From contig JAGBDR010000083.1 of assembly GCA_017937385.1 (NCBI GenBank), forward strand, positions 1-64,000: a stretch of 64,000 nucleotides of DNA, read 5' to 3'. Under the pieces are notes generated by a model that was given only the letters and a program-made list of their open reading frames with translations, was not told where the DNA came from and ran no database searches. Shown here piece after piece: positions 1-64,000 of this stretch; within the stretch, counting starts at the first letter, position 1, and each line of letters opens with the position of its first letter. This stretch comes from Parabacteroides sp. GTDB lineage: Bacteria > Bacteroidota > Bacteroidia > Bacteroidales > Tannerellaceae. Made by a program: the position numbers and the translations under genes.

Positions 1-106
1 ATGAAGACAACGACCCGTCACACGAGGATCTGTCACTGATGAAAAATAAGGAAATGTATTCATTCTGCAAAGATACTATGGATGGCTGTCTTTTGAAACA
101 TTTTGG

Positions 107-142
107 TGCGGTTGCCCTGGCTTTTTCCCAAAGGCAACCGCA
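107..142. terminator. Perfect 10-bp inverted repeat (TGCGGTTGCC ... GGCAACCGCA)
   Basis: Arms at 107-116 and 133-142 are perfect complements around a 16-base loop holding a T-rich stretch. It is a probable terminator of the gene upstream of the window or a leader hairpin; there is no long T-run directly after the stem, so the terminator role is inference. Confidence 0.4.
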
Positions 143-154
143 TCAAAAATTCAT

Positions 155-162
155 TATATTTG
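155..162 (+). promoter_or_regulatory. Bacteroidota -7 box (TATATTTG)
   Basis: TATATTTG matches the TAnnTTTG element read by the primary sigma factor of Bacteroidota. It lies just after the inverted repeat at 107-142 and about 45 bp before the ATG at 207. A clear -33 TTG at the usual 19-21 bp distance is not obvious. Confidence 0.5.
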
Positions 163-206
163 CATTCATTGTTAAGGGTGAATGCAAATATCTAATTATA
201 AATCGT

Positions 207-668
207 ATGCGTTATATAACATTTCTTCTCATTTTTCTGTTCCTGTCGCATCCGCTTTATGCGCGGGATGAGGCCGTTCATGAATCATGGGTTGTTGTAA
301 ATGATGGATCATCACCTTTGGTAACGCAAGATTTGTATAAGCAAACAAAGGAATGGAAAACGTCTAAAATCTTCCGTATTGCCGGTTGGAGTGCTTTAGG
401 AGTTGGTTTGCCAACAGCGTTTTATGGTGCGGTTGGGTTAGCAATAGATAATCAATCAGGCGGCATTGGAAAAGGAAATCCATTTGTTGCAGTATTAATA
501 ACAGGAGGAACCTTGACACTATCAAGTATACCTTTTTTCATCGTATCGCATCGCTATAAAAAGAAAGCAATGAATAAGGTCGATATAAGATTGACGCCTA
601 TTTATACACCCTCTTATACGGGAAATACCGTTTATACGCCTGCCGTAAACTTTTCCATACGGTTTTAG
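207..668 (+). CDS. Small predicted membrane protein of unknown function
   Basis: I do not recognise this 153-residue protein. It opens with a hydrophobic signal-like segment (MRYITFLLIFLFLSHPLYA, a likely cleavage after YARD), then a charged stretch, two hydrophobic segments (around residues 58-80 and 94-115) and a basic KKK turn, so it is probably anchored in the inner membrane with a short C-terminal tail ending in an aromatic-rich SIRF. The frame is open back to the left edge of the window, but I chose the ATG at 207 because it starts the signal-like segment and lies 45 bp after a good -7 box (TATATTTG, 155-162). Nothing downstream is co-transcribed; the next stretch holds an ATPase remnant. 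Confidence 0.6.
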   Translation: MRYITFLLIFLFLSHPLYARDEAVHESWVVVNDGSSPLVTQDLYKQTKEWKTSKIFRIAGWSALGVGLPTAFYGAVGLAIDNQSGGIGKGNPFVAVLITGGTLTLSSIPFFIVSHRYKKKAMNKVDIRLTPIYTPSYTGNTVYTPAVNFSIRF

Positions 669-681
669 GGAACTGTGTGCT

Positions 682-889
682 ATGATAAACAGTAAATAGA
701 ATACTCCAAGAGAAGATTACAGCACGAATCGCGCCCAATAAAGCAGTATTGATTTTTGGTGCTCGCCGTGTGGGTAAAACGGTAATGACGCGTAAAATTG
801 TGGGCGGTCCGGAAAGCAGCTGCCGGAAAGGAAAACGGCCGGCATTTGTTATTTCTTCATATATTTTTGGCGGAATTTGCTATAATTAA
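682..889 (+). pseudogene. Remnant of an AAA ATPase (N-terminal Walker A piece)
   Basis: The frame beginning at 689 reads ...RILQEKITARIAPNKAVL, then IFGARRVGKTVMTRKIVGG, the N-terminus and Walker A motif (GARRVGKT) of the Bacteroidota ATPases that carry a C-terminal DUF4143 domain. The only nearby ATG (682, MIN...) is out of frame with it and meets a stop after five codons, which points to a frameshift. After the P-loop the homology stops and the frame ends at 889, about 65 codons instead of the usual 380 or more. This is therefore a decayed fragment, not a working gene. It occupies most of the 351-base gap before speA. Confidence 0.6.
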
Positions 890-1019
890 TATCTATTGCT
901 TATATTTACGACCTTTTTGATAGATAAGCTCGTCGATAGACATATTGGCTTGTTGTGTCTGAACAATATCTATTTATTTATTCCAAATACAAAAATGTAT
1001 TTTTTGCACTGAAGAAGAA

Positions 1020-2912
1020 ATGAGAAAATGGCGTATTGAAGACTCGGAAGAACTCTACAACATCACGGGGTGGGGGACTTCATACTTTGGTATCAATGAC
1101 AAAGGTCATGTAGTGGTAACTCCTCGTAAAGACGGCGTCGGTGTAGACCTGAGAGAGCTGGTCGACGAGTTGCAATTACGGGATGTGGAGGCTCCTGTAC
1201 TGATCCGTTTCCCGGATATTCTGGATAACCGTATCGAAAAGATTGCGAATTGCTTCAAGCAGGCATCCGACGAATATGGCTATAAGGCGCAGAATTTCAT
1301 TATCTATCCGATTAAAGTCAATCAGATGCGTCCGGTAGTGGAAGAAATTATCGGTCATGGCAAGAAGTTCAACTTGGGATTGGAAGCCGGTTCAAAGCCC
1401 GAACTTCATGCGGTGATTGCGGTCAATACGGATTCGGATTCGTTGATTATTTGCAACGGCTACAAGGATGAAAGCTATATCGAACTGGCTTTGCTGGCAC
1501 AGAAAATGGGCAAACGTATCTTTTTGGTTGTCGAGAAGATTAACGAGTTGGCTTTGATCGCCAAGATGGCCAAACGGCTGAACGTCCGTCCGAATATTGG
1601 CATCCGCATCAAGCTGGCTTCTTCCGGTAGCGGCAAGTGGGAAGAGAGTGGAGGAGATGCCAGCAAGTTTGGCCTGACTTCGAGCGAGTTGCTGGAAGCA
1701 CTTGATTTCCTGGAAAAGAAAGACTTGGCGGATTGCCTGAAGCTGATCCATTTCCATATCGGAAGCCAGGTGACCAAGATACGCCGGATCAAGACGGCTT
1801 TGCGCGAGGCGTCGCAGTTCTACGTGCAACTGCATGCAATGGGGTTCAAGATCGAGTTTGTGGATATTGGCGGCGGACTGGGCGTCGATTACGACGGGAC
1901 CCGCTCGTCCAATAGCGAGAGCAGCGTCAACTATTCCATCCAGGAGTATGTGAACGACTCGATTTCCACCTTGGTCGATGCCAGTGACAAGAACGGCATC
2001 CCGCACCCGAATATCATCACCGAGAGTGGACGTTCGCTGACTGCCCATCATTCTGTCTTGATCTTTGAAGTGCTGGAGACGGCCACGCTTCCCGAAATGG
2101 ATGAGGACTTCGAAGTGAGTGAATCCGACCATGAGCTTGTGCAGGAACTGTATGAGATTTGGGACAAGCTGAACCAGAGCCGCATGTTGGAGGCCTGGCA
2201 CGATGCGCAGCAGATACGCGAGGAGGCGTTGGATTTGTTCAGTCATGGCATTGTCGATTTGAAGACCCGCGCCCAGATCGAGCGGTTGTATTGGTCTGTG
2301 ACGCGCGAGATCAGCCAGATCGCTTCCGGCTTGAAACATGCTCCGGATGAGTTTCGAAAGTTGGACAAGCTGTTGGCCGACAAGTATTTCTGTAATTTCT
2401 CGCTTTTCCAGTCCTTACCAGACTCTTGGGCAATCGACCAGATTTTCCCGATCATGCCGATCCAGCGGCTGGACGAGCGGCCCGACCGGACGGCCACGTT
2501 GCAGGACATTACCTGCGATTCGGACGGCAAAATCGCCAACTTCATTTCGACGCGTAATGTCTCGCATGATCTGCCGGTCCATTCGTTGAAAGGAAAAGAG
2601 GCTTATTATATCGGTGTCTTCCTGGTCGGTGCTTATCAGGAGATCTTGGGAGATATGCACAATCTCTTCGGCGATACGAATGCCGTCCATGTGACGGTGG
2701 ATGAAAAGGGGTATAACATCGAGCAGGTCATCGACGGGGAAACGGTTGCCGAAGTGCTCGACTATGTCCAGTATAATCCTAAAAAGTTAGTGAGGACGTT
2801 GGAAACGTGGGTGACCAAATCCGTCAAGGAGGGCAAAATCTCGGTTGAAGAGGGCAAGGAGTTCCTTTCCAACTATCGTTCCGGCTTGTATGGATATACC
2901 TATTTGGAATAG
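1020..2912 (+). CDS. speA: Biosynthetic arginine decarboxylase (PLP-dependent)
   Basis: This 630-residue protein converts L-arginine to agmatine and CO2, the first step of the agmatine route to putrescine and spermidine. The family length is normal (about 630-660). The N-terminal half is an alanine-racemase-like barrel: the PLP lysine lies in YPIKVNQ near residue 100, the HFHIGSQ segment near 245 and the glycine-rich DIGGGLGVDY near 280 bind the cofactor; the C-terminal half (from ITESGRSLTAHH, near 335) completes the beta domain. The ATG at 1020 follows a purine-rich GAAGAAGAA ribosome site. It stands alone; a hairpin terminator follows at 3048. Highly confident. Confidence 0.97.
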   Translation: MRKWRIEDSEELYNITGWGTSYFGINDKGHVVVTPRKDGVGVDLRELVDELQLRDVEAPVLIRFPDILDNRIEKIANCFKQASDEYGYKAQNFIIYPIKVNQMRPVVEEIIGHGKKFNLGLEAGSKPELHAVIAVNTDSDSLIICNGYKDESYIELALLAQKMGKRIFLVVEKINELALIAKMAKRLNVRPNIGIRIKLASSGSGKWEESGGDASKFGLTSSELLEALDFLEKKDLADCLKLIHFHIGSQVTKIRRIKTALREASQFYVQLHAMGFKIEFVDIGGGLGVDYDGTRSSNSESSVNYSIQEYVNDSISTLVDASDKNGIPHPNIITESGRSLTAHHSVLIFEVLETATLPEMDEDFEVSESDHELVQELYEIWDKLNQSRMLEAWHDAQQIREEALDLFSHGIVDLKTRAQIERLYWSVTREISQIASGLKHAPDEFRKLDKLLADKYFCNFSLFQSLPDSWAIDQIFPIMPIQRLDERPDRTATLQDITCDSDGKIANFISTRNVSHDLPVHSLKGKEAYYIGVFLVGAYQEILGDMHNLFGDTNAVHVTVDEKGYNIEQVIDGETVAEVLDYVQYNPKKLVRTLETWVTKSVKEGKISVEEGKEFLSNYRSGLYGYTYLE

Positions 2913-2960
2913 GCGGGATTGTTTTTCAGGCCTTCTCTTGTCTGACCGTTCTTTTGTTAA

Positions 2961-3000
2961 AGAAACTGTCGGCAAAGCTTTGGCCTGTTTCTTTTTCTTC
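2961..3000 (+). terminator. Imperfect hairpin, first of two tandem terminator-like units
   Basis: GAAAC...GGC / GCC...GTTTC can pair imperfectly and is followed by CTTTTTCTTC. Its sequence (GGCAAAGCTTTGGCC core) resembles the stronger hairpin at 3048-3083, suggesting a duplicated terminator behind speA. Confidence 0.4.
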
Positions 3001-3047
3001 AAGAGAACCGCCGGAAAAAGGTGTTTTTGTTGCTTTTTGTTAATTGA

Positions 3048-3083
3048 AACAGCTGGCAAAGGCTTTGCCGGCTGTTCTTTTTT
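3048..3083 (+). terminator. Intrinsic terminator of speA
   Basis: AACAGCTGGCAAA (3048-3060) pairs with TTTGCCGGCTGTT (3064-3076) with a single G-U wobble over a GGC loop, followed by C and six T at 3078-3083. It also lies downstream of dinB on the other strand, where it may act in both directions. Confidence 0.8.
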
Positions 3084-3138
3084 GTGAAGACCAGTTGACA
3101 AAGGCTTTGTGCATACGTGTGCCGGGGCAGGTGGCGGA

Positions 3139-4224
3139 TTAGATCCAATCGCTGAATTCGAAGCTCAACTGTTCCCACTGTCTTTTTTCTGTATTCTCTT
3201 CGCAAGGGTTGGAGACCGAAAGGCCGATCAGACGGATCGGGTGCGTTTCATATTCGATCTCTTTCAACAAGGTTTTGGCCAAAGGGAGGATTTCGGCAAG
3301 TGTCGTCAGCTGGTGGTTTTGGGTGGTGCTTCTTGTCTTTTGGTTGAAGTCGTGGAACTTGATCTTGAGGGTAAGAGTGTTTCCTTTGAAGCCGGTCCGT
3401 TGCAGGCGTTCGATCAGTTCGGTTGCGACGTGATAGAGTTCGATGATGACGGAGGATTGGCGGGAGATGTCTTTTTCGAGCGTATGTTCGCAGCCTACGG
3501 ACTTGCGGATGCGGACGGTTTCGACCGGGCGCAGGTCTATTCCCCGTGAGAATTGGTAGTATAGGATTCCCGCTTTCCCGAATTGGCGGGTGAGCATTTC
3601 TTGCGAACAGGCTCTCAACTGTTCGCCGTTGTGGATGCCCAACTCGTGCATCCGGTTGGCCGTGACAGGTCCGATTCCCCAGAACGATTCGATCGGCAGA
3701 TGTTTGATGAACGCTTCCGCTTGGGACGGGTGGATGGTGCAAAGCCCGTCAGGCTTGCGGTAGTCCGAGGCGATTTTGGCCAAGAACTTGTTATAGGACA
3801 CGCCAGCCGAGGCAATCAGGTGCAACTCTTCCCTGATTTTTTGTTTGATCGCTTTGGCGATATCGACGGCGAGCGGAATATCCTGTTTGTTCTCGGTTAC
3901 GTCTAAAAAGGCTTCGTCTAGCGAAAGAGGCTCGATCAGGTCCGTGTATTCGTGGAAGATTTCGTGTATCTGGCGGGACACCGCTTTGTAGACCTCCATC
4001 CGTCCGGGAACAAACGTGAGTTGCGGGCACAGGCGTTTGGCGGTTTGCGAGGGCATGGCGGAGCGCACGCCGAATTTCCGCGCTTCATAGCTTGCTGTCG
4101 CTACGACGCCCCGTTTTTCCGCATGGCCGACGGCAATGGGAATCCCGCGAAGTTCGGGGTTGTCCCGTTGTTCGACGGATGCGTAGAAAGCGTCCATGTC
4201 GATATGTATGATTTTCCGTTCCAT
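3139..4224 (-). CDS. dinB: DNA polymerase IV (Y-family translesion polymerase)
   Basis: A 361-residue Y-family polymerase that copies past DNA lesions. The palm begins with the family signature RKIIHIDMDAFYASVEQRD, with catalytic Asp in IDMDAF; the second acidic pair is in SLDEAFLDV (near residue 102). The finger motif VATASYEARKFGVRSAM, the helix-hairpin-helix IWGIGPVTANRMHELGI (the thumb) and the little finger domain (TLEKDI to LIGLSVSN) follow in order. An ATG at 4251 would add nine residues and overlap rmuC by 20 bases; I chose the ATG at 4224 because the family begins at this point. It starts seven bases after the rmuC stop, so both are probably one operon. The C-terminus ends in LSFEFSDWI without a recognised clamp motif that I can be sure of. 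Confidence 0.93.
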   Translation of the reverse strand: MERKIIHIDMDAFYASVEQRDNPELRGIPIAVGHAEKRGVVATASYEARKFGVRSAMPSQTAKRLCPQLTFVPGRMEVYKAVSRQIHEIFHEYTDLIEPLSLDEAFLDVTENKQDIPLAVDIAKAIKQKIREELHLIASAGVSYNKFLAKIASDYRKPDGLCTIHPSQAEAFIKHLPIESFWGIGPVTANRMHELGIHNGEQLRACSQEMLTRQFGKAGILYYQFSRGIDLRPVETVRIRKSVGCEHTLEKDISRQSSVIIELYHVATELIERLQRTGFKGNTLTLKIKFHDFNQKTRSTTQNHQLTTLAEILPLAKTLLKEIEYETHPIRLIGLSVSNPCEENTEKRQWEQLSFEFSDWI

Positions 4225-4231
4225 TGGAATC

Positions 4232-5500
4232 TCATGATTCGTTTTCTTCATCCGTCAAGGCACCGATTTCGGGAAGGATGGCGCGTGCTTCCCGGTCGCT
4301 AAGGGTGTCTACATCTTTCAGCTTGCGTTGGATCACGCGCGTGCGGGTCCCTAACACCTCTTCGATTTGTCCGCTGGCCGTCTGCAAGTTCTTCTGGGCT
4401 TTTTCCAACATGCCGCCCACCTTCTCGAATTCTTTCTTGACGGCACCCAAGATGGTCCAAACCTCACCGGAATGCTTTTGGATGGCGAGCGTGCGGAAGC
4501 CCATTTGCAGGCTGTTCAGGATAGCGGCAAGGGTGGTCGGGCCGGTAACGACCACCTTATAGTCGCGTTGCAGCTCTTCCAGCAGGGAGGAACGGCGTAC
4601 GACCTCCGCGTAGATTCCTTCGAAAGGCAGGAACATGATGCCGAAGTCGGTCGTGGCGGGCGGAGCCAGATATTTGTCGGAAATGTCTTTGGCCATCTTC
4701 TTGATGGTGGTTTCCAGCAGTTTTCCGGCGGCCTCTATGGCTTGGGCGTCGGCATGGTCGTAGGCGTCGAGTAGTTGTTCGTAGACATCTTTGGGGAATT
4801 TGGCGTCTATCGGCAGGTAGACAAATTCACGGACATCGTCGCGCCCTGGGAGTTTGACGGCAAATTCCACAACCGCATCCGAACCTTTTCGGGTATGCAC
4901 GTTCGCCTCGTATTGCTCTGGCGCTAAGATTTGTTCGAGTAACATGCTTAACTGGATTTCCCCGATGTTACCGCGGGTCTTTACATTGCTGAGGACGCGC
5001 TTCAGGCCACCTACGTCTTGTGCCAGCGTCTGCATCTCCCCGAGCCCTTTCTGTACGTTTTCCAGTTGTTCCGTCACTAACCGGAACGATTGGCCGATCC
5101 GGTCGTTGAGGGTCTTTTGCAGTTTCTCGTCTACGGTCAGGCGGATTTCTTCCAGCCGTTTTTCCGTGTTGGCAACAAGCAGGCGTTGTTGTTCGTCGAG
5201 GTTGGCGAACTTTTCCCGTTGCAGGGAATTGAACGAAGCGATTCCCCGGTCGAAAGCATCCCGGAATTCGTTCATGGAGCGCGTCAATTCTTCCCGGTTG
5301 TCCCGGGCAACGGCGCGACTTTCTTCCCGGTTCAGGCGAAAGTCTTCCCGGAAGTTTTTCTCGATGCGTTCAAATGAACGTTGCATTTCGTCGAGCAGCC
5401 GTTTCAGCTCGCCCGCAATGTCCGAATGGTCTTTCCGGGGGCGGAAAAGGACCTGTAAAGCAATGCTTGCGACCAGTAAGCAAATAATCAATCCATTCAT
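4232..5500 (-). CDS. rmuC: DNA recombination protein RmuC homologue
   Basis: RmuC-family protein (422 residues). It has an N-terminal membrane anchor (MNGLIICLLVASIALQVLF), a long coiled coil rich in E, R and Q (residues about 25-165) and the conserved RmuC nuclease-like domain (about 170-390: RGNIGEIQLSMLLEQIL, VEFAVKLPG, PIDAKFP, FLPFEGIYAEV, VVVTGPTTLAAILNSLQMGFRTLAIQ). The family limits sequence inversions in E. coli; the reaction is not settled. The open frame extends to 5521, but the -7 box at 5519-5526 places transcription start after that codon and AGAAAGAG precedes the ATG at 5500, which decides the start. It is followed immediately by dinB. Confidence 0.93.
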   Translation of the reverse strand: MNGLIICLLVASIALQVLFRPRKDHSDIAGELKRLLDEMQRSFERIEKNFREDFRLNREESRAVARDNREELTRSMNEFRDAFDRGIASFNSLQREKFANLDEQQRLLVANTEKRLEEIRLTVDEKLQKTLNDRIGQSFRLVTEQLENVQKGLGEMQTLAQDVGGLKRVLSNVKTRGNIGEIQLSMLLEQILAPEQYEANVHTRKGSDAVVEFAVKLPGRDDVREFVYLPIDAKFPKDVYEQLLDAYDHADAQAIEAAGKLLETTIKKMAKDISDKYLAPPATTDFGIMFLPFEGIYAEVVRRSSLLEELQRDYKVVVTGPTTLAAILNSLQMGFRTLAIQKHSGEVWTILGAVKKEFEKVGGMLEKAQKNLQTASGQIEEVLGTRTRVIQRKLKDVDTLSDREARAILPEIGALTDEENES

Positions 5501-5518
5501 CTCTTTCTCATTTGAGGG

Positions 5519-5526
5519 CAAAGGTA
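5519..5526 (-). promoter_or_regulatory. -7 box (TACCTTTG) for rmuC-dinB
   Basis: The minus strand reads TACCTTTG about 20 bases before the rmuC ATG at 5500. Its position argues for the shorter rmuC start. Confidence 0.6.
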
Positions 5527-5590
5527 GAAAAAGAGTGGTCGCGGGTTGTAATTAAAAAGAGTTAAAAGGAAGAACAGGGTACGGCTCCCT

Positions 5591-5623
5591 TTTGTTTAAA
5601 TCATATGAAGCGGCTTATATTTG
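5591..5623 (+). promoter_or_regulatory. tpx promoter: TTTG -33 (5591-5594), TATATTTG -7 (5616-5623)
   Basis: Both elements match the Bacteroidota consensus with a 21-base spacer. The -7 box sits exactly in the loop of an 8-bp perfect inverted repeat (AAGCGGCT 5608-5615, AGCCGCTT 5626-5633), so a dimeric regulator bound to the arms would cover the promoter. Confidence 0.75.
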
Positions 5624-5663
5624 CGAGCCGCTTTCGATTAAGGAACATAAAGTATTACAAGAG

Positions 5664-6167
5664 ATGGCAAAGATAACATTTAAAGGCAATGAAGTCCATA
5701 CGAACGGCTCATTGCCCGTAGTAGGAGCAGTGGCTCCCGATTTTAAAGGTGTAAGGGGCGATTTGTCCGAATGGCATCTGAAAGATCTGATAGGAAAGAA
5801 AGTCGTGATTAATGTATTCCCGAGTTTGGATACGGCCGTGTGTGCCGCATCGGTAAGGCGTTTCAACAAGGAGGCTGCTTCTCTTCCGGGCACAGTGGTG
5901 CTTGCCGTGTCGAAAGACTTGCCGTTTGCGCAAGGACGTTTCTGCACCACGGAGGGTATCGATCGCGTGATACCGCTTTCCGCGTTCCGTTGTTCATGTT
6001 TTGAAGACGGGTACGGAATGCTGATGGTCGATGGTCCGCTGAAAGGTTTGTTGGCCCGTGGCGTGATCGTTGTCGATGAAGCCGGCCGGATTGTTTATGA
6101 GGAACTGGTTTCCGAACTGACAGACGAACCGGATTACGAAGCCGCAATCGCTTCGTTAAAAAACTAA
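5664..6167 (+). CDS. tpx: Thiol peroxidase (Tpx-type peroxiredoxin)
   Basis: A 167-residue atypical two-cysteine peroxiredoxin that reduces hydroperoxides with thioredoxin. The family core is clear: NGSLPVVGAVAPDF, then VVINVFPSLDTAVCAASVRRFN with the peroxidatic Cys at residue 60 and the resolving Cys at 94 (GRFCTTEGID), then the conserved SAFR segment. The frame is open 24 codons further upstream, but that part would begin before the promoter, so the ATG at 5664 in MAKITFKGNEVHTNG is the start. It is monocistronic. A palindrome around its -7 box suggests control by a redox or peroxide regulator; which one cannot be told from the sequence. Confidence 0.95.
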   Translation: MAKITFKGNEVHTNGSLPVVGAVAPDFKGVRGDLSEWHLKDLIGKKVVINVFPSLDTAVCAASVRRFNKEAASLPGTVVLAVSKDLPFAQGRFCTTEGIDRVIPLSAFRCSCFEDGYGMLMVDGPLKGLLARGVIVVDEAGRIVYEELVSELTDEPDYEAAIASLKN

Positions 6168-6253
6168 TTCAATAGATTATTGTTTTTCATTGGTTAAAGT
6201 TAAGGGTTAGTATTAGAGGTCGCCGGATGTGAATCCCGCGGCCTTGTTTTTTT

Positions 6254-6310
6254 ATGGGCATGGAACAAAAATTTCATGGGCATGGAACTTTTGTTTTCCG
6301 CCCATGGAAT
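6254..6310. repeat. Short repeats of ATGGGCATGGAAC
   Basis: The 13-mer ATGGGCATGGAAC occurs at 6254-6266 and 6276-6288 (22-base period), followed by a third, inverted-looking GCCCATGGAA near 6300. They lie between tpx and the end of the ABC ATPase gene. No function is evident. Confidence 0.6.
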
Positions 6311-6318
6311 TTTTTGCC

Positions 6319-6999
6319 CTAAAGTATGCCGTTCAGTTCGTTGACGATTTGCCCGTCGAAGAGGTTGATGATCCGGTCGGCGTAGGTGGCGTCGTGTTGC
6401 GAGTGGGTCACCATGACGATCGTTGTCCCCTCGGCATTCAATTGGCTGAGCAGTTTCATGATTTCGAGGCTGTTTTTGGAGTCGAGGTTGCCGGTCGGCT
6501 CGTCGGCTAAAATCAATTTGGGCTTGCCGACCACGGCGCGTGCGATGGCTACGCGCTGCTGCTGGCCGCCGGAGAGTTGCTGCGGATAGTGCTTGGCGCG
6601 GTGGCTGAGGCGCACCCGGCGCAGGATGTCGAGTACCTGCTGCTTGCGTTCGGCTTTGGGCACGCCGAGGTATTTCAACTGAAGGTCTACGTTCTCCTCC
6701 ACCGTCAGTTCGTCGATGAGGTTGAAGCTCTGGAATACGAACCCGATGCGCCCTTTGCGGTAACGGGTACGCTCTTTCTCTTTCAGGTGCCCCACCTCTT
6801 CGCCGTCCAGCCGGTAGCTGCCTTCGTCCGGATTGTCCAGCAGGCCGAGGATATGCAGCAAGGTCGATTTGCCGCATCCGCTGGGTCCCATGATGGCGAC
6901 GAACTCGCCTTTCTTCACTTCCATGCTGACGCCGTTGAGCGCGATGGTTTCCACTTCTTCCGTCCGGAAGCTTTTGCTGAGGTTCTTTATTTGGATCAT
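6319..6999 (-). CDS. ABC transporter ATP-binding protein (MacB/LolD type)
   Basis: A 226-residue ATPase of the type that powers MacB/LolCDE mechanotransmission complexes. All nucleotide-binding motifs are present: Walker [10 protein letters not shown] (near residue 40), Q-loop VFQSFNLI, the signature [15 protein letters not shown], Walker [14 protein letters not shown] and the switch His in VMVTHSQHD. It lies upstream of nothing on its own strand; the partner permease (7161-9506) is transcribed in the same direction and its end is only about 160 bases away, with a palindromic repeat cluster in between. The order permease then ATPase suggests one operon driven from the promoter at 9529-9558. 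What is moved is unknown. Confidence 0.93.
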
Positions 7000-7070
7000 G
7001 ATTTTTCTTTATATATGTGCCTTAAATAAATGGTTTGATTGCAATTGTTTGTATTGCGGTTGCGGTTGCG

Positions 7071-7160
7071 GTAGAGACACACGGCCGTGTGTCTCTACAT
7101 GGATGCACGGGACCGTGTGTTTTTACATACACACACGACCGTGTGTCTCTACATGGATAT
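7071..7160. repeat. REP-like palindrome cluster (GTAG-headed)
   Basis: 7071-7098 is a perfect 28-base palindrome with half-site GTAGAGACACACGG; two further, partly degenerate copies of its right arm (CCGTGTGTCTCTACATGG) run to about 7157. The GTAG head is typical of REP sequences processed by RAYT transposases, one of which is encoded at 12340-12894. The cluster sits between the permease and ATPase genes of one operon, where it could modulate mRNA decay or ratio. Confidence 0.75.
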
Positions 7161-9506
7161 TTATTCATTCCGGATGCTGTCAATGGGGTTGCGTCGGGCG
7201 ACTTTCAGCGTTTGCCCGATGATGGATACGAACGCGATGCCTACGGTTGTCAGAACGGCAAGGGTGATCAGATACCAAGGAAACGCGATGCGGTTGTAGA
7301 ACGATTCCAGGCAGGTCTGAACCGCTTTGATACTAAGAGGCAAGGCGAAGCAGGCGGCGAGTAGCGAGAGCGCCATGAAACGTTTGGAGAGTTCCCATAC
7401 CGCGCTGCCTGTTTCAGCTCCCAACACTTTGCACAGGGCGATCCGCTTGCTCTGCTGTTCGGTGTAGCTGATCGACATGGCTAATAATCCCAAGGCGGAG
7501 ATGAGGATGGAGATCGTCATGAAACAGAGGACGAGCATGACGATGTTTTTCTCGTGTGTCAAATCTTTGTCCAAATAATCGTCGATATAATCGGCAGGAA
7601 GTTCTTTGGGCAGCCCTAATACTTCCGTAGACACCTCCTTGATAGTTTGGCGGATGGCTTTCAGTGCCTCGGCACGGTCGCCTTGTGTCCGGACGAGCTG
7701 GTTGAAGACCGGCTTTTTCGTGTCCAGCATGGCGACTGCGCCGTGCGAATCCGGCAAAGGCGTGTCGAGGGGACCGAGTGAACGGTAGTCGCGTATCACC
7801 CCGCAGACGAATGGGGCGCCCTCTTTTCCGTCATACTGTCCGAAATAGGGATGGTCGGCTGACAGTTGATAACGGCGACAAGTTTCTTCCGTTACCCATA
7901 GCATGCCCGGAAGCGGCTCGGACCAACGTGCCACCTCCTCAAATCCCAACATCCGGAAAGCTGCACTGTCCACACCTGAAAGGTGGAGCCAGGAAGAAGT
8001 CTCTTCATCCGGTTGGTGCACGCCATTGTGCCCGCAGGCGAAAGGAAGTTGCCGGGCCAACGCCGCTTCGGTCACTTGGGGCAATGCCTGCAACCGTTTT
8101 TGTAAGATGACCTGCTTGTCGTAGGTGAATCCTAATTCCCAGGCTTTTACAAAGACCAAATCGGTGTTATAACCGGTCGGCAAGGTGGCAAGGTGGTACA
8201 TTTGGGCGGCCATTGTCAGTCCTAACGTGATGAGCACCGTGCTGATAACGTTTTGTACAAGAATGAACAGACGGCTGAACACCTGTTTGTTTTGTAAACG
8301 GAAATTTCCCTTTACGATATCTATCGGACGATATTTGTGCATGATGAGGGCAGGAATCAATCCCGATACGGCGGCAATGCCCACCAGCAGCAACAGCATA
8401 TAGGCAATCTCCGAAAACGAGGATGCCAATGGTATTTGGGTGGAGAGCAAGTATTCGAGATAGGGTTTGGCGATAACAGCAATCAGGTTTCCGCCGATAA
8501 AGCAACCGGTTGTGAAGAGGAGGGATTCGGCCAAGTAACGGAGCATGATTTCCCCGGCGGTATCTCCCAACAGGCGGCGGGTTGCCATTTCGTGGGCGCG
8601 CTTGCCGGTTTGCGACACGGTCAGGTTGATATAGTTGAAAACGGCGGACAAGAGCAATATCCATGCGATGCCGAACAGGATCTGTACTTGTTTTCGGGTT
8701 CCCTGGCGGAAAGGTCCGTATCGGTTTAACGGCGAAAAGTAGATTTCGTCCATGCGTGTCAGGGTGGAACCCCATAAGAATCCGTTGTCACTCGCGTCTT
8801 CTTTCCAATAGTCCCAATAGCCTGTATATTTGTCGAGTAGCTTACGGGCGACGGCATCGGGAGTCGTTCCCTCCGCCAAGGTGACGAATATTTGGACTGA
8901 ACCGAAATTGTCCATCCGAGCATAATGCTTTTCTAACAGCTTGAACGGTATCAGGATGTCTGCCGGTTTCAACAGTTCCGTCGGGCTGAATGGCGGCAGA
9001 ATCCCGACGACCCGTAGCGGTGTTTGGTTCTGGTACATGATCGTGCGTCCGATAGGGTCTTCATTCCCGAACACTCGGTTGGCAAAGGTTTCGGAGATGA
9101 CCACTTCGTCTGTTCCGGCCAGGGCCTTACTGCGGTCGCATCCGATAAGGGGATAGTCGAGCAGCCGGAAGAAGTTCGGATCGACCCCTAAGCATTGGGC
9201 CTGGTAATACTGGTTGTCTATTGTCACATCGATTTGCTCGCCGTTGGTTTGGATCAGCCGCGTCCACTCTTTTATTTCGGGGATGGAAGGGAAGAACTCG
9301 GGGGCGGTCCCGACTGTCATGCCCATGTCGTCGCCGGAACCGACGGCATACAACTGCCGGGAGACGGGTTGCCTGTTCCCAATGTTGAACTCGGTCCGGG
9401 CATACGATGTCAGGAGGATGACGGTGCCCAACGCGATGGCCAGCCCGAAGAACTGGATAGCGGTGTAGAGCTTGTTGCGGCTCAGGAAAGTGAAGTACGA
9501 TTTCAT
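7161..9506 (-). CDS. ABC transporter permease, MacB/FtsX family
   Basis: A 781-residue permease with two FtsX-like units. An N-terminal membrane segment (YTAIQFFGLAIALGTVILLTSYA) is followed by a large periplasmic MacB-type domain (residues about 50-270), three membrane segments (near 280-415, including ILLLSAVFNYINLTVSQ and EIAYMLLLLVGIAAVSGLIPAL), a fourth anchoring a second periplasmic domain, and three more at the C-terminus (NIVMLVLCFMTISILISALGLLAM, WYLITLAVLTTVGIAFVSII). The open frame runs 31 codons further upstream, but the ATG at 9506 (MKSYFTFLSRNKLYT) is the family start and lies 23 bases after a good -7 box. Divergent from the two-component genes at 9677, which probably control it. 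Confidence 0.9.
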   Translation of the reverse strand: MKSYFTFLSRNKLYTAIQFFGLAIALGTVILLTSYARTEFNIGNRQPVSRQLYAVGSGDDMGMTVGTAPEFFPSIPEIKEWTRLIQTNGEQIDVTIDNQYYQAQCLGVDPNFFRLLDYPLIGCDRSKALAGTDEVVISETFANRVFGNEDPIGRTIMYQNQTPLRVVGILPPFSPTELLKPADILIPFKLLEKHYARMDNFGSVQIFVTLAEGTTPDAVARKLLDKYTGYWDYWKEDASDNGFLWGSTLTRMDEIYFSPLNRYGPFRQGTRKQVQILFGIAWILLLSAVFNYINLTVSQTGKRAHEMATRRLLGDTAGEIMLRYLAESLLFTTGCFIGGNLIAVIAKPYLEYLLSTQIPLASSFSEIAYMLLLLVGIAAVSGLIPALIMHKYRPIDIVKGNFRLQNKQVFSRLFILVQNVISTVLITLGLTMAAQMYHLATLPTGYNTDLVFVKAWELGFTYDKQVILQKRLQALPQVTEAALARQLPFACGHNGVHQPDEETSSWLHLSGVDSAAFRMLGFEEVARWSEPLPGMLWVTEETCRRYQLSADHPYFGQYDGKEGAPFVCGVIRDYRSLGPLDTPLPDSHGAVAMLDTKKPVFNQLVRTQGDRAEALKAIRQTIKEVSTEVLGLPKELPADYIDDYLDKDLTHEKNIVMLVLCFMTISILISALGLLAMSISYTEQQSKRIALCKVLGAETGSAVWELSKRFMALSLLAACFALPLSIKAVQTCLESFYNRIAFPWYLITLAVLTTVGIAFVSIIGQTLKVARRNPIDSIRNE

Positions 9507-9528
9507 GTCTGTTTGTTTTTGTTTGTTG

Positions 9529-9558
9529 CAAATGTAGGGGCTTGCCGGCATCCGGCAA
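9529..9558 (-). promoter_or_regulatory. ABC operon promoter: TTG -33 (9556-9558), TACATTTG -7 (9529-9536)
   Basis: On the minus strand TTG and TACATTTG are 19 bases apart, a consensus promoter for the permease-ATPase operon. The paired operator lies about 30-65 bases upstream of it. Confidence 0.7.
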
Positions 9559-9585
9559 TGGATGGGAGGTATGCCCGGGGCAGTT

Positions 9586-9625
9586 TGTATGAAAATCATA
9601 CACCTGTTTGTATGATATTCATACA
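9586..9625. promoter_or_regulatory. Paired palindromic operator TGTATGA-N3-TCATACA
   Basis: Two perfect 7-bp inverted repeats, TGTATGA-AAA-TCATACA at 9586-9602 and TGTATGA-TAT-TCATACA at 9609-9625, have centres 23 bases apart, about two helical turns. They lie in the intergenic region shared by the ABC permease and the response regulator. The likely ligand is the neighbouring regulator, whose Fis-type HTH binds palindromes as a dimer; that is inference. Confidence 0.8.
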
Positions 9626-9676
9626 GCCTTTTTCCGTACCTTTACCCCCGATAAATGAAATCGAAACGAATCGGAT

Positions 9677-10201
9677 ATGGCGAATTACGGAACGATATTG
9701 GTCGTGGATGACAATCCGGCGGTTCTGACGGCAGTTAAAATCTGTCTGGCCGGCGAGTTCGACCGGGTATTGACGCTCACTTCTCCCGACAACTTGTTGA
9801 CGGTCTTGGCGCAAGAGGAGGTAGATGGGGTCTTGCTCGACATGAACTTCACGCAAGGGGGAAACTCCGGGCAGGACGGCTTACTCTGGCTTCGGGCCAT
9901 CCATAAGAAACATCCGGCTATTCCGGTGGTATTAGTGACGGCCTACGCCGATATCAAGTTGGCGGTGCGCGGGTTGAAGATGGGGGCGGCGGACTTCGTT
10001 GCCAAGCCGTGGGACAACCAGGAACTGATCCGCATTCTGAAAGATGCGATTGATGCCGGCCGGAAGATTATCCCGTTGGAACAGGTCGAGACGGAGCATG
10101 TGCACAAGGTCGTGGAGCGTTGTCACGGCAATATCAGTCGGGCTGCCGAGTTGTTGGGCATTACCCGGCAGACATTGTATGCTAAAATGAAAAAGCGATG
10201 A
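9677..10201 (+). CDS. Response regulator: receiver plus Fis-type HTH, no AAA+ domain
   Basis: A 174-residue DNA-binding response regulator. The receiver domain (residues about 5-120) has the acidic pair DD11-12, the phospho-acceptor Asp55 in GVLLDMNF, Thr in VLVTAYAD and Lys in FVAKPW. The C-terminus (about 135-174) is an NtrC/Fis-type helix-turn-helix, GNISRAAELLGITRQTLYAK. The roughly 240-residue sigma-54 activator AAA+ domain that normally lies between them is absent, as in the RegA/ActR group. It therefore should act as a simple activator or repressor at sigma-A promoters, plausibly through the paired palindromes upstream of it. It overlaps the kinase gene start by four bases (ATGATG). 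Confidence 0.9.
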   Translation: MANYGTILVVDDNPAVLTAVKICLAGEFDRVLTLTSPDNLLTVLAQEEVDGVLLDMNFTQGGNSGQDGLLWLRAIHKKHPAIPVVLVTAYADIKLAVRGLKMGAADFVAKPWDNQELIRILKDAIDAGRKIIPLEQVETEHVHKVVERCHGNISRAAELLGITRQTLYAKMKKR

Positions 10202-11028
10202 TGTGGGTCTTTACTTTTCTCGCGGTTGTTGCCGTTTTCGGGTGGTTCTATCATCATCAGGTACTGTTGAGAGACCGGGCGCATTTGATGCGCGAGGCCA
10301 TTCGCAACCAGGAATTCACGTTCCGTCTTCCGGTGAAAGGATTGTTTTTTGGAGAACGGGCCTTGCAAGAGGCTCTCAATGAGACCGGGCGGGAGATAGA
10401 CCGCTTGCTTGCCCGCAACGAAGTGGAGTCGTGGCAGCGGTTGACCCGCGTGCTCACACATGAGATCATGAATGCCACGACCCCGATTGCCAGTATCAGC
10501 CAGGCCTATTTGGATAACCCGGCGATTGCGGGGACGGTCTACGAAGAGGGAATCCGTGCCATTCATGATACCAGCCGGGGACTTGCTTCGTTTGTGGACA
10601 GCTATCGGAAATTGGCGGAATTGCAGGAACCGGTTCTGGTGGAGATCTCTCTGGCGGCTTTCGTGGAAAGGTTTCGGACGCTTTATCCGGATTTGGAGTG
10701 GCATATCTCCGTTCCCTTGTCCGTAACGATGGTGACAGACGAGAATATGTTGCGCCAGGTGTTGATCAATCTGGTTAAGAATGCTTGCGAAGCCGGGGCG
10801 ACGGCGATGGATATACGTTGGAAGAAGAAGTTATGGGTCAGTAACAACGGCGCCCCCATTCCGGCGGATGTCGAACGGGAAATCTTTGTCCCTTTCTTTA
10901 CCACCAAAAAGAACGGTTCAGGGATCGGTCTGTCCCTTTCCCGGCAGATGATGGTCCGTCAAGGCCGGGACCTTTGTTTGGCGGAACGGCCCGTGCCGGG
11001 ATATCGGGTGACGTTCGTGATCGCTTAG
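10198..11028 (+). CDS. Sensor histidine kinase, short NtrB/NtrY-like form
   Basis: A 276-residue kinase. One N-terminal membrane segment (WVFTFLAVVAVFGWFYHH) is followed directly by a cytoplasmic linker, the dimerisation box RLTRVLTHEIMNATTPI with phospho-acceptor His88, and an ATPase domain: N box VLINLVKNACEA, and G boxes WVSNNGAPIP and GSGIGLSLSRQM. There is no periplasmic sensor loop and no HAMP domain of normal size, so the signal is probably read in or near the membrane, perhaps from the ABC transporter itself. It is translationally coupled to the response regulator before it. Confidence 0.9.
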   Translation: MMWVFTFLAVVAVFGWFYHHQVLLRDRAHLMREAIRNQEFTFRLPVKGLFFGERALQEALNETGREIDRLLARNEVESWQRLTRVLTHEIMNATTPIASISQAYLDNPAIAGTVYEEGIRAIHDTSRGLASFVDSYRKLAELQEPVLVEISLAAFVERFRTLYPDLEWHISVPLSVTMVTDENMLRQVLINLVKNACEAGATAMDIRWKKKLWVSNNGAPIPADVEREIFVPFFTTKKNGSGIGLSLSRQMMVRQGRDLCLAERPVPGYRVTFVIA

Positions 11029-11052
11029 TTGGAATGAAATAGACAGGTTACG

Positions 11053-12348
11053 ATGAATAAGAAGATACTTCAGTTGGCAATCCCCTCGATCATCTCCAAT
11101 ATAACGGTTCCTTTGTTGAGCCTGGTCGACGTGGCGATTGTCGGACATTTGGGTGCCGCTTCCTATATCGGGGCGATAGCGGTAGGAGGGATGTTGTTCA
11201 ATATCATGTATTGGTTGTTCGGTTTCCTGCGGATGGGGACGAGCGGGATGACTTCGCAGGCATTGGGGAGGCGGGATCTCCGGGAGGTGACGCGGATTTT
11301 GTTTCGCTCGGTCGGGGTCGGGCTGCTGGTCTCTTTGGCTTTGCTCTTGCTCCAATATCCGATGCGGGAGATCGCTTTTTCCTTGTTGGATACGACGGAT
11401 GAGGTGGAACGGTTGGCCGCCCTCTATTTCCGGATCTGCATTTGGGGCGCACCGGCGGTGTTGGGGTTGTATGGTTTCTCCGGCTGGTTTATCGGGATGC
11501 AGAATTCCCGTTTTCCGATGTTTATTGCGATCACCCAGAATATCGTGAATATCGGGGCGAGCCTGCTCTTCGTTTTCGGGTTCGGCATGAAGGTGGAAGG
11601 CGTTGCGATGGGGACACTGATCGCCCAATATGGAGGTTTCGGGATGGCTGTATGCTTGTGGTCCGTGTATTACCGGAAACGGCTGGATGTCCGTGTCGGT
11701 TGGCAGGAGGTCCTGGATAAAGTTGCCATGCGCCGTTTCTTCCGGGTGAATGGCGATATCTTCTTTCGCACGCTTTGCTTGGTGGCGGTTACGACCTTTT
11801 TTACCTCGACGGGTGCCAGGCAGGGGGATGTCGTGTTGGCGGTTAATACCTTGTTGATGCAGTTGTTTACGCTATTCTCCTATATCATGGATGGCTTTGC
11901 CTACGCGGGCGAAGCGTTGGCGGGGCGGTATATAGGGGCGCGTAATAATCAGTCGCTCGACCGGATGATCCGCTTGTTGTTCGGATGGGGAGTCGGGTTG
12001 TCGTTTGCTTTTACGTTGCTCTACGGGATAGGCGGGAAAGATTTCCTGTCGCTTTTGACCAATGATCGCGTTGTCATACAGGAGGCCGGTGTCTATTTCT
12101 ATTGGGTGCTCGCCGTTCCGTTTGCCGGCTTTGCCGCTTTCCTTTGGGACGGGATCCTGATCGGTGCGACGGCTACCCGTCTGATGCTCTATTCGATGGG
12201 GATCGCTTCCGGAACGTTCTTCCTGATCTATTTCCTTTTCTTCGGAATGATGGGCAATCATGCCTTATGGATGGCGTTCCTGGCCTATTTGTCCTTGCGT
12301 GGCATCGTGCAGGGCGTGTTATGGCGTTGCCGCAATAGATTATCGTAA
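11053..12348 (+). CDS. MATE family efflux transporter
   Basis: A 431-residue multidrug and toxic compound extrusion protein, an inner-membrane Na+- or H+-coupled exporter. The sequence starts with the family hallmark LAIPSIISNITVPLLSLVDVAIVGHLGAASYIGAIAVGG, and the second half repeats the fold (MRRFFRVNGDIFFRTLCL, then AYAGEALAGRYIGARN), giving about 12 membrane helices. It follows the kinase gene by 24 bases and may be read through with the two-component pair, though the substrate and any functional link are unknown. Its last three codons overlap the convergent RAYT gene. Confidence 0.92.
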   Translation: MNKKILQLAIPSIISNITVPLLSLVDVAIVGHLGAASYIGAIAVGGMLFNIMYWLFGFLRMGTSGMTSQALGRRDLREVTRILFRSVGVGLLVSLALLLLQYPMREIAFSLLDTTDEVERLAALYFRICIWGAPAVLGLYGFSGWFIGMQNSRFPMFIAITQNIVNIGASLLFVFGFGMKVEGVAMGTLIAQYGGFGMAVCLWSVYYRKRLDVRVGWQEVLDKVAMRRFFRVNGDIFFRTLCLVAVTTFFTSTGARQGDVVLAVNTLLMQLFTLFSYIMDGFAYAGEALAGRYIGARNNQSLDRMIRLLFGWGVGLSFAFTLLYGIGGKDFLSLLTNDRVVIQEAGVYFYWVLAVPFAGFAAFLWDGILIGATATRLMLYSMGIASGTFFLIYFLFFGMMGNHALWMAFLAYLSLRGIVQGVLWRCRNRLS

Positions 12349-12894
12349 TTTGTCGTGTGCCCATTGCGCCGGATTGTTCAATATATAATTGGATATATTA
12401 TGATATGCCTTTTCATCCCGTATGATATGTTCATAATAATTACGTTGCCATAATTTTTGACCATGTAGATTAATCATTTTTGTCGATTGATATTTAAAAT
12501 ATCCCACAACATGTCCCAGCGTCACCACGTAGGGGAGGGGTCCGCCCTCCCCTAATGCATCCCGGTTGATTTTTATAATCGCATGAAAATGATTTGGCAT
12601 AATAACATATTCGCCACATTCGATATTGGGGTATTTGCGTTCCAAATCCCAATAACATTGTTGGATTATTTTGCCATGTGGGTTTAATATCATTTGGGGA
12701 ATGTTGGATTCAGATTCGGGGCAGGTGGACCCTGCCCCTACGGGGTTTACGGGGGGGATGTTCTTGATTTCGCCGAATAAATGTTTACGATTTTGGGTAC
12801 ATATTGTTACAAAATATAATCCTTCTTGTGAATAATCATATCCTTTCAAACGGATACTACGACGGTGGTGGATGGCGGGATTGTACTGTTTCAT
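12340..12894 (-). CDS. REP-associated tyrosine transposase (RAYT, Y1-type HUH nuclease)
   Basis: A 184-residue single-domain transposase of the TnpA-REP family. It begins in the usual way (YNPAIHHRRSIRLKGYDYSQEGLYFVTICTQNRKHLFGEI), has the HUH motif in IMPNHFHAII, and the nucleophile region in the helix near YFKYQSTKMINL, with the family tail WQRNYYEHIIRDEKAYHNISNYILNNP. These enzymes cleave and join single-stranded REP DNA. The open frame extends to 12957, but a -7 box (TATATTTG, 12928-12935, minus strand) puts the start at 12894. Two REP-like palindromes are translated as part of the protein (VGAGSTCPESE and GEGGPLP), so the protein carries two linker insertions and may or may not be active. 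Confidence 0.9.
   Translation of the reverse strand: MKQYNPAIHHRRSIRLKGYDYSQEGLYFVTICTQNRKHLFGEIKNIPPVNPVGAGSTCPESESNIPQMILNPHGKIIQQCYWDLERKYPNIECGEYVIMPNHFHAIIKINRDALGEGGPLPYVVTLGHVVGYFKYQSTKMINLHGQKLWQRNYYEHIIRDEKAYHNISNYILNNPAQWAHDKLR
12529..12554 (+). repeat. REP-like element inside the RAYT gene, copy 1
   Basis: A GTAG head (12529-12532) opens a perfect 10-bp inverted repeat: TAGGGGAGGG (12530-12539), loop GTCCG, CCCTCCCCTA (12545-12554). It is read in frame by the overlapping transposase gene. Confidence 0.75.
12718..12741 (-). repeat. REP-like element inside the RAYT gene, copy 2 (opposite orientation)
   Basis: GGGGCAGG (12718-12725) and CCTGCCCC (12731-12738) form a stem with loop TGGAC; on the minus strand the unit starts with GTAG and reads GTAGGGGCAGGGTCCACC. 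This is the same family as copy 1 (shared GGTCC loop region), in the opposite direction. Confidence 0.75.
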
Positions 12895-12927
12895 AGCCGA
12901 TGGTTGTGTTATTGGTTTATATGTGGA

Positions 12928-12935
12928 CAAATATA
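12928..12935 (-). promoter_or_regulatory. -7 box (TATATTTG) of the RAYT gene
   Basis: The minus strand reads TATATTTG 34 bases before the ATG at 12894, which supports that start over the longer frame. Confidence 0.55.
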
Positions 12936-12943
12936 GAAAGAAA

Positions 12944-12978
12944 AAGCCGGAACTCAAGAGATGAGATCCGGCTTTTTT
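12944..12978 (-). terminator. Bidirectional terminator after the acyl-CoA dehydrogenase gene
   Basis: AAGCCGGA (12944-12951) pairs with TCCGGCTT (12967-12974). The stem is flanked by T-runs on both strands, so it can end the etf operon (minus strand) and shield the promoter of the transposase gene. Confidence 0.75.
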
Positions 12979-12997
12979 ATGAAATAGGCAATATTTG

Positions 12998-14704
12998 TTA
13001 CTGTCTGTAGCTTGTCAATGCTTCTGCCTTGAATTTCAAGATGAAGTTGCTATGTTTTTCCACTTCCGCTTCCACGTAGTTCAGATATACGACGGCTGAT
13101 TTGGCAAACATTTCAGGTGCCTTTGTCGCATCCTGGATCAGCAGGTGGGCCATGATGCAATCGGCTGCCATTTCATAAAGGCGGCGGGCAACGAAATCCT
13201 GCAATTCCTGGTTCTGCGCTTCCTTCACCTTGTTCATGCAGGCTTCGAACTTGTTGGCCATTTCAACCAAGCGTGCTTTCAGCGGCTCCATTTCCGGTGA
13301 ACATGGGAGGGTTTCAAATTCGCGGATGGTCGCTAAATAAGAACCGTTTGTCACGTAACGGATGGCGGCAACAGTCTGCAACTGCGTCGTACCCTCATAG
13401 ATGGAGGTGATGCGGGCATCGCGGTAGATCCGCTGGCAAGCATATTCCAGCATGAAGCCTGAACCGCCGTGAATCTGGATACAGTCGTATGCGTTCTGGT
13501 TGGCATATTCGGAGTTCATCCCTTTTGCCAGCGGTGTGAACGCATCGGCGAGTTTGGCATATTTCTTCTGTTCCTGGCGTTCTTCCGGAGTCAGCTTGCG
13601 TTCGCGTGCGATGTCGTCCAGCGCTTTGTAGATGTCCACATAACGGGAAGTCTGGTACAACAGGGCACGGCCGGCATCCAACTTCGCCTTCATGATAGAC
13701 AACATGTCGTAAACGGCCGGGAAGTCGATGATCGCCTTGCCGAACTGTTTGCGTTCCTTCGCATAGGCCAGTCCTTCGTTGTAGGCGGCCTGGCTCAAGC
13801 CGACCGACTGGGCGGCGATACCTAAGCGGGCACCGTTCATCAATGCCATCACATATTTGATCAAACCTAACTTGCGGTCTCCGCAAAGTTCGGCTTTCGC
13901 ATTCTTGTAAACCAATTCGCAAGTAGGCGAACCGTGGATACCCAACTTGTTTTCGATGCGGCGGACATCCACGCCTCCCTGACGTTTGTCATAGATGAAC
14001 ATCGACAAGCCGCGTCCGTCTTTCGTTCCCTCTTCCGAACGGGCCAGGACCAGATGCAGGTCGGCGTCGCCGTTTGTGATGAAACGTTTCACGCCGTTCA
14101 GGCGCCAGCAATTCTCTTTCTCGTCGAAAGTCGCTTTCAGCATGACGGATTGTAAGTCGGAACCGGCGTCCGGCTCGGTCAGGTCCATGGACATCGTTTC
14201 GCCGGCGCAGATACGCGGGATGAAACGGCTGTGCTGGTCTTCGTTTCCGAATTCATACAGGGTCTCGATACAATCCTGCAACGACCAGATGTTTCCGAAT
14301 CCGGCATCGGCGGCTGCCACGATTTCGGCACACATGGTGTACGGCGTGATCGGGAAGTTCAACCCTCCGAAACGGCGCGGCATTGTCATACCGTTCAAGC
14401 CGGCTTTCACCATCGCGTCCAAGTTCTGTTTCGTCCCCGAAGCGTATTCCACACGTCCGTTCGCACAATGAGGGCCTTCCGCATCGACACCTTCCGCATT
14501 GGGGGCTATGATCTCACCGGTGATTTCGCCCGTGATTTCAAGCACTTTGTCGAACGAGTCCATCGCATCGGCATAATCCTGCGGTGCGTAGTCGAACTCT
14601 TCTTTATCTCTGTAATTGCGTTCTTTCAGTTCGCAAATACGTTCCATCATCGGATTGTTCAAGTGATACTTGAGTTCCGGTATGTCTGTATAATAATTTG
14701 CCAT
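12998..14704 (-). CDS. Acyl-CoA dehydrogenase (FAD, ETF-linked)
   Basis: A 568-residue acyl-CoA dehydrogenase that oxidises an acyl-CoA to the 2-enoyl-CoA and passes electrons to ETF. The signatures are MSMDLTEPDAGSD and RFITNGD (middle domain) and QIHGGSGFMLEYACQRIYRDARITSIYEGTTQLQ (C-terminal FAD domain; the family catalytic base region is in IYEGT). It is longer than the usual 380 residues because of an N-terminal extension and a C-terminal region (about 470-568) that resembles the long, DUF-tailed acyl-CoA dehydrogenases of Bacteroidota. It starts four bases after the etfA stop. The substrate is not identifiable; short-chain or branched acyl-CoA would fit the ETF partners. Confidence 0.92.
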   Translation of the reverse strand: MANYYTDIPELKYHLNNPMMERICELKERNYRDKEEFDYAPQDYADAMDSFDKVLEITGEITGEIIAPNAEGVDAEGPHCANGRVEYASGTKQNLDAMVKAGLNGMTMPRRFGGLNFPITPYTMCAEIVAAADAGFGNIWSLQDCIETLYEFGNEDQHSRFIPRICAGETMSMDLTEPDAGSDLQSVMLKATFDEKENCWRLNGVKRFITNGDADLHLVLARSEEGTKDGRGLSMFIYDKRQGGVDVRRIENKLGIHGSPTCELVYKNAKAELCGDRKLGLIKYVMALMNGARLGIAAQSVGLSQAAYNEGLAYAKERKQFGKAIIDFPAVYDMLSIMKAKLDAGRALLYQTSRYVDIYKALDDIARERKLTPEERQEQKKYAKLADAFTPLAKGMNSEYANQNAYDCIQIHGGSGFMLEYACQRIYRDARITSIYEGTTQLQTVAAIRYVTNGSYLATIREFETLPCSPEMEPLKARLVEMANKFEACMNKVKEAQNQELQDFVARRLYEMAADCIMAHLLIQDATKAPEMFAKSAVVYLNYVEAEVEKHSNFILKFKAEALTSYRQ

Positions 14705-14708
14705 CTCT

Positions 14709-15728
14709 TTACTTGCTGTTCTGTTTGTAATACTTAATCATCTTCGGGATCACTTCCTCGACGGTGCCGTTGATTACGTAGTCGGCAATCGCGTTGATCG
14801 GAGCGTTCTCGTCGTTGTTGATAGAGATGATGATACCTGCGTCCTGCATGCCTGCGATGTGCTGGATCTGCCCGGAGATACCGCACGCGATATACAGTTT
14901 CGGACGGACCGTCACGCCGGTCTGGCCGATCTGGCGGTCATGTTCGCAGAATCCGGCATCCACGGCTGCGCGGCTGGCACCCACTTCGGCGTGAAGTTCC
15001 TTGGCCAGTTCGAACAGCATGTCGAAACCTTCCTTTGAGCCCATTCCGTAACCGCCGGCTACGACGATCGGGGCGCCTTTCAGGTTGTGTTTGGCCTTTT
15101 CCACATGGCGGTCGATGACTTTGACGACATAGTCCGTTTCCGGGACATATTTGGCTACGTCATGTTTCACCACTTCGCCTTGATAGTTGGCGTCCAGGAT
15201 CTCTTTCTTCATCACCCCTTCGCGCACGGTCGCCATCTGCGGACGGTGTTCGGGATTGATGATCGTCGCAACGATGTTGCCACCGAAAGCGGGACGGATC
15301 TGGTAGAGCAAATTCTCGTAAGTCTTACCGGCTTTCTTGTCTTCGTGCGAACCGATTTCAAGTGACGTACAGTCGGCAGTCAGACCGCTTGTCAGGGCTG
15401 AGGAAACACGCGGACCCAAGTCGCGGCCGATAACCGTTGCGCCCATCAGGCAAATCTGCGGCTTCTCTTCCTTGAACAGGTTGATCAGGATGGAAGCGTG
15501 CGGGAGGGAGGTGTACGGGAACAGGCCCGGTGCGTCGAAGACGTGTACCTTGTCCACTCCGTAAGGCATCACCTGTTTTTCGATCCCTTCCAGGCCGGAA
15601 CCTGCCACGATCGCTTCGAGTTGGCAGTTCAACTGATTGGCTAACTTGCGGCCTTTGGTCAGCAATTCGAGGCTTACATCGGCAACCGTCGTGCCTTCAA
15701 GCTCACAATATACAAATACATTATTCAT
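14709..15728 (-). CDS. etfA: Electron transfer flavoprotein, alpha subunit
   Basis: A 339-residue ETF alpha chain which, with EtfB, carries electrons from the acyl-CoA dehydrogenase encoded next to it. The N-terminal alpha/beta domain (VFVYCELEGTTVADVSLELLTKGRKLANQ) is followed by the FAD-binding C-terminal domain with the family signature: RAAVDAGFCEHDRQIGQTGVTVRP, LYIACGISGQIQHIAGMQDAGIIISINNDENAPI. Normal length. It starts four bases downstream of the etfB stop and ends four bases before the dehydrogenase ATG, so the three genes form a tight operon. Confidence 0.95.
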   Translation of the reverse strand: MNNVFVYCELEGTTVADVSLELLTKGRKLANQLNCQLEAIVAGSGLEGIEKQVMPYGVDKVHVFDAPGLFPYTSLPHASILINLFKEEKPQICLMGATVIGRDLGPRVSSALTSGLTADCTSLEIGSHEDKKAGKTYENLLYQIRPAFGGNIVATIINPEHRPQMATVREGVMKKEILDANYQGEVVKHDVAKYVPETDYVVKVIDRHVEKAKHNLKGAPIVVAGGYGMGSKEGFDMLFELAKELHAEVGASRAAVDAGFCEHDRQIGQTGVTVRPKLYIACGISGQIQHIAGMQDAGIIISINNDENAPINAIADYVINGTVEEVIPKMIKYYKQNSK

Positions 15729-15732
15729 ACTC

Positions 15733-16635
15733 TTATCCGATAGTGTGGTTAGCTAACAGTTCAACAATCAAATCTTCCACATCCTGGTCCGAACCGGTCA
15801 GCGTCTTGCTTTCCTTTGCCTGGAACACGATGTTCTGGATGGCTTTCACTTTCGTCGGCGAACCGGACAACCCGCATTGTGCGAGATCTCCGTTCACGTC
15901 GGCCACACTCCATTCCGGAATGTTCAGGTACGGACGTGTTTCATACAGTTCGGGGTATGAAGGCTCCGGTACGCCCGGATGGCAGGCCGGGGCGGCGTTC
16001 TTTTCCTGGGCGCCCAAGGCACGTTTGTATTTCATCACTAATTTCGCGTTACGCGGACGGCAGGGAGCAGCCGAACCGTTGACCGTGATCACGATCGGAA
16101 GCGGCCCTTCCACGGTTTCGACACCGCCGTCGATATGGCGTTTCACCGTGATGCGGCGGCTTTGTTCGTCTACGTTCAGAATCTCTTCGGCATACGTGAT
16201 CTGCGTCAGTCCTAACTTTTCAGCTACTTGCGGGCCTACTTGCGCCGTGTCGCCGTCGATGGCCTGGCGGCCTCCGATGATGATGTCGTAATCACCGATT
16301 TTCTTGATGGCCGTCGCCAGCGCGTATGATGTCGCCAACGTGTCGGCACCGGCAAATGCACGGTCGGTCAACAGGTAACCGCCGTCTGCACCGCGATATA
16401 AACCTTCACGAATGATTTCTGCAGCACGCCCCGGGCCCATTGTCAACAAGGTTACCGTCGTTCCCGGATAGGTGTCTTTCAAGCGGAGGGCTTGTTCTAA
16501 TGCGTTCAGGTCTTCCGGGTTGAAGATCGCGGGAAGAGCGGCACGGTTGATTGTCCCGTCTTCTTTCATCGCGTCCTTTCCCACATTGCGTGTGTCCGGA
16601 ACCTGTTTCGCCAATACAATAATTTTTAAACTCAT
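15733..16635 (-). CDS. etfB: Electron transfer flavoprotein, beta subunit
   Basis: The first gene of the operon, 300 residues, slightly longer than typical EtfB (250-290) because of an insertion around residues 205-250 (ALGAQEKNAAPACHPG). The family features are MSLKIIVLAKQVPDTRNV, the AMP-binding region TLATSYALATAIKKIGDYDIIIGGRQAIDGDTAQVGPQVAEKL, and PLPIVITVNGSAAPCRPRN. The insertion is common in the ETF of anaerobes that pair with ETF-linked dehydrogenases, and electron bifurcation is possible, but the sequence does not settle it. Promoter at 16701-16730. Confidence 0.95.
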   Translation of the reverse strand: MSLKIIVLAKQVPDTRNVGKDAMKEDGTINRAALPAIFNPEDLNALEQALRLKDTYPGTTVTLLTMGPGRAAEIIREGLYRGADGGYLLTDRAFAGADTLATSYALATAIKKIGDYDIIIGGRQAIDGDTAQVGPQVAEKLGLTQITYAEEILNVDEQSRRITVKRHIDGGVETVEGPLPIVITVNGSAAPCRPRNAKLVMKYKRALGAQEKNAAPACHPGVPEPSYPELYETRPYLNIPEWSVADVNGDLAQCGLSGSPTKVKAIQNIVFQAKESKTLTGSDQDVEDLIVELLANHTIG

Positions 16636-16678
16636 ATTTTTATAGGAATATTAGATTCTAAATTTTAGATATCTGTTT

Positions 16679-16693
16679 GTATCAGTGTGATAC
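16679..16693. promoter_or_regulatory. Inverted repeat GTATCA-GTG-TGATAC at the etfB start site
   Basis: A perfect 6-bp inverted repeat lies just downstream of the etfB -7 box, over the predicted transcription start, the position of a repressor operator. The AraC-type gene next door is a possible but unproved regulator; a TetR-type protein encoded elsewhere fits such a palindrome better. Confidence 0.5.
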
Positions 16694-16700
16694 TGACGTG

Positions 16701-16730
16701 CAAAAGTAATCAAACATTCTTTATGTCAAA
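16701..16730 (-). promoter_or_regulatory. etfB promoter: TTTG -33 (16727-16730), TACTTTTG -7 (16701-16708)
   Basis: On the minus strand TTTG and TACTTTTG are 18 bases apart, close to the Bacteroidota consensus, and about 65 bases before the etfB ATG. Confidence 0.65.
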
Positions 16731-16797
16731 GAACTTTCACTTGGTTTCTGCACACTTTAGTTTTTTTTGGGCAATTTCTCCGGCCCTTTTTCCCTTT

Positions 16798-17247
16798 TTA
16801 CCGGTTCCTCCGGCGCCAGTTGTTGCGCCATTCGAACGGTTGTTTTCCGGTGTAGGTTTGGAATAATTTGGAGAAGACGGAGGGTTGCGAGAAGCCTAAC
16901 CGGGCGGATATCCGGCGGATTTCCCAGGTGGTTTTCTCCAACAGCTCCTTGGCTTCGAGCACGAGGTAGCGGTTGCGCCATTCGGCGGCTCCGATCCCGC
17001 TCATCGCACGGATGGCTCCGTAGAGGTCGGCGGAAGAAACGCCCATCAGTTTGGCGTAGGCCTGGATATCTTTCCGCCCGTGCTTGCGGATGAGGTAGGC
17101 GAACAGGTCCATGAAGTTGTTTCCCGACGCGCGGTTGCCGTGGAAGTCGGACGGGACGCCCATCCAAAGTTCCACTTCGGTCGGCTGGCGGTCAAAGGCT
17201 GTCAGGAACAGGTCTTCCGGGAGGATCGGCTTGTATTTTTCTTCCAT
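16798..17247 (-). CDS. Short AraC-family transcription regulator (DNA-binding domain only)
   Basis: A 149-residue protein with an AraC-type double helix-turn-helix at the C-terminus (IRRISARLGFSQPSVFSKLFQTYTGKQPFEWRNNW is the second HTH; the first is near LMGVSSADLYGAIRAMSGI). The N-terminal half is only about 60 residues, too short for a usual ligand-binding cupin, so what it senses is unclear. The frame is open up to 17346 but would translate the tandem repeats; I chose ATG 17247 (MEEKYKPILPEDLF). It follows the 40-bp repeat array and may control itself through it. It is next to, and in the same direction as, the etf operon start. Confidence 0.75.
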   Translation of the reverse strand: MEEKYKPILPEDLFLTAFDRQPTEVELWMGVPSDFHGNRASGNNFMDLFAYLIRKHGRKDIQAYAKLMGVSSADLYGAIRAMSGIGAAEWRNRYLVLEAKELLEKTTWEIRRISARLGFSQPSVFSKLFQTYTGKQPFEWRNNWRRRNR

Positions 17248-17278
17248 TTCGTTGTCTTGTTTGTTGTTGTTTTCCGAC

Positions 17279-17519
17279 GAATAGATCTCAGTTTTGTAGT
17301 AGTCAATTCCCTCATGGCGAATAGACCTCAATTTTGTAGCGGTCAATTCCCTTGTGGTGAATAGATCTCAACTTTGTAGCAGTCAATTCCCTCATGGTGA
17401 ATAGATCTCAATTTTGTAGCGGTCAATTCGCGCATAGGGAATTGATGTCTAGAAAGTTTTTATCGATTTGCACGGAAGCGAATAGACCTCTATATTGTGG
17501 AGATCAATTCGCTTCGCGA
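17279..17519. repeat. Four 40-bp tandem repeats plus two degenerate copies
   Basis: Units at 17279-17318, 17319-17358, 17359-17398 and 17399-17438 are nearly identical; two looser units continue to 17519. Each unit is an imperfect hairpin of about 31 bases: GAATAGAyC on the left and GGTCAATTC on the right, then a 9-base joint CCTCATGGT. The last unit forms a 15-bp stem with two mismatches (arms start AAGCGAAT) just after the gcvP stop and may terminate it. The array lies directly upstream of the AraC-type gene. Confidence 0.8.
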
Positions 17520-17531
17520 TTCTCTTTTCTC

Positions 17532-20387
<2,856 letters not shown>

Positions 20388-20428
20388 GATAAATAAATTA
20401 TAATTTATGATTTATGATTTATGATTTT

Positions 20429-20460
20429 AATTGTCAATTGTCAATTCTCAATTGTCAATT
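20429..20460. repeat. CAATTG-type repeat cluster 1
   Basis: A 32-base run built from AATTGTC and AATTCTC units, identical to the first 32 bases of the cluster at 21875. It lies in the 71-base gap between gcvP and the MBL gene, preceded by three ATTTATG units. Confidence 0.75.
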
Positions 20461-21097
20461 ACAAAAGCGGGTTATTGAATTTTTCATCAATCACTCTCGT
20501 TTCCGGTCCGTGTCCTGGATAAATGACCGTTTCGTCGGGGAGCGAAAGGAGCTTGTCGTGGATGGCGGCGACCAGCACCTCGTGGTTGCCTCCCCAGAGG
20601 TCGGTACGGCCGATACTGCCGGCAAACAGTGCGTCTCCAACGATCGCGAATCCGTTCTTTTTGTTATAGAAAGCGACGCTTCCGGGCGAATGGCCGGGGA
20701 CCGTCAGCACTTGGAGCTCGGAGGTTCCGAACTTGATGGTTTCACCGCCTACAAGATATTTTCCGGCCGGGATATTCTCGACAGGCTGGCGGAGTCTGAA
20801 CAGTTTGGCCTGTTCGTCCGGAGGAGGCAGGAGCTCGACATCGAGCTTGTTCACTTCGGGTTTCAACCCGTATGTCTTGTATATGAATCCGTTTCCGAAA
20901 ACATGGTCCAGGTGCAGGTGCGTGCAGAGCAGGTGTTTGAGCGTCAGTTTGTTTTCGAGGATGAAGCCGGCCAGTTCTTTCTCTTCCTCCTTGCAGCAAC
21001 AGCCGCAATCGATCAGGACGGCTTCGCGCGTGTCGTCATACAATAGGAAGGTGTTTTCCTGGAAATAATTGAACTCGAACGATTTGATTGTAATCAT
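20459..21097 (-). CDS. MBL-fold metallo-hydrolase (glyoxalase II-like)
   Basis: A 212-residue single-domain metallo-beta-lactamase hydrolase. The zinc ligands are present: THLHLDH (residues near 59-65), the His in VPGHSPGSV, the bridging Asp in VGDALFAGSIGRTD and the final His in VIYPGHGPETR. It belongs to the short glyoxalase II-like group often annotated hydroxyacylglutathione hydrolase; Bacteroidota usually lack glutathione, so the true thioester substrate may be different. The stop is overlapped by the repeat cluster; the start overlaps the end of rsmG by four bases, so both are co-transcribed. Confidence 0.9.
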   Translation of the reverse strand: MITIKSFEFNYFQENTFLLYDDTREAVLIDCGCCCKEEEKELAGFILENKLTLKHLLCTHLHLDHVFGNGFIYKTYGLKPEVNKLDVELLPPPDEQAKLFRLRQPVENIPAGKYLVGGETIKFGTSELQVLTVPGHSPGSVAFYNKKNGFAIVGDALFAGSIGRTDLWGGNHEVLVAAIHDKLLSLPDETVIYPGHGPETRVIDEKFNNPLL

Positions 21098-21792
21098 AGC
21101 GGTACGTAAACAACTTTTTTAGTTTGGAAAAATTCTTCTTTGAAATAGTCGCTCAGGGAGAGGCTGACAACTTGATTCTTGAATGGCAATATTTCGTGTT
21201 GCAACTCTCCGCCCTTCAGACAAATCAAACCATTCGGAAGCGCATTTTGTTGTTCCCTTTTTATATTTTTACGAGCGATTTTCACCAAATCGGCAAGCGG
21301 CATGACGGCGCGGCTCACGACAAAATCGAACATCTGTTTCTCCTCTTCGGCGCGGCAATGGCGGAACGTGACGTTTTCCAGGCCGATGGCCTCGGCAACT
21401 GCCTGCCCGACTTTGATCTTTTTCCCGATACTGTCTACCAGATGGAAGCGCACGTCGGGGAGCAGGATCGCAAGCGGTATGCCGGGAAACCCTCCTCCCG
21501 TACCGATGTCCAGGACACTCGAACCGGCCTTGAACTTCAGCATCTTCAGGATGCCTAACGAATGAAGTACATGGTGCAGGTATAGGTTTTCGATGTCTTT
21601 GCGCGAAATGACGTTGATTTTGGAATTCCAGTCTGCATACAGGTCAAACAGGGCGTCGATCTGCGCCTTTTGTGCGTCGGTCAGCTCCGGAAAATAACTT
21701 TTGACAATTGACAATTGATGATTGACAATTGACAATTGAGGGGAAATGGTTTGGGCGGTTCGCGAACTGCCCGTATTTGCGTTGTTGTCCAT
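21094..21792 (-). CDS. rsmG: 16S rRNA (guanine-N7) methyltransferase RsmG, with repeat-derived N-terminus
   Basis: RsmG methylates G527 (E. coli numbering) of 16S rRNA with S-adenosylmethionine. The core is normal: FDLYADWNSKINVISRKDIENLYLHHVLHSL, the SAM motif SSVLDIGTGGGFPGIPLAILLPDVRFHLVDSIGKKIKV and FVVSRAVMPLADL. The first 30 or so residues are not conserved: they are encoded by the palindrome at 21753-21772 and by the CAATTG repeats at 21702-21740 (LSIVNHQLSIVK). No ATG is present between the repeats and the core, so either the extension is translated from ATG 21792 or a TTG/GTG within the repeats is used. SAM-binding residues are intact. Confidence 0.92.
   Translation of the reverse strand: MDNNANTGSSRTAQTISPQLSIVNHQLSIVKSYFPELTDAQKAQIDALFDLYADWNSKINVISRKDIENLYLHHVLHSLGILKMLKFKAGSSVLDIGTGGGFPGIPLAILLPDVRFHLVDSIGKKIKVGQAVAEAIGLENVTFRHCRAEEEKQMFDFVVSRAVMPLADLVKIARKNIKREQQNALPNGLICLKGGELQHEILPFKNQVVSLSLSDYFKEEFFQTKKVVYVPL
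21702..21740. repeat. CAATTG-type repeat cluster 2, inside the 5' end of rsmG
   Basis: TGACAATTGACAATTGATG repeated twice with small changes; the reverse orientation of the family at 20429 and 21875. It is translated in frame in rsmG. Confidence 0.75.
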
Positions 21793-21838
21793 AGATATGT
21801 ATATAGGAATTATCTGTTTAGGCGATTCGCGAACCGCC
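21753..21838. repeat. Two GGCGGTTCGCGAA-type palindromes
   Basis: GGGCGGTTCGCGAACTGCCC (21753-21772) and GGCGATTCGCGAACCGCC (21821-21838) are 18-20 base palindromes with one mismatch each. A decayed third copy (GGCGGTTCG...CGCC) is at 22741-22758. The first is inside rsmG. They look like a second REP-type family of this genome. Confidence 0.65.
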
Positions 21839-21874
21839 CGTACATATATTATATGTATAAATGTCCGTCTTTTT

Positions 21875-21914
21875 AATTGTCAATTGTCAATTCTCAATTG
21901 TCAATTCTCAATTA
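21875..21914. repeat. CAATTG-type repeat cluster 3
   Basis: A 40-base run of AATTGTC / AATTCTC units that overlaps the last codons of the DUF3298-like lipoprotein gene (stop at 21901). Confidence 0.75.
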
Positions 21915-22737
21915 TCCCCATGATCGGGCTCTCCTTCTTCAACAAATACCGGATATCGGCATAGGGCACGAACACGTTCGTCTCTCTGATCACGTAGGCG
22001 GCAATCTCGTATTCATTGAATGTATAGGTGATGCCGTTTTCGTCGAGCCGGAAGTTGCCGTTCGGGAAGATCTCCTCGACGCTGAAGAAACCGATGTTTT
22101 CGAGGTCTTTCGGATTCTCCACCTTGTTCTGTCTGGCAATATGGTCGACTAATATCTGGGCGAGGCTATCCTGGAAGTTCTCGACGAAAATATCCTCCTC
22201 CGTGATCACATTGCCGGTTTTCAGGTTGATCACATGATTGCTGTAGGTATGCGACCCGTGCGCACCACCGGTATAGTTTTCAAATTTAACAGTGTAGCTC
22301 AAGATATCGTTCTGGTTGTAGACGATCTCATTCGACGACATTTCAAAATAGGAGAACCACGCTTCGACCGGCTGATCGTCTTTCCGGGTCAGCTCGGCCT
22401 TGAAATCGGTTTCCAATTCTTTGTAGTTGTTCAGGTAATCTTCGGTGTATTGGGCAACCGCTTTTTCGGGAGAGAGGTTTTCATAGTTCTCGCCGAAGTA
22501 GGAGAGGACGAAGTTCTTTTGTACCTTTTTCAGTATCTCTTCGTTGGAGAACCGGACCGGATAAGTGAAGTCCAACTGCAAGCTGCAATTGGGATTATCC
22601 GGGTTGTCCAACAGATGATAGCTCCTGTCCACCCGGACCGAATCGAATTGGATGTCATTTTGGGCCGTTCGCTTCGTATGAGGATTGCAGCTGGTCATGA
22701 ACATCCCCAAAAAGAAAAGCGCCATCAGGCTTTTCAT
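21901..22737 (-). CDS. DUF3298/DUF4163-type lipoprotein (RsiV-like fold)
   Basis: A 278-residue exported lipoprotein with a signal peptide ending in a lipobox (LGMFMTSCNP). The body resembles the DUF4163 and DUF3298 pair: an N-terminal region (LDFTYPVRF...) and the C-terminal signature YTGGAHGSHTYSNHVINLKTGNVITEEDIF. Related folds bind peptidoglycan fragments or lysozyme (RsiV), but no sigma-binding part is present here, so its role is unknown. The frame is open to 22785, but ATG 22737 begins the signal peptide. The last codons lie in repeat cluster 3. Its -7 box is TACATTTG on the minus strand at 22811-22818. Confidence 0.8.
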   Translation of the reverse strand: MKSLMALFFLGMFMTSCNPHTKRTAQNDIQFDSVRVDRSYHLLDNPDNPNCSLQLDFTYPVRFSNEEILKKVQKNFVLSYFGENYENLSPEKAVAQYTEDYLNNYKELETDFKAELTRKDDQPVEAWFSYFEMSSNEIVYNQNDILSYTVKFENYTGGAHGSHTYSNHVINLKTGNVITEEDIFVENFQDSLAQILVDHIARQNKVENPKDLENIGFFSVEEIFPNGNFRLDENGITYTFNEYEIAAYVIRETNVFVPYADIRYLLKKESPIMGIIEN

Positions 22738-22810
22738 ATAGGCGGTTCGAAAATCGCCTTTGCTTCGTGTACACATCGGAATCATAGATTTAGATAATAC
22801 ATTACGTGCG

Positions 22811-22818
22811 CAAATGTA
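22811..22818 (-). promoter_or_regulatory. -7 box (TACATTTG) for the lipoprotein gene
   Basis: The minus strand reads TACATTTG about 75 bases before ATG 22737. The -33 TTG is not clear. Confidence 0.5.
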
Positions 22819-22932
22819 AGCTATTATCTTGTAATAAACGAATGGAGGGTTTCTTTTTTCATGATAAGTTCCGGTGTCTTGTTTGGCAAAGGTTGACTTG
22901 TAAATCTGTTTAAACGAAAATAAACGCTAATT

Positions 22933-22960
22933 AGGCAACCTTTTGAGAAAAAGGTTGCCT
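22933..22960. terminator. Perfect 12-bp hairpin (AGGCAACCTTTT-GAGA-AAAAGGTTGCCT)
   Basis: The arms are at 22933-22944 and 22949-22960 with a GAGA tetraloop. It lies between two divergent genes, directly upstream of the apbE promoter, so it cannot end either of them; it may be an insulator or a decayed repeat. The 315-base gap here also holds the two promoters, otherwise nothing. Confidence 0.5.
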
Positions 22961-22967
22961 CTTCCTA

Positions 22968-22998
22968 TTTGTGAAACGAACAAATCCTTTTATATTTG
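22968..22998 (+). promoter_or_regulatory. apbE promoter: TTTG -33 (22968-22971), TATATTTG -7 (22991-22998)
   Basis: Consensus elements with a 19-base spacer, about 55 bases before the ATG at 23053. A short GTGTG-TACG-CACAC inverted repeat (23004-23017) lies over the predicted start site. Confidence 0.75.
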
Positions 22999-23052
22999 CA
23001 GTTGTGTGTACGCACACCTTATAGTATCCTGTAAAAAAATAGCAAATGGCTT

Positions 23053-23859
23053 ATGTCTTATTCTAACTACTATGCGGCTTCCGGGCTTTTTCATGGGTCC
23101 ATGTCGGCGGTTATGGGGACGCAGTTCGACATTTTGATGGTCGGCAATGATCCCCGCCTTTTGGGGACGGTTTGGGAAAAGGTCGAATCGGAGGTACGGC
23201 GATTGGATAAGATGTTGAACTGGTTTGATCCGGAGAGTGAGGTCGCGTATGTCAACCGGGAAGCCGGGCATTATCCGGTCGCGGTGGAAGATGAGCTTTG
23301 GGACATATTGCAGGCCTGTAAGCGTTACACGGAGTTGACAGATGGCTATTTCGACATCACTTTGCAGGGATTTGACTCCGTATTGTTGACGGAGGAAGAT
23401 AAGAGCGTTTTCTTTTTCTCCGAATCCTTGCAGATCGATCTCGGCGGGTACGGAAAGGGGTATGCGCTTGCTAAAATACGGGAATTGTTGGACGCAGGCG
23501 GAGTCGGCAAGGCACTTGTCAACTTCGGGAATAGTTCGATTCTGGCGGTCGGTACGCATCCGTGCGGCGCCTATTGGCCGGTCGGGTTGGACAACCCGTT
23601 CACGAAAGAGCGGATTGCCGATCTGAAGTTGTGCGACTGTTCGCTATCGACATCGGGCAATATGCCTTCCCATCCGCGGCATATCGTGAATCCGCATACG
23701 GGCATGTTCGTGGAAGACCGGAAACTGGTGTCGGTGGTGGCGAAAGATCCGGTTGTGGCGGAGATCCTGACGACCGCTTTTATGATTGCCGACGATGAGC
23801 GTATTCCGGTAATCGCGTCTCGATTTGATATTAATGAAAAACATGTATATAAGTTATGA
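23053..23859 (+). CDS. ApbE-family FAD:protein FMN transferase
   Basis: A 268-residue flavin transferase of the ApbE family, which attaches FMN to a Thr or Ser of target flavoproteins using FAD. The signatures are MGTQFDILM, LNWFDPESEVAYVNREAG, DLGGYGKGYALAKI (FAD site), LVNFGNSSILAVG and the metal site STSGNMPSHPRHIVNPHTG. Most ApbE are periplasmic lipoproteins of about 330 residues; this one is short and shows no signal peptide or lipobox, so it may act in the cytoplasm. It overlaps the next gene by four bases (ATGA), tying it to the Tat-exported oxidoreductase, which may be a clue to its target. Confidence 0.88.
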   Translation: MSYSNYYAASGLFHGSMSAVMGTQFDILMVGNDPRLLGTVWEKVESEVRRLDKMLNWFDPESEVAYVNREAGHYPVAVEDELWDILQACKRYTELTDGYFDITLQGFDSVLLTEEDKSVFFFSESLQIDLGGYGKGYALAKIRELLDAGGVGKALVNFGNSSILAVGTHPCGAYWPVGLDNPFTKERIADLKLCDCSLSTSGNMPSHPRHIVNPHTGMFVEDRKLVSVVAKDPVVAEILTTAFMIADDERIPVIASRFDINEKHVYKL

Positions 23860-25178
23860 GAAATGATGAGAATTCAGTCGGTTTAAGCCGGCGGGACTTC
23901 TTCAAAGAGCTGGGAATGATGGGCGGAGGCGGCGCGTTGCTTTCCGCATTTCCTTGGTTGCAGTCTTGTAGTGCCGACGATAAGGCACAGATCGCGAAGG
24001 AGAAGGTGCGGATCGGGTTTATCGGTACAGGTTCGCGTGGGCAGTACCACCTGAACAACCTGAAGTCGATACCTTATGCTGATGTAGTTGCTTTGTGCGA
24101 TAATTATCCCCCCCACCTGAAAGCGGCTTCGGCGCTTTATCCGAAAGCCAAGACGTATGATGACTACCGAAAACTTTTGGAAGACAAGGATGTACAGGCC
24201 GTCATGATAGCGACACCGTTGTATGAACATGCCCATATCACGATAGATGCCTTGCATGCCGGGAAGCACACGTTCTGCGAGAAGTCGATGGCGATGACTT
24301 GTCCCGACTGCCTGGATATGTACAATGTCTTCAAGGAGTCGGGCAAAGTGATGTTTATCGGCCAGCAACGTTTGTACGATCCGAAATATATCAAGGCGAT
24401 GGAGATGATTCATGCCGGGTTGTTGGGCGAGATCGGCTCGATACGGGCGTACTGGTTCCGCAATAACGACTGGCGCCGTCCGGTTCCCTCTCCTGATTTG
24501 GAGCGTAAGATCAATTGGCGTCTGTATAAGGAATATTCATGTGGCCTGGTGACGGAGTTGGCTACCCACCAGTTGCAGGTCGGAAACTGGGCACTCCGGA
24601 TGCTTCCCGACAAGATTGCCGGCATGGGAGATATCGTCTACTGGAAGGATGGACGCGATGTGTATGACAGCATCAACCTGATCTACCATTATCCGAACGG
24701 CGTGAAGATGACCTACGAGTCCATGATTGCCAATAAATTCTACGGTCTGGAAGAGGAAATCTTGGGAAGCAAGGGGACGATGGAACCGGAGAAGGGCCGA
24801 TACTATTTCGAGGAGGTCGAACCGGCTCCCGGTATCATGCAGCTGATCAACCAGATCGAACACAAGATCTTCGACAATGTTTCTTTTGCCGGTCCGAGCT
24901 GGGTGCCCGAGACTGCGTCGGTCAACAAAGGCCATCTGATCATGGACAAGGTGACGACGATCAGCGGGCAATCATCAGTCGGGGCGGTCGGTGATGGTTC
25001 GGTTGAACTGGTTACCGCTTTCTGCGAAGCGGCCATCACCGGAAAACCGGCTCTCAACCTGGTGGAAGAGGCCTACTATTCTTCAGTCTTAGGTTTGTTG
25101 GGCTTGCAGGCGATTGAGGAGGAACGGGTGATCACTTTCCCGGATGAATATAAAATACCGTATCTAAATTTCGCATGA
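23856..25178 (+). CDS. Tat-exported Gfo/Idh/MocA-family oxidoreductase
   Basis: A 440-residue NAD(P)-dependent oxidoreductase with a twin-arginine signal (LSRRDFFKELGMMGGGGALLSAF) and cofactor-binding Rossmann fold: RIGFIGTGSRGQYHLNNL (residues near 50), AVMIATPLYEHAHITIDALHAGKHTFCEKSMAMT (the Glu-Lys pair is the family's catalytic Lys region). The C-terminal beta domain binds a sugar-type substrate. Tat-exported members of this family include GH109 alpha-N-acetylgalactosaminidases and glycan-modifying enzymes; membership of GH109 is possible but not shown. It is the second gene of an apbE operon and overlaps the next small gene by four bases. Confidence 0.9.
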   Translation: MRNDENSVGLSRRDFFKELGMMGGGGALLSAFPWLQSCSADDKAQIAKEKVRIGFIGTGSRGQYHLNNLKSIPYADVVALCDNYPPHLKAASALYPKAKTYDDYRKLLEDKDVQAVMIATPLYEHAHITIDALHAGKHTFCEKSMAMTCPDCLDMYNVFKESGKVMFIGQQRLYDPKYIKAMEMIHAGLLGEIGSIRAYWFRNNDWRRPVPSPDLERKINWRLYKEYSCGLVTELATHQLQVGNWALRMLPDKIAGMGDIVYWKDGRDVYDSINLIYHYPNGVKMTYESMIANKFYGLEEEILGSKGTMEPEKGRYYFEEVEPAPGIMQLINQIEHKIFDNVSFAGPSWVPETASVNKGHLIMDKVTTISGQSSVGAVGDGSVELVTAFCEAAITGKPALNLVEEAYYSSVLGLLGLQAIEEERVITFPDEYKIPYLNFA

Positions 25179-25411
25179 GTATGAAAGACATTGTATTATC
25201 TGTAAAGAGACAAAAAACGGAAATCCGGATATTTTGTACCTGTATCGTGTTGGCTTATCTGATGAATATCATTTCTATCCTCGCATACGGTACGAGTTGG
25301 TCCGAACTTTGGACACAGTCATTATGGATGTTGCTCATCACATGCGGCTTCTACGGCTTGTCGGTCGTGCTTCGCCTGCTTTGTTACGGGGTACGGAGGT
25401 TAAGGAAGTGA
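25175..25411 (+). CDS. Small membrane protein, two helices
   Basis: A 78-residue protein with two membrane segments, TCIVLAYLMNIISILAYG and SLWMLLITCGFYGLSVVLRLL, and a basic C-terminus (YGVRRLRK). I recognise no family. Its ATG overlaps the stop of the oxidoreductase gene (ATGA), so it belongs to the apbE operon and may be an assembly partner. Confidence 0.7.
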   Translation: MSMKDIVLSVKRQKTEIRIFCTCIVLAYLMNIISILAYGTSWSELWTQSLWMLLITCGFYGLSVVLRLLCYGVRRLRK

Positions 25412-25430
25412 GTATTTTGCAGCAAATGGT

Positions 25431-25460
25431 TTTGGATAAAGAGATAAAAACGTATCTTTG
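25431..25460 (+). promoter_or_regulatory. Promoter of the toxin-antitoxin pair: TTTG (25431-25434), TATCTTTG (25453-25460)
   Basis: A consensus -33 and -7 pair with an 18-base spacer, 24 bases before the antitoxin ATG at 25484. Confidence 0.7.
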
Positions 25461-25483
25461 TCCAAAATCATAAACTATTCGAT

Positions 25484-25756
25484 ATGGCTACATTAGAAGT
25501 AGATTCTTTGCGAGTTGAGCTTATGCGTGATATATTGGACACGGATGATATCAACGTGTTGAGAACCGTTAAGCGCACGTTGGTACGTGCTTTGGCTAAA
25601 GTAAAAGAACAGCAGGTTGTCAAGGATGAAGAGGTGGAGTATATCAGCAAGCAGGAAATTTTGGACGGTATCCGTTCGGGGTTGACTGAGTTATCTCAGG
25701 CAAAAAGAGCTGGAAGAGAATTACCTGATGCAGAAGAATTGCTTCATGAATTATAG
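25484..25756 (+). CDS. Putative antitoxin of a type II toxin-antitoxin pair
   Basis: A 90-residue acidic, helical protein: LRVELMRDILDTDDINVLRTVKRTLVRALAKVK, then SKQEILDGIRSGLTELSQAKRAGRELPDAEELLHEL. It resembles the short N-terminal dimerisation region plus toxin-binding C-terminus of antitoxins that pair with RelE-like toxins in Bacteroidota. The identity is inferred mainly from the overlapping toxin gene, whose ATG lies within its last codons. Confidence 0.75.
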   Translation: MATLEVDSLRVELMRDILDTDDINVLRTVKRTLVRALAKVKEQQVVKDEEVEYISKQEILDGIRSGLTELSQAKRAGRELPDAEELLHEL

Positions 25757-26096
25757 AATAAAATACATATCAGCCTTTGCCAAAGAGTTGAAACGTCTTG
25801 GCAAGAAATACCGTTCCATACCGCAAGACTATGCTTGTTTGTTGGTTGAACTTCAGACTCATCCTGAAGCTGGTGTCAGTTTAGGGGGCGGTGTCCGAAA
25901 GGTTCGGATGGCGATTGGTAGTAAGAACAAAGGTAAAAGTCATGGAGCGCGTGTGATCACGTTTACCTATTCTGTTGATGAAGAGACCGGCACGATTGTT
26001 CTTCTTTATCTGTATGACAAAGAAGAGCGAGAAACGGTTTCTCCCAATGAAATTATGGATCTTTTGGCCGAAATGAAAAGGGAATATGATCTCTGA
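25746..26096 (+). CDS. RelE/ParE-superfamily toxin
   Basis: A 116-residue toxin (start ATG 25746; an alternative start at 25728 adds six residues). The body has the RelE pattern of Bacteroidota: FAKELKRLGKKYRSIPQDYACLL, LGGGVRKVRMAIGSKNKGKSHGARVITFTY, IVLLYLYDKEERETVS. The KVRMAIGSKNKGKSHGARVI strand carries the basic residues thought to act in mRNA cleavage. Its ATG overlaps the antitoxin stop, the usual coupling for such a pair, which should repress its own promoter at 25431-25460. Confidence 0.88.
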   Translation: MNYRIKYISAFAKELKRLGKKYRSIPQDYACLLVELQTHPEAGVSLGGGVRKVRMAIGSKNKGKSHGARVITFTYSVDEETGTIVLLYLYDKEERETVSPNEIMDLLAEMKREYDL

Positions 26097-26123
26097 TCTT
26101 GTTTGTTTGATTTTCGGTGAATA

Positions 26124-29100
26124 TCATGATCTCCCATCTTTCCCCATATACTCCGACGGCGTCTTCCCGTACTGCTTTTGGAAGCAGGTGGAGAAATAGG
26201 CGGGGGAGGAGAAGCCTACTTGGAAAGCGATCTCACTGATGCGGTTCTCACCGTTCTGCATCAGTGAGATCGCTTTTTTTAGACGGGCAATGCGGATGAA
26301 GTCATTGGGCGAAAGGCCGGATACACCTTTCACCTTACGGTAGAGGCTGGAGGTGCTCATGCTCATCTTGTCGGCAAGCATTTCGACCGAGAGCGCTTCG
26401 TTGCCGAGATTCTCATCTAAGTAATCATTCAACTTGCGGAGGAACAGATCGTCGACTTGCGAAACGGCAAGGGTGGCGAGCGGGGCGAGCGGCTTTTCTA
26501 TGTAGGTCTTGTTCAGCAACTCGCGGCTTTTCAGGAGATTGCTGATCTGTGCCGTCAGCAGCTCGATGGAGAACGGTTTCTCCATATAGGCATCCGCCCC
26601 CGTGTTCAGGCCTTTCAAGCGCGATTGCAGGTTGTGTTGCGCCGTCAGCAGGATGAAGGGAATGTGGCTGGTGTTGACATCGTTTTTCACCTCATTGCAA
26701 AACTCGAAACCGTCCATCAGCGGCATCATGACGTCGCTGATGATGAGGTTGACCGTCTGCTTGCGCACTAAGTCGAGCGCCGCTTTTCCGTTTTCCGCTT
26801 CCAATACCTGGTAGGTCCCGGCCAGTTCGCGGGCGATGAAATGACGGAGATCTTCCTGGTCTTCGACCACTAAGACCACCGACCGGCCTGTTTCGGGCCA
26901 TGCGACCGTTTCCGTTTTCTCTTTCTCGTTTCCGGCCATGATCCGGTCCCCCTCTTCCTGTTGTTCCGGAAGCGTCAGGACAAATTGGTTCAGGCCGTCC
27001 GGCGTCTGCCGGTAGGACAGTTTACCGCGGTGGAACTCCGCCAACGAGCGGGTAAGCGACAAGCCGATGCCGCTCCCCTGCTGGTTCTCGGTCTCTTTGA
27101 GCCGGTAGAACGGGCTGAAGATGTTTTCCGCTTCGCTTTCGGGTATCAGATGTCCGTCGTTGGTGACCAGCAGGGTAAACATCCGCTCTTTGCCTGAAGG
27201 CGGGAGCAGTTCGACCGATATCCGGTAGTCCGAATACTTCAGCGCATTGCTGAACAGGTTGCTGACGATCTTGGAGAACGCCTCCCGGTCTAAGCTGGCC
27301 TCGAACGCCACCTCTGGTAACTGGACCGTGAGGCTTTTGCCACTTTGTTCCAAAGTCGGGCGGAACGGGTGCAGGATCGTTTCGAGCCAGAGGACGACAT
27401 CGGTTGTGACGTAGTGTAGCTTGAACCCTCGGCTTTCCGTCTTGCGGAAGTCCAGCAACTGGTTGCTGAGGTCTAACAGCCGGCCGGTGTTTTTTTCGAT
27501 GATCCGCAAGTTTTCCTGCGTGGCGGGTGTCCCATCGCCCGAGCGGATGATTTTTTCCAACGGGGCTTTGATCAGCGTGAGCGGAGTCCGTATTTCATGG
27601 GTGATGAAGGTGAAGAACTGGATTTTCGCATCGTATAGCTCCTTCTCTTTCTTCCTTTCAAACCGTTCGCGGTTGATGCGATGTTTTTCTTCCAATTGGG
27701 CTTTCTTGTAGTTGTACCAGAACACGACTAATAGGCAGACGAACAGGAGATAGACCACCAAGGCCCACCCGGTCGCCCAGAACGGCGGTGTGACCGTGAT
27801 CCGGAGGGTGGTCTCGTTGTCTTGCCACACCCCGCTACTATTGGTCGATTTGACCCGGAACACGTAGTCGCCGGGCGATAGGTTGGCGAAAGTTACATCT
27901 TTGTTCTGTTTCATGTATACCCAGTCCTTGTCACTCCCGTCCAAGCGGTAGGCATACTGGATCGCATCGGGTGCGGTGTAGCTCAGGGCGACATACGAAA
28001 GGGTGAAGGTGGAGCGGTTGTACGGAAGTTTCAGCTCCCCGTTTTGCAGGACTTGGCTGGTGTTGTATTTTGGGGCGCCGATGCGGTCGTCCTGCACGTC
28101 TATGCGGGTGATTCGCATGGTGGGTGAGTAGGTGTCCTCTTTGAAATCGCGCGGATTGAAGGCGATCATTCCGTTGATGGTCCCCATGTACAAGGTCCCG
28201 TCCGGTGCTTTGTAGGCAGAGCAATAGTTGAATTGCGCTTCGGGCAGTCCTTCGGTGTAGGAGAAGGTCTTCATCACGTAGGTGTCGGGATCGAAGCGGA
28301 CCAACCCGTTGGCGGTCGCCACCCAGAAAAGATGGTCGTCGTCTTCAAGGATGCGGTGCACGATGTTGCTGGGTAGTCCGTTTTCCGCCGTGATACGGTT
28401 AAACGAATCCGCTTTCGGGTTGTAGAGCGAGAAGCCGTAGACCGTGGCGATCCAGATACGCCCTTTCGAGTCTTCGAAGATGGAAGTGATGTTGTTGTCT
28501 CCGATCGTCAGCGAGCGTTGGCGGTCGGCGGTGTAGTGTGCGATTTGTTTACCCTCTGCCGAATAGCGATAGGCGCCCGATGTGGTGGCGATCCAGATTT
28601 CTCCCGCCGTACTTTTGTAGATTTGGCGTATCATGGAGCCGATCTCCGTACCCCAGGGGGTGAAACGTCCGTCCTTGCAAGTGAAAAGGGAGAGGCCTGC
28701 CGACGTGCCGATCAGGATCTCGTCGGCCGAGAGCTTGCAGAAGCAAAGGATGAAGTCGGACGGCAGCCGGTTCTGCGTGCCGGCGCGCGTGTACCGCTCG
28801 ATAATCTTCCCGCTGGGGATGTCGAGGATGTCGATCCCCGTGTTGAACGTCCCGATCCAGAGCCGGTCGCCGTCGGCAAGTAGCCCGTGGATGTTGGTCG
28901 CCGACAAGGGGTGGGCCGGGTTGCTGCGCGAGAAGTTGGTGATTTCCCTTGTCACCGGGTCGTAGCGGTTGATCCCGTTGTCTTCGGTCCCGAGCCAGAT
29001 GTTGCCGTAGCGGTCGGGGCAGATCTCCCGCACGGCGTTGCCCAACAGTTGCGGATGCGTCTTGCCGCCGATGAAGTAGCGGAAAGGCACGTATGACCGG

Positions 29101-30080
29101 GGCAGGTAGTTGACGCCCCCGAAATAGGTCGTGGCCCATATCCCGCCTTCCCGGTCCAGGGTCACGGAATAGACGGCGTTGTCCGAGATGGTATATCCGT
29201 TGGTCAACGACTTTTGCAGGTGCACGATGTCGCGGCTGGCCATGTTGAGGATGTAGATGCCCGACTCCGTGGCGATCCAGTAGGTGTTCTTGTCCGTCTG
29301 CGTGATGTCGCGCACCTGTATGTCGGGGATGACGGTCTCGACCGTCCTGCGGTGCTTGTCGTAAAATTTCAATCCCTCCCGGTCCGTTCCCGCCAAGATG
29401 CCCTGGCCTGGCACGAGGCAGAGGGCCGAGAGGCTGGCCGAATTGGCCTTTTCCTGTTCCGCCAGGAGCGGGATCTGCACGAACCGGTCGGTCTCCGGCT
29501 TGTAATGGTACAGGTCGTGGAGGCCCGCCAGCAGCGGTTCGCCCTCTTCATCCGTCGTGATCGCGACGGGGCGTATCTGTTCCGCATCGGGGTAGAAGCG
29601 CGGGCTTTCCCCATCGGACGGCTTGTATCGGGCGATCCGGTTGTGCGTGATGAGCCAGAGGTTCCCTTTTTTGTCTTCCCGGATCTGTTGGAAATATTCG
29701 GGGGCGCCGCCGTTGTCCGGAAAGGTGAGCGGGTGGAAAGCGTCCGTCTGCCTGTCGTAGTAGCAGGTATAGGAAAAGGTGTTGACCCAGAGCTTCCCGG
29801 CCGAGTCCTCGAACAGGCTGACGATCCGGTCGTTGGAGAGGCTGCCCCGGTCATGCGAGTTGTGGCGGTAGACGCGGAACTGGTGGCCGTCGAAGCGGTT
29901 CAGCCCGTCGTCCGTCCCGAACCAAAGGAAGCCTTGCCGGTCTTGCAGGGCGCAGTAGACCGTGTTGTGCGACAATCCCTGTTGGTTGGTATAATGACGG
30001 AAATAGAGGTCGTGCGCCTTGCCGGACCGGGGGAGGAGGAGCGAAAGCGTGCCGAGTAGGATGATAAGGAATGTTCTCAT
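26124..30080 (-). CDS. Hybrid two-component system (HTCS) sensor-regulator of PUL 1
   Basis: A 1318-residue one-protein two-component system. Order: signal peptide; 14-bladed-type Reg_prop beta propeller repeats over about residues 20-670 (e.g. DRQGFLWFGTDDGLNRFDG, GNIWLGTEDNGINRYD); Y_Y_Y domain (670-745); one membrane helix (about 772-795, WALVVYLLFVCLLVVFWYNY); histidine kinase with H-box FFTFITHEIRTPLTLIKAP; ATPase domain with GSGIGLSLTRSL; receiver (VVLVVEDQEDLRHFI, Asp in NLIISDVMMPL); and AraC-type HTH at the end. It senses a glycan fragment in the periplasm and activates its PUL. The frame opens at 30197; ATG 30080 begins the signal peptide and follows a consensus promoter. It is the last gene of PUL 1. 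Confidence 0.95.
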   Translation of the reverse strand: MRTFLIILLGTLSLLLPRSGKAHDLYFRHYTNQQGLSHNTVYCALQDRQGFLWFGTDDGLNRFDGHQFRVYRHNSHDRGSLSNDRIVSLFEDSAGKLWVNTFSYTCYYDRQTDAFHPLTFPDNGGAPEYFQQIREDKKGNLWLITHNRIARYKPSDGESPRFYPDAEQIRPVAITTDEEGEPLLAGLHDLYHYKPETDRFVQIPLLAEQEKANSASLSALCLVPGQGILAGTDREGLKFYDKHRRTVETVIPDIQVRDITQTDKNTYWIATESGIYILNMASRDIVHLQKSLTNGYTISDNAVYSVTLDREGGIWATTYFGGVNYLPRSYVPFRYFIGGKTHPQLLGNAVREICPDRYGNIWLGTEDNGINRYDPVTREITNFSRSNPAHPLSATNIHGLLADGDRLWIGTFNTGIDILDIPSGKIIERYTRAGTQNRLPSDFILCFCKLSADEILIGTSAGLSLFTCKDGRFTPWGTEIGSMIRQIYKSTAGEIWIATTSGAYRYSAEGKQIAHYTADRQRSLTIGDNNITSIFEDSKGRIWIATVYGFSLYNPKADSFNRITAENGLPSNIVHRILEDDDHLFWVATANGLVRFDPDTYVMKTFSYTEGLPEAQFNYCSAYKAPDGTLYMGTINGMIAFNPRDFKEDTYSPTMRITRIDVQDDRIGAPKYNTSQVLQNGELKLPYNRSTFTLSYVALSYTAPDAIQYAYRLDGSDKDWVYMKQNKDVTFANLSPGDYVFRVKSTNSSGVWQDNETTLRITVTPPFWATGWALVVYLLFVCLLVVFWYNYKKAQLEEKHRINRERFERKKEKELYDAKIQFFTFITHEIRTPLTLIKAPLEKIIRSGDGTPATQENLRIIEKNTGRLLDLSNQLLDFRKTESRGFKLHYVTTDVVLWLETILHPFRPTLEQSGKSLTVQLPEVAFEASLDREAFSKIVSNLFSNALKYSDYRISVELLPPSGKERMFTLLVTNDGHLIPESEAENIFSPFYRLKETENQQGSGIGLSLTRSLAEFHRGKLSYRQTPDGLNQFVLTLPEQQEEGDRIMAGNEKEKTETVAWPETGRSVVLVVEDQEDLRHFIARELAGTYQVLEAENGKAALDLVRKQTVNLIISDVMMPLMDGFEFCNEVKNDVNTSHIPFILLTAQHNLQSRLKGLNTGADAYMEKPFSIELLTAQISNLLKSRELLNKTYIEKPLAPLATLAVSQVDDLFLRKLNDYLDENLGNEALSVEMLADKMSMSTSSLYRKVKGVSGLSPNDFIRIARLKKAISLMQNGENRISEIAFQVGFSSPAYFSTCFQKQYGKTPSEYMGKDGRS

Positions 30081-30108
30081 GCCCTGCGTGTGTTTCTTTT
30101 GTCTGGCA

Positions 30109-30139
30109 CAAATGTAAAGGAATTTTGCAGAACATTCAA
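30109..30139 (-). promoter_or_regulatory. HTCS promoter: TTG (30137-30139), TACATTTG (30109-30116)
   Basis: The minus strand carries TTG and TACATTTG 20 bases apart, about 29 bases before ATG 30080, so the HTCS gene has its own constitutive-type promoter. Confidence 0.7.
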
Positions 30140-30302
30140 GGTTGGAGGATAAATTCGGGTTGCGGGCGGTAACAATCCGGAGGCGGAAAAGGTTCAACGT
30201 GGCTGGCCTTTGGATTTTGTGTTCACGCGAAACCGGCTAAAAATACATAATGTTCCTTATCGGTTTTAACACGAAAACGGCCGTTTTACCTCCACAGAAG
30301 GG

Positions 30303-30327
30303 CCAGTGATCCTCCAGTGATCCTCCA
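30303..30327. repeat. CCAGTGATCCT tandem repeat (two copies)
   Basis: An 11-base unit CCAGTGATCCT repeated twice and a third partial CCA. It lies in the 423-base gap between the HTCS gene and the DUF1680 gene, with the hairpins at 30343-30411 and 30456-30495. I see no open reading frame of note in the gap. Confidence 0.5.
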
Positions 30328-30342
30328 CTCCCTGCGATTGGA

Positions 30343-30411
30343 GTTAAAATTGCGGTTTTTTTTTAACAAAACAGCCCTTCTCCGCCCCCTTTTTGTTAAA
30401 GCGATTTTAAC
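30343..30411. terminator. Long imperfect hairpin GTTAAAATTGC ... GCGATTTTAAC
   Basis: Left arm GTTAAAATTGC (30343-30353) and right arm GCGATTTTAAC (30401-30411) pair with one mismatch, and an inner AACAAAA / TTTTTGTTAAA pairing extends it. It may terminate the PUL 1 operon on the minus strand ahead of the HTCS promoter. Confidence 0.4.
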
Positions 30412-30455
30412 ACGGATTTTCGGGAGGCTGTTATAGGAAGTGAACGCGCATCGGG

Positions 30456-30495
30456 ACCGTTCCACTCCGCCTGTCCGGGTGGGGAATGGAACGGT
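30456..30495 (-). terminator. Hairpin after the DUF1680 gene (ACCGTTCCA ... TGGAACGGT)
   Basis: A perfect 9-bp stem nine bases downstream of the DUF1680 stop codon. No T-run follows on the minus strand, so it may be a processing or pausing structure rather than a classic terminator. Confidence 0.45.
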
Positions 30496-30503
30496 GGGCC
30501 GGG

Positions 30504-32543
30504 TTATCTGACCGGAAACTCCGTGATCCGGAGCGTCGTGCATCCGTAGGGGATCAGCTCGATCGTCTCTTCGTCGCCGAAGTCCTTGCCCTGTTGCGTG
30601 TAGTAGGGGATCGGGCCTGCCGAGCCTCTGACCTGTGTCCAGCCGTTGAGACGCATGGCTTTCGTCCGGATGCGCACGGGGGCGTTTTCGGCATTCCACG
30701 GGTAGGGGGCGACGGTGCCCGACTTCTCGACCGTGAAGGCCTCTTGGATGCGGTCGGGGGCGAAAGAGCGGGCGGGCAGGGCGTAGTTCCAGGGGCTGTC
30801 CGATGTCACTTCGTAATACCAGCCGCCATACACCGCGGATGCTTCTTCCTCGAATGTTTTCTTTTCCCATTTCTCATTCATCTTCAAGGCGTAGACCAGC
30901 GGTCCCCGTTCGACGACGGCGCTGTTCCCGTACCAGCGGCTGACGGCCACTTCCATCGGCAATTCGAGGCTCAGGACGTCGCCGTCCTTCCATTCCCGGT
31001 TGATGCGGGCGACGGTTCCGGGGTAGGCATCGACTGCCAGCGGTTTGCCGTTGAGCTTGACGACCGGCTGTTTGCACCAGCCCGGTATGCGGAGGTGGAA
31101 GGGGAAGAACGCCTTTTTCACCTTCTTGTCCGTAAACGCGACGTGGAAGCGCACGGTTTCCTCAAACGGGTAGGCGGTCTCTTCCCGCAGGTTCACCTCG
31201 ATGCCGCCTGCCACCCGGGCCGTTACCTGCGAGGGGGCGAAGACCAAGGAGGCGATGCCGTTGTCGGCTGTCGCGTACCAGAGGTTCTGGACGAACTTCG
31301 GCCAGCCTTGGTGGAGGTTGGACGTGCAGCAGGGATAGCCGGTCAGCTCCCCGAAGAGGATATCGGTATCGTCGTGCGGAGTGGAGAACTCACGCCATTC
31401 GCGGGTGACGGCGATCTGGTTGGTCTGCTGGTAGTACTGGCGCGCCGAGTAGTCGTCGGTCACCTGGGTCGGCAGGGCGTTGTAGGCCACGCGCTCCAGG
31501 TGGTCGGCCCATTGCATGTCGCCCGTGACCTCCAATATCGCTTCCAGCGAGAACATCATCTCCACCGTCGTGCAGAGTTCCGAGCCGGTCGTCGGCTGGC
31601 CGAAGCGCAACAGCTCGTCTCCGCCCCACAGGCCGGTGGGCAGCCCGATGGTGTTGTGGATGTCGCGGACGGCTTTCCGGGTGGCCTGGATCTGCTTGGG
31701 GTCCTGGCTTTGCTGGTAGTAGACGATCGGTTCCTTGAAGCCTTGCGCGAGGTTCACGCAGTGCAGGCTGTGCTGGCGCGAGAGGTGGTCCCGGTTCAGG
31801 AAGATGTCCGTCCAGTCGAACGTCTGCTTGTGGATCAACTCGCCCAAGTCCAGCAAGAACTTGTCGCCGGTGATGTTGTACAGCCAGTAGACGGCCATCA
31901 GGTTGTCACCCCCGCGCTGTTCGCCCCAGAAGGTCCATTTCCCTAATGGGTTTTTCGGCAGTTCGGCCAGCTGGTAGCGGAAATAGCGGGTCATGAAGTC
32001 GATCACGCGCCGGTCCTGCGTCGCCGTGTAGTACTGTTGCATGACCTTGAGCATGACCATTTTGGGCCACCAGTCCTGCGCGTTGTCCCGCTGGAGTCCG
32101 GGTTCGTAGTCGCGGTCGGTGTCGGGACCGAAATAGCCGTCGGGCTTCTGCGACGCCAAGGTCCATTCGATCCAGGGCTGTACCTTTTCGATGAGTGCCC
32201 GGTCGTCCAGCAGGTAGGCGAGCGGAAGCAGTCCGTCGATCCAGTAAGGGCCCCGTTCCCACACGTCGCCGTCGCCGCCGAGCCAGCCGTTTCGGGGGCC
32301 CATCACTTTGGTGTATACTTCGTCCAAATGGCCGGTCATCCCGTTTTTCATGCGGACCAGCTGGTCGTGCATCCACCCTTCCGCCCGGATGCTTCCGAGG
32401 GGCAGCTGGATGTACTCTTTTTGCAATAGCGGATGCCGGTTGTTCCGGTAGCCCCCGGCCACGGGCGTTTCGCCCGCCGGGGCGGCTGCCGCCACGGTGA
32501 TGGTGGCGGCGGCCGTCAGGAGGATTGTCTTAAGTCTGTTCAT
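30504..32543 (-). CDS. DUF1680 glycoside hydrolase, GH127-like clan
   Basis: A 679-residue secreted enzyme, signal MNRLKTILLTAAATITVAAAA. The (alpha/alpha)6 barrel has repeated PDGYFGPDTDRDYEP and GGDNLMAVYWLYNITGD segments; the Zn-Cys region characteristic of the GH127/GH146 group is present as GSELCTTVEMMFS and GYPCCTSNLHQGW, followed by a beta-sandwich (LRIPGWCKQPVVKLNGKPL). These hydrolases release beta-L-arabinofuranose or related furanosides. The family subgroup differs from the next gene, so the two are probably complementary. The open frame extends to 32978 through sequence read from the adjacent gene; ATG 32543 begins the signal peptide. Confidence 0.88.
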   Translation of the reverse strand: MNRLKTILLTAAATITVAAAAPAGETPVAGGYRNNRHPLLQKEYIQLPLGSIRAEGWMHDQLVRMKNGMTGHLDEVYTKVMGPRNGWLGGDGDVWERGPYWIDGLLPLAYLLDDRALIEKVQPWIEWTLASQKPDGYFGPDTDRDYEPGLQRDNAQDWWPKMVMLKVMQQYYTATQDRRVIDFMTRYFRYQLAELPKNPLGKWTFWGEQRGGDNLMAVYWLYNITGDKFLLDLGELIHKQTFDWTDIFLNRDHLSRQHSLHCVNLAQGFKEPIVYYQQSQDPKQIQATRKAVRDIHNTIGLPTGLWGGDELLRFGQPTTGSELCTTVEMMFSLEAILEVTGDMQWADHLERVAYNALPTQVTDDYSARQYYQQTNQIAVTREWREFSTPHDDTDILFGELTGYPCCTSNLHQGWPKFVQNLWYATADNGIASLVFAPSQVTARVAGGIEVNLREETAYPFEETVRFHVAFTDKKVKKAFFPFHLRIPGWCKQPVVKLNGKPLAVDAYPGTVARINREWKDGDVLSLELPMEVAVSRWYGNSAVVERGPLVYALKMNEKWEKKTFEEEASAVYGGWYYEVTSDSPWNYALPARSFAPDRIQEAFTVEKSGTVAPYPWNAENAPVRIRTKAMRLNGWTQVRGSAGPIPYYTQQGKDFGDEETIELIPYGCTTLRITEFPVR

Positions 32544-32563
32544 GGGAATAGTCTGATCTGTTT

Positions 32564-34417
32564 TTATTCTTGATAATCTACCCATACTTTCATCTTGCCG
32601 GCTTCGCGGTTGTCCCAGGCGTAGTAGGGGATGAAATGCAGTTTTTGCCCGCCCGATACGGCTTCGATGGCGCGGATGCCGCCCAACAGCTCCGGTTCGT
32701 CCTTGACTTCGAACGTGGAGGTGGCCGTCAGGTTGAGCTGGTCGAACCCTTGCGCGTTGTCCGTCTCTTCGAGGCAATAGACCAACGGTCCGCGTTGCAG
32801 GGCGCGTTTGCCCTTGTCCTGCCGCACGCGCGGGTCGGCCGATACCTTTTCGACCGGCATGTCCAGGTTGAGCACGATCCGGTCGCCCGTCTTCCATTCC
32901 TTGACGACGGCATATCCCTTGTCGGTCGTGCCGCCGGCCTTGTTCCCGTTGACCGTCAGGGTGTACGACTTGCACCATCCGGGGATGCGGATGCGCAGTT
33001 CCTTGCCGAGCGGCTGGCCGGAGGTGACGGTCAGGTTGACCTGCCCGTTCCAGGGGTAGTCTGTCTCCTGTTTCAGGACCACCTTTTTCCCGTCGATCGT
33101 GACTTCGGTGGTGTTACCGATGAAGAGGTTCACCCACAGGGCCTTGTCGGACGTCCCGTAGATGTAGTTCCCGATGGAGGGCAGGAAGCGCGAGATCTGG
33201 CTCGGGCAGCAGGCGCACCCGTACCACGCCTGGCGGTGATGGTCTCCCTTCGACTCCAGCGGATTGACGTAGAAGAAGCGGTCGCCCGCCAGCGATACGC
33301 CCGCCAACGCCCCGTTGTACATGGAGCGTTCGAGCACGTCGATGTATTTCGAATCGCCCGTGAACTGGTTCATGCGCTGGTTCCAGTAGACCATCCCGAC
33401 CGAGGCGCAGGTCTCGCAATAGGCGTCGAGGTTCGGCAGGTCGTAGTCTTCCGTGAACCCTTCGTTGTGGCGCGAGGAACCGATCCCGCCGGTCACGTAC
33501 ATGTTGCGCAGCACCACGTCGTCCCACAGGCGGTTCATGGCGGCGACATAGCCGGTGTCTTTTTTCAACGCCGCCACATCCGCCATGCCGCAGTACAGGT
33601 ACATGCAACGGACGGCATGGCCCGAAATGTCGGTCAGCTCCCTTACCGGGACGATATCCTGATAGTAAATGGGGTCCCATTTCCCTTCGTCTCCTTTGCT
33701 GCCGTGCCCGTGGCCCCGCTCTTCAAGCAGCCAGTTGGCGAAGTCGAGGTATTTTTCCTGGCCGGTCGTCTGGTACAGCTTCACCAGGGCCAGTTCGATC
33801 TCCTCATGTCCCGGTACCCAATGGCGCTTGCCGGGGCCGAAGAGGTCCATCATGTGGTCGGCCATGCGGATGCTCACGTCGAGCAGCTTCCGCTTCCCGG
33901 TCGCCTGGTAGTAGGCGACGGCGGCTTCCATCATGTGGCCGGCACAATACATCTCGTGCTTGTCCATGTTGTTCCAGCGTTTGTCCAACCCGGTCAGCGT
34001 GTAGAACGTGTTGATATATCCGTCCGGCTGTTGGGCTGCCGCGATCTTGCCGATCCATTCGTCCGCCTTCTTTTCCAGTTCAGGGTCGGGGTTGTTGATG
34101 AGGCTGTAGGCGATTCCTTCCAATGCCTTATAGACATCCGAATCGTCGAAGAAGATGCCGGAGTGCTTCCCCGTCCCTTGGGCCGCATGTACGAAATTCT
34201 GCATTCTCCCGGTCTGGTTCTCGATCTGGTCGATGCAGACCGGCAGCGTGGCCGAAGTGTGCTTGGCAAGGCGCGGCGACCAGAACCGGTCCTGGATGTG
34301 CACATGCGAGAAATCTATCTGGTCAATCATTTTCAATGGCGGCGTCGCTACCGGCTCCTGCCCGCCGCATCCCCATAATGCCATGCAGGCAAGGGGTAGT
34401 ACGAGATACTGTTTCAT
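32564..34417 (-). CDS. GH127 beta-L-arabinofuranosidase, lipoprotein
   Basis: A 617-residue lipoprotein with signal MKQYLVLPLACMALWGCGG (lipobox Cys17). It is GH127, like HypBA1: FFDDSDVYKALEGIAYSL, the catalytic cluster DAYCETCASVG (Glu335, Cys337) and GCACCPSQISRFLPS (Cys403, Cys404) that bind zinc and position the Cys nucleophile, then the beta-sandwich (RIRIPGWCKSYTLTVNG). It removes terminal beta-L-arabinofuranose residues. It starts 18 bases after the stop of the MGH1-like gene and is followed within 20 bases by the DUF1680 gene, so the three are one transcript. The frame opens at 34447 but ATG 34417 is the signal start. Confidence 0.92.
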   Translation of the reverse strand: MKQYLVLPLACMALWGCGGQEPVATPPLKMIDQIDFSHVHIQDRFWSPRLAKHTSATLPVCIDQIENQTGRMQNFVHAAQGTGKHSGIFFDDSDVYKALEGIAYSLINNPDPELEKKADEWIGKIAAAQQPDGYINTFYTLTGLDKRWNNMDKHEMYCAGHMMEAAVAYYQATGKRKLLDVSIRMADHMMDLFGPGKRHWVPGHEEIELALVKLYQTTGQEKYLDFANWLLEERGHGHGSKGDEGKWDPIYYQDIVPVRELTDISGHAVRCMYLYCGMADVAALKKDTGYVAAMNRLWDDVVLRNMYVTGGIGSSRHNEGFTEDYDLPNLDAYCETCASVGMVYWNQRMNQFTGDSKYIDVLERSMYNGALAGVSLAGDRFFYVNPLESKGDHHRQAWYGCACCPSQISRFLPSIGNYIYGTSDKALWVNLFIGNTTEVTIDGKKVVLKQETDYPWNGQVNLTVTSGQPLGKELRIRIPGWCKSYTLTVNGNKAGGTTDKGYAVVKEWKTGDRIVLNLDMPVEKVSADPRVRQDKGKRALQRGPLVYCLEETDNAQGFDQLNLTATSTFEVKDEPELLGGIRAIEAVSGGQKLHFIPYYAWDNREAGKMKVWVDYQE

Positions 34418-34434
34418 GGTGTTTGAATTTGATG

Positions 34435-35991
34435 TTATAATTTGCAATTTATTTTTGTCAAAGTAGGAGAGGAGGCCGTCTTTTTCCCGTTGATGAAGAC
34501 TGACAGCCCGGCTCCCTGTTTATATTTTTCGCCTGTTTTGTCATAAAGCACGCATATTGTTTGGCCGCGATAGGTCAGATTGTCCAGACAAAAGTAGTCC
34601 CAATATCCTTCCGGAATCAACGGGTTGACATCGAAGGTGTCTCCTTCATTGGGCCGGATCCCGATTAGCCCGTTGATGACAAGGTCACAGAATAGAGAAT
34701 GGTTATAATCTTTTCCGCGTTCTTGAGGTTTTTGGTGACGTGCCGACAGCATCGTCCGGGAGATCCAATCGCCTGTAAAAGGATTCAGGTTCTCGTCGAT
34801 CCACGGGATGAGTATGCCGTTTTCGTCCTTTTTATACTGACTTCGTGCGTAAATCGAGAATAAAGTTATGAAATCTCGCGGACTTACAAAAGATTGTGCC
34901 TGATTATTTAACAAATTTGCCAATCCGACCAGTGTCATGGAGGTCGCGTATGGCCAGGAGGGACCGTTCCACTGGCACTCATGTCCTTCATAGACAACCT
35001 TGAATTGCGGGTGGCATTGTTCGGCTGTCGTTGGCCCGTAAGGGGCGAGAAAATGTCGTGTGTCCATCAGGAACTTCCAGGCGATGGCATATTCGGCAGG
35101 GGCCAGGTCGAATGCCCAAGGGGTATATCCGTGCAGTTCGCGCACGTCTTTCAGGGAAGCGTTTTTCTCAACCGGCAGCACTTTCAGGAATTCAGCCTGG
35201 GGATCCCATAGGTATTTGAACATATTTTCTTGGATCAGGCGAGACTCGGTTTCGAGTACTTGTGCCTGGTCGTCGTTTTTCCAATGTGCGATTTTGGACA
35301 AGGTCGCGGCTTCGGCTGCCATGTATGAGTTGATGGTTGCCCGGAAACCGTGTCCGCCGATCGAAACTTCCATGCCGTCTTCTCCGTCTTTTTGCCAGAA
35401 CAGTCCTTTTTCAGCCGTGAATTTTTCTTTTTTCCACACGAAGTAGTTTTGTAGGAGTTCCGGATACAGCTCTTTTAGCAATTGATAGTTCCCCGTGAGC
35501 AGGCAATATTGGTAGATCGCGTTGGCCGCGGGAAAGCTGTAGGAATGTGTGTTGCCACCTCCTTTCAGCCAATAGTAGGCATAGTCTTTAAGAAAATCGG
35601 AGTGTTTCAGCCATCTGCCTTCCCGGAAATGGAACCAAGCGGGACAACAGATACCGTTCTGTTTTCCAGCCCACGGAACATCCGGAAGAAACTCAGTGAC
35701 GATAAATCCTTCCGGTGTCTTTTTCAGATGTTTCCGGAAAGTCCACCAGCGGAAATAATAGATCTCCTCGATGTTCTTGTCCGGACATTCGAATAGCGGG
35801 ATATTGCCGGATAAAAATTCTTTCGCTTCTCTGTTTGATATATGTTGTACATATAACTCCTCGTCTTGCTTGTTGAATCGATCGATATACGAATCCATTA
35901 TGGCAGGGGCAAGAACCTGTCCTTTCGCTGGATACGGGAAGACCGTAAACAGGAAAAGAACGGATAGGAGCGGAATTGCAAGTTTGTTCAT
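34435..35991 (-). CDS. MGH1-like six-hairpin glycoside hydrolase
   Basis: A 518-residue secreted enzyme (signal MNKLAIPLLSVLFLFTVFPYPAKG). The (alpha/alpha)6 barrel of the clan GH-G type, as in mannosylglycerate hydrolase and GH63, is suggested by YYFRWWTFRKHLKKTPEGFIVTEFLPDVPWAGKQNGI, GGHGFRATINSYMAAEAATLSKIA, WAFDLAPAEYA, HECQWNGPSWPYATSMTL and FTGDWISRTML. In this clan Asp and Glu residues do the catalysis; I can see conserved acidic positions (DGEDGME, EGHECQWNGPSW) but not assign them. It is the first enzyme of PUL 1 after SusD, so it probably acts on the imported glycan. Base composition is lower in GC than the two enzymes after it. Confidence 0.75.
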   Translation of the reverse strand: MNKLAIPLLSVLFLFTVFPYPAKGQVLAPAIMDSYIDRFNKQDEELYVQHISNREAKEFLSGNIPLFECPDKNIEEIYYFRWWTFRKHLKKTPEGFIVTEFLPDVPWAGKQNGICCPAWFHFREGRWLKHSDFLKDYAYYWLKGGGNTHSYSFPAANAIYQYCLLTGNYQLLKELYPELLQNYFVWKKEKFTAEKGLFWQKDGEDGMEVSIGGHGFRATINSYMAAEAATLSKIAHWKNDDQAQVLETESRLIQENMFKYLWDPQAEFLKVLPVEKNASLKDVRELHGYTPWAFDLAPAEYAIAWKFLMDTRHFLAPYGPTTAEQCHPQFKVVYEGHECQWNGPSWPYATSMTLVGLANLLNNQAQSFVSPRDFITLFSIYARSQYKKDENGILIPWIDENLNPFTGDWISRTMLSARHQKPQERGKDYNHSLFCDLVINGLIGIRPNEGDTFDVNPLIPEGYWDYFCLDNLTYRGQTICVLYDKTGEKYKQGAGLSVFINGKKTASSPTLTKINCKL

Positions 35992-36071
35992 AAGGCGATT
36001 GTTTGGTTCGCAGGAGAGTGTATATCAGTTGATTCACCCTCCTGCGAAGTTTGGAAGTGGATTACGTTATT

Positions 36072-37685
36072 TTATTTGTAACTGGGGTTTTGTTCCAAGT
36101 TGGGGTTGGAGGTCAAAACCTTTTCGGGTATCGGAAAGACGGACCGGTAATCTCCTTGCGGTTTGTGTGAGAGCCAGCTCTTTTTCGTGTAAACGCCGAA
36201 TCGGATGGCATCTCGTCTGCGATGCATTTCCCACGCGAATTCCCACCCCAGTTCGTCATACATTCTGCCGAACTGAACAGGATCCGTGTTTCCTTTGTCT
36301 GTGATCGTGTAATCTTCCACATACCCATATTGATATGCACTGTTTTCCTGTAACTGTGCGTCGGTTACGGTTGCCAATTCGGGATTGTCTTTGAATGCCC
36401 GTTTACGGACCTCTGTGACCAAGAGGCCTGCTCCCGGTTGGCCCGAACGTAATAAACATTCCGCTTTCATCATGAGTACTTCCGCATACCGGAACAGAGG
36501 TATATCCGTTTCGGATGCAGATTGTTCCCCTTTTACGATCTCGAATTTGTTCATGCGGTAGCCTTCCATCTCACTGGTGTAGTTCCCGTCCGGAAGATCT
36601 TTCGTATAGACAAGAGGCTCTCCCATTTTGTCGTATGTCCCGTATAGCGGGCTGCCGTCTGCTGCCAATTGTTCGCCCATCAGCCAGCTATCGGCCAGAC
36701 GGGTGTCTTGGGCGTCATACGTGTCGATGAACTGGGTGACTCCCATTGCGGAACCACATCCCCATGGGGTTGCTTCGGTTTCGTATTTCTTTTTCAGTTC
36801 CCCATGCCAGGAAAACATGTGGATCGAATTTCCTCCGGCGATGTTGGCATCGAACGGGATGGTGAAGATGACTTCTTTCGAACTTTCTACGCCTCTTGAG
36901 CGGAATGGTTCTTTATAGTTCTCGGATAATGCGAATGCATGGCTGTTTATGATGTCGTCGCACTGCCGGATACAGTCGTCCCAATGGGCTTCGCCCGTAT
37001 ATACCACAGCATTCAGGTATATGTTGGCCAATAAGGTCTTGGCCGCCCATTTGTTCATCCGCCCGTATAAATTTCCTCCCTGTTCTTCACTTAAAGATGG
37101 AATGACTTCTTGCAACTCTTTCACGATGAAGTCGAAGATCTCTTTGCGGCTGCTTTTGACAGGCAGTTCCATCGTGGTTGCCGTGACTAACGGGGCATCT
37201 CCGAAATTGTCGCAGATTTGCCAATAATAATAGGCTCTCATGGCGCGTAGTTCTGCCAATCCCCTTGTCTTGTCCGTTTCGGATGGAGCCGGCAAAACAC
37301 CGTTTTCGATTTGTTCGATCACTTTGTTGCACAATAGGGCGCCTTGATAGAAGTTGGACCATATTTCTGAGACATGCCCCTGTTCGGAATTCCAAGTATG
37401 GTAATGCATACGGCGATAGACACCTCCGTCATCCCAACCGGAAGCATTGGGAGGCATGACGATGGCATCTGCGCTGACTTCTTGTGCCGTGAAGTATCCC
37501 CCATGACTGGGAAAACTTCTGAGTTGGCTATATACGCTTGCCACGGAGGGTGAGAAATCATCGGTCGTGTAATTGTATGTCTGTTCGGTTATCTTGGAAT
37601 ACACTTTTTCATCCAAGTCATTGCTACAGGAAACGATCGTTCCGGAACAACAGAACGCTAAGAATAGTTTGATATAAGTGTTCAT
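36072..37685 (-). CDS. SusD-like outer-membrane glycan-binding lipoprotein (PUL 1)
   Basis: A 537-residue SusD family lipoprotein with signal LFLAFCCSGTIVSCSN (lipobox before Cys20). It binds the target glycan on the cell surface and forms a lid on the SusC barrel. The family marks are YYWQICDNFGDAPLVT, AKTLLANIYLNAVVY, WEFAWEMHRRRDAIRFG and the C-terminal FPIPEKVLTSNPNLEQNPSY. It starts 12 bases after the SusC stop. Confidence 0.94.
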   Translation of the reverse strand: MNTYIKLFLAFCCSGTIVSCSNDLDEKVYSKITEQTYNYTTDDFSPSVASVYSQLRSFPSHGGYFTAQEVSADAIVMPPNASGWDDGGVYRRMHYHTWNSEQGHVSEIWSNFYQGALLCNKVIEQIENGVLPAPSETDKTRGLAELRAMRAYYYWQICDNFGDAPLVTATTMELPVKSSRKEIFDFIVKELQEVIPSLSEEQGGNLYGRMNKWAAKTLLANIYLNAVVYTGEAHWDDCIRQCDDIINSHAFALSENYKEPFRSRGVESSKEVIFTIPFDANIAGGNSIHMFSWHGELKKKYETEATPWGCGSAMGVTQFIDTYDAQDTRLADSWLMGEQLAADGSPLYGTYDKMGEPLVYTKDLPDGNYTSEMEGYRMNKFEIVKGEQSASETDIPLFRYAEVLMMKAECLLRSGQPGAGLLVTEVRKRAFKDNPELATVTDAQLQENSAYQYGYVEDYTITDKGNTDPVQFGRMYDELGWEFAWEMHRRRDAIRFGVYTKKSWLSHKPQGDYRSVFPIPEKVLTSNPNLEQNPSYK

Positions 37686-37697
37686 GATAGGTACGGA

Positions 37698-40600
37698 TTA
37701 AAATTTGACAGATACTCCTAATGTGTAAGTCCGCGTAGACGGATACCGGTTCTTGTTGTCGACACCGGGTGCCAGACCGCTGATGCTTACTTCCGGGTCG
37801 ATACCGGAATAGCCGGTGATAGTGGCAAGATTGGAAATCGTGCCATATATTCGCAGGCGTTTGATCCAGGAGTTGAATTTGAATGTATATCCTAAAGTCA
37901 CGTTGTCGATTTTCCAGTAATTGCCTTTTTCGATGTAGTAGTCTACATATTGCAATTCTTGATCGGCAGCCAAAGGAACTTTTCCGTATTTGGTGTCGAA
38001 TGCCGCGCTTAGCACGTTGCCTCTTGACAGCATGACCGGAGCTTCATATTGCAGGCGTGGCATATTCAGGATGTCGAATCCGAAAGCACCGCGCATGGTC
38101 ACGTTGAAGTCGAAGTTCTTCCAATTCAGGGTGTTGTTCCAGTTCAGGTAATGTTTGGGCAAGCCGTTTCCGATGACTTGCTTGTCGGTCGGTTGCAACT
38201 GGGATATCGGTTTCGGTTTGCCGTCGGCACCTTCAATGATCCAATGTCCGTTCTCATCGATGTCGATACTTTTGTATCCCCAGAAATTGCCGATCGGTTG
38301 TCCTTCCTGGATGCGATGGGTCGTTGTCTGCAACGGTTCACCTGTGGAACCCTGATCCGAATAGCCGCTGGAGACGAACTGGTCGTTTGACAGGGACAAC
38401 AGTTCGTTCTTGTTGGTCGAGTAGTTCATGGATGTCGTCCATTGGAAGTCATTGGTTTGAACAGGTACGACCGTGACGCCGACCTCTATCCCTTGGTTGC
38501 GCATTGATCCGGCGTTGGCTACCATACGGGAGAACAGGTAAGGAGGAGAGGGCACGTCATAATCCCATAACAGATCTTTCGTTTTACGATTGTAATAGTC
38601 GATGTTACCCGTGATGCGGTCTTCCCAGAAGCCGAAGTCGAAACCGATATTGATCTCTTTTTTCTTTTCCCATCTTAAATCGGGGTTCGCATTCGAATCC
38701 GGTCTGATGGTTTTGATCCATTGATTGTTATAATAGACATACGTTCCGAAGTTCAGTGTGTTCAACGACATATACGGATCGCTGGGCACTGTACCCGTGA
38801 CTCCGTATCCGGCACGCAGTTTCAAAATAGACAACGCCTCAACGTCTTCCAGGAAGTGTTCTCCTTTGATGTTCCATGCGGCGGAAACAGACGGGAAGTT
38901 TCCCCATTTGTGATCGGCACCGAACTTGGTGGAACCTTCGTGCCGGATACTGGCAGCAAACATATATTTCCCTTTATAACTGTAGTTCAGACGTCCGAAG
39001 TAACCGATCAGCTTGCTTTCGTTTGCGGTCGAATATTCCGTTCCTCGTCCGTCTTTCAGTGCCTGGCCTGTACCCATATTATTATAGGTATAGTCGTTGG
39101 AGGGAAAATTGAAGTTCTGCATATAGAAATTCTGGTAATGTGTCTTTTGCCAGCTGTATCCACCCAAAAGCGTAAACGAATGATCTTCGAAGATGGTTTT
39201 ACGCCATTGTACCGTCAGTTCCGACAAATCTTCATTGGAACGCGTGGAACCACGGGAAGCATACCCGTTTCTGCCATCTTTCCATCCTGATTTGTGTTGC
39301 TGTGTTTCGTAATACCCTCTGATCTGGTTGTAGGTATTGGAAGAGAAGAGGTACTTGAAATCCAGTCCTTCGATCGGTGTATAGGTGACGTTGGCAAACA
39401 TACGCAGGTTGGTCGCCTGGTTTTCTCCTTCCACTTCCTTCAGGAGGGATACCGGGTTGAAGTATTCGTTTTTCGTGCTTTCCGAATATTTGCCTTCTTG
39501 GTCATACACCGGTGTGGTCGGGTTGTATATCAAAGCGTTTCTATACACTTCGCTGTTGTAGCTTCCGCCGTCTGAACCTGAAAAGTAGGTCTGTTTGTAA
39601 CCGCTCAGGCTTGCGTTCAGTTTCAATTTGTTGTTGAACATACGGTGTGTGATTTCGACACGCGGATAGAACATTTGGTTGTTGGTCCGTTTGATCAGAC
39701 CGTTCAGGCCGCGATATTCGAAACTGGCCACATAATTGGTCGTGCGGCTACCACCGCGCAGGCTGATGTTGTAAATCTGTGTGAACGGTGTGCGGGTCAC
39801 TTCGTCCAACCAGTCGGTAGACGCACCGTCGTCTTGGGCTCCCGGCCATCCTTCCTTTACCCGTTGGCGATATTCGTCCGCTTTCATGAACGGCAAAGTC
39901 TTCGTGATTTGCTGGGTGGAAAGATAGGCGTTGACGTCTACTTCCGTAGGCATTTCTCCATTGGCATTCTTGGTCGTAATCAGGATGACGCCGTTTGTTC
40001 CTCGTGTACCGTAGATAGCGGCCGCTGAACCGTCTTTCAGGACGTCGATCTGTTCGATGTCGTCGGGCGATACGGAGTTCAGGTCTCCCGGTATTCCGTC
40101 GATGAGTACCAACGGGCTGGAACTGGCTTTCAACGTCGTGATACCGCGCAGGGCAATCTGCGATGTGGAGGTCGGGTTGGCATCCGGTGTGATGATGCTC
40201 AGGCCCGGAACTTTACCTTTGATCAGTTGTGCGGCATCTGTTGTCGGTGTTTTGACAAAGTTTTCGGACTTGATTGTGGAAATGGAGCTGGCCACTTCCC
40301 CTTTCTTTTGTGTTCCGTAGCCGACAACAACCACTTCGTCGATGCTCTGGGTGTTTTCGGTCAGTATGACATTGACTGTTTTGCTGTTCCCGACCACGAT
40401 TTCTTTGGTCAGGTAGCCGATGTAGGAAATTTGCAAGACGGCTTTGGATGGCACTTCCAATGTGTATTTTCCGTTTATGTCAGTGACGGTCCCGATAGAA
40501 GTCCCTTTTATGATTACGTTCGCACCGATGACGGGTTCTCCGTTATCGTCGGTCACGGTCCCTGTGATGGTCCGGTTTTGTTGGCCGATAAGAGCGGTCT

Positions 40601-40925
40601 TGCCCGTACCGTTCTTTTTCAATAGGAGGATGTATTGGTTGTCGAACTCGTATGTGATGTCTGTACCTTTAAAGGCTTCCTCCAGGTAAGACGCTATTTG
40701 GCCGGATGTGTTCTGGACGGTAATCGACCGTTCCATGTCTACTTCACGACTTTTGAAAACAACCAGATAGTCGGTTTGATTTTCTATTTGAGAAATCAAT
40801 TGTCCGACTGATATAACGCTTTTTTCCAATTTTATGATTGTATTTTGCGTTTCCGAATGAACGGCTATCGCCTGAATGGTACAGGCGAAAAACATGAAAA
40901 ATGGTAACAAAGTTCTTATTTTCAT
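37698..40925 (-). CDS. SusC-like TonB-dependent glycan transporter with STN domain (PUL 1)
   Basis: A 1075-residue outer-membrane transporter. After the signal peptide an STN domain (residues about 30-105, VISVGQLISQIENQTDYLVVFKSREVDMERSITVQN) contacts the anti-sigma factor; a carboxypeptidase-D-like domain (TITGTVTDDNGEPVIGANVIIKG, about 120-200) follows, then the TonB box and plug (VVVVGYGTQKKGEVASSISTI) and a 22-strand barrel ending in YTLGVSVKF. The STN plus ECF sigma plus FecR arrangement means transport itself triggers transcription. An STN-type SusC is typical of host-glycan or plant-glycan PULs of the ECF class. Confidence 0.95.
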   Translation of the reverse strand: MKIRTLLPFFMFFACTIQAIAVHSETQNTIIKLEKSVISVGQLISQIENQTDYLVVFKSREVDMERSITVQNTSGQIASYLEEAFKGTDITYEFDNQYILLLKKNGTGKTALIGQQNRTITGTVTDDNGEPVIGANVIIKGTSIGTVTDINGKYTLEVPSKAVLQISYIGYLTKEIVVGNSKTVNVILTENTQSIDEVVVVGYGTQKKGEVASSISTIKSENFVKTPTTDAAQLIKGKVPGLSIITPDANPTSTSQIALRGITTLKASSSPLVLIDGIPGDLNSVSPDDIEQIDVLKDGSAAAIYGTRGTNGVILITTKNANGEMPTEVDVNAYLSTQQITKTLPFMKADEYRQRVKEGWPGAQDDGASTDWLDEVTRTPFTQIYNISLRGGSRTTNYVASFEYRGLNGLIKRTNNQMFYPRVEITHRMFNNKLKLNASLSGYKQTYFSGSDGGSYNSEVYRNALIYNPTTPVYDQEGKYSESTKNEYFNPVSLLKEVEGENQATNLRMFANVTYTPIEGLDFKYLFSSNTYNQIRGYYETQQHKSGWKDGRNGYASRGSTRSNEDLSELTVQWRKTIFEDHSFTLLGGYSWQKTHYQNFYMQNFNFPSNDYTYNNMGTGQALKDGRGTEYSTANESKLIGYFGRLNYSYKGKYMFAASIRHEGSTKFGADHKWGNFPSVSAAWNIKGEHFLEDVEALSILKLRAGYGVTGTVPSDPYMSLNTLNFGTYVYYNNQWIKTIRPDSNANPDLRWEKKKEINIGFDFGFWEDRITGNIDYYNRKTKDLLWDYDVPSPPYLFSRMVANAGSMRNQGIEVGVTVVPVQTNDFQWTTSMNYSTNKNELLSLSNDQFVSSGYSDQGSTGEPLQTTTHRIQEGQPIGNFWGYKSIDIDENGHWIIEGADGKPKPISQLQPTDKQVIGNGLPKHYLNWNNTLNWKNFDFNVTMRGAFGFDILNMPRLQYEAPVMLSRGNVLSAAFDTKYGKVPLAADQELQYVDYYIEKGNYWKIDNVTLGYTFKFNSWIKRLRIYGTISNLATITGYSGIDPEVSISGLAPGVDNKNRYPSTRTYTLGVSVKF

Positions 40926-41019
40926 TGCTTTGTTGAGTAATTAAATGAATACTGAATTAATTTTATTGATTTACGTTTGTTTGCTGATAACGGATGTCTC
41001 CAATTTCAGCTTTTGTTTT

Positions 41020-41043
41020 TTACAGGTGTGTTTCCATAGGCAT
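41020..41043 (-). CDS. Seven-codon micro-ORF MPMETHL between fecR and susC (PUL 1)
   Basis: ATG CCT ATG GAA ACA CAC CTG TAA on the minus strand, 26 bases after the fecR stop. PUL 2 has the counterpart MPMEHT at 49679-49699, with near-identical DNA (ATGCCTATGGAA then CACAC, then TAAAAA). Two independent loci keep the same start and stop. A leader peptide or an RNA/protein binding sequence are both possible. Confidence 0.5.
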   Translation of the reverse strand: MPMETHL

Positions 41044-41068
41044 TCTTTTTTTTATATTAAACATTCGA

Positions 41069-42040
41069 TTAACTGAGTGTGATGATATTATTTTCTTCAT
41101 CCTTCTGTATTTTGAATTTGTGTATTTTCTGTAACATTCTGAGTATACTGTCAATACTGTCCCGATGTCGGAATTTTCCGGTATATTTCTCTTGATTGAT
41201 GGAGGGGTTTTTGATGATTATCCGGACATCATAATAGCGTTGCAACTTGTTCAGTATATCGACAAGCTGTTCGTCTTTGAAGCTGTAAATACCGTCTTTC
41301 CATAAAAAATAGTCATGATTGGTGATCGTCTCGACGGTCATGCTCCCGTTTTTTATGCTTATTTGTTCATTGGGCTTCAAGAGGATGCTTTCTTTTTCTT
41401 TCCCGACAAAATAGATTTGGAGCGATCCTTCTATCAGGCTGGTCTTTATGTTGTTGTTTTTCTTATCGTTGTAGATGTTGAATTGGGTACCCAATACTTT
41501 TGTCTCTACGCCTTGTGAGGAAACGATAAAAGGCCTTTGTTTGTCTTTGGCAACATCAAAGAACGCTTCTCCATCCACGATGACTCTCCGTTCTTTTTTG
41601 TCGAAGATGGTCGGATAGGTGAGGGTTGTTTGCGCGTTCAACCAGACGGTAGTCCCGTCTTGAAGTGTCAGTTTGATGCGTTGTCCGGCAGGTACGTATA
41701 GTTTGTTCTCGATGTTTTCCGGTGAAGTTTCGGAACGTTGGTTCACTCCTGCCTGATAGGCAGAAATGACTAATAAAGTGATGATGGCTGCGTATTTGAA
41801 TAGAGAGAATGAGAGCGTCCGTATGTGTCTTGCTCTCATTTTTTGTAGAAATTGCGTGTAGCTGTCCCTGTCATTCTTTTTTCCGTAGACGACATCCGAG
41901 AATGACAATAGCGCGAACGTGTTTTTGAATTTGATGAATTGCTTTTTCAGTTCGTCATCCGATTCAACCTGTCTTAAGAAATCCAGCCTTTCGTCTGCAT
42001 TCAGTTCTTCTTGAAAATATTTTTCGATTTGTTTCTCCAT
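41069..42040 (-). CDS. FecR-type anti-sigma factor (PUL 1)
   Basis: A 323-residue inner-membrane anti-sigma factor. The cytoplasmic N-terminus (KQIEKYFQEELNADERLDFLRQVESDDELKKQF, an anti-sigma-like helical region) precedes one membrane segment (YAAIITLLVISAYQAGV, near residues 82-98), then the periplasmic FecR domain (QRIKLTLQDGTTVWLNAQTTLTYP, RRVIVDGEAFFDVAKDKQRPFIV, GSLQIYF) and a C-terminal DUF4974 (LVDILNKLQRYYDVRIIIKN). The SusC STN domain is expected to signal to it. Separated from its sigma gene by 631 bases that hold terminators and repeats. Confidence 0.93.
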   Translation of the reverse strand: MEKQIEKYFQEELNADERLDFLRQVESDDELKKQFIKFKNTFALLSFSDVVYGKKNDRDSYTQFLQKMRARHIRTLSFSLFKYAAIITLLVISAYQAGVNQRSETSPENIENKLYVPAGQRIKLTLQDGTTVWLNAQTTLTYPTIFDKKERRVIVDGEAFFDVAKDKQRPFIVSSQGVETKVLGTQFNIYNDKKNNNIKTSLIEGSLQIYFVGKEKESILLKPNEQISIKNGSMTVETITNHDYFLWKDGIYSFKDEQLVDILNKLQRYYDVRIIIKNPSINQEKYTGKFRHRDSIDSILRMLQKIHKFKIQKDEENNIITLS

Positions 42041-42061
42041 GTACTATGTGATATATTCTGT

Positions 42062-42091
42062 AAACACTTACATCGGAAAAACCTACCAAAA
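42062..42091 (-). promoter_or_regulatory. Conserved anti-sigma leader element, variant form
   Basis: The minus strand reads TTTTGGTAGGTTTTTCC then GATGTAAGTGTTT ahead of the PUL 1 fecR ATG. It is comparable in place and layout to the TTTTAGGGG-N15-GAGTCTC elements at 45300 and 48626 of PUL 2, but differs in sequence, as expected if each belongs to a different sigma factor. Confidence 0.45.
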
Positions 42092-42294
42092 GGAAATTCT
42101 TTTTTTGCATGGAGTTCCGAATTTGTTACTTTTTGCCGGACTGTTTCTGGATTTTTATATTTTAATCCGAATAGCTTATTGTATATTATTGTTTCTTTAA
42201 CAAGAATACACAGCCTTTATGAATGACCGGAAAATCCGTTGATTTACGAGGTAAAAGGGGCGTTTTGGCTGTGAGGTGCGCAGTTTTTTGCTAC

Positions 42295-42401
42295 GAAGGC
42301 GGTCGTCATTGGCGTGAAGTCCGACTTCATATATCACGAAGACCGTCCTCTTTGGTAATGAAGACGGTCGTCATGGCGATGAAGACGGTCGTCATGGTCA
42401 A
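42295..42401. repeat. Five tandem 21-22 base repeats (GAAGACGGTCGTCATGG type)
   Basis: Units begin at 42295, 42316, 42338, 42360 and 42381; the last two are almost identical (GAAGACGGTCGTCATGGCGAT and GAAGACGGTCGTCATGGTCAA), the earlier ones have drifted. They occupy the PUL 1 sigma to fecR gap. An ORF crosses them but has no credible function. Confidence 0.65.
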
Positions 42402-42526
42402 AAGGTGGCAGATTTATTCTTGAATATTCAGAGCTACACTCGCATTCGTTTGGCTACAGGCGATTCTCCGGGAGTTTGGCTTTTTCACAATGTCCGGTTT
42501 TTGGGGGGATGAGGTATCAAAAAGAA

Positions 42527-42590
42527 CCTTGTTTTTGGTTTATTGCCGACTTCATTTACCTTGTCGTCAATAAACCGGATAAAAACAAGG
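42527..42590 (-). terminator. Large hairpin with bulge between sigma and fecR (PUL 1)
   Basis: CCTTGTTTTT (42527-42536) pairs with AAAAACAAGG (42581-42590) and GGTTTATTG (42537-42545) with CAATAAACC (42568-42576), with a four-base GGAT bulge. On the minus strand it is followed by a T-rich stretch. It probably attenuates transcription from the sigma gene into fecR. Confidence 0.55.
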
Positions 42591-42633
42591 AAAAACGTCA
42601 AACCTAAATTGTCCGGATTTTGGATTGAAATAG

Positions 42634-42652
42634 AAAAACGCCCCAATAGGGG
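42634..42652 (-). terminator. Intrinsic terminator of the PUL 1 sigma gene
   Basis: On the minus strand CCCC-TATT-GGGG is followed by CGTTTTT (the A-run 42634-42638 on the plus strand), 20 bases after the sigma stop. Confidence 0.6.
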
Positions 42653-42671
42653 ATATTGTAATTTTTACTTT

Positions 42672-43244
42672 TTAAGTAGGACCTAAAAAGAGGAAAATAC
42701 ATAAAGGAAGATAATCCTTTAATTCGTGCCTTAATTTTTTATAGGCGATGCTGATTTGATTTCGGACCGTGTTCGTCGAGATGTTCAGTTCGGCTGCGAT
42801 CTGTTCTTGCTTTTTCCCTTCCAGTTTGTTCATGATGAAAATTTCCTTGCATTTGGGAGGCAGGCTGTTCAAGGCACGGTCGATTAAATCTTCGATATCC
42901 TGGTCAGAAAAAATGTGCTGGTCAAAGGCCTCTAAGGAATCCAGATTGATACGGAGGGCAAGACTGTATTCTTCTTGCATTTTGTTTGTGGTTTCCAGGG
43001 CAATCATTTGGTGACGCAGATGGTTGAGGCATTTATTTTTGATGATGGTGAACAAATAGGCGATCCTGATAGTCTGGTCGGTGAGCATTTCTCGTTTTTC
43101 CCAAAGTTCGGTAAACATGTCTTGCACGATATTTTCCGCATCTTGTTCTGAGATCACGAACTCTTGTGCAAAGCGTTTCATCTTTGTAAAATAGGAAAGA
43201 TAGATGGTTTCGAATAAACGATCTTCTTTGGGTTGGGTAGGCAT
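42672..43244 (-). CDS. ECF sigma-70 factor of PUL 1
   Basis: A 190-residue ECF sigma factor. Region 2 is in ETIYLSYFTKMKRFAQEFVISEQDAENIVQDMFTELW, with the core-binding AENIVQDMF segment, and region 4 is LNSLPPKCKEIFIMNKLEGKKQEQIAAELNISTNTVRNQISIAYKKLR. The sequence extends by a short hydrophobic tail (LPLCIFLFLG). The frame opens at 43391, in the inverted-repeat element, but ATG 43244 has an AGAAGAT ribosome site and begins a normal length. It should activate PUL 1 when released by FecR at 41069. Its neighbour in the other direction is the PUL 2 sigma gene. Confidence 0.92.
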   Translation of the reverse strand: MPTQPKEDRLFETIYLSYFTKMKRFAQEFVISEQDAENIVQDMFTELWEKREMLTDQTIRIAYLFTIIKNKCLNHLRHQMIALETTNKMQEEYSLALRINLDSLEAFDQHIFSDQDIEDLIDRALNSLPPKCKEIFIMNKLEGKKQEQIAAELNISTNTVRNQISIAYKKLRHELKDYLPLCIFLFLGPT

Positions 43245-43328
43245 GATTATCTTCTGTTTATTGTGACCTTCCATACAGCCGATAAAGGTATAGTTATTAA
43301 AAAGAAGTGGGCTGCTGTTCTTTTTCCT

Positions 43329-43430
43329 GTTAGGTGTCGCCAAACCCCTGTACACGCACGAACAAGCAACCCACTTGATATAGCAGGTCACTTGTGCCTT
43401 GCGTGTTGTTAAAAAATTGGCGACTTTAAC
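43329..43430. repeat. 102-base imperfect inverted-repeat element
   Basis: Outer arms GTTAGGTGTCGCCAA (43329-43343) and TTGGCGACTTTAAC (43417-43430) pair apart from a small bulge; inside, ACACGCA...ACAAG (43352-43366) pairs with CTTGT...TGCGTGT (43391-43406). It lies in the leader of the PUL 1 sigma gene. It looks like a miniature inverted-repeat element or a large RNA structure. Confidence 0.55.
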
Positions 43431-43479
43431 AGAAAAAAGGCACTTCTAAAATATTCTCATATAGTCTCTCCAGACACTG

Positions 43480-43487
43480 CAAATGTA
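43480..43487 (-). promoter_or_regulatory. -7 box (TACATTTG) for the PUL 1 sigma gene
   Basis: The minus strand reads TACATTTG. The predicted start is about 230 bases before ATG 43244, leaving a long leader that includes the 102-base inverted-repeat element. A -33 TTG is not clear. Confidence 0.5.
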
Positions 43488-43530
43488 GTAAATTTTTTGT
43501 ATTGCGTGAAAAAGGATTAAATAAGCTTCG

Positions 43531-43538
43531 TATATTTG
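43531..43538 (+). promoter_or_regulatory. -7 box (TATATTTG) for the PUL 2 sigma gene
   Basis: TATATTTG lies 33 bases before the ATG at 43572, back to back with the PUL 1 sigma promoter. Its -33 element is not clear. Confidence 0.6.
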
Positions 43539-43571
43539 CAACTTAATTGAAAAAAGAATGTCAGTATCCGG

Positions 43572-44123
43572 ATGCATACGAACAGTGATGACATATTATT
43601 GCTGAAATTGATTAAACAAGGAGACCAGGTCGCTTTTCGGCATTTGTTTTATCAATATGCGGATTCTTTGGCACGTTTTATTACTTTTTATATCCATGAC
43701 CGGGAAAAATCGCAGGACTTGGTGTTGGATATCTTTACCTATATATGGGAAAACAGGCAAAACTTCGAGATAAAACTGACTTTAAAGGCCTATTTGTTCC
43801 AGGCGGCACGCAACAAATCTTTTACTTATATCCGGGACAAGAAAATCTCGATCTATCTGGAAGAGATGGAGGGACTGGAGGTTGTGCAGAACTATGATTC
43901 GGAGTTGGAGTTGCAGGAACTTCATCATCTGATCGAGGAGGCGGTGTCGCTTTTGCCTTCCAAATGCCGCGAGATATTCCGGAAAAGCCGTGAGGAGAAC
44001 TTGACCAATAAAGAAATAGCCGAGCAACTCCATATTTCAGAGAAGACGGTAGAAGGACAGATCACGATTGCTTTGAAGAAAATCAGGCTTCATTTGGGCG
44101 ACTCTTATTCTTATTTGTGGTAA
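43572..44123 (+). CDS. ECF sigma-70 factor of PUL 2
   Basis: A 183-residue ECF sigma factor: region 2 FRHLFYQYADSLARFITFYIHDREKSQDLVLDIFTYIWENR, region 4 LLPSKCREIFRKSREENLTNKEIAEQLHISEKTVEGQITIALKKIR. It is a separate paralogue from the PUL 1 sigma, with which it shares the family pattern but not a near-identical sequence. Its FecR partner is at 48667, about 4.5 kb away: two genes of the cluster and a mobile insertion lie in between. Confidence 0.93.
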   Translation: MHTNSDDILLLKLIKQGDQVAFRHLFYQYADSLARFITFYIHDREKSQDLVLDIFTYIWENRQNFEIKLTLKAYLFQAARNKSFTYIRDKKISIYLEEMEGLEVVQNYDSELELQELHHLIEEAVSLLPSKCREIFRKSREENLTNKEIAEQLHISEKTVEGQITIALKKIRLHLGDSYSYLW

Positions 44124-44204
44124 AAAGGCTCGAACACGCGTGGTGTTGCTTCGGGCAAGCCCTGGTTTACTTCGTTATTTTTATGACATCTTGTTGCTTT
44201 TATG

Positions 44205-44212
44205 TACCTTTG
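44205..44212 (+). promoter_or_regulatory. -7 box (TACCTTTG) facing the Abi gene
   Basis: TACCTTTG on the plus strand, about 90 bases before the Abi ATG. A mirror-image TACCTTTG on the minus strand is at 44288-44295, so two -7 boxes face each other across the RNA gene. Confidence 0.55.
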
Positions 44213-44223
44213 CAAGCGGACAT

Positions 44224-44282
44224 AAAAAAACCCGGATTCATCACCAGTAACTGAAAGCTGGGAGAGGAACGCCCGGGACTGC
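44224..44282 (-). ncRNA. Candidate abiF RNA: short structured RNA next to the Abi gene
   Basis: The minus strand has a -7 box (TACCTTTG, 44288-44295) with a TTG at about 17 bases further upstream (44313-44315), and ends in a stem followed by seven T (A-run 44224-44230 on the plus strand). In the roughly 59-base transcript, CCCGG (44273-44277 on the plus strand as CCGGG) pairs with the terminal CCGGG, and CCAG pairs with CTGG inside. Conserved RNAs named abiF RNA are known next to Abi genes (Weinberg and colleagues, 2017 comparative survey); this is a candidate by position and layout, not by a covariance search. Transcribed divergently from the Abi gene. Confidence 0.65.
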
Positions 44283-44298
44283 GGTACAAAGGTACAAA
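44283..44298 (+). repeat. GGTACAAA direct repeat before the Abi gene
   Basis: GGTACAAA occurs twice in tandem (44283-44290 and 44291-44298). The second copy includes the minus-strand -7 box of the RNA gene; GTACCTTTG (44204-44212) and CAAAGGTAC (44287-44295) form an inverted repeat enclosing the RNA gene. Confidence 0.6.
44288..44295 (-). promoter_or_regulatory. -7 box (TACCTTTG) of the abiF-type RNA
   Basis: The minus strand reads TACCTTTG 6 bases before the start of the predicted RNA. It lies within the direct repeat upstream of the Abi ATG (44302). Confidence 0.6.
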
Positions 44299-44301
44299 AA
44301 T

Positions 44302-44964
44302 ATGGAATATAACAAGGCATTTCTTGAAAAAGTTTTTTCCAGCAAGCGCATGGAAAGGTATTTCAGCCTCTACCCGGATGATGAAGCACGTGCCATCCGG
44401 CATTATCAGTGCAACCTGCAACTGGCGGAGGCATTCTATGTCAGCTTGTCGGTATTCGAGGTTACATTGCGCAATGCCTTGTGCCGTGAGTTGGAGACCA
44501 TGACCGGGCGAAAGGACTGGTACGCCACATTCCCCACTACTCCCGGACTTGCCAAACTGAACCGCTATATATCACAGGCAAACAGGCAGATAGCCGGGCG
44601 GCACGAAAGCATTACGCCGTCAAAGGTCGTTGCCGAACTGACTTTGGGCTTTTGGGTGGCATTACTGAACAGTGAATATGAACGCTTGCTTTGGAAAGAC
44701 TTGCGCTGTGCTTTCCCATTCATGCCCAAACGGAAGAGGCAGCGTAAAAATGTATCTGCGCCGCTGAACACTTTCCGCACATTCCGCAACCGGGTGTTCC
44801 ACAATGAATCCATTTGCTGGAATCTGTGCCGTGTAGAGGAAATTCATCAGGAAATGATTACCGTGATGGGATGGATGAACAAGGATGTCCCCGGCTGGCT
44901 GCAACAGACTGACCGATTCGATGCCGTATGTCGCCAAATCAGAGAAACCATGCAGTGGGAATAA
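44302..44964 (+). CDS. Abi-family (HEPN) protein, probable abortive-infection toxin
   Basis: A 220-residue all-helical protein of the Abi/AbiF-type group. The HEPN ribonuclease motif RX4H is present near the C-terminus (Arg162-NRVF-His167 in TFRNRVFHNES), preceded by the family segments HYQCNLQLAEAFYVSLSVFEVTLRNAL and PSKVVAELTLGFWVALLNSEYERLLW. HEPN Abi proteins are RNA-cleaving toxins that stop growth upon phage infection; AbiF-type proteins are related to the ancestor of Cas13 according to recent work that I recall (Zilberzwige-Tal and colleagues) and are held in check by a non-coding RNA. The ATG at 44302 has no strong Shine-Dalgarno site. The gene sits between a sigma factor and unrelated PUL genes, beside a relaxase fragment, so it is a mobile defence cargo. 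Confidence 0.82.
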   Translation: MEYNKAFLEKVFSSKRMERYFSLYPDDEARAIRHYQCNLQLAEAFYVSLSVFEVTLRNALCRELETMTGRKDWYATFPTTPGLAKLNRYISQANRQIAGRHESITPSKVVAELTLGFWVALLNSEYERLLWKDLRCAFPFMPKRKRQRKNVSAPLNTFRTFRNRVFHNESICWNLCRVEEIHQEMITVMGWMNKDVPGWLQQTDRFDAVCRQIRETMQWE

Positions 44965-44980
44965 GCGGCATTTCTACAAT

Positions 44981-45220
44981 TTATTTGTTTCGATTTCTGG
45001 ATTCCTTTCTAACGGCTTTGACCTGTTCTCTGAATATGGTCAAAGTCGAATCTGTACCGACTGTCTCCGTTAGTTTTTCGTAAGCCCCGATGCCTTGTTT
45101 TGCCAGCCTGTCGCACAAATCCGACCTGTTGTTACAACGGGGCAATGCCGTTTTAATAGCATCATATATTTGGTATTTCACCTTATCCTTTCCACGCAGA
45201 CGGTCACGTTTCACGTTCAT
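44981..45220 (-). pseudogene. Fragment of a mobilization relaxase (MobB-type), C-terminal part
   Basis: A 79-residue frame on the minus strand reads RLRGKDKVKYQIYDAIKTALPRCNNRSDLCDRLAKQGIG, which matches the region of Bacteroidota relaxases where DNA-cleaving protein sequences continue into ...KQGI and beyond. The N-terminal nuclease part is missing and the C-terminal part diverges after GIGAYEKL, so it is a decayed or truncated remnant. It supports a past integration of a mobilizable element at this site. Confidence 0.55.
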
Positions 45221-45299
45221 CTTGCCCTTGGAGAAAATGCTTCAATATTAATTATAAAATATCGTAATATTACTTAGTATAGAAAAAATCTGAACCGTT

Positions 45300-45330
45300 T
45301 TTTAGGGGAAGAAAGGGTTTTTTGAGTCTC
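45300..45330 (+). promoter_or_regulatory. PUL 2 conserved leader element, copy 1 (TTTTAGGGG ... GAGTCTC)
   Basis: TTTTAGGGG at 45300-45308 and GAGTCTC at 45324-45330, with the same 31-base span as the copy at 48626-48656. It precedes the membrane protein gene at 45394. Confidence 0.6.
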
Positions 45331-45343
45331 CTTTTATTATAGG

Positions 45344-45397
45344 ATGGCGCAGAAGATGGATTCTTGGCTACATATAAATATAAGTATAAGGCGATGA
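45344..45397 (+). CDS. 17-codon leader ORF coupled to the membrane protein gene
   Basis: ATG at 45344 gives MAQKMDSWLHINISIRR, ending in TGA at 45395-45397 that overlaps the ATG of the next gene (ATGA). The overlap suggests translational coupling. It begins 13 bases after the GAGTCTC of the leader element. Whether it is a real peptide is not known. Confidence 0.35.
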   Translation: MAQKMDSWLHINISIRR

Positions 45398-47136
45398 AAG
45401 CTAAATCATTTCTTTTCTGGGGAATTGTCTGTTGTTGCTTGCTGGGCTTTTTACAAGTACGGTATAGGTTTTATTTTTATTATGTCGAGCAGTTACAGCT
45501 TTTCCCTTTCACGTGGGACTATTGTTTGGAAACGTGCCGCCAGCCGGGTGGACTGGCTTGCTGGTTGGCTGGTTTCCTGTTGCAGTTCTATCATTTTCCT
45601 GGGGGCGGCGCATTGGTTTCGACCGGTTTGTTGCTTGTTGCCGGTGTCTTTATGCAACGGATTTGCCGGCAAACGGCGTCGCCTGCCTACTGCTTTTTGC
45701 CGGCCCTTTTGCCGGTTTTAGCTTTATTCCCTTTACATTTAGATGTGAATTACCGGTTGCAGGGAACAGTCGCCTTTTGCTTGATGTCGGGGGCCTTCCT
45801 ATTGTATACCCGTGTGCCGGCACCGAGGTGGCGGATGGTGGCAGGCTGGGTGTCGGTACCGGTGTTGTTCGGTTTGGCAGGGCCGGTAGCGGCGTTGTTT
45901 GCCGGTGGTGTCGTGGTGCGGGAAGTGTTGCTGCGCGAAAAGGGGTGGCAAGGTTGCTTGTTGTTGCCGATCGAAATGGTCTTGATACTTTACTTTTCTT
46001 TCCGCTTTTCCTGGCAACCGGAATATCGGATGGTAGTTTTGCCTGATTTTTATTACGAACCTTTATTGAAGTCAAGTAAAATTTATTGGGCTTGGGGTGC
46101 TTTCCTTTGTAGTATCTTATCGGCTTGTTTGCCAGCCATGAGAAAGGATAAAAGGGTGTCGGAACGAGTTGGTTTCGGGTTGGTCGTGGCTTCGCTTTTG
46201 CCTTTGTTCGCCTTTTTAGTGTGGATGAAAAACCAGGAGAACGGTGTTTGGATGAAGAATATGGAGTTGGACTATTATGCGCGAGGAGAACAATGGGACA
46301 AGATGATTGCCGGATATACGGCAAACTCGGATATACGGGCTTTGAACTGGTTGAACTTGGCGTTGGCTTGCCGGGGTGAGCTGGGAGATAAGATGTTTCA
46401 TTATCCGCAACGTGGCAAAAACGGCTTGTTACCCGAATGGGACAGTACGGTCCCAGGGGCGATCGTCTTGTCGGAGATCTGTTACCAGATGGGCGATCTC
46501 TCTTCTGCCCAGAAGTTCGCATTTGAAGGATATGTTTCTTCTGTAGATGGAAACCCGCGCCTTTTACAACGTTTGATACAGACGAATATCCTGACCGGAG
46601 CATACGCGGTAGCGGAAAAATACATCCGGATATTGGAACAGACTTTGTTTTACCGGCAATGGGCTACGGAGTGGCGTAAATATTTGTATCGGGACGATCG
46701 GGTAGAACAGGAGCCGTCGTTGGGTGGAAAAAGACGAGCGTGGAGCAAAGGCGGGCTGTATGCTGTGTATCCGGATTTGCTGAAAGTCTGGGAACAATTG
46801 GCGGTGAACAATCCCGCTTGTCCCGTCGCTTTTCAGTATCTGTCCGGCTATCATTTGCTATGCAGGAGCTTGAACCGCTTTGACGAGTTGCATCAGAAGT
46901 ATTACCATACGAAAGTGTGGTCCTCTCTTTCCGTCCATCAACAGGAAGCCGTGGTTGCGCTCTATCAGAAGACTCCCCGGGTATGGCCCGGTAAAGGGGT
47001 CGGCATGAAAGTCGAACAGCGTTACGGGGCGTTCGATCAGGATATGAATACGAAGCATGGCTATGTCAACTTTCGGGATGTCATGTCGGATGCGTATGGA
47101 GATACTTATTGGTTTTATTTATTGTTTAAGAAATAG
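45394..47136 (+). CDS. Polytopic membrane protein of the DUF6057 type, PUL 2
   Basis: A 580-residue membrane protein. The first 290 residues hold about nine hydrophobic segments (FLFWGIVCCCLLGFLQV, ALVSTGLLLVAGVFMQ, CFLPALLPVLALFPLHL, VPVLFGLAGPVAALFAGGVVV, CLLLPIEMVLILYFSF, WGAFLCSILSACLP, GLVVASLLPLFAFLVW); the rest is a soluble helical region, possibly TPR-like (WDKMIAGYTANSDIRALNWLNLALAC). I believe this family is DUF6057, found with TolB-like partners in Bacteroidota PULs, but that is from memory. The TTG-type frame extends to 45364; ATG 45394 begins the hydrophobic start. It ends nine bases before the next gene. Confidence 0.75.
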   Translation: MKAKSFLFWGIVCCCLLGFLQVRYRFYFYYVEQLQLFPFTWDYCLETCRQPGGLACWLAGFLLQFYHFPGGGALVSTGLLLVAGVFMQRICRQTASPAYCFLPALLPVLALFPLHLDVNYRLQGTVAFCLMSGAFLLYTRVPAPRWRMVAGWVSVPVLFGLAGPVAALFAGGVVVREVLLREKGWQGCLLLPIEMVLILYFSFRFSWQPEYRMVVLPDFYYEPLLKSSKIYWAWGAFLCSILSACLPAMRKDKRVSERVGFGLVVASLLPLFAFLVWMKNQENGVWMKNMELDYYARGEQWDKMIAGYTANSDIRALNWLNLALACRGELGDKMFHYPQRGKNGLLPEWDSTVPGAIVLSEICYQMGDLSSAQKFAFEGYVSSVDGNPRLLQRLIQTNILTGAYAVAEKYIRILEQTLFYRQWATEWRKYLYRDDRVEQEPSLGGKRRAWSKGGLYAVYPDLLKVWEQLAVNNPACPVAFQYLSGYHLLCRSLNRFDELHQKYYHTKVWSSLSVHQQEAVVALYQKTPRVWPGKGVGMKVEQRYGAFDQDMNTKHGYVNFRDVMSDAYGDTYWFYLLFKK

Positions 47137-47145
47137 AGATACGGG

Positions 47146-48588
47146 ATGAAATGGTTGTTTTGTTTTGGGATGGCGGCACTCCTTTTTTGTGCTTGCTCGG
47201 AAGATTGGGAAAAGGGAAAACGGTTGGAAAGCACACCGGCTTTGTTTCCCGATTATGCGGAGACGACTGTTCCTTATAATATAGCTCCGTTGAACTTCTC
47301 GGTCTGTTCGGACGGATGCCGGGTGTCGGTCTTGTTGGAATCCGGAAATGTAAGCTTCAAGGTGGAAGCTCCCGACGGGAATGTTCGGATTCCGGAAAGA
47401 AAGTGGAAGAAACTTTTGCAGGAGGCGAGAGGTGATTCCGTTCGGATCACCGTGGCATGCAAAAAGGATGGTGGATGGGAAATCTGGCAACCGATATTCT
47501 TGTCTGTGGCGGCGGAACCGGTCGATCCGTATCTGGTGTATCGTCTGATCGAGCCCGGCTATTCCCTGTGGAACAAGATGGGAATTTACCAGCGCGATTT
47601 GACCTCTTTTGAAGAGACGGCCGTTTATGAGAACAAGATGACGGATTATAACTGTGTGAATTGCCATTCTTTCTGTAACTATGATCCGGACAAGATGCTC
47701 TTTCATCTACGTGCCAAATTGGCCGGTACCGTTCGGATCGATGGAAATACCCTTGAATTGTTGGACACGAAAACCGATCGGACGATATCGACCTTTACCT
47801 ATCCCTATTGGCATCCATCAGGCCGTTACGTCGCTTTTTCCACCAATAAGACGACGCAACAGCTACATCCACTCCAGCGAACCGAGGTCTATGATACGGC
47901 ATCGGATGTGATTGTTTACGATGTGGAGCGGCATACGGTCTTGTCTGTTCCCGAAATCACTTCACAAGCAAGTTTTGAAACGTTTCCTTCTTTTTCTCCG
48001 GATGGGAAAAGCTTGTACTATTGTTCCGCTCCGGCTTGTCAGATGCCGGATTCCATTGAAAGTTTGGCTTATAGCCTGTGCCGTATCCCGTTTGATCCTG
48101 CATCCGGAACGTTCGGTTCGCAGGTAGATACCTTGTTGGATGCCCGTATGAGCGGGAAGAGCGTTTCTTTCCCACGGATCTCTCCGGATGGGCGTTTCAT
48201 ACTTTGTACCTTGTCTGATTATGGTACGTTCCCGATTTGGCATAAAGAGGCCGACCTGTATATGATCGACTTGAAGTCCGGAACCGGTACTTATCCGGAA
48301 ACACTTAACAGCGACGATACGGAAAGTTACCATTCGTGGTCGTCCAACGGACGATGGATCGTGTTCAGCAGCCGGCGGCTGGATGGGTTGTACACGCGCC
48401 CTTTCCTGGCATATATAGGAAAAGATGGCAAACCCGGAAAACCGTTCTTGTTGCCTCAGGAAAAAGCGGGTTATTATGACCGTCTGATGAAATCGTATAA
48501 CATCCCTGAATTTGTCACCGGAAAAGTAACAAACCGTTCTTACGTGATTCGCCGTTTGGCAGAACAGGGAGGAAAACCGGTTTCTTAA
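47146..48588 (+). CDS. TolB-like beta-propeller lipoprotein with CXXCH motif
   Basis: A 480-residue exported lipoprotein (MKWLFCFGMAALLFCACSEDW, lipobox Cys17). It has WD40/PD40-type blades: YPYWHPSGRYVAFSTNK, FPSFSPDGKSLYYCS, FPRISPDGRFILCTL, YHSWSSNGRWIVFSSRR. One CXXCH motif, Cys170-V-N-Cys173-His174 (YNCVNCHSFCNYDPDKM), could attach haem c, which is why such proteins are often labelled cytochrome c-related; no known electron partner is nearby. It is probably a periplasmic partner of the membrane protein before it. It lies between the PUL 2 sigma and anti-sigma genes. Confidence 0.78.
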   Translation: MKWLFCFGMAALLFCACSEDWEKGKRLESTPALFPDYAETTVPYNIAPLNFSVCSDGCRVSVLLESGNVSFKVEAPDGNVRIPERKWKKLLQEARGDSVRITVACKKDGGWEIWQPIFLSVAAEPVDPYLVYRLIEPGYSLWNKMGIYQRDLTSFEETAVYENKMTDYNCVNCHSFCNYDPDKMLFHLRAKLAGTVRIDGNTLELLDTKTDRTISTFTYPYWHPSGRYVAFSTNKTTQQLHPLQRTEVYDTASDVIVYDVERHTVLSVPEITSQASFETFPSFSPDGKSLYYCSAPACQMPDSIESLAYSLCRIPFDPASGTFGSQVDTLLDARMSGKSVSFPRISPDGRFILCTLSDYGTFPIWHKEADLYMIDLKSGTGTYPETLNSDDTESYHSWSSNGRWIVFSSRRLDGLYTRPFLAYIGKDGKPGKPFLLPQEKAGYYDRLMKSYNIPEFVTGKVTNRSYVIRRLAEQGGKPVS

Positions 48589-48625
48589 AAAAATAGAGAA
48601 AAAAAGTAGAAAAAAAACGCTTTCC

Positions 48626-48656
48626 TTTTAGGGGATACCTCTCTCTTTTGAGTCTC
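48626..48656 (+). promoter_or_regulatory. PUL 2 conserved leader element, copy 2, ahead of fecR
   Basis: TTTTAGGGGA (48626-48635), fourteen variable bases, then GAGTCTC (48650-48656), the same spacing as copy 1 at 45300. It precedes the FecR ATG by ten bases. Confidence 0.65.
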
Positions 48657-48666
48657 ACGTTTCATA

Positions 48667-49662
48667 ATGACAGAAAGAGACGATCATATACCGTGGAAAG
48701 CGATTATCCGGAAATTCAAATATGAAATTTCGGAAGAGGAGCAGGCTGAACTGGATGTTTGGCTTGCCGATGCGAATAATCATGCCCGGTTCCGGTCTTG
48801 GCAGTCCCTTTGGTTGTCCATCGTAAAAGACAATATGGAATATGTTTCCAATGTCGATGCGCTGTGGAAAAGGATGGAAGAACGCATTCGGAAGATGGAA
48901 CCGAAGATGATCCAGTTTTCTCTGTCATCTTTTCGTTTGTATACAGCCATGGTTGCGGCTTTGTTCCTGTTCCTGTTCTCGTTTGCCGGTTATATGACAA
49001 CTGAGTGGTACGAGGCAAGCCATGCTGTGTTGGCTTATTCTTCGTTGAATGGAAAATCCCAGATACGTCTGCCGGACAATACGATCGTTTGGTTGAATGC
49101 CGAGTCGACGTTGGAGTATTCGGTTTCCCGTTGGACGAAAGAGCGTAACGTTCGTTTGAACGGAGAGGCCTATTTTGAGGTGGCAAAAGATCCGGACCAT
49201 CTTTTTGTGGTGGAGGGAGGCGGTGTGGTCGTGAAAGTACATGGAACGGTTTTTAACATGGAAGCGCGGGAAAAGCAGGATCATGTGGATGTCAGCCTGT
49301 TGTCCGGATCGGTTGTTGTAGAGAATTCCGGAGTGTTGGAAAATCTCAAACCAGGCGAAACGGCCGTTTGCAAGAAAAACATCCCCAAGATAGAAAAGAA
49401 GACCACGGATGTTTCGGTTTCTTGCCTTTGGGCCAAAGATGCTTTACGTTTCGAGAAAAAGACGATTGATGAACTGGCCGGCTATCTGTCGGAATGGTAT
49501 GGGGTGGAGATCCAATTGGACCCGCTGTTACCGACCGATCAAGCCTATACTTTTACCATCAAACATGAACCGTTGGAGGAAGTACTGGGGTTGATTGCAA
49601 AGATTACTCCTATAGAATATGTCTTTAATGAAGATAATACAGTGAGAATAACAAAAAAGTAG
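48667..49662 (+). CDS. FecR-type anti-sigma factor (PUL 2)
   Basis: A 331-residue inner-membrane anti-sigma factor: N-terminal cytoplasmic part (IRKFKYEISEEEQAELDVWLADANNHARF), a single membrane helix (LYTAMVAALFLFLFSFAGYM), periplasmic FecR domain (SQIRLPDNTIVWLNAESTLEYS, RNVRLNGEAYFEVAKDPDHLFVV, VSLLSGSVVVENS) and a DUF4974 tail (ELAGYLSEWYGVEIQLDPLL). It regulates the ECF sigma at 43572 in response to the SusC STN domain. A 96-base gap separates it from susC and contains the micro-ORF. Confidence 0.93.
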   Translation: MTERDDHIPWKAIIRKFKYEISEEEQAELDVWLADANNHARFRSWQSLWLSIVKDNMEYVSNVDALWKRMEERIRKMEPKMIQFSLSSFRLYTAMVAALFLFLFSFAGYMTTEWYEASHAVLAYSSLNGKSQIRLPDNTIVWLNAESTLEYSVSRWTKERNVRLNGEAYFEVAKDPDHLFVVEGGGVVVKVHGTVFNMEAREKQDHVDVSLLSGSVVVENSGVLENLKPGETAVCKKNIPKIEKKTTDVSVSCLWAKDALRFEKKTIDELAGYLSEWYGVEIQLDPLLPTDQAYTFTIKHEPLEEVLGLIAKITPIEYVFNEDNTVRITKK

Positions 49663-49664
49663 TA

Positions 49665-49731
49665 ACAATTAAATCAGGATGCCTATGGAACACACGTAAA
49701 AAGTAATTTGAATTTGTGACAATTAAATCAG
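49665..49731 (+). repeat. Direct repeat ACAATTAAATCAG flanking the micro-ORF
   Basis: ACAATTAAATCAG occurs at 49665-49677 and 49719-49731, on either side of the micro-ORF. It may be a binding site for a regulator or a relic of duplication. Confidence 0.5.
49679..49699 (+). CDS. Six-codon micro-ORF MPMEHT between fecR and susC (PUL 2)
   Basis: ATG CCT ATG GAA CAC ACG TAA, the counterpart of MPMETHL at 41020-41043 in PUL 1. It starts 17 bases after the fecR stop and ends about 60 bases before susC. Confidence 0.5.
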   Translation: MPMEHT

Positions 49732-49758
49732 TAAGTAGTAATTTTTTAAATCTTGAAA

Positions 49759-52700
49759 ATGGTTATGAGGAAACGAAAGTTCTTTAGTACCAGTGGTGTC
49801 TTAAAATGGAAGATGCCACTATTGATAAGCATTTTATTTTGGATGAGTTTGCCCGGAACGGCTGAAGCAGAAGTTCAACTTCGTTCCATTTCGCTCCGAT
49901 TGGAGAATGTATCGTTGAGCGAAGCGCTTTCCCGAATCGAGGAGGCAAGTGGTTATTCATTTTTTTATGATGAGAATAAAATCGATTTGTCTCGTCAGGT
50001 AAGTGTGAATGCCAAAAACAAGGCTGTTAAAGATATTTTGAAGAACCTCTTGGCTTCAACGGGGATGACATTTGAAATATCGAACAACCAGATCGTTCTG
50101 ATTCCGGAAAAGAAAGCGGCTGTGAAGGAAACCTCTGTGCCGGTCGCACAACAACAGACACACACGGTGAAAGGAGTCGTAATCGACAATTTGGGTGAAC
50201 CGGTAGTGGGAGCCAACGTAGTGGAAAAAGGAACGACCAACGGGATTATCACGGATATGGATGGTGCATTTTCTTTGAACGTAGCTCCCGATGCCGTGTT
50301 GGAAATTTCTTATATCGGTTATGTTTCGCAATCGGTATCGGTTAAAGGAAAAACAACCTTGAATATTACGTTGCGTGAAGATTCACAGGCGTTGGAAGAA
50401 GTGGTAGTGACCGGTTTCGGTCTGTCGCAGAAAAAGGCGACGTTGACGGGTGCTGTCACGGCTGTCGGATCGGATGAGATCAGCCGTTCGGTCGCTTCTA
50501 CGGCTTCCGGTGCGTTGGTCGGTAAAATTGCCGGTTTGAACACGCGCCAGACGGATGGCCGTCCAGGTGCTACGACCAGCATTCAGATTCGTAACATGGG
50601 GAATCCGTTGTATGTAATCGATGGAGTACAGTCGGATTCGAAGCAATTTAACAACATTGACTTCAATGATATCGAAAGTATTTCGGTGTTGAAGGATGCT
50701 TCTGCTGCTATTTATGGGGTACGTGCGGCAAACGGTGTTGTTGTTGTCAATACAAAGAAAGGCAAACGGAACAGTAAGAATACGGTTTCCTTGAATGCCT
50801 ACTATGGTTGGCAGAACCCGTCGACTTTCCCGAAACCGGCGGATGCAGCGACTTATATCACCAACTATATCCAGTCAGAAACGGTTCAAGGAAAAACCGA
50901 TTATACGTATAGCAAAGAGGATTATCAGAAATGGTTGGCCGGAAAAGAAAAAGGCTATGTGCCATTTGACTGGTATGATTTTATTTGGGAAACCAATCCG
51001 CAGTATTATTTGAATGCGAATATATCGGGTGGTTCGGACAAGATTAATTATTATTTGTCTGTCGGTCATCTGAACCAAGATGCCATGATTGTGAATTATG
51101 GTGGTTTTAAACGTACAAATGTACAGATGAGTATTGATGCTCAAATCAATGATCGTTTGAAAGTAGGAGCGACCATGAACGGGCGTATTGAAGATATAAA
51201 GAACCCCGGTGTTCCAGAAGTGGATGATTATTGGATGCCTCGTTTCGGTACTTATCGAAACTTACCGACACGCCGACCGTATGCAAATGATAATCCGCTT
51301 TATCCGCAAATGACTTCTTCAAATAAGGCTACGAACTTTGCTATATTGAATTATGATTTATCGGGTGAATTTCAGGAAACTTGGCGTGTTGCACAGTTAC
51401 AAGCTACAGCAGAGTATGATATTTGGGATGGTTTGAAAGCCAAAGCAATGGTTGGGTATTTTCTGAATTATCATGTGAAGAATAATCAAGAATATACATA
51501 TGATTTGTATACGTATGATGCAGCAACTGACACCTATTTGCGTGACGAACCGAACTGTAATATCAATCCATGGAGAGAACGTGAGGTTGGGCATGAAGAA
51601 GAAATGTCTTCTAATATTCAACTTTCTTATAATAAGAAGTTTGGAGAGCATAATGTGGCTGCAGTGGTTGGCTTTGAAGCAATCAAACGTGATACACCTC
51701 ACACATGGTTACATTCAAGACCTACAGCCAATACATTGCATTTGATTGATTATCCTACAATGGATACATATGATGATTATGGTAAAGAAACGCAAGCTCG
51801 TTTAGGTTGGATGTTCCGTGGCAATTATGACTATGCCAATAAATATCTGGTAGAATTTTCTGCCCGTTACGACGGCTCCTGGAAGTTCCCGCCTAATCAT
51901 CGTTGGGGATTCTTCCCTTCAGCCTCAATCGGTTGGCGTATTTCGGAAGAAAATTTCTGGAAAGAAAGTAAAATGGCTAACATATTCAGTGATTTGAAAA
52001 TCCGTGGTTCATACGGTATGGTGGGGGATGATGATGTTTCCGGATATGCGGCATTCGATTATATGAGTGGTTATAACTATAAGAACGGCGGTTCTGTGAT
52101 TGATGGAGCGTATACGATTGGTTCGGTTCCTCGCGGACTTCCAGTGACAACTTTGTCTTGGATCAAGGCCAAGATTCTGGATGTCGGTTTTGATGTCGCT
52201 TTCTTGGATAATCGTTTGACAGGCCAGTTCGACTTTTTCCGCCGTCAGCGTGACGGGCTTCCAGCTTCCCGTTATGATGTCTTGCTGCCTTCGGAAGTCG
52301 GTTTCAGTTTGCCACAAGAAAACTTGAATTCAGACGTACACATGGGATATGATGCAGCTGTTCGTTGGACGGATAAAGTCGAAGATTTTACCTATTCTAT
52401 CGGTGGTAATATCACCTATTCCCGTTTCTATGATTGGAATCAGTATAAACCGCGTTTCTCCAATTCGTGGGATGTGTATCGCAATTCGATCACGCATCGT
52501 TTCGGTTACTTGAACTGGGGATTGGAAGCAATCGGACAGTTCCAAAGTTGGGAAGAAATTGCAGCTTATCCAATTGATAATGACCGACAAGGAAATAAAA
52601 CGCTTCGTCCGGGTGATATCAAATATAAGGATGTGAATGGTGACGGTGTGATCAACAGTATGGATGAACGCCCTGTTGGTTATCGGGAAGGAGCAACTCC

Positions 52701-53199
52701 GATCATGAACTTCGGTTTGAATTTCTCTTTTGGTTGGAAAGGATTTGATTTGGCATTTGATTTCACCGGAGGTGCGATGGCTTCTTGGTATCAGGATTGG
52801 GAACAGCGTAATCCGTTCCATGATGGCGGTAACAACCCGCAGTACTACATGGAAGATACGTGGCGTCTGTCTGATATCTGGGATGCAGACAGCGAACTGA
52901 TTCCAGGTAAATACCCGATGTTACTGATTGGTAATAGTTCGCATAGTAACTATTGGAATAGTACGTTCTGGAAAAAGAATGTGCGATATGTCAAGCTCCG
53001 TAATTTGGAATTAGGATATACGTTGCCGAAACATATTACGGAAAAAGCATTGATAACAGATTTGCGCTTTTATGTGGCAGGGACAAACTTGTTGACGTTT
53101 ACGAATGCTCCCGGTATTGACCCGGAAACATCGGAAGGAAATGGTTTGGCATATCCAACCACGCGTATTATAAATATTGGTGTAAACCTTAAATTTTAG
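49759..53199 (+). CDS. SusC-like TonB-dependent glycan transporter with STN domain (PUL 2)
   Basis: A 1146-residue outer-membrane transporter. Signal peptide (MRKRKFFSTSGVLKWKMPLLISILFWMSLPGTAEA), STN domain (SISLRLENVSLSEALSRIEEASGYSFFYDENKIDLSRQVSV, residues about 40-105), carboxypeptidase-D-like domain (HTVKGVVIDNLGEPVVGANVVEKG), plug with TonB box and VVVTGFGLSQKKATLTGAV, then the beta barrel ending in TTRIINIGVNLKF. The STN marks sigma/anti-sigma-coupled signalling. An upstream TTG at 49753 would add two residues. The sequence is lower in GC than its neighbours from about 50.8 kb on. Confidence 0.95.
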   Translation: MVMRKRKFFSTSGVLKWKMPLLISILFWMSLPGTAEAEVQLRSISLRLENVSLSEALSRIEEASGYSFFYDENKIDLSRQVSVNAKNKAVKDILKNLLASTGMTFEISNNQIVLIPEKKAAVKETSVPVAQQQTHTVKGVVIDNLGEPVVGANVVEKGTTNGIITDMDGAFSLNVAPDAVLEISYIGYVSQSVSVKGKTTLNITLREDSQALEEVVVTGFGLSQKKATLTGAVTAVGSDEISRSVASTASGALVGKIAGLNTRQTDGRPGATTSIQIRNMGNPLYVIDGVQSDSKQFNNIDFNDIESISVLKDASAAIYGVRAANGVVVVNTKKGKRNSKNTVSLNAYYGWQNPSTFPKPADAATYITNYIQSETVQGKTDYTYSKEDYQKWLAGKEKGYVPFDWYDFIWETNPQYYLNANISGGSDKINYYLSVGHLNQDAMIVNYGGFKRTNVQMSIDAQINDRLKVGATMNGRIEDIKNPGVPEVDDYWMPRFGTYRNLPTRRPYANDNPLYPQMTSSNKATNFAILNYDLSGEFQETWRVAQLQATAEYDIWDGLKAKAMVGYFLNYHVKNNQEYTYDLYTYDAATDTYLRDEPNCNINPWREREVGHEEEMSSNIQLSYNKKFGEHNVAAVVGFEAIKRDTPHTWLHSRPTANTLHLIDYPTMDTYDDYGKETQARLGWMFRGNYDYANKYLVEFSARYDGSWKFPPNHRWGFFPSASIGWRISEENFWKESKMANIFSDLKIRGSYGMVGDDDVSGYAAFDYMSGYNYKNGGSVIDGAYTIGSVPRGLPVTTLSWIKAKILDVGFDVAFLDNRLTGQFDFFRRQRDGLPASRYDVLLPSEVGFSLPQENLNSDVHMGYDAAVRWTDKVEDFTYSIGGNITYSRFYDWNQYKPRFSNSWDVYRNSITHRFGYLNWGLEAIGQFQSWEEIAAYPIDNDRQGNKTLRPGDIKYKDVNGDGVINSMDERPVGYREGATPIMNFGLNFSFGWKGFDLAFDFTGGAMASWYQDWEQRNPFHDGGNNPQYYMEDTWRLSDIWDADSELIPGKYPMLLIGNSSHSNYWNSTFWKKNVRYVKLRNLELGYTLPKHITEKALITDLRFYVAGTNLLTFTNAPGIDPETSEGNGLAYPTTRIINIGVNLKF

Positions 53200-53205
53200 G
53201 TAGAA

Positions 53206-55041
53206 ATGAAAAAGAAATATGTAATAATGTCGATGTTAGCTGCTTGTTTGCTGTCAACAACGGCTTGTAGTGATTTCTTGGATCAACAACCGGATCGAAT
53301 CTTGACAGACGATCAAATCTTTAATGATAAGGTGATGATTCAATCTGTATTGGCGAATTACTATGGTCGTGTGACTTGGGGACAACATGTGGCAGACTGG
53401 GGTGGATTGACTGTATTGGATGAAGCTGCCTTTTGTAATGGAGGACCAGATCATCGCTCTACGTTTGAAGATAATCGCTGGCGCGTTTATGATTATACGT
53501 TGGTACGTGATATCAACCAGTTTTTGAAAGGTGTTCGCGAAACGACTGTATTGACAGCAGATGAAAAAGCATCTTTGGAAGGTGAAGCTCGTTTTTTGCG
53601 TGCTTGGTATTATTTCAATGTTTGCCGTGGTTTAGGAGGAATGCCGATAGTTGGAGATGAGATTTTTGATTATCAGACAGGTATGGATGTTACTTCATTA
53701 CAATATCCGCGTTCGACAGAGGCTGAATTGTATGATTATATCATTTCGGAATGTCAGGCAGTGTATGGTATGTTGCCGGAAGAAAAGCAGATAAATTCAG
53801 CAAGGGCTAATAAGTGGGTTGCCAAGATGCTGGAAGCTCGTGCTGCTGTTTATGCCGGTTCAATTGCTAATTACAATAATAAAATGACGAATCCGATCCG
53901 TACGGATGGAGGAGAAGTAGGTATTCCGGCAGATAAAGCTTCCGGTTATTATCAGATTGCTTTGGTTGCAGCTGAAGATGTGATTAAGAACAGTCCGTAT
54001 CAGTTACAAGATAGACGAGTGGATGATCGTGGTAAAAACTTTTATGAAGCTGTCTGTGTAAAAGATAACAATACGGAAGTGATTTGGGCTCGTGATTATA
54101 AATATCCGGGACAGACACATGGTTTTACGAGTAATAATGCCCCGAAATCTCATGCCGAAGATATCGACAATAGTTATTTGGGGGGTGTTCTGAATTTGGT
54201 TGAAGATTATGAGTTGGTCGATACACAAACACCGGGACAGAAAAGCTTGATACAAACGACAATTAACGGAACTTATAAGTTTTATGATTCTGCTGATGAG
54301 CCGTTTAAAAATCGAGATCCACGTTTGTGGGGAACAATTATTTATCCGGGTGCAGAGTTTAAAAGTATTCCTGTTGTTTTACAAGCTGGTCAGTTGGTTA
54401 AAAATAATGGAGAATGGGAGTTGATTGCTGGAGAATTGGATTCTAAAGACGCAAATGGAAATGTTTTGACAGCATTGAACGGTCCGAAAGAATCAAACGA
54501 GCAGTATATAAATAAGACCGGTTTTTATGTCCGTAAGTATTTAGATGAAACACCGTCTGCAGGAACTCGTGGTCGTGGTTCTGAAATGTGGATGCCTCGT
54601 TTCCGTATGTCTGAGGCTTATATGATTGCTGCCGAAGCGTCTTTTGAACTGAATAATGGACGTGCTGCCGAATTTATCAATGCTGTGCGTAATCGAGCCG
54701 GTGTGAAACCGTTGGAAACCGTGACATTTGATAATATCGTGCATGAGTATCGCGTTGAATTCGCTTTCGAAGACCATCGTTATTGGGACATGAAGCGCTG
54801 GCGTTTGGCTGATAAGGTTTGGAACGGAAACAATAATGACCCGCAAGCTCGCCACCGTCGTCTTTGGCCGTACCGTGTGGTTGCACCGGGGGATCCGAAT
54901 GATGGCAAGTGGGTATTTGTAGAAGACTTCTTGTTCATGTCTCCGAATGCACGTTATTTCCGGATGCAGAATTATTACAACTTCCTTGATTTGGGCTGGG
55001 TCAACAATAATCCTAAGTTGGTAAAGAATCCGTATCAATAA
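53206..55041 (+). CDS. SusD-like outer-membrane glycan-binding lipoprotein (PUL 2)
   Basis: A 611-residue SusD family lipoprotein with lipobox (MLAACLLSTTACSD). The family marks include DFLDQQPDRILTDDQIF, LRAWYYFNVCRGLGGMPIV, AARANKW-type helix (INSARANKWVAKMLEARAAVYAGSIA) and FEDHRYWDMKRWRLAD near the C-terminus. It is the surface partner of SusC; its start follows the SusC stop by six bases. Base composition is low in GC, like the preceding gene. Confidence 0.95.
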   Translation: MKKKYVIMSMLAACLLSTTACSDFLDQQPDRILTDDQIFNDKVMIQSVLANYYGRVTWGQHVADWGGLTVLDEAAFCNGGPDHRSTFEDNRWRVYDYTLVRDINQFLKGVRETTVLTADEKASLEGEARFLRAWYYFNVCRGLGGMPIVGDEIFDYQTGMDVTSLQYPRSTEAELYDYIISECQAVYGMLPEEKQINSARANKWVAKMLEARAAVYAGSIANYNNKMTNPIRTDGGEVGIPADKASGYYQIALVAAEDVIKNSPYQLQDRRVDDRGKNFYEAVCVKDNNTEVIWARDYKYPGQTHGFTSNNAPKSHAEDIDNSYLGGVLNLVEDYELVDTQTPGQKSLIQTTINGTYKFYDSADEPFKNRDPRLWGTIIYPGAEFKSIPVVLQAGQLVKNNGEWELIAGELDSKDANGNVLTALNGPKESNEQYINKTGFYVRKYLDETPSAGTRGRGSEMWMPRFRMSEAYMIAAEASFELNNGRAAEFINAVRNRAGVKPLETVTFDNIVHEYRVEFAFEDHRYWDMKRWRLADKVWNGNNNDPQARHRRLWPYRVVAPGDPNDGKWVFVEDFLFMSPNARYFRMQNYYNFLDLGWVNNNPKLVKNPYQ

Positions 55042-55050
55042 TTAAAAAGT

Positions 55051-55731
55051 ATGAGTATGAAGAGTATATCAAATATTTTTTCGGTAATTTTATTGCTGGT
55101 ACTGTTCTCCGGCTGTGGAAAAGATAATTTTGATGCGCCGGAATCCAAACTGGTCGGTAGAGTAACCTATCAGGGGCAGGCTTTAAACTTGCGTGGTACC
55201 GGCGAAGCAGTCCAGTTGCAATTGTATCAAGATGGTTATGAGAAGAATGACCCGATTTCTGTTTTTGTAGGGCAGGATGGTACTTTTTCCGCTCTTTTGT
55301 TTGATGGCGAATATCGATTGACGACAAGAGATGGGAACGGACCTTGGGTAAATAGCCATGAATCCGTAACCGTGAATCTGAATGGACATGCGGAAGTGAA
55401 TCTGGAAGTCACTCCGTATTTCACGATTTCGAACGAACAATTGTCTGTTTCCGGATCGGCCATGAATGCTTCGTTTACGATTAACCAGATCGTGCCGGAT
55501 GCAAAGATCAGCCGGGTCATGTTATTGTTGAGCAAGACGCAGTTTGCGGATGATGTGAACAACCTGTTCCGCCAGGATTTCTCGGATGTCACACCCGGTA
55601 GCGTGAATTTGTCTGCCAATATTAGCGGTAACACTGAAATCGCAAAGGCAAAAGCCCTTTACGCTCGTGTCGGTGTTTTGGCTAATGGTGCAGATCAGGC
55701 GATCTATTCACCGGTGGTTCGGTTGAAGTAA
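55051..55731 (+). CDS. DUF3823 surface lipoprotein of PUL 2
   Basis: A 226-residue lipoprotein (VILLLVLFSGCGKD). The pattern FDAPESKLVGRVTYQGQALNLRGTGEAVQLQLYQDGYE with a transthyretin-like beta sandwich (GQDGTFSALLFDGEYRLTTRDGNGPWV) is that of the DUF3823 family, which commonly follows susD in PULs and is thought to bind glycan. It ends with an 11-bp hairpin 12 bases after its stop. Confidence 0.85.
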   Translation: MSMKSISNIFSVILLLVLFSGCGKDNFDAPESKLVGRVTYQGQALNLRGTGEAVQLQLYQDGYEKNDPISVFVGQDGTFSALLFDGEYRLTTRDGNGPWVNSHESVTVNLNGHAEVNLEVTPYFTISNEQLSVSGSAMNASFTINQIVPDAKISRVMLLLSKTQFADDVNNLFRQDFSDVTPGSVNLSANISGNTEIAKAKALYARVGVLANGADQAIYSPVVRLK

Positions 55732-55742
55732 TATAAGGTTAC

Positions 55743-55783
55743 AGCCGGATAGAATGCTGGGAAAACAGTTTTTCTATCCGGCT
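55743..55783 (+). terminator. Hairpin after the DUF3823 gene (AGCCGGATAGA ... TCTATCCGGCT)
   Basis: A perfect 11-bp stem (55743-55753 with 55773-55783) over a 19-base loop. The T-run after it is weak; it probably separates the susCD transcript from the enzyme genes. Confidence 0.6.
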
Positions 55784-55812
55784 TTGCTTATCAATCTGAT
55801 TTCATGCAGTTT

Positions 55813-55878
55813 TGATTGATATTTGAAAGTAAATGATTGATAGTTGAAAATGGGATTGAAAGCGAAAAAGTACTTTTG
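55813..55878 (+). promoter_or_regulatory. Two 21-bp direct repeats (TGATTGATA-N-TTGAAA) before the enzyme operon, with -7 box TACTTTTG
   Basis: TGATTGATATTTGAAAGTAAA (55813-55833) and TGATTGATAGTTGAAAATG (55834-55852) repeat with an exact 21-base period, two helical turns. The -7 box TACTTTTG is at 55871-55878, so the second repeat overlaps the -33 region. This is the layout of an AraC/HTCS-type activator site. Confidence 0.55.
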
Positions 55879-55931
55879 CGCTTGAATTTATCAAGTCAGT
55901 TTGTGTTTAATATATATAAATTTTATTAGGG

Positions 55932-57935
55932 ATGAAGAATGCCTTTCTGATACTATTGGTTTGTTGTCAGGGGATGCTCTTGAACGTATCTTGCGGTTCG
56001 GGGAGTTTGTTTGAGCCGGATAAAAGGAACGTATTGCGCGCTCCTTCTTATCCGCTTATTACAGTCGATCCTTATACCAGTGTTTGGTCGTTTGCGGATG
56101 AATTGAATGCCGATGCGACTCGTCATTGGACCGGGAAGGAACAGGCCTTATTAGGAGTCGTGGATGTGGACGGTATTTCTTATCGTTTTATGGGAAAAGA
56201 GATGCCGGAAGAAGACGTTTCGGTTCGTTTTGAAACTGCTGCCCGGCAGTTGTCCGTAAATCTTCTTCCCACTCAAACCTATTATACGTTCGAATGTGGT
56301 CCGGTTTTGCTGGATATCGTTTTTACATCTCCACTTTTGTTAGAGGATCTGGACCGGATGTCCATGCCGGTCAATTATATTTCCTGGCGGGTTCGTTCAG
56401 TAGACCAGAAGAAACATGAGGTGCGGGTGAACTTTGAAGCTTTTTCCTCTTTGGCCGTCAATACGAAAGACCAGGAGGTCGTATTGGGCCGGGAGGAGGA
56501 AAACGGTATATCCTATTTGAAAACGGGGACGGCAGAGCAGTCCGTCTTGGCACGCAAGGGGGATGATGTCCGCATCGATTGGGGCTATTTCTATTTGGCG
56601 GCTCAATCGGACCAAAAGACGGATATGGCAATTGGCGATCGGAAACAACTGGTGTACAGCCATGCTTTGGAGGAGGTCTCTTCTTCTCCGGAGGCCGGTT
56701 TCCTGATGGTAGGCTATGACGACTTGTATGCGATCCAATATTTCAAGGATAATCGGATGGCATATTGGAAACATAACGGGAAGAAGAATATCCGGCAGGC
56801 GTTTGAGGAATCGGCACAGGCATATCGTTCCCTTATGAAACGTTGCCGGGATTTTGACAACCGCTTGATGGAAGAGGCGGAGCGAGCCGGTGGAAAAGCG
56901 TATGCCGATTTGTGTGCTTTGGCTTACCGGCAGGCTGTTGCGGCGCATAAATTGGTGGAAGACAAGGATGGAAACCTGTTGTTCCTTTCCAAAGAGAATT
57001 TCAGCAATGGTTCGATCGGAACGGTCGATGTGACGTATCCGTCTGCTCCTTTGTTCCTGCTCTATAATCCGGACTTATTGAAAGGGATGTTGAATCCGAT
57101 TTTTTATTACAGTGAAAGCGGACAATGGAACAAACCTTTTGCAGCTCACGATGTCGGGACGTATCCGCATGCCAACGGGCAGACATATCCTTATGATATG
57201 CCGGTGGAAGAATGTGGCAATATGTTGATCCTGACAACTGCGATCGCTTTGCGGGAAGGAAATGCGGAGTATGCCCGCAAGCATTGGGAGACATTGGGTA
57301 TATGGGCCGATTATCTGTTGAAAGAGGGGCTTGACCCGGACAATCAGTTGTGCACGGATGATTTTGCCGGCCATCTTGCCCGGAACGCCAACCTTTCGAT
57401 CAAGGCGATCATGGGGATTGCCGGATATGGGAAACTTGCCGAAATGCTGGGTGACGACGGACTGGCAACCCGCTATCTTTCGGCGGCCCGTAAGATGGCG
57501 GAGGCTTGGGAAGAGATGGCCGACGATGGAGATCATTTCCGGCTGACGTTTGACAAAGAGGGCTCGTGGAGCCAGAAGTATAATCTGGTTTGGGACAAGG
57601 TGTGGAACACAAACATCTTTCCGGATCGGATTTCCCGGAAAGAGATGGCTTACTACCTGAAAGTCCAGCAACCGTTCGGCTTGCCGCTTGACAGCCGGAA
57701 GACGTATACGAAGGTGGACTGGATTTTGTGGACAGCTTGTCTGGCCGATACGCCGGAAGATTTCGGGCGGTTGGTGGAACCGGTGTGCAGGTATGTGAAC
57801 GAAACGGAACCGCGTGTCCCTTTGACCGATTGGTATGAGGCGGCCGACGGCAAATCCATCAATATGCGGGCCCGTTCCGTTGTAGGTGGATTCTTTATGA
57901 AGATGCTGGAAAAGAGAATGGAAAAAAGTAATTAA
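55932..57935 (+). CDS. DUF4965-type glutaminase-family protein
   Basis: A 667-residue exported protein of the family labelled glutaminase A or DUF4965. Order: DUF4964-like start (LRAPSYPLITVDPYTSVWSFADELN), DUF5127 (residues about 80-340), DUF4965 (AYADLCALAYRQAVAAHKLVEDKDG, SKENFSNGSIGTVDVTYPSAPLF, KPFAAHDVGTYPHANGQTYPYDMPVEECGNMLILTTAI) and DUF1793 (WVKWNPTNIFPDRI-like region to the end). The biochemical activity of the PUL members is unclear, and an (alpha/alpha)6 glycosidase role is possible. Lipobox LLLNVSCGSG is probable. It begins an operon with the two GH2 genes. Confidence 0.82.
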   Translation: MKNAFLILLVCCQGMLLNVSCGSGSLFEPDKRNVLRAPSYPLITVDPYTSVWSFADELNADATRHWTGKEQALLGVVDVDGISYRFMGKEMPEEDVSVRFETAARQLSVNLLPTQTYYTFECGPVLLDIVFTSPLLLEDLDRMSMPVNYISWRVRSVDQKKHEVRVNFEAFSSLAVNTKDQEVVLGREEENGISYLKTGTAEQSVLARKGDDVRIDWGYFYLAAQSDQKTDMAIGDRKQLVYSHALEEVSSSPEAGFLMVGYDDLYAIQYFKDNRMAYWKHNGKKNIRQAFEESAQAYRSLMKRCRDFDNRLMEEAERAGGKAYADLCALAYRQAVAAHKLVEDKDGNLLFLSKENFSNGSIGTVDVTYPSAPLFLLYNPDLLKGMLNPIFYYSESGQWNKPFAAHDVGTYPHANGQTYPYDMPVEECGNMLILTTAIALREGNAEYARKHWETLGIWADYLLKEGLDPDNQLCTDDFAGHLARNANLSIKAIMGIAGYGKLAEMLGDDGLATRYLSAARKMAEAWEEMADDGDHFRLTFDKEGSWSQKYNLVWDKVWNTNIFPDRISRKEMAYYLKVQQPFGLPLDSRKTYTKVDWILWTACLADTPEDFGRLVEPVCRYVNETEPRVPLTDWYEAADGKSINMRARSVVGGFFMKMLEKRMEKSN

Positions 57936-57958
57936 TTCATAATTTATTAATTTATCAA

Positions 57959-59776
57959 ATGATCATGAAAAAGACCTTGTTTGTATGTTGTGCATTAGCA
58001 CTGACTTTGGGCGCACAAGCCCAATGGAAACCGGCTGGAGATAAGATCAAGACTCCGTGGGCGGAACAGGTGAATCCGGCGAATGTCCTTCCCGAATATC
58101 CTCGTCCCCAAATGGAACGTGGCGATTGGCAGAACCTGAACGGTGAATGGGAATATGCCATCAAACCGGTTGGCGACGTAGAACCGGCAACGTTTGATGG
58201 GAAGATATTGGTTCCTTTTGCTGTGGAATCTTCTCTCTCTGGCGTTCAGAAAGAAGTCGGCGAAAAGAACGAGTTGTGGTATAAACGTACATTCTCTGTT
58301 CCTACTGCTTGGAAGAACAAAGATATCTTGTTGAATTTCGGTGCGGTAGACTGGAAAGCGGATGTGTTTGTCAACGACATTCTGATCGGTTCCCATAAGG
58401 GTGGCTATACACCGTTTTCTTTCAATATCACGCCTTACCTGAACGGTAAAGGCAACCAGAAATTGGTAGTCCGCGTATGGGACCCGAGCGATAAGGGATT
58501 CCAGCCGCGAGGCAAGCAAATTGCCGATCCTCACGGTATCTGGTACACGCCGGTGACCGGTATTTGGCAGACCGTATGGTTGGAACCGGTCGCTTCGGCT
58601 CATGTGACATCTGTCAAATCGATCTCCAATATCGACAATAGCACGTTGACTGTAACGGTCGGAACTTCCTGCAATTGCAATTCCGGTATCGTGACAGTGA
58701 AGGTGTTGGACAAAGGGCAGGTTGTAGCTACGGCCAAAGGTGTTCAGGGAAAGGAATTGCGTTTGTCCGTACAGAACCCGACACTCTGGAGCCCTTCCAA
58801 TCCGTACCTGTATGATATGACGGTTTCTTTGTCGAAAGATGGAAAAGTGCTGGATGAGGTAAAGTCTTATACGGCTTTCCGCAAGATTTCTTCCAAACGC
58901 GATGCCAATGGCATTATGCGTATGCAGTTGAACAACCAGGATTTGTTCCAATTCGGCCCGCTGGATCAGGGTTGGTGGCCTGACGGACTGTATACGGCTC
59001 CGACGGATGAAGCGTTGCTGTTCGACATCAAGAAAACGAAAGACTGGGGCTTCAATATGATCCGCAAACACGTGAAAGTGGAACCGGCACGCTGGTATTA
59101 CCATTGTGATAAGGAAGGTATTCTGGTTTGGCAGGATATGCCGAGTGGCGATCATGGTTCTTACATCTGGGATCATCATGTATATAACGGTGGAAAAGAC
59201 CATGAACGTACACCCGAATCCAAAGCGAACTATTACCGGGAATGGAAAGAGATCATGGATCTCTGTATTTCCAATCCATCTGTTGTCGTTTGGGTACCTT
59301 TTAACGAGGCTTGGGGACAGTTTGAAACCGAGAAAGCGGTTGAATGGACCAAGACATACGATCCTTCCCGTCTGGTGAATCCGGCAAGTGGTGGTAACCA
59401 TCGTCCTTGCGGTGACATTTTGGATTTGCATAACTATCCGGCTCCCGATATGTTCCTGTTCGATCCGAAACGGGTAACTGTGCTGGGCGAATATGGCGGA
59501 ATCGGCCTTCCGGTGGAAAACCATCTGTGGTGGAACAAACGTAACTGGGGATATGTGCAGTTTAAGAATGGCGACGAAGTGACGGCTGAATATGTCAAAT
59601 ATGCCAATATCCTGAAAGACTATGTGAAACTCGGTTTTTCTGCGGCTGTCTATACGCAGACGACCGACGTGGAAGGGGAGGTAAACGGCTTGATGACATA
59701 CGACCGCAAAGTGATCAAGATCAACGAAGCGGCTGTTAGAAAAGCCAATCAATCGGTTATTAACGAATTAAAGTAA
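57959..59776 (+). CDS. Glycoside hydrolase family 2 enzyme (first)
   Basis: A 605-residue secreted GH2 enzyme (signal MKKTLFVCCALALTLGAQAQ, from the second Met). Jelly-roll sugar-binding domain (ERGDWQNLNGEWEYAIKP to YTPFSFNITPYLNGKGNQKLVVRVWDPS), immunoglobulin-like domain (residues about 205-310) and TIM barrel with acid/base Glu in VVVWVPFNEAWGQ and nucleophile Glu in VLGEYGGIG. Shorter than a typical GH2 with additional domains; substrate could be beta-galactoside, beta-glucuronide or other. It follows the DUF4965 gene by 23 bases. Confidence 0.92.
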   Translation: MIMKKTLFVCCALALTLGAQAQWKPAGDKIKTPWAEQVNPANVLPEYPRPQMERGDWQNLNGEWEYAIKPVGDVEPATFDGKILVPFAVESSLSGVQKEVGEKNELWYKRTFSVPTAWKNKDILLNFGAVDWKADVFVNDILIGSHKGGYTPFSFNITPYLNGKGNQKLVVRVWDPSDKGFQPRGKQIADPHGIWYTPVTGIWQTVWLEPVASAHVTSVKSISNIDNSTLTVTVGTSCNCNSGIVTVKVLDKGQVVATAKGVQGKELRLSVQNPTLWSPSNPYLYDMTVSLSKDGKVLDEVKSYTAFRKISSKRDANGIMRMQLNNQDLFQFGPLDQGWWPDGLYTAPTDEALLFDIKKTKDWGFNMIRKHVKVEPARWYYHCDKEGILVWQDMPSGDHGSYIWDHHVYNGGKDHERTPESKANYYREWKEIMDLCISNPSVVVWVPFNEAWGQFETEKAVEWTKTYDPSRLVNPASGGNHRPCGDILDLHNYPAPDMFLFDPKRVTVLGEYGGIGLPVENHLWWNKRNWGYVQFKNGDEVTAEYVKYANILKDYVKLGFSAAVYTQTTDVEGEVNGLMTYDRKVIKINEAAVRKANQSVINELK

Positions 59777-59781
59777 AAAGC

Positions 59782-61638
59782 ATGAAACGGATCAGTATTG
59801 CTTTTTTAACTCTTTTTCTGTGCGTGGCATCGGTTTGGTCCCTGCCACGCCCCGAATATCCCCGTCCGCAGTTCGAGCGGGCGGCTTGGGTCAATTTGAA
59901 TGGCGAATGGACCTGTTCGTTTGATTTCGGCGGTTCTGGGATGGAACGCGAGTTTTACAAATCCAACGGGTTTGATAAAAAGATAACCGTGCCTTTCTGT
60001 CCGGAAAGCAAATTGTCGGGTATCGGATATACGGATTTTATCAATCACTTCTGGTACCAGCGCCCGATCACGATCCCGCAGGAATGGAACGGAAAGAACA
60101 TTTTGCTTCATTTTGGTGCGGTCTACTATAAATCGGAAGTCTATATCGATGGTGTGTTGGCCAATCGCCATTTCGGTGGGACTTCTTCGTTTGCCGTGGA
60201 TATCACCTCTTTGGTGAAACCCGGTCAGACACATAGCTTAGTGGTGTATGTGGAGAGCGATGTGCGCGGAGCGACACAGCCGGCCGGAAAACAGAACCTG
60301 CAATTTGAATCGTATGCTTGCAATTATACCCGCACAACCGGTATCTGGCAGACGGTTTGGATGGAAGCGGTTCATCCGGAAGGATTGCAGTCGGTTCAGG
60401 TACTGCCGGATATCGACCAGCAGCAGTTGGTGATCCGTCCCCGTTTCTACAAAGAACTGGGCGGAAAACTTCAGGTGACGCTGAAAGACAACGGCAAGGT
60501 AGTTGCCAGCCAGACGGTTTCGGCCAGCTCTTTGTCTTCCGTAGTTCTTCCGGTCAAGAAAATGAAAACCTGGAGTCCGGAAAATCCGTTCCTTTATGAC
60601 TTGGAATATAAGGTGCTGGATAAGAATGGAAATGTCGTGGATGCGGTCAATGGATATGCCGGTATGCGCAAGGTACATATCGAGGGCAACAAGATTTATC
60701 TGAACAATAAGCCTTACTACCAGCGTCTGGTGCTCGACCAGGGATTTTATCCCGACGGCATTTGGACGGCTCCGAGCGACGCGGCGTTGAAGCGTGACAT
60801 TGAACTTTCCATGGAAGCCGGTTTCAACGGAGCCCGTTTGCATCAGAAAGTTTTCGAAGAACGTTTCTACTATTGGGCAGATAAGATGGGATATCTGACC
60901 TGGGGGGAAGCCTCCAGTTGGGGAATGGATTGCAACGATACGGAAACGGCACGTAACTTCATCACCGAATGGAGTGAAATCGTGCAGCGCGACCGCAACC
61001 ATCCGTCGATCCTGATCTGGACGCCGACCAACGAGGAGTTCTGGCCGGACCGCGTGCAATATCCGCGCCTGATGCACGACCTCTACAACCTGACGAAAAT
61101 GATCGACCCGACCCGTCCTTTCCACGGGACAAGCGGGGGCGTGCATGTGGCGACCGATATCTGGACGATCCATAATTACGAGCAGAATCCGGCCGAGTTG
61201 AAGAAACAATTGTACAATGACGGCAAATTGTTCGTGACTCCGAGGTGGGAGATCCAGTTGATGCCGAAAAACATCGGTTTCAATGGTTTGAAATATACGG
61301 ATCAATACCGTTTCCCGGAATATAAGAAAGATATGCCTTATTTGGTGGACGAGTTCGGCGGTATCAAATGGAATCCGGCACAGCAGATGGAGAGCGCCCA
61401 GAATACCTCTTGGGGCTATGGCGAACCTCCCCGTTCGTTGGAAGAGTTCTATGCCCGCTTGGAAGGCCAGGTGAATGCCGTATTGTCGCTTTCAAATGAT
61501 ATTTGGGGCTATTGCTATACGCAACTGACGGATGTGGAACAGGAGCAGAACGGCATTTATTATTACGACCGTACACCCAAGTTCGACATGAAGCGCATTC
61601 ACGCGATCTTCAGCAAGACTCCGGAAGTAAAAGAATAA
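59782..61638 (+). CDS. Glycoside hydrolase family 2 enzyme (second)
   Basis: A 618-residue secreted GH2 enzyme (signal MKRISIAFLTLFLCVASVWS). The N-terminal sugar-binding domain, Ig-like domain and TIM barrel are present; acid/base Glu in LIWTPTNEEFWPD, nucleophile Glu in YLVDEFGGIKW. It starts five bases after the first GH2 stop. The pair shares a fold and ordering (PRPEYPRPQFERAAWVNLNGEW versus PEYPRPQMERGDWQNLNGEW), so it is a diverged duplication with probably different linkages. Confidence 0.92.
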   Translation: MKRISIAFLTLFLCVASVWSLPRPEYPRPQFERAAWVNLNGEWTCSFDFGGSGMEREFYKSNGFDKKITVPFCPESKLSGIGYTDFINHFWYQRPITIPQEWNGKNILLHFGAVYYKSEVYIDGVLANRHFGGTSSFAVDITSLVKPGQTHSLVVYVESDVRGATQPAGKQNLQFESYACNYTRTTGIWQTVWMEAVHPEGLQSVQVLPDIDQQQLVIRPRFYKELGGKLQVTLKDNGKVVASQTVSASSLSSVVLPVKKMKTWSPENPFLYDLEYKVLDKNGNVVDAVNGYAGMRKVHIEGNKIYLNNKPYYQRLVLDQGFYPDGIWTAPSDAALKRDIELSMEAGFNGARLHQKVFEERFYYWADKMGYLTWGEASSWGMDCNDTETARNFITEWSEIVQRDRNHPSILIWTPTNEEFWPDRVQYPRLMHDLYNLTKMIDPTRPFHGTSGGVHVATDIWTIHNYEQNPAELKKQLYNDGKLFVTPRWEIQLMPKNIGFNGLKYTDQYRFPEYKKDMPYLVDEFGGIKWNPAQQMESAQNTSWGYGEPPRSLEEFYARLEGQVNAVLSLSNDIWGYCYTQLTDVEQEQNGIYYYDRTPKFDMKRIHAIFSKTPEVKE

Positions 61639-61660
61639 CGAGTTTAAGAATTAAGAATGG

Positions 61661-61704
61661 GGTGTGTCGAAAGGCGCTGCACCTACAGTGCCTTTCGACA
61701 CACC
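61661..61704 (+). terminator. Nineteen-base-pair hairpin at the end of PUL 2
   Basis: GGTGTGTCGAAAGGC (61661-61675) is complementary to GCCTTTCGACACACC (61690-61704), and the inner GCTG/CAGT adds four pairs (one wobble) around a CACCTA loop. It lies 22 bases after the second GH2 stop. The T-run afterwards is weak (TCCCTCTTGTTTG). Confidence 0.65.
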
Positions 61705-61761
61705 TCCCTCTTGTTTGTATTCTCCGGAGATTTCTTAACATTCAGCGGAGCGGAAGCCGTG

Positions 61762-61792
61762 TTGTATAAATCAATTATAATCTGTAACTTTG
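61762..61792 (+). promoter_or_regulatory. Promoter of DUF4290-murA: TTG (61762-61764), TAACTTTG (61785-61792)
   Basis: Consensus elements with a 20-base spacer, about 20 bases before the ATG at 61813. Confidence 0.7.
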
Positions 61793-61812
61793 CCGGATAA
61801 ACAGAATTTGTA

Positions 61813-62415
61813 ATGAAATATAATACGGAAGAAAAAAAATTGGCTATGCCTGAATATGGACGCAATATACAGAATATGGTGAACTATTGCATTACCATTC
61901 AGGACCGGGAAGAACGTAAACGCTGCGCAGATACAATCATCAACATTATGGGAAATATGTTTCCCCATTTACGTGATGTAAACGACTTCAAGCATATTCT
62001 TTGGGATCATCTGGCTATCATGGCCGACTTCAAGCTGGACATCGATTATCCGTATGAGATCGTAAAGAAAGAAGACCTTTATTCACGTCCTCCGCGCATA
62101 CCTTATAACAATTCGCGGATACGCTATCGCCATTACGGTAAGACGCTTGAGAAAATGATCCAGAAAGCGACCGAATTCGAACCGGGTGCAGAGAAAGACC
62201 AGTTGGTTAAATTGTTGGCGACCCAGATGAAGAAGTCGTTCCTCACCTGGAACAAAGAGTCTGTCGACGACCGGAAGATTTTCAAAGACCTCGACGAGCT
62301 TTCGGAAGGCCAGATCGTGCTGGATGAAGAAATGCATAAGCTTGCGGAAACACGTGATATACTTGCACGCAACAATACGAACAATAAGAAAAACTATTCA
62401 CGTAAAGGACGATGA
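61813..62415 (+). CDS. DUF4290 family protein
   Basis: A 200-residue conserved protein of unknown function, present almost everywhere in Bacteroidota upstream of murA. The recognisable stretches are YNTEEKKLAMPEYGRNIQNMV, MFPHLRDVNDFKHILWDHLAIMADFKLDIDYPYE and the basic end NNKKNYSRKGR. The predicted fold is helical and cytoplasmic. It overlaps murA by four bases (ATGA), so the two are translated together. Confidence 0.9.
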   Translation: MKYNTEEKKLAMPEYGRNIQNMVNYCITIQDREERKRCADTIINIMGNMFPHLRDVNDFKHILWDHLAIMADFKLDIDYPYEIVKKEDLYSRPPRIPYNNSRIRYRHYGKTLEKMIQKATEFEPGAEKDQLVKLLATQMKKSFLTWNKESVDDRKIFKDLDELSEGQIVLDEEMHKLAETRDILARNNTNNKKNYSRKGR

Positions 62416-63716
62416 GCTCGTTTGTCATAGAAGGCGGTTACCGGTTGTCCGGTGAGATTGTTCCGCAGGGTGCAAAGAATGAGGCCTTGCAGGTTATTTG
62501 TGCGACTTTGCTTACGCCGGAAAAAGTGACAATCCATAATGTGCCGGATATTCTGGATGTGAATAACCTGATACAACTCCTGCGCGACATGCAAGTGAAG
62601 GTGGAACATCCGTCTGCCGGTACCTATATATTCCAGGCTGATGCTGTAGACTTGAACTATCTTGAGACAGACGAGTTCTTGCGTAAAAGCGGTTCCCTGC
62701 GCGGTTCGGTGATGATTGTCGGTCCGCTGGTGGCCCGTTTCGGCAAAGCGATGGTTCCGAAACCGGGGGGGGATAAGATCGGTCGCCGCCGTCTGGACAC
62801 TCACTTTGTCGGGATTCAGAAGCTGGGGGCTGATTTCAGCTATAATCCGGATAATAAGCTTTACGAGATCGAGGCGAAGAAGTTGAGAGGCACTTATATG
62901 TTGCTTGACGAGGCTTCGGTTACCGGTACGGCTAATATCCTGATGGCCGCCGTGCTTGCGGAAGGAAAGACGACGATCTACAATGCCGCCTGCGAACCTT
63001 ATCTGCAACAACTTTCCTCCATGCTGAACCGCATGGGGGCGCGTATTTCGGGTGTCGGCTCCAACCTGCTGACGATAGAAGGGGTTGAGGCGTTAGGAGG
63101 CACTGCGCATACGATCCTGCCGGATATGATCGAGGTCGGCAGTTTCATCGGAATGGCTGCTATGACCGGTTCTGACATCACGATCAAGAATACGGGTTAT
63201 GATATGTTGGGGATTATTCCCGATTCATTCCGCCGTCTGGGAATCACGGTCGAGCAGATCGGTGACGATATCCATGTCCCGACACACGAGTCTTATCAGA
63301 TCGAGACCTTTATCGACGGCTCTATCATGACGATTGCCGATGCTCCTTGGCCGGGGCTGACGCCGGACCTGTTGAGTGTCTTCTTGGTTGTGGCGACACA
63401 GGCGGTCGGTAGCGTGTTGATCCACCAGAAGATGTTCGAAAGTCGACTTTTCTTTGTCGACAAGCTGATCGATATGGGAGCGCAGATCATTCTTTGCGAT
63501 CCGCACAGGGCGACGGTGATCGGGCTGGGCAATCGGTTCAGGCTACGCGGTTCCAATATGGTCTCTCCGGATATCCGGGCCGGTATTGCTTTGCTGATTG
63601 CGGCGATGAGTGCCGAAGGTACCAGCTATATCCACAATATCGACCAGATCGACCGCGGATACCAGAATATTGACAAACGGTTGAACAGCCTCGGGGCGCG
63701 TATTACCCGACTTTAA
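62412..63716 (+). CDS. murA: UDP-N-acetylglucosamine 1-carboxyvinyltransferase, Asp active-site variant
   Basis: A 434-residue enzyme of the first committed step of peptidoglycan synthesis: PEP plus UDP-GlcNAc to enolpyruvyl-UDP-GlcNAc. Core features: GGYRLSGEIVPQGAKNEALQVICATLL, the active-site loop FGKAMVPKPGGDKIGRRRLDTH, and KMGA-type second half with DSIMTIADAPWPGLTPDLLS. The catalytic residue that is Cys115 in E. coli (GGCTIG) is Asp121 here (GGDKIG). This substitution, known from Mycobacterium and Chlamydia, makes the enzyme insensitive to fosfomycin. It starts within the DUF4290 stop. Confidence 0.96.
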   Translation: MSSFVIEGGYRLSGEIVPQGAKNEALQVICATLLTPEKVTIHNVPDILDVNNLIQLLRDMQVKVEHPSAGTYIFQADAVDLNYLETDEFLRKSGSLRGSVMIVGPLVARFGKAMVPKPGGDKIGRRRLDTHFVGIQKLGADFSYNPDNKLYEIEAKKLRGTYMLLDEASVTGTANILMAAVLAEGKTTIYNAACEPYLQQLSSMLNRMGARISGVGSNLLTIEGVEALGGTAHTILPDMIEVGSFIGMAAMTGSDITIKNTGYDMLGIIPDSFRRLGITVEQIGDDIHVPTHESYQIETFIDGSIMTIADAPWPGLTPDLLSVFLVVATQAVGSVLIHQKMFESRLFFVDKLIDMGAQIILCDPHRATVIGLGNRFRLRGSNMVSPDIRAGIALLIAAMSAEGTSYIHNIDQIDRGYQNIDKRLNSLGARITRL

Positions 63717-63727
63717 ACATTCTTGTC

Positions 63728-64000
63728 ATGATTAGGAAAGAAGATGTTTTCAAGATCGGGCAGTTTGCCAAACCTCACGGTATAAAGGGGGAGATTGCAC
63801 TGGTTACGAACAGCGATGTGTTTGACGGTTCGGACGATCCGTATATCGTATGCGAGATGGACGGAATCCTGGTTCCCTTTTTCATTGAGGAATATCGTTA
63901 TAAGACGGATACCGTTATCTTGTTGAAGTTGAAAAACGTGGACGACGAGAAAGCGGCCCGTGAATTTGCCAACCGTGAAGTCTTTTACGCGCTTGATGAA
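63728..64000 (+). CDS. rimM: Ribosome maturation factor RimM (partial, runs off the window)
   Basis: The first 91 codons of a RimM protein, which binds ribosomal protein S19 and assists 30S assembly. The start MIRKEDVFKIGQFAKPHGIKGEIALVTNSD is the family N-terminal beta-barrel domain, with KPHGIKGE as the hallmark. It follows murA by 11 bases and probably shares its operon. Confidence 0.92.
   Translation, partial: MIRKEDVFKIGQFAKPHGIKGEIALVTNSDVFDGSDDPYIVCEMDGILVPFFIEEYRYKTDTVILLKLKNVDDEKAAREFANREVFYALDE

What the first reader, a model, noticed from the sequence alone, without database searches (positions are those of the whole stretch)
44205..44964. HEPN Abi toxin paired with a short structured RNA on the opposite strand (abiF-RNA type)
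The Abi gene (44302-44964) encodes a protein with an RX4H HEPN motif. Directly upstream, on the opposite strand, is a gene-like unit: -7 box TACCTTTG (44288-44295), a stem of CCCGG/CCGGG with an inner CCAG/CTGG, and seven terminal T. This is the layout of an RNA-antitoxin / HEPN-toxin pair. abiF RNAs next to Abi genes were predicted by a comparative survey (Weinberg and colleagues 2017), and AbiF-type proteins have been proposed as forebears of Cas13; I recall these from memory. The pair could be an anti-phage system of this organism.
Basis: partly seen in the sequence, partly recalled or inferred. Interest (0 to 1): 0.85.

Follow-up and report, generated by a model that had tools for sequence, protein, structure and literature searches.

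The report
Antisense RNA guarding a HEPN toxin
A gut bacterium carries a predicted self-poisoning RNA-cutting enzyme next to a tiny structured RNA, encoded backwards in front of it, that probably keeps the enzyme switched off until a virus attacks; some viruses appear to carry copies of that RNA.

Summary
Directly upstream of a 220-aa HEPN (Abi_2-like) gene lies a minus-strand gene for a ~60-nt structured RNA with a promoter-like box and a U run. The box keeps one distance from the RNA in 50 of 50 Bacteroidota loci. The RNA recurs before ~40%-identical toxins on gammaproteobacterial plasmids, where a -10-like hexamer takes the box's place in 7 of 7 loci. Its stems covary. It is not Rfam abiF (positive control): sequence and orientation differ. 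The toxin's best PADLOC match is PD-T4-5. Related toxin clades carry other RNA types, also antisense. I read it as an RNA-antitoxin/HEPN-toxin abortive-infection module in a new, antisense-encoded layout; transcription, RNA-protein binding, toxicity and defence are inferred. Beyond the finding, toxin-less copies of the RNA occur in viral contigs, four of eight kinds beside tRNAs, one with a second RNA type in the same array; a related element is in Aeromonas T4-like phages. They may be decoys against the defence.

The parts
44302..44964 (+). HEPN toxin gene (toxicity inferred), 220 aa, PD-T4-5/Abi_2-like, motif RNRVFH at residues 162-167
44224..44283 (-). structured ~60-nt RNA gene ('type A'), predicted RNA antitoxin
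   Evidence: covariance model R1 hit 44221-44283 (-), 84.9 bits (the window row is in the model); covariation; linkage
44273..44277 (-). 5' arm of outer stem (CCCGG in the RNA)
44231..44235 (-). 3' arm of outer stem (CCGGG in the RNA)
44258..44261 (-). 5' arm of inner stem (CCAG in the RNA); with 44244-44247 shows AU, UA and GC at one pair
44244..44247 (-). 3' arm of inner stem (CUGG in the RNA)
44224..44230 (-). terminal run of seven U, probable intrinsic terminator together with the outer stem
   Evidence: U run also in the Bacteroidota rows of A1
44287..44294 (-). TAnnTTTG box (TACCTTTG), predicted promoter element of the RNA; nn varies between loci
44205..44212 (+). TAnnTTTG box reading to the toxin; predicted toxin promoter, would place the anti-RNA sequence in the mRNA leader
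   Evidence: such a box (third T may be C) within about 70 nt in 27 of 38 de-duplicated loci
44127..45299 (.). variable cassette: in relative G012 both flanks align (88.6% and 74.0%) but this stretch is replaced by 777 bases that do not align

Best explanation
A two-gene abortive-infection (toxin-antitoxin) module. The 220-aa protein is a HEPN RNase toxin, probably a dimer (inferred from the R-x4-H motif and from AbiF kin). The ~60-nt RNA is made from its own promoter on the opposite strand, as an independent transcript ended by its terminator. It folds into an outer stem, a 5' stretch with the invariant UCCUCUC, an inner hairpin and a UGA strand, and binds the toxin directly, keeping it inactive as the AbiF RNAs RCd22 and AbiFr do. 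Because it is antisense to the toxin leader, it may also damp toxin expression by pairing or transcriptional interference. Phage take-over of host transcription would deplete the RNA and release the toxin (inferred). Shown here by sequence: the conserved gene pair, the covarying structure, the promoter-like box, the antisense orientation, RNA type following toxin clade. Inferred: transcription, binding, toxicity, anti-phage role, trigger.
For: Linkage: of 54 Bacteroidota loci found by the toxin, 49 carry the RNA by pattern and L049 by model; the 4 others (L043, L044, L046, L053) lack the toxin's 5' end. Structure: 45 rows (44 distinct), 99.0% of cells paired, 32 cells and 6 of 14 pairs changed on both sides, covariation score 0.187 versus 0.066 shuffled and at most 0.037 slid. 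Strand: minus-strand box TAnnTT[T/C]G at one distance in 50 of 50 loci; among 38 de-duplicated loci TAnnTTTG is at distance 12 in 36, at 15 in L048 (pattern offset), and one has TTCG. In 7 of 7 gammaproteobacterial loci a hexamer with 5 or 6 matches to TATAAT lies exactly 6 nt before the RNA. Protein binding rather than pairing alone: UCCUCUC and UGA are invariant while toxins fall to about 40% identity and outer stems are re-written (CCCGG/CCGGG to CCUAG/CUAGG); antisense pairing would not need this. RNA type follows toxin clade: types B, C and E one change each; all 7 groups 6 changes, the least possible, shuffled mean 22.6. Precedent: RCd22 binds and neutralises AbiF of C. difficile (PMC12373285: abstract, section 7, part 1 of section 13).
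Against: No transcript, binding or toxicity data. The antisense layout equally suits a type I-like regulator. Plus-strand folding is stronger than minus. One of five covariation measures, the number of further pair types, is not above shuffles (8 versus 9.1). Type A needs 2 changes on the toxin tree (1 in 12% of bootstrap trees), backbone unresolved. Nine of 16 credible RNA hits in 395 genomes of the phylum have no toxin found within about 1.5 kb. A true PD-T4-5 (L232) has no type A RNA. Of 11 viral toxin loci 5 have a strong R1 hit, 2 a weak one (15.0 bits) and 4 none near the toxin start.
Confidence: 0.75

Rival explanations
1. Type I-like system: the RNA acts only by base pairing with the toxin mRNA leader, or by transcriptional interference.
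For: Perfect complementarity follows from the layout; a plus-strand box lies upstream in 27 of 38 loci against a mean of 2.0 in single-base shuffles.
Against: Loop sequence conserved across phyla and compensatory stem changes are not needed for pairing. Copies without a toxin in the record or nearby exist.
Confidence: 0.13
2. The plus strand is the functional form: a structured mRNA leader or attenuator of the toxin gene, as in AbiD1 or RCd22.
For: Plus strand folds best (z -4.60); the known AbiF RNA is a sense leader.
Against: Promoter-like box fixed on the minus strand in 50 of 50 loci, -10-like hexamer at the matching place in 7 of 7 gammaproteobacterial loci, U run on the minus strand; viral copies beside tRNAs lie on the tRNA strand.
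Confidence: 0.05
3. The RNA is a guide or activator of the HEPN protein (Cas13-like) rather than an inhibitor.
For: AbiF-type proteins are proposed forebears of Cas13 (PMC12373285 section 13 part 1; PMC12737573 passages).
Against: No variable spacer-like stretch: most of the RNA is strongly conserved (mean column identity 79%).
Confidence: 0.04

Closest known systems
AbiF/AbiFr and AbiF-RCd22 (RF03085), type III-like
   Same: HEPN Abi_2-type toxin with a short structured RNA beside it; RNA with a CCUCU stretch on its 5' side (RF03085 consensus AAGCCUCU); R-x4-H motif.
   Different: RNA is another family (no RF03085 hit), encoded antisense with its own promoter-like box, single unit. Toxin 220 aa against 287 (phiC2) and 300 (8vz6) and not matching 8vz6.
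PD-T4-5 (E. coli plasmid anti-T4 Abi gene)
   Same: Best PADLOC match of the window toxin and of the relatives scanned other than phiC2 AbiF. The paper calls PD-T4-5 TA-like and a distant relative of AbiF/D (PMC9519451 passages).
   Different: A true PD-T4-5 (L232) scores 443.8 bits against 37.9 for the window and has no type A RNA. The term non-coding RNA has 0 occurrences in that paper's main text.
ToxIN-type III TA
   Same: RNA antitoxin expected to bind a toxic RNase.
   Different: No tandem repeats, RNA not in the sense leader, HEPN instead of the ToxN fold (the last recalled).
Type I TA
   Same: RNA antisense to the toxin transcript.
   Different: Toxin is a 220-aa enzyme-like protein, not a small hydrophobic peptide (recalled as typical); RNA sequence conserved beyond what pairing needs.

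Membership tests
Rfam abiF RNA (RF03085) | covariance score at or above gathering (37 bits) | tested here: not met
   control phiC2 37.6 bits. A phylum search gave 0 of 198 genomes but rang in no control either, so it is not counted
Rfam abiF RNA (RF03085) | sense orientation upstream of abiF, co-transcribed | tested here: not met
   antisense, with its own box in 50 of 50 loci; transcripts not seen
Abi_2 (PF07751) | score above curated cut-off 25.6 | tested here: not met
   18 bits, E 0.0038; kin L060 28.5 and L059 26.1 pass
HEPN RNase | R-N/H/D-x3-H motif | tested here: met
   RNRVFH 162-167; motif in 53 of 53 proteins of the tree set, including outgroup AbiF
AbiF (8vz6) | sequence match to solved AbiF | tested here: not met
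   (E<=1); control phiC2 E 8.1e-30. A fold comparison was not possible
PD-T4-5 | PADLOC model match | tested here: inconclusive
   E 2.9e-10, 37.9 bits, profile positions 12-209 of 309; no curated cut-off given
PD-T4-5 | anti-T4 abortive infection | not testable with these tools
   needs phage assays
Type III TA | RNA antitoxin binds toxin protein | not testable with these tools
   inferred from RNA conservation only
Type III TA | tandem-repeat RNA | tested here: not met
   0 direct repeat families in 44000-45400
Type I TA | antisense RNA to toxin mRNA | tested here: inconclusive
   layout fits; no transcripts

The most novel reading that the evidence does not exclude
HEPN (PD-T4-5/Abi_2) toxins are widely guarded by a family of antisense-encoded, protein-binding RNA antitoxins (types A-E here), and phages have captured these RNAs as decoys, often within their tRNA arrays, to keep the toxins shut. 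One virus, seen in two contigs, carries two different types in one tRNA array, and Aeromonas T4-like phages carry a conserved relative next to tRNA-Pro. This would give a function to some unexplained small RNAs of phage tRNA arrays and define a class of RNA anti-defence genes.
Probability: 0.45. Interest if true: 0.9.

Novelty: new variant of a known kind. Interest (0 to 1): 0.74.

Why it matters
It extends RNA-antitoxin control of HEPN toxins, known to me only for AbiF with a sense leader, to PD-T4-5-like toxins of Bacteroidota and Proteobacteria, with an opposite gene layout and an RNA that reaches no Rfam family in the window. PD-T4-5 was reported as TA-like, and no RNA partner is mentioned in the passages I saw; this suggests where its kin may hide one. 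The toxin-less viral copies make a direct test possible: do phages carry antitoxin RNAs as anti-defence, and is this one role of the non-tRNA RNAs in phage tRNA arrays?

Tried and rejected
Rfam matches near the locus (pntA, SNORD83, sR10; E 2.6-7.4) are chance. The inverted repeat 44199-44212/44287-44300 as an invertible promoter: rejected, since its two arms are promoter-like boxes and the plus-strand one shifts position between loci. R1 hits L208 (28.1 bits) and L209 (26.0 bits) were dropped as chance by sequence. T4 rnaC and rnaD as members: no R1 match at E<=0.1 in the whole T4 record, none with R2 in the T4 piece L268, nothing by eye. The RF03085 phylum search rang in no control and is not evidence of absence. 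Type A RNA before the real PD-T4-5 (L232): not found. The RNAs, if any, of L231, L233-L235 and L240-L243 were not resolved. A direct nucleotide search for the RNA in named phages found only short, chance-like matches.

Checks on the viral copies: the toxin profile found no match in 10 of 11 whole records searched (9 viral contigs with a toxin-less RNA, and phage 44RR2.8t); the eleventh, L105, was the positive control and did match. The viral contigs may be fragments. Pattern-only matches score about 11-19 bits with R1, so L116 (22.1) and L174 (24.9) are weak. On their own the two L166 elements and L109 do not fold better than shuffles (z 0.90, -0.16 and 0.57; L116 -1.66, L076 -2.72, L142 -3.85). 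L076 is nearly identical to the RNA of toxin-bearing L105 and L264 is close to it, so these two may be remnants of a lost module rather than decoys. The tRNA association was noticed first and tested afterwards.

Full report
OBSERVATION. The window's ORF 44302-44964 (+) encodes 220 aa with RNRVFH at 162-167. The core pattern, written after seeing homologues, occurs once in the window and in none of 100 shuffles. A second TACCTTTG lies at 44205-44212 on the plus strand, pointing at the toxin. The window's assembly holds one toxin match and one RNA match. That TAnnTTTG is a Bacteroidota promoter consensus is recalled; the conservation of the box is.

LINKAGE AND STRAND. A scan with the toxin gave 54 loci. 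The RNA pattern is upstream of the toxin in 49 of them and L049 carries it by model; L043, L044, L046 and L053 lack the 5' end of the toxin. In the window plus 49 loci the minus-strand box TAnnTT[T/C]G sits at one distance from the RNA 5' end (50 of 50; L048 reads 15 instead of 12 because the pattern started later). After removing near-copies 38 loci remain: positions 1, 2, 5, 6 and 8 (T, A, T, T, G) fixed in 38, position 7 T in 37 and C in one, positions 3 and 4 mixed. On gammaproteobacterial plasmids (toxin about 40% identical) the RNA is again upstream and antisense. In 7 of 7 such loci (L064-L069, L237) a hexamer with 5 or 6 matches to TATAAT lies exactly 6 nt before the RNA; elsewhere nearby the best match is 4, except 5 in L065. 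A host-appropriate promoter element at the same place in two phyla is the main strand evidence. Single-sequence folding does not decide it: z -2.41 minus, -4.60 plus. A plus-strand box occurs within about 70 nt upstream of the RNA in 27 of 38 loci, mean 2.0 in single-base shuffles, so the toxin mRNA probably starts upstream and contains the complement of the RNA.

STRUCTURE. 45 of 59 pattern-bearing sequences were aligned, near-copies left out by hand (44 distinct). 14 pairs hold in 99.0% of cells; 6 pairs change on both sides; score 0.187 against 0.066 shuffled and at most 0.037 when slid; the number of further pair types, 8, is not above the shuffled 9.1. The structure came from these sequences' consensus, which favours it in the slid control. 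One inner pair shows AU, UA and GC. Model R1 was built from this. Against Rfam the window has no gathering hit; RF03085 is absent at E<=10 from the stretch and from the window's genome, while phiC2 gives 37.6 bits on the sense strand upstream of abiF.

PROTEIN. Pfam Abi_2 18 bits, below cut-off; NCBIfam none; PADLOC PD-T4-5 E 2.9e-10. The relatives scanned behave alike, two of 8 passing the Abi_2 cut-off. phiC2 AbiF is instead PADLOC AbiD, 315.8 bits, and matches 8vz6; the window and its 23-row profile do not. HEPN motif in 53 of 53 proteins of the tree set.

RELATED RNA TYPES. Toxins near 30% identity have other minus-strand RNAs at the same place. Type B: stem, AAGCCUCU, hairpin, GUA, stem, then in most a terminator-like hairpin (L058, L060, L062, L218-L220, L223). 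Its 7-row alignment has 97.6% of cells paired, 6 of 12 pairs changed on both sides and score 0.556 against 0.280; further pair types 13 against 11.4, not significant. Type C: L221, L222, L224, L225, L227, L229, L230. Type D: L212. Type E: alphaproteobacterial L236, L238, L239. Types C-E were judged by eye. On the toxin tree (53 rows; labels assigned by me from the RNA) types B, C and E are one side of a branch each (97/90, 100/98, 96/83); A needs 2 changes, with an unresolved backbone. Type B shares the 8-mer AAGCCUCU with the RF03085 consensus, which hints at common ancestry or convergence of a toxin-binding stretch.

DISTRIBUTION AND LOSS. R1 finds 17 of 395 phylum genomes, 18 places. Dropping L208 and L209 as chance leaves 16: 7 with a toxin nearby (L193, L194, L198-L202; L199 partial) and 9 without (L195-L197, L203-L207, L210), 8 of the 9 in genus g64. 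No tRNA was found in these 9 loci. In L049-L052 and L054 the toxin is internally deleted, in L051, L052 and L054 also out of frame, while the RNA remains. In relative G012 the same chromosomal site holds DNA that does not align, so the cassette is accessory.

VIRAL COPIES. Two pattern scans of IMG/VR (120 loci, limit reached, 22 contigs, 10 of them seen before) were filtered with R1 (100 of the 120; the other 20). With toxin: six records, L105 (=L245), L117 (=L246), L257 (=L247), L265 (=L248), L244 and L084 (cut by the contig end). Without toxin, after merging identical copies, 8 kinds: L166/L092 39.9 bits, L142 38.5, L259 39.2, L076 41.7, L264 33.5, L109/L179/L256/L263 31.3, L174 24.9, L116 22.1. 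A whole-record profile search found no toxin in 9 of these records (one or two for each kind), while the L105 control matched. The inner core was selected by the patterns; the outer stems were not. Folding of single copies is mixed: z -3.85 L142, -2.72 L076, -1.66 L116, but 0.57 L109 and 0.90 and -0.16 for the two L166 elements. Four of the 8 kinds lie within 300 nt of a tRNA on the same strand (L166/L092, L142, L259, L116) against 1 of 115 other pattern loci, these not de-duplicated (Fisher p 3.8e-5; post hoc). Per locus it is 5 of 17 R1-positive loci, 5 of which carry a toxin, against 1 of 115. The array of L166/L092 also holds a type B copy, first seen by pattern, then found by R2, whose training rows exclude it (29.3 bits, E 1.1e-5). 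The one 'other' locus is Aeromonas phage 44RR2.8t, with R1 17.1 bits, E 0.017 over its genome, the only match at E<=0.1. A 301-base stretch holding tRNA-Pro and this element matches 154 phage records, 66 of them Aeromonas (40 listed); some may match by the tRNA alone. Six aligned phage rows (5 distinct) keep 98.2% of cells paired in a structure I set by eye after type A, with 4 of 11 pairs changed on both sides (5 cells) and further pair types not above shuffles. An Aeromonas plasmid carries the toxin with type A RNA (L237). T4 has no match. L076 and L264 resemble the RNA of toxin-bearing L105 and may be remnants.

LITERATURE. PMC12373285 (abstract, section 7, part 1 of section 13, passages), PMC12737573 (passages), PMC9519451 (passages), PMC13096335 (passages), PMC12197685 (passages), PMC12804078 (passages), PMC9964418 (passages: an RF03085 sRNA predicted in cyanophage S-CREM1, which also has 24 tRNAs, so a phage-borne abiF RNA has been noted before). 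Zilberzwige-Tal et al. 2025 is not held under the DOI I recalled and Weinberg et al. 2017 was not sought; neither was read. Searches, most of them capped lists, showed no paper that I recognised as describing an antisense RNA for an Abi_2/PD-T4-5 toxin or a decoy RNA of this kind. The 2025 Cell paper has further AbiF RNA models and could contain some of these RNAs.

MECHANISM. Shown by sequence: gene pair, structure, promoter-like box, orientation, RNA type following toxin clade. Inferred: the RNA is transcribed, binds and silences the HEPN RNase; phage infection depletes the RNA; the toxin stops growth; viral copies act as decoys.

Noticed in passing
L166:769-809 and 1737-1790 (-); L092:1883-1923 and 2851-2904 (-): Viral contigs (78 kb and 67 kb, same sequence here) with a type A core and a type B RNA in one tRNA array (Trp, Arg, Met on the same strand), no toxin in the record.
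   Followed up: partly
L259:1932-1990 (+); L142:859-922 (+); L116:8496-8568 (-): Further toxin-less RNA copies next to viral tRNAs on the same strand; L116 is weak (22.1 bits) and near a contig end.
   Followed up: partly
L267:4163-4209 (-), Aeromonas phage 44RR2.8t: Element beside tRNA-Pro, not annotated in the record, with the same core; its pairing is kept in five other Aeromonas phages fetched.
   Followed up: partly
L195-L197, L203-L207, L210: RNA without a toxin found nearby in 9 bacterial loci, 8 of them in one genus (g64); perhaps leftover or protective antitoxins.
   Followed up: no
L049-L052, L054: Toxins with internal deletions, three also out of frame, beside a kept RNA.
   Followed up: no
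L058, L060, L062, L218-L223, L212, L236, L238, L239: Four further minus-strand RNA types (B-E) before other short Abi_2-like toxins.
   Followed up: partly
L033:5001-5909: Parabacteroides acidifaciens toxin is 302 aa, with an extra C-terminal stretch.
   Followed up: no
window 44981-45220 (-): 79-aa ORF downstream of the toxin without Pfam, NCBIfam or PADLOC match at E<=1; looks to me like a relaxase C-terminus, from memory only.
   Followed up: no
L236, L238, L239: Alphaproteobacterial loci have a helix-turn-helix gene just upstream on the toxin strand.
   Followed up: no
L268:1409-1672 (-), phage T4: rnaC and rnaD, annotated small stable RNAs in the T4 tRNA array, do not match R1 or R2.
   Followed up: yes
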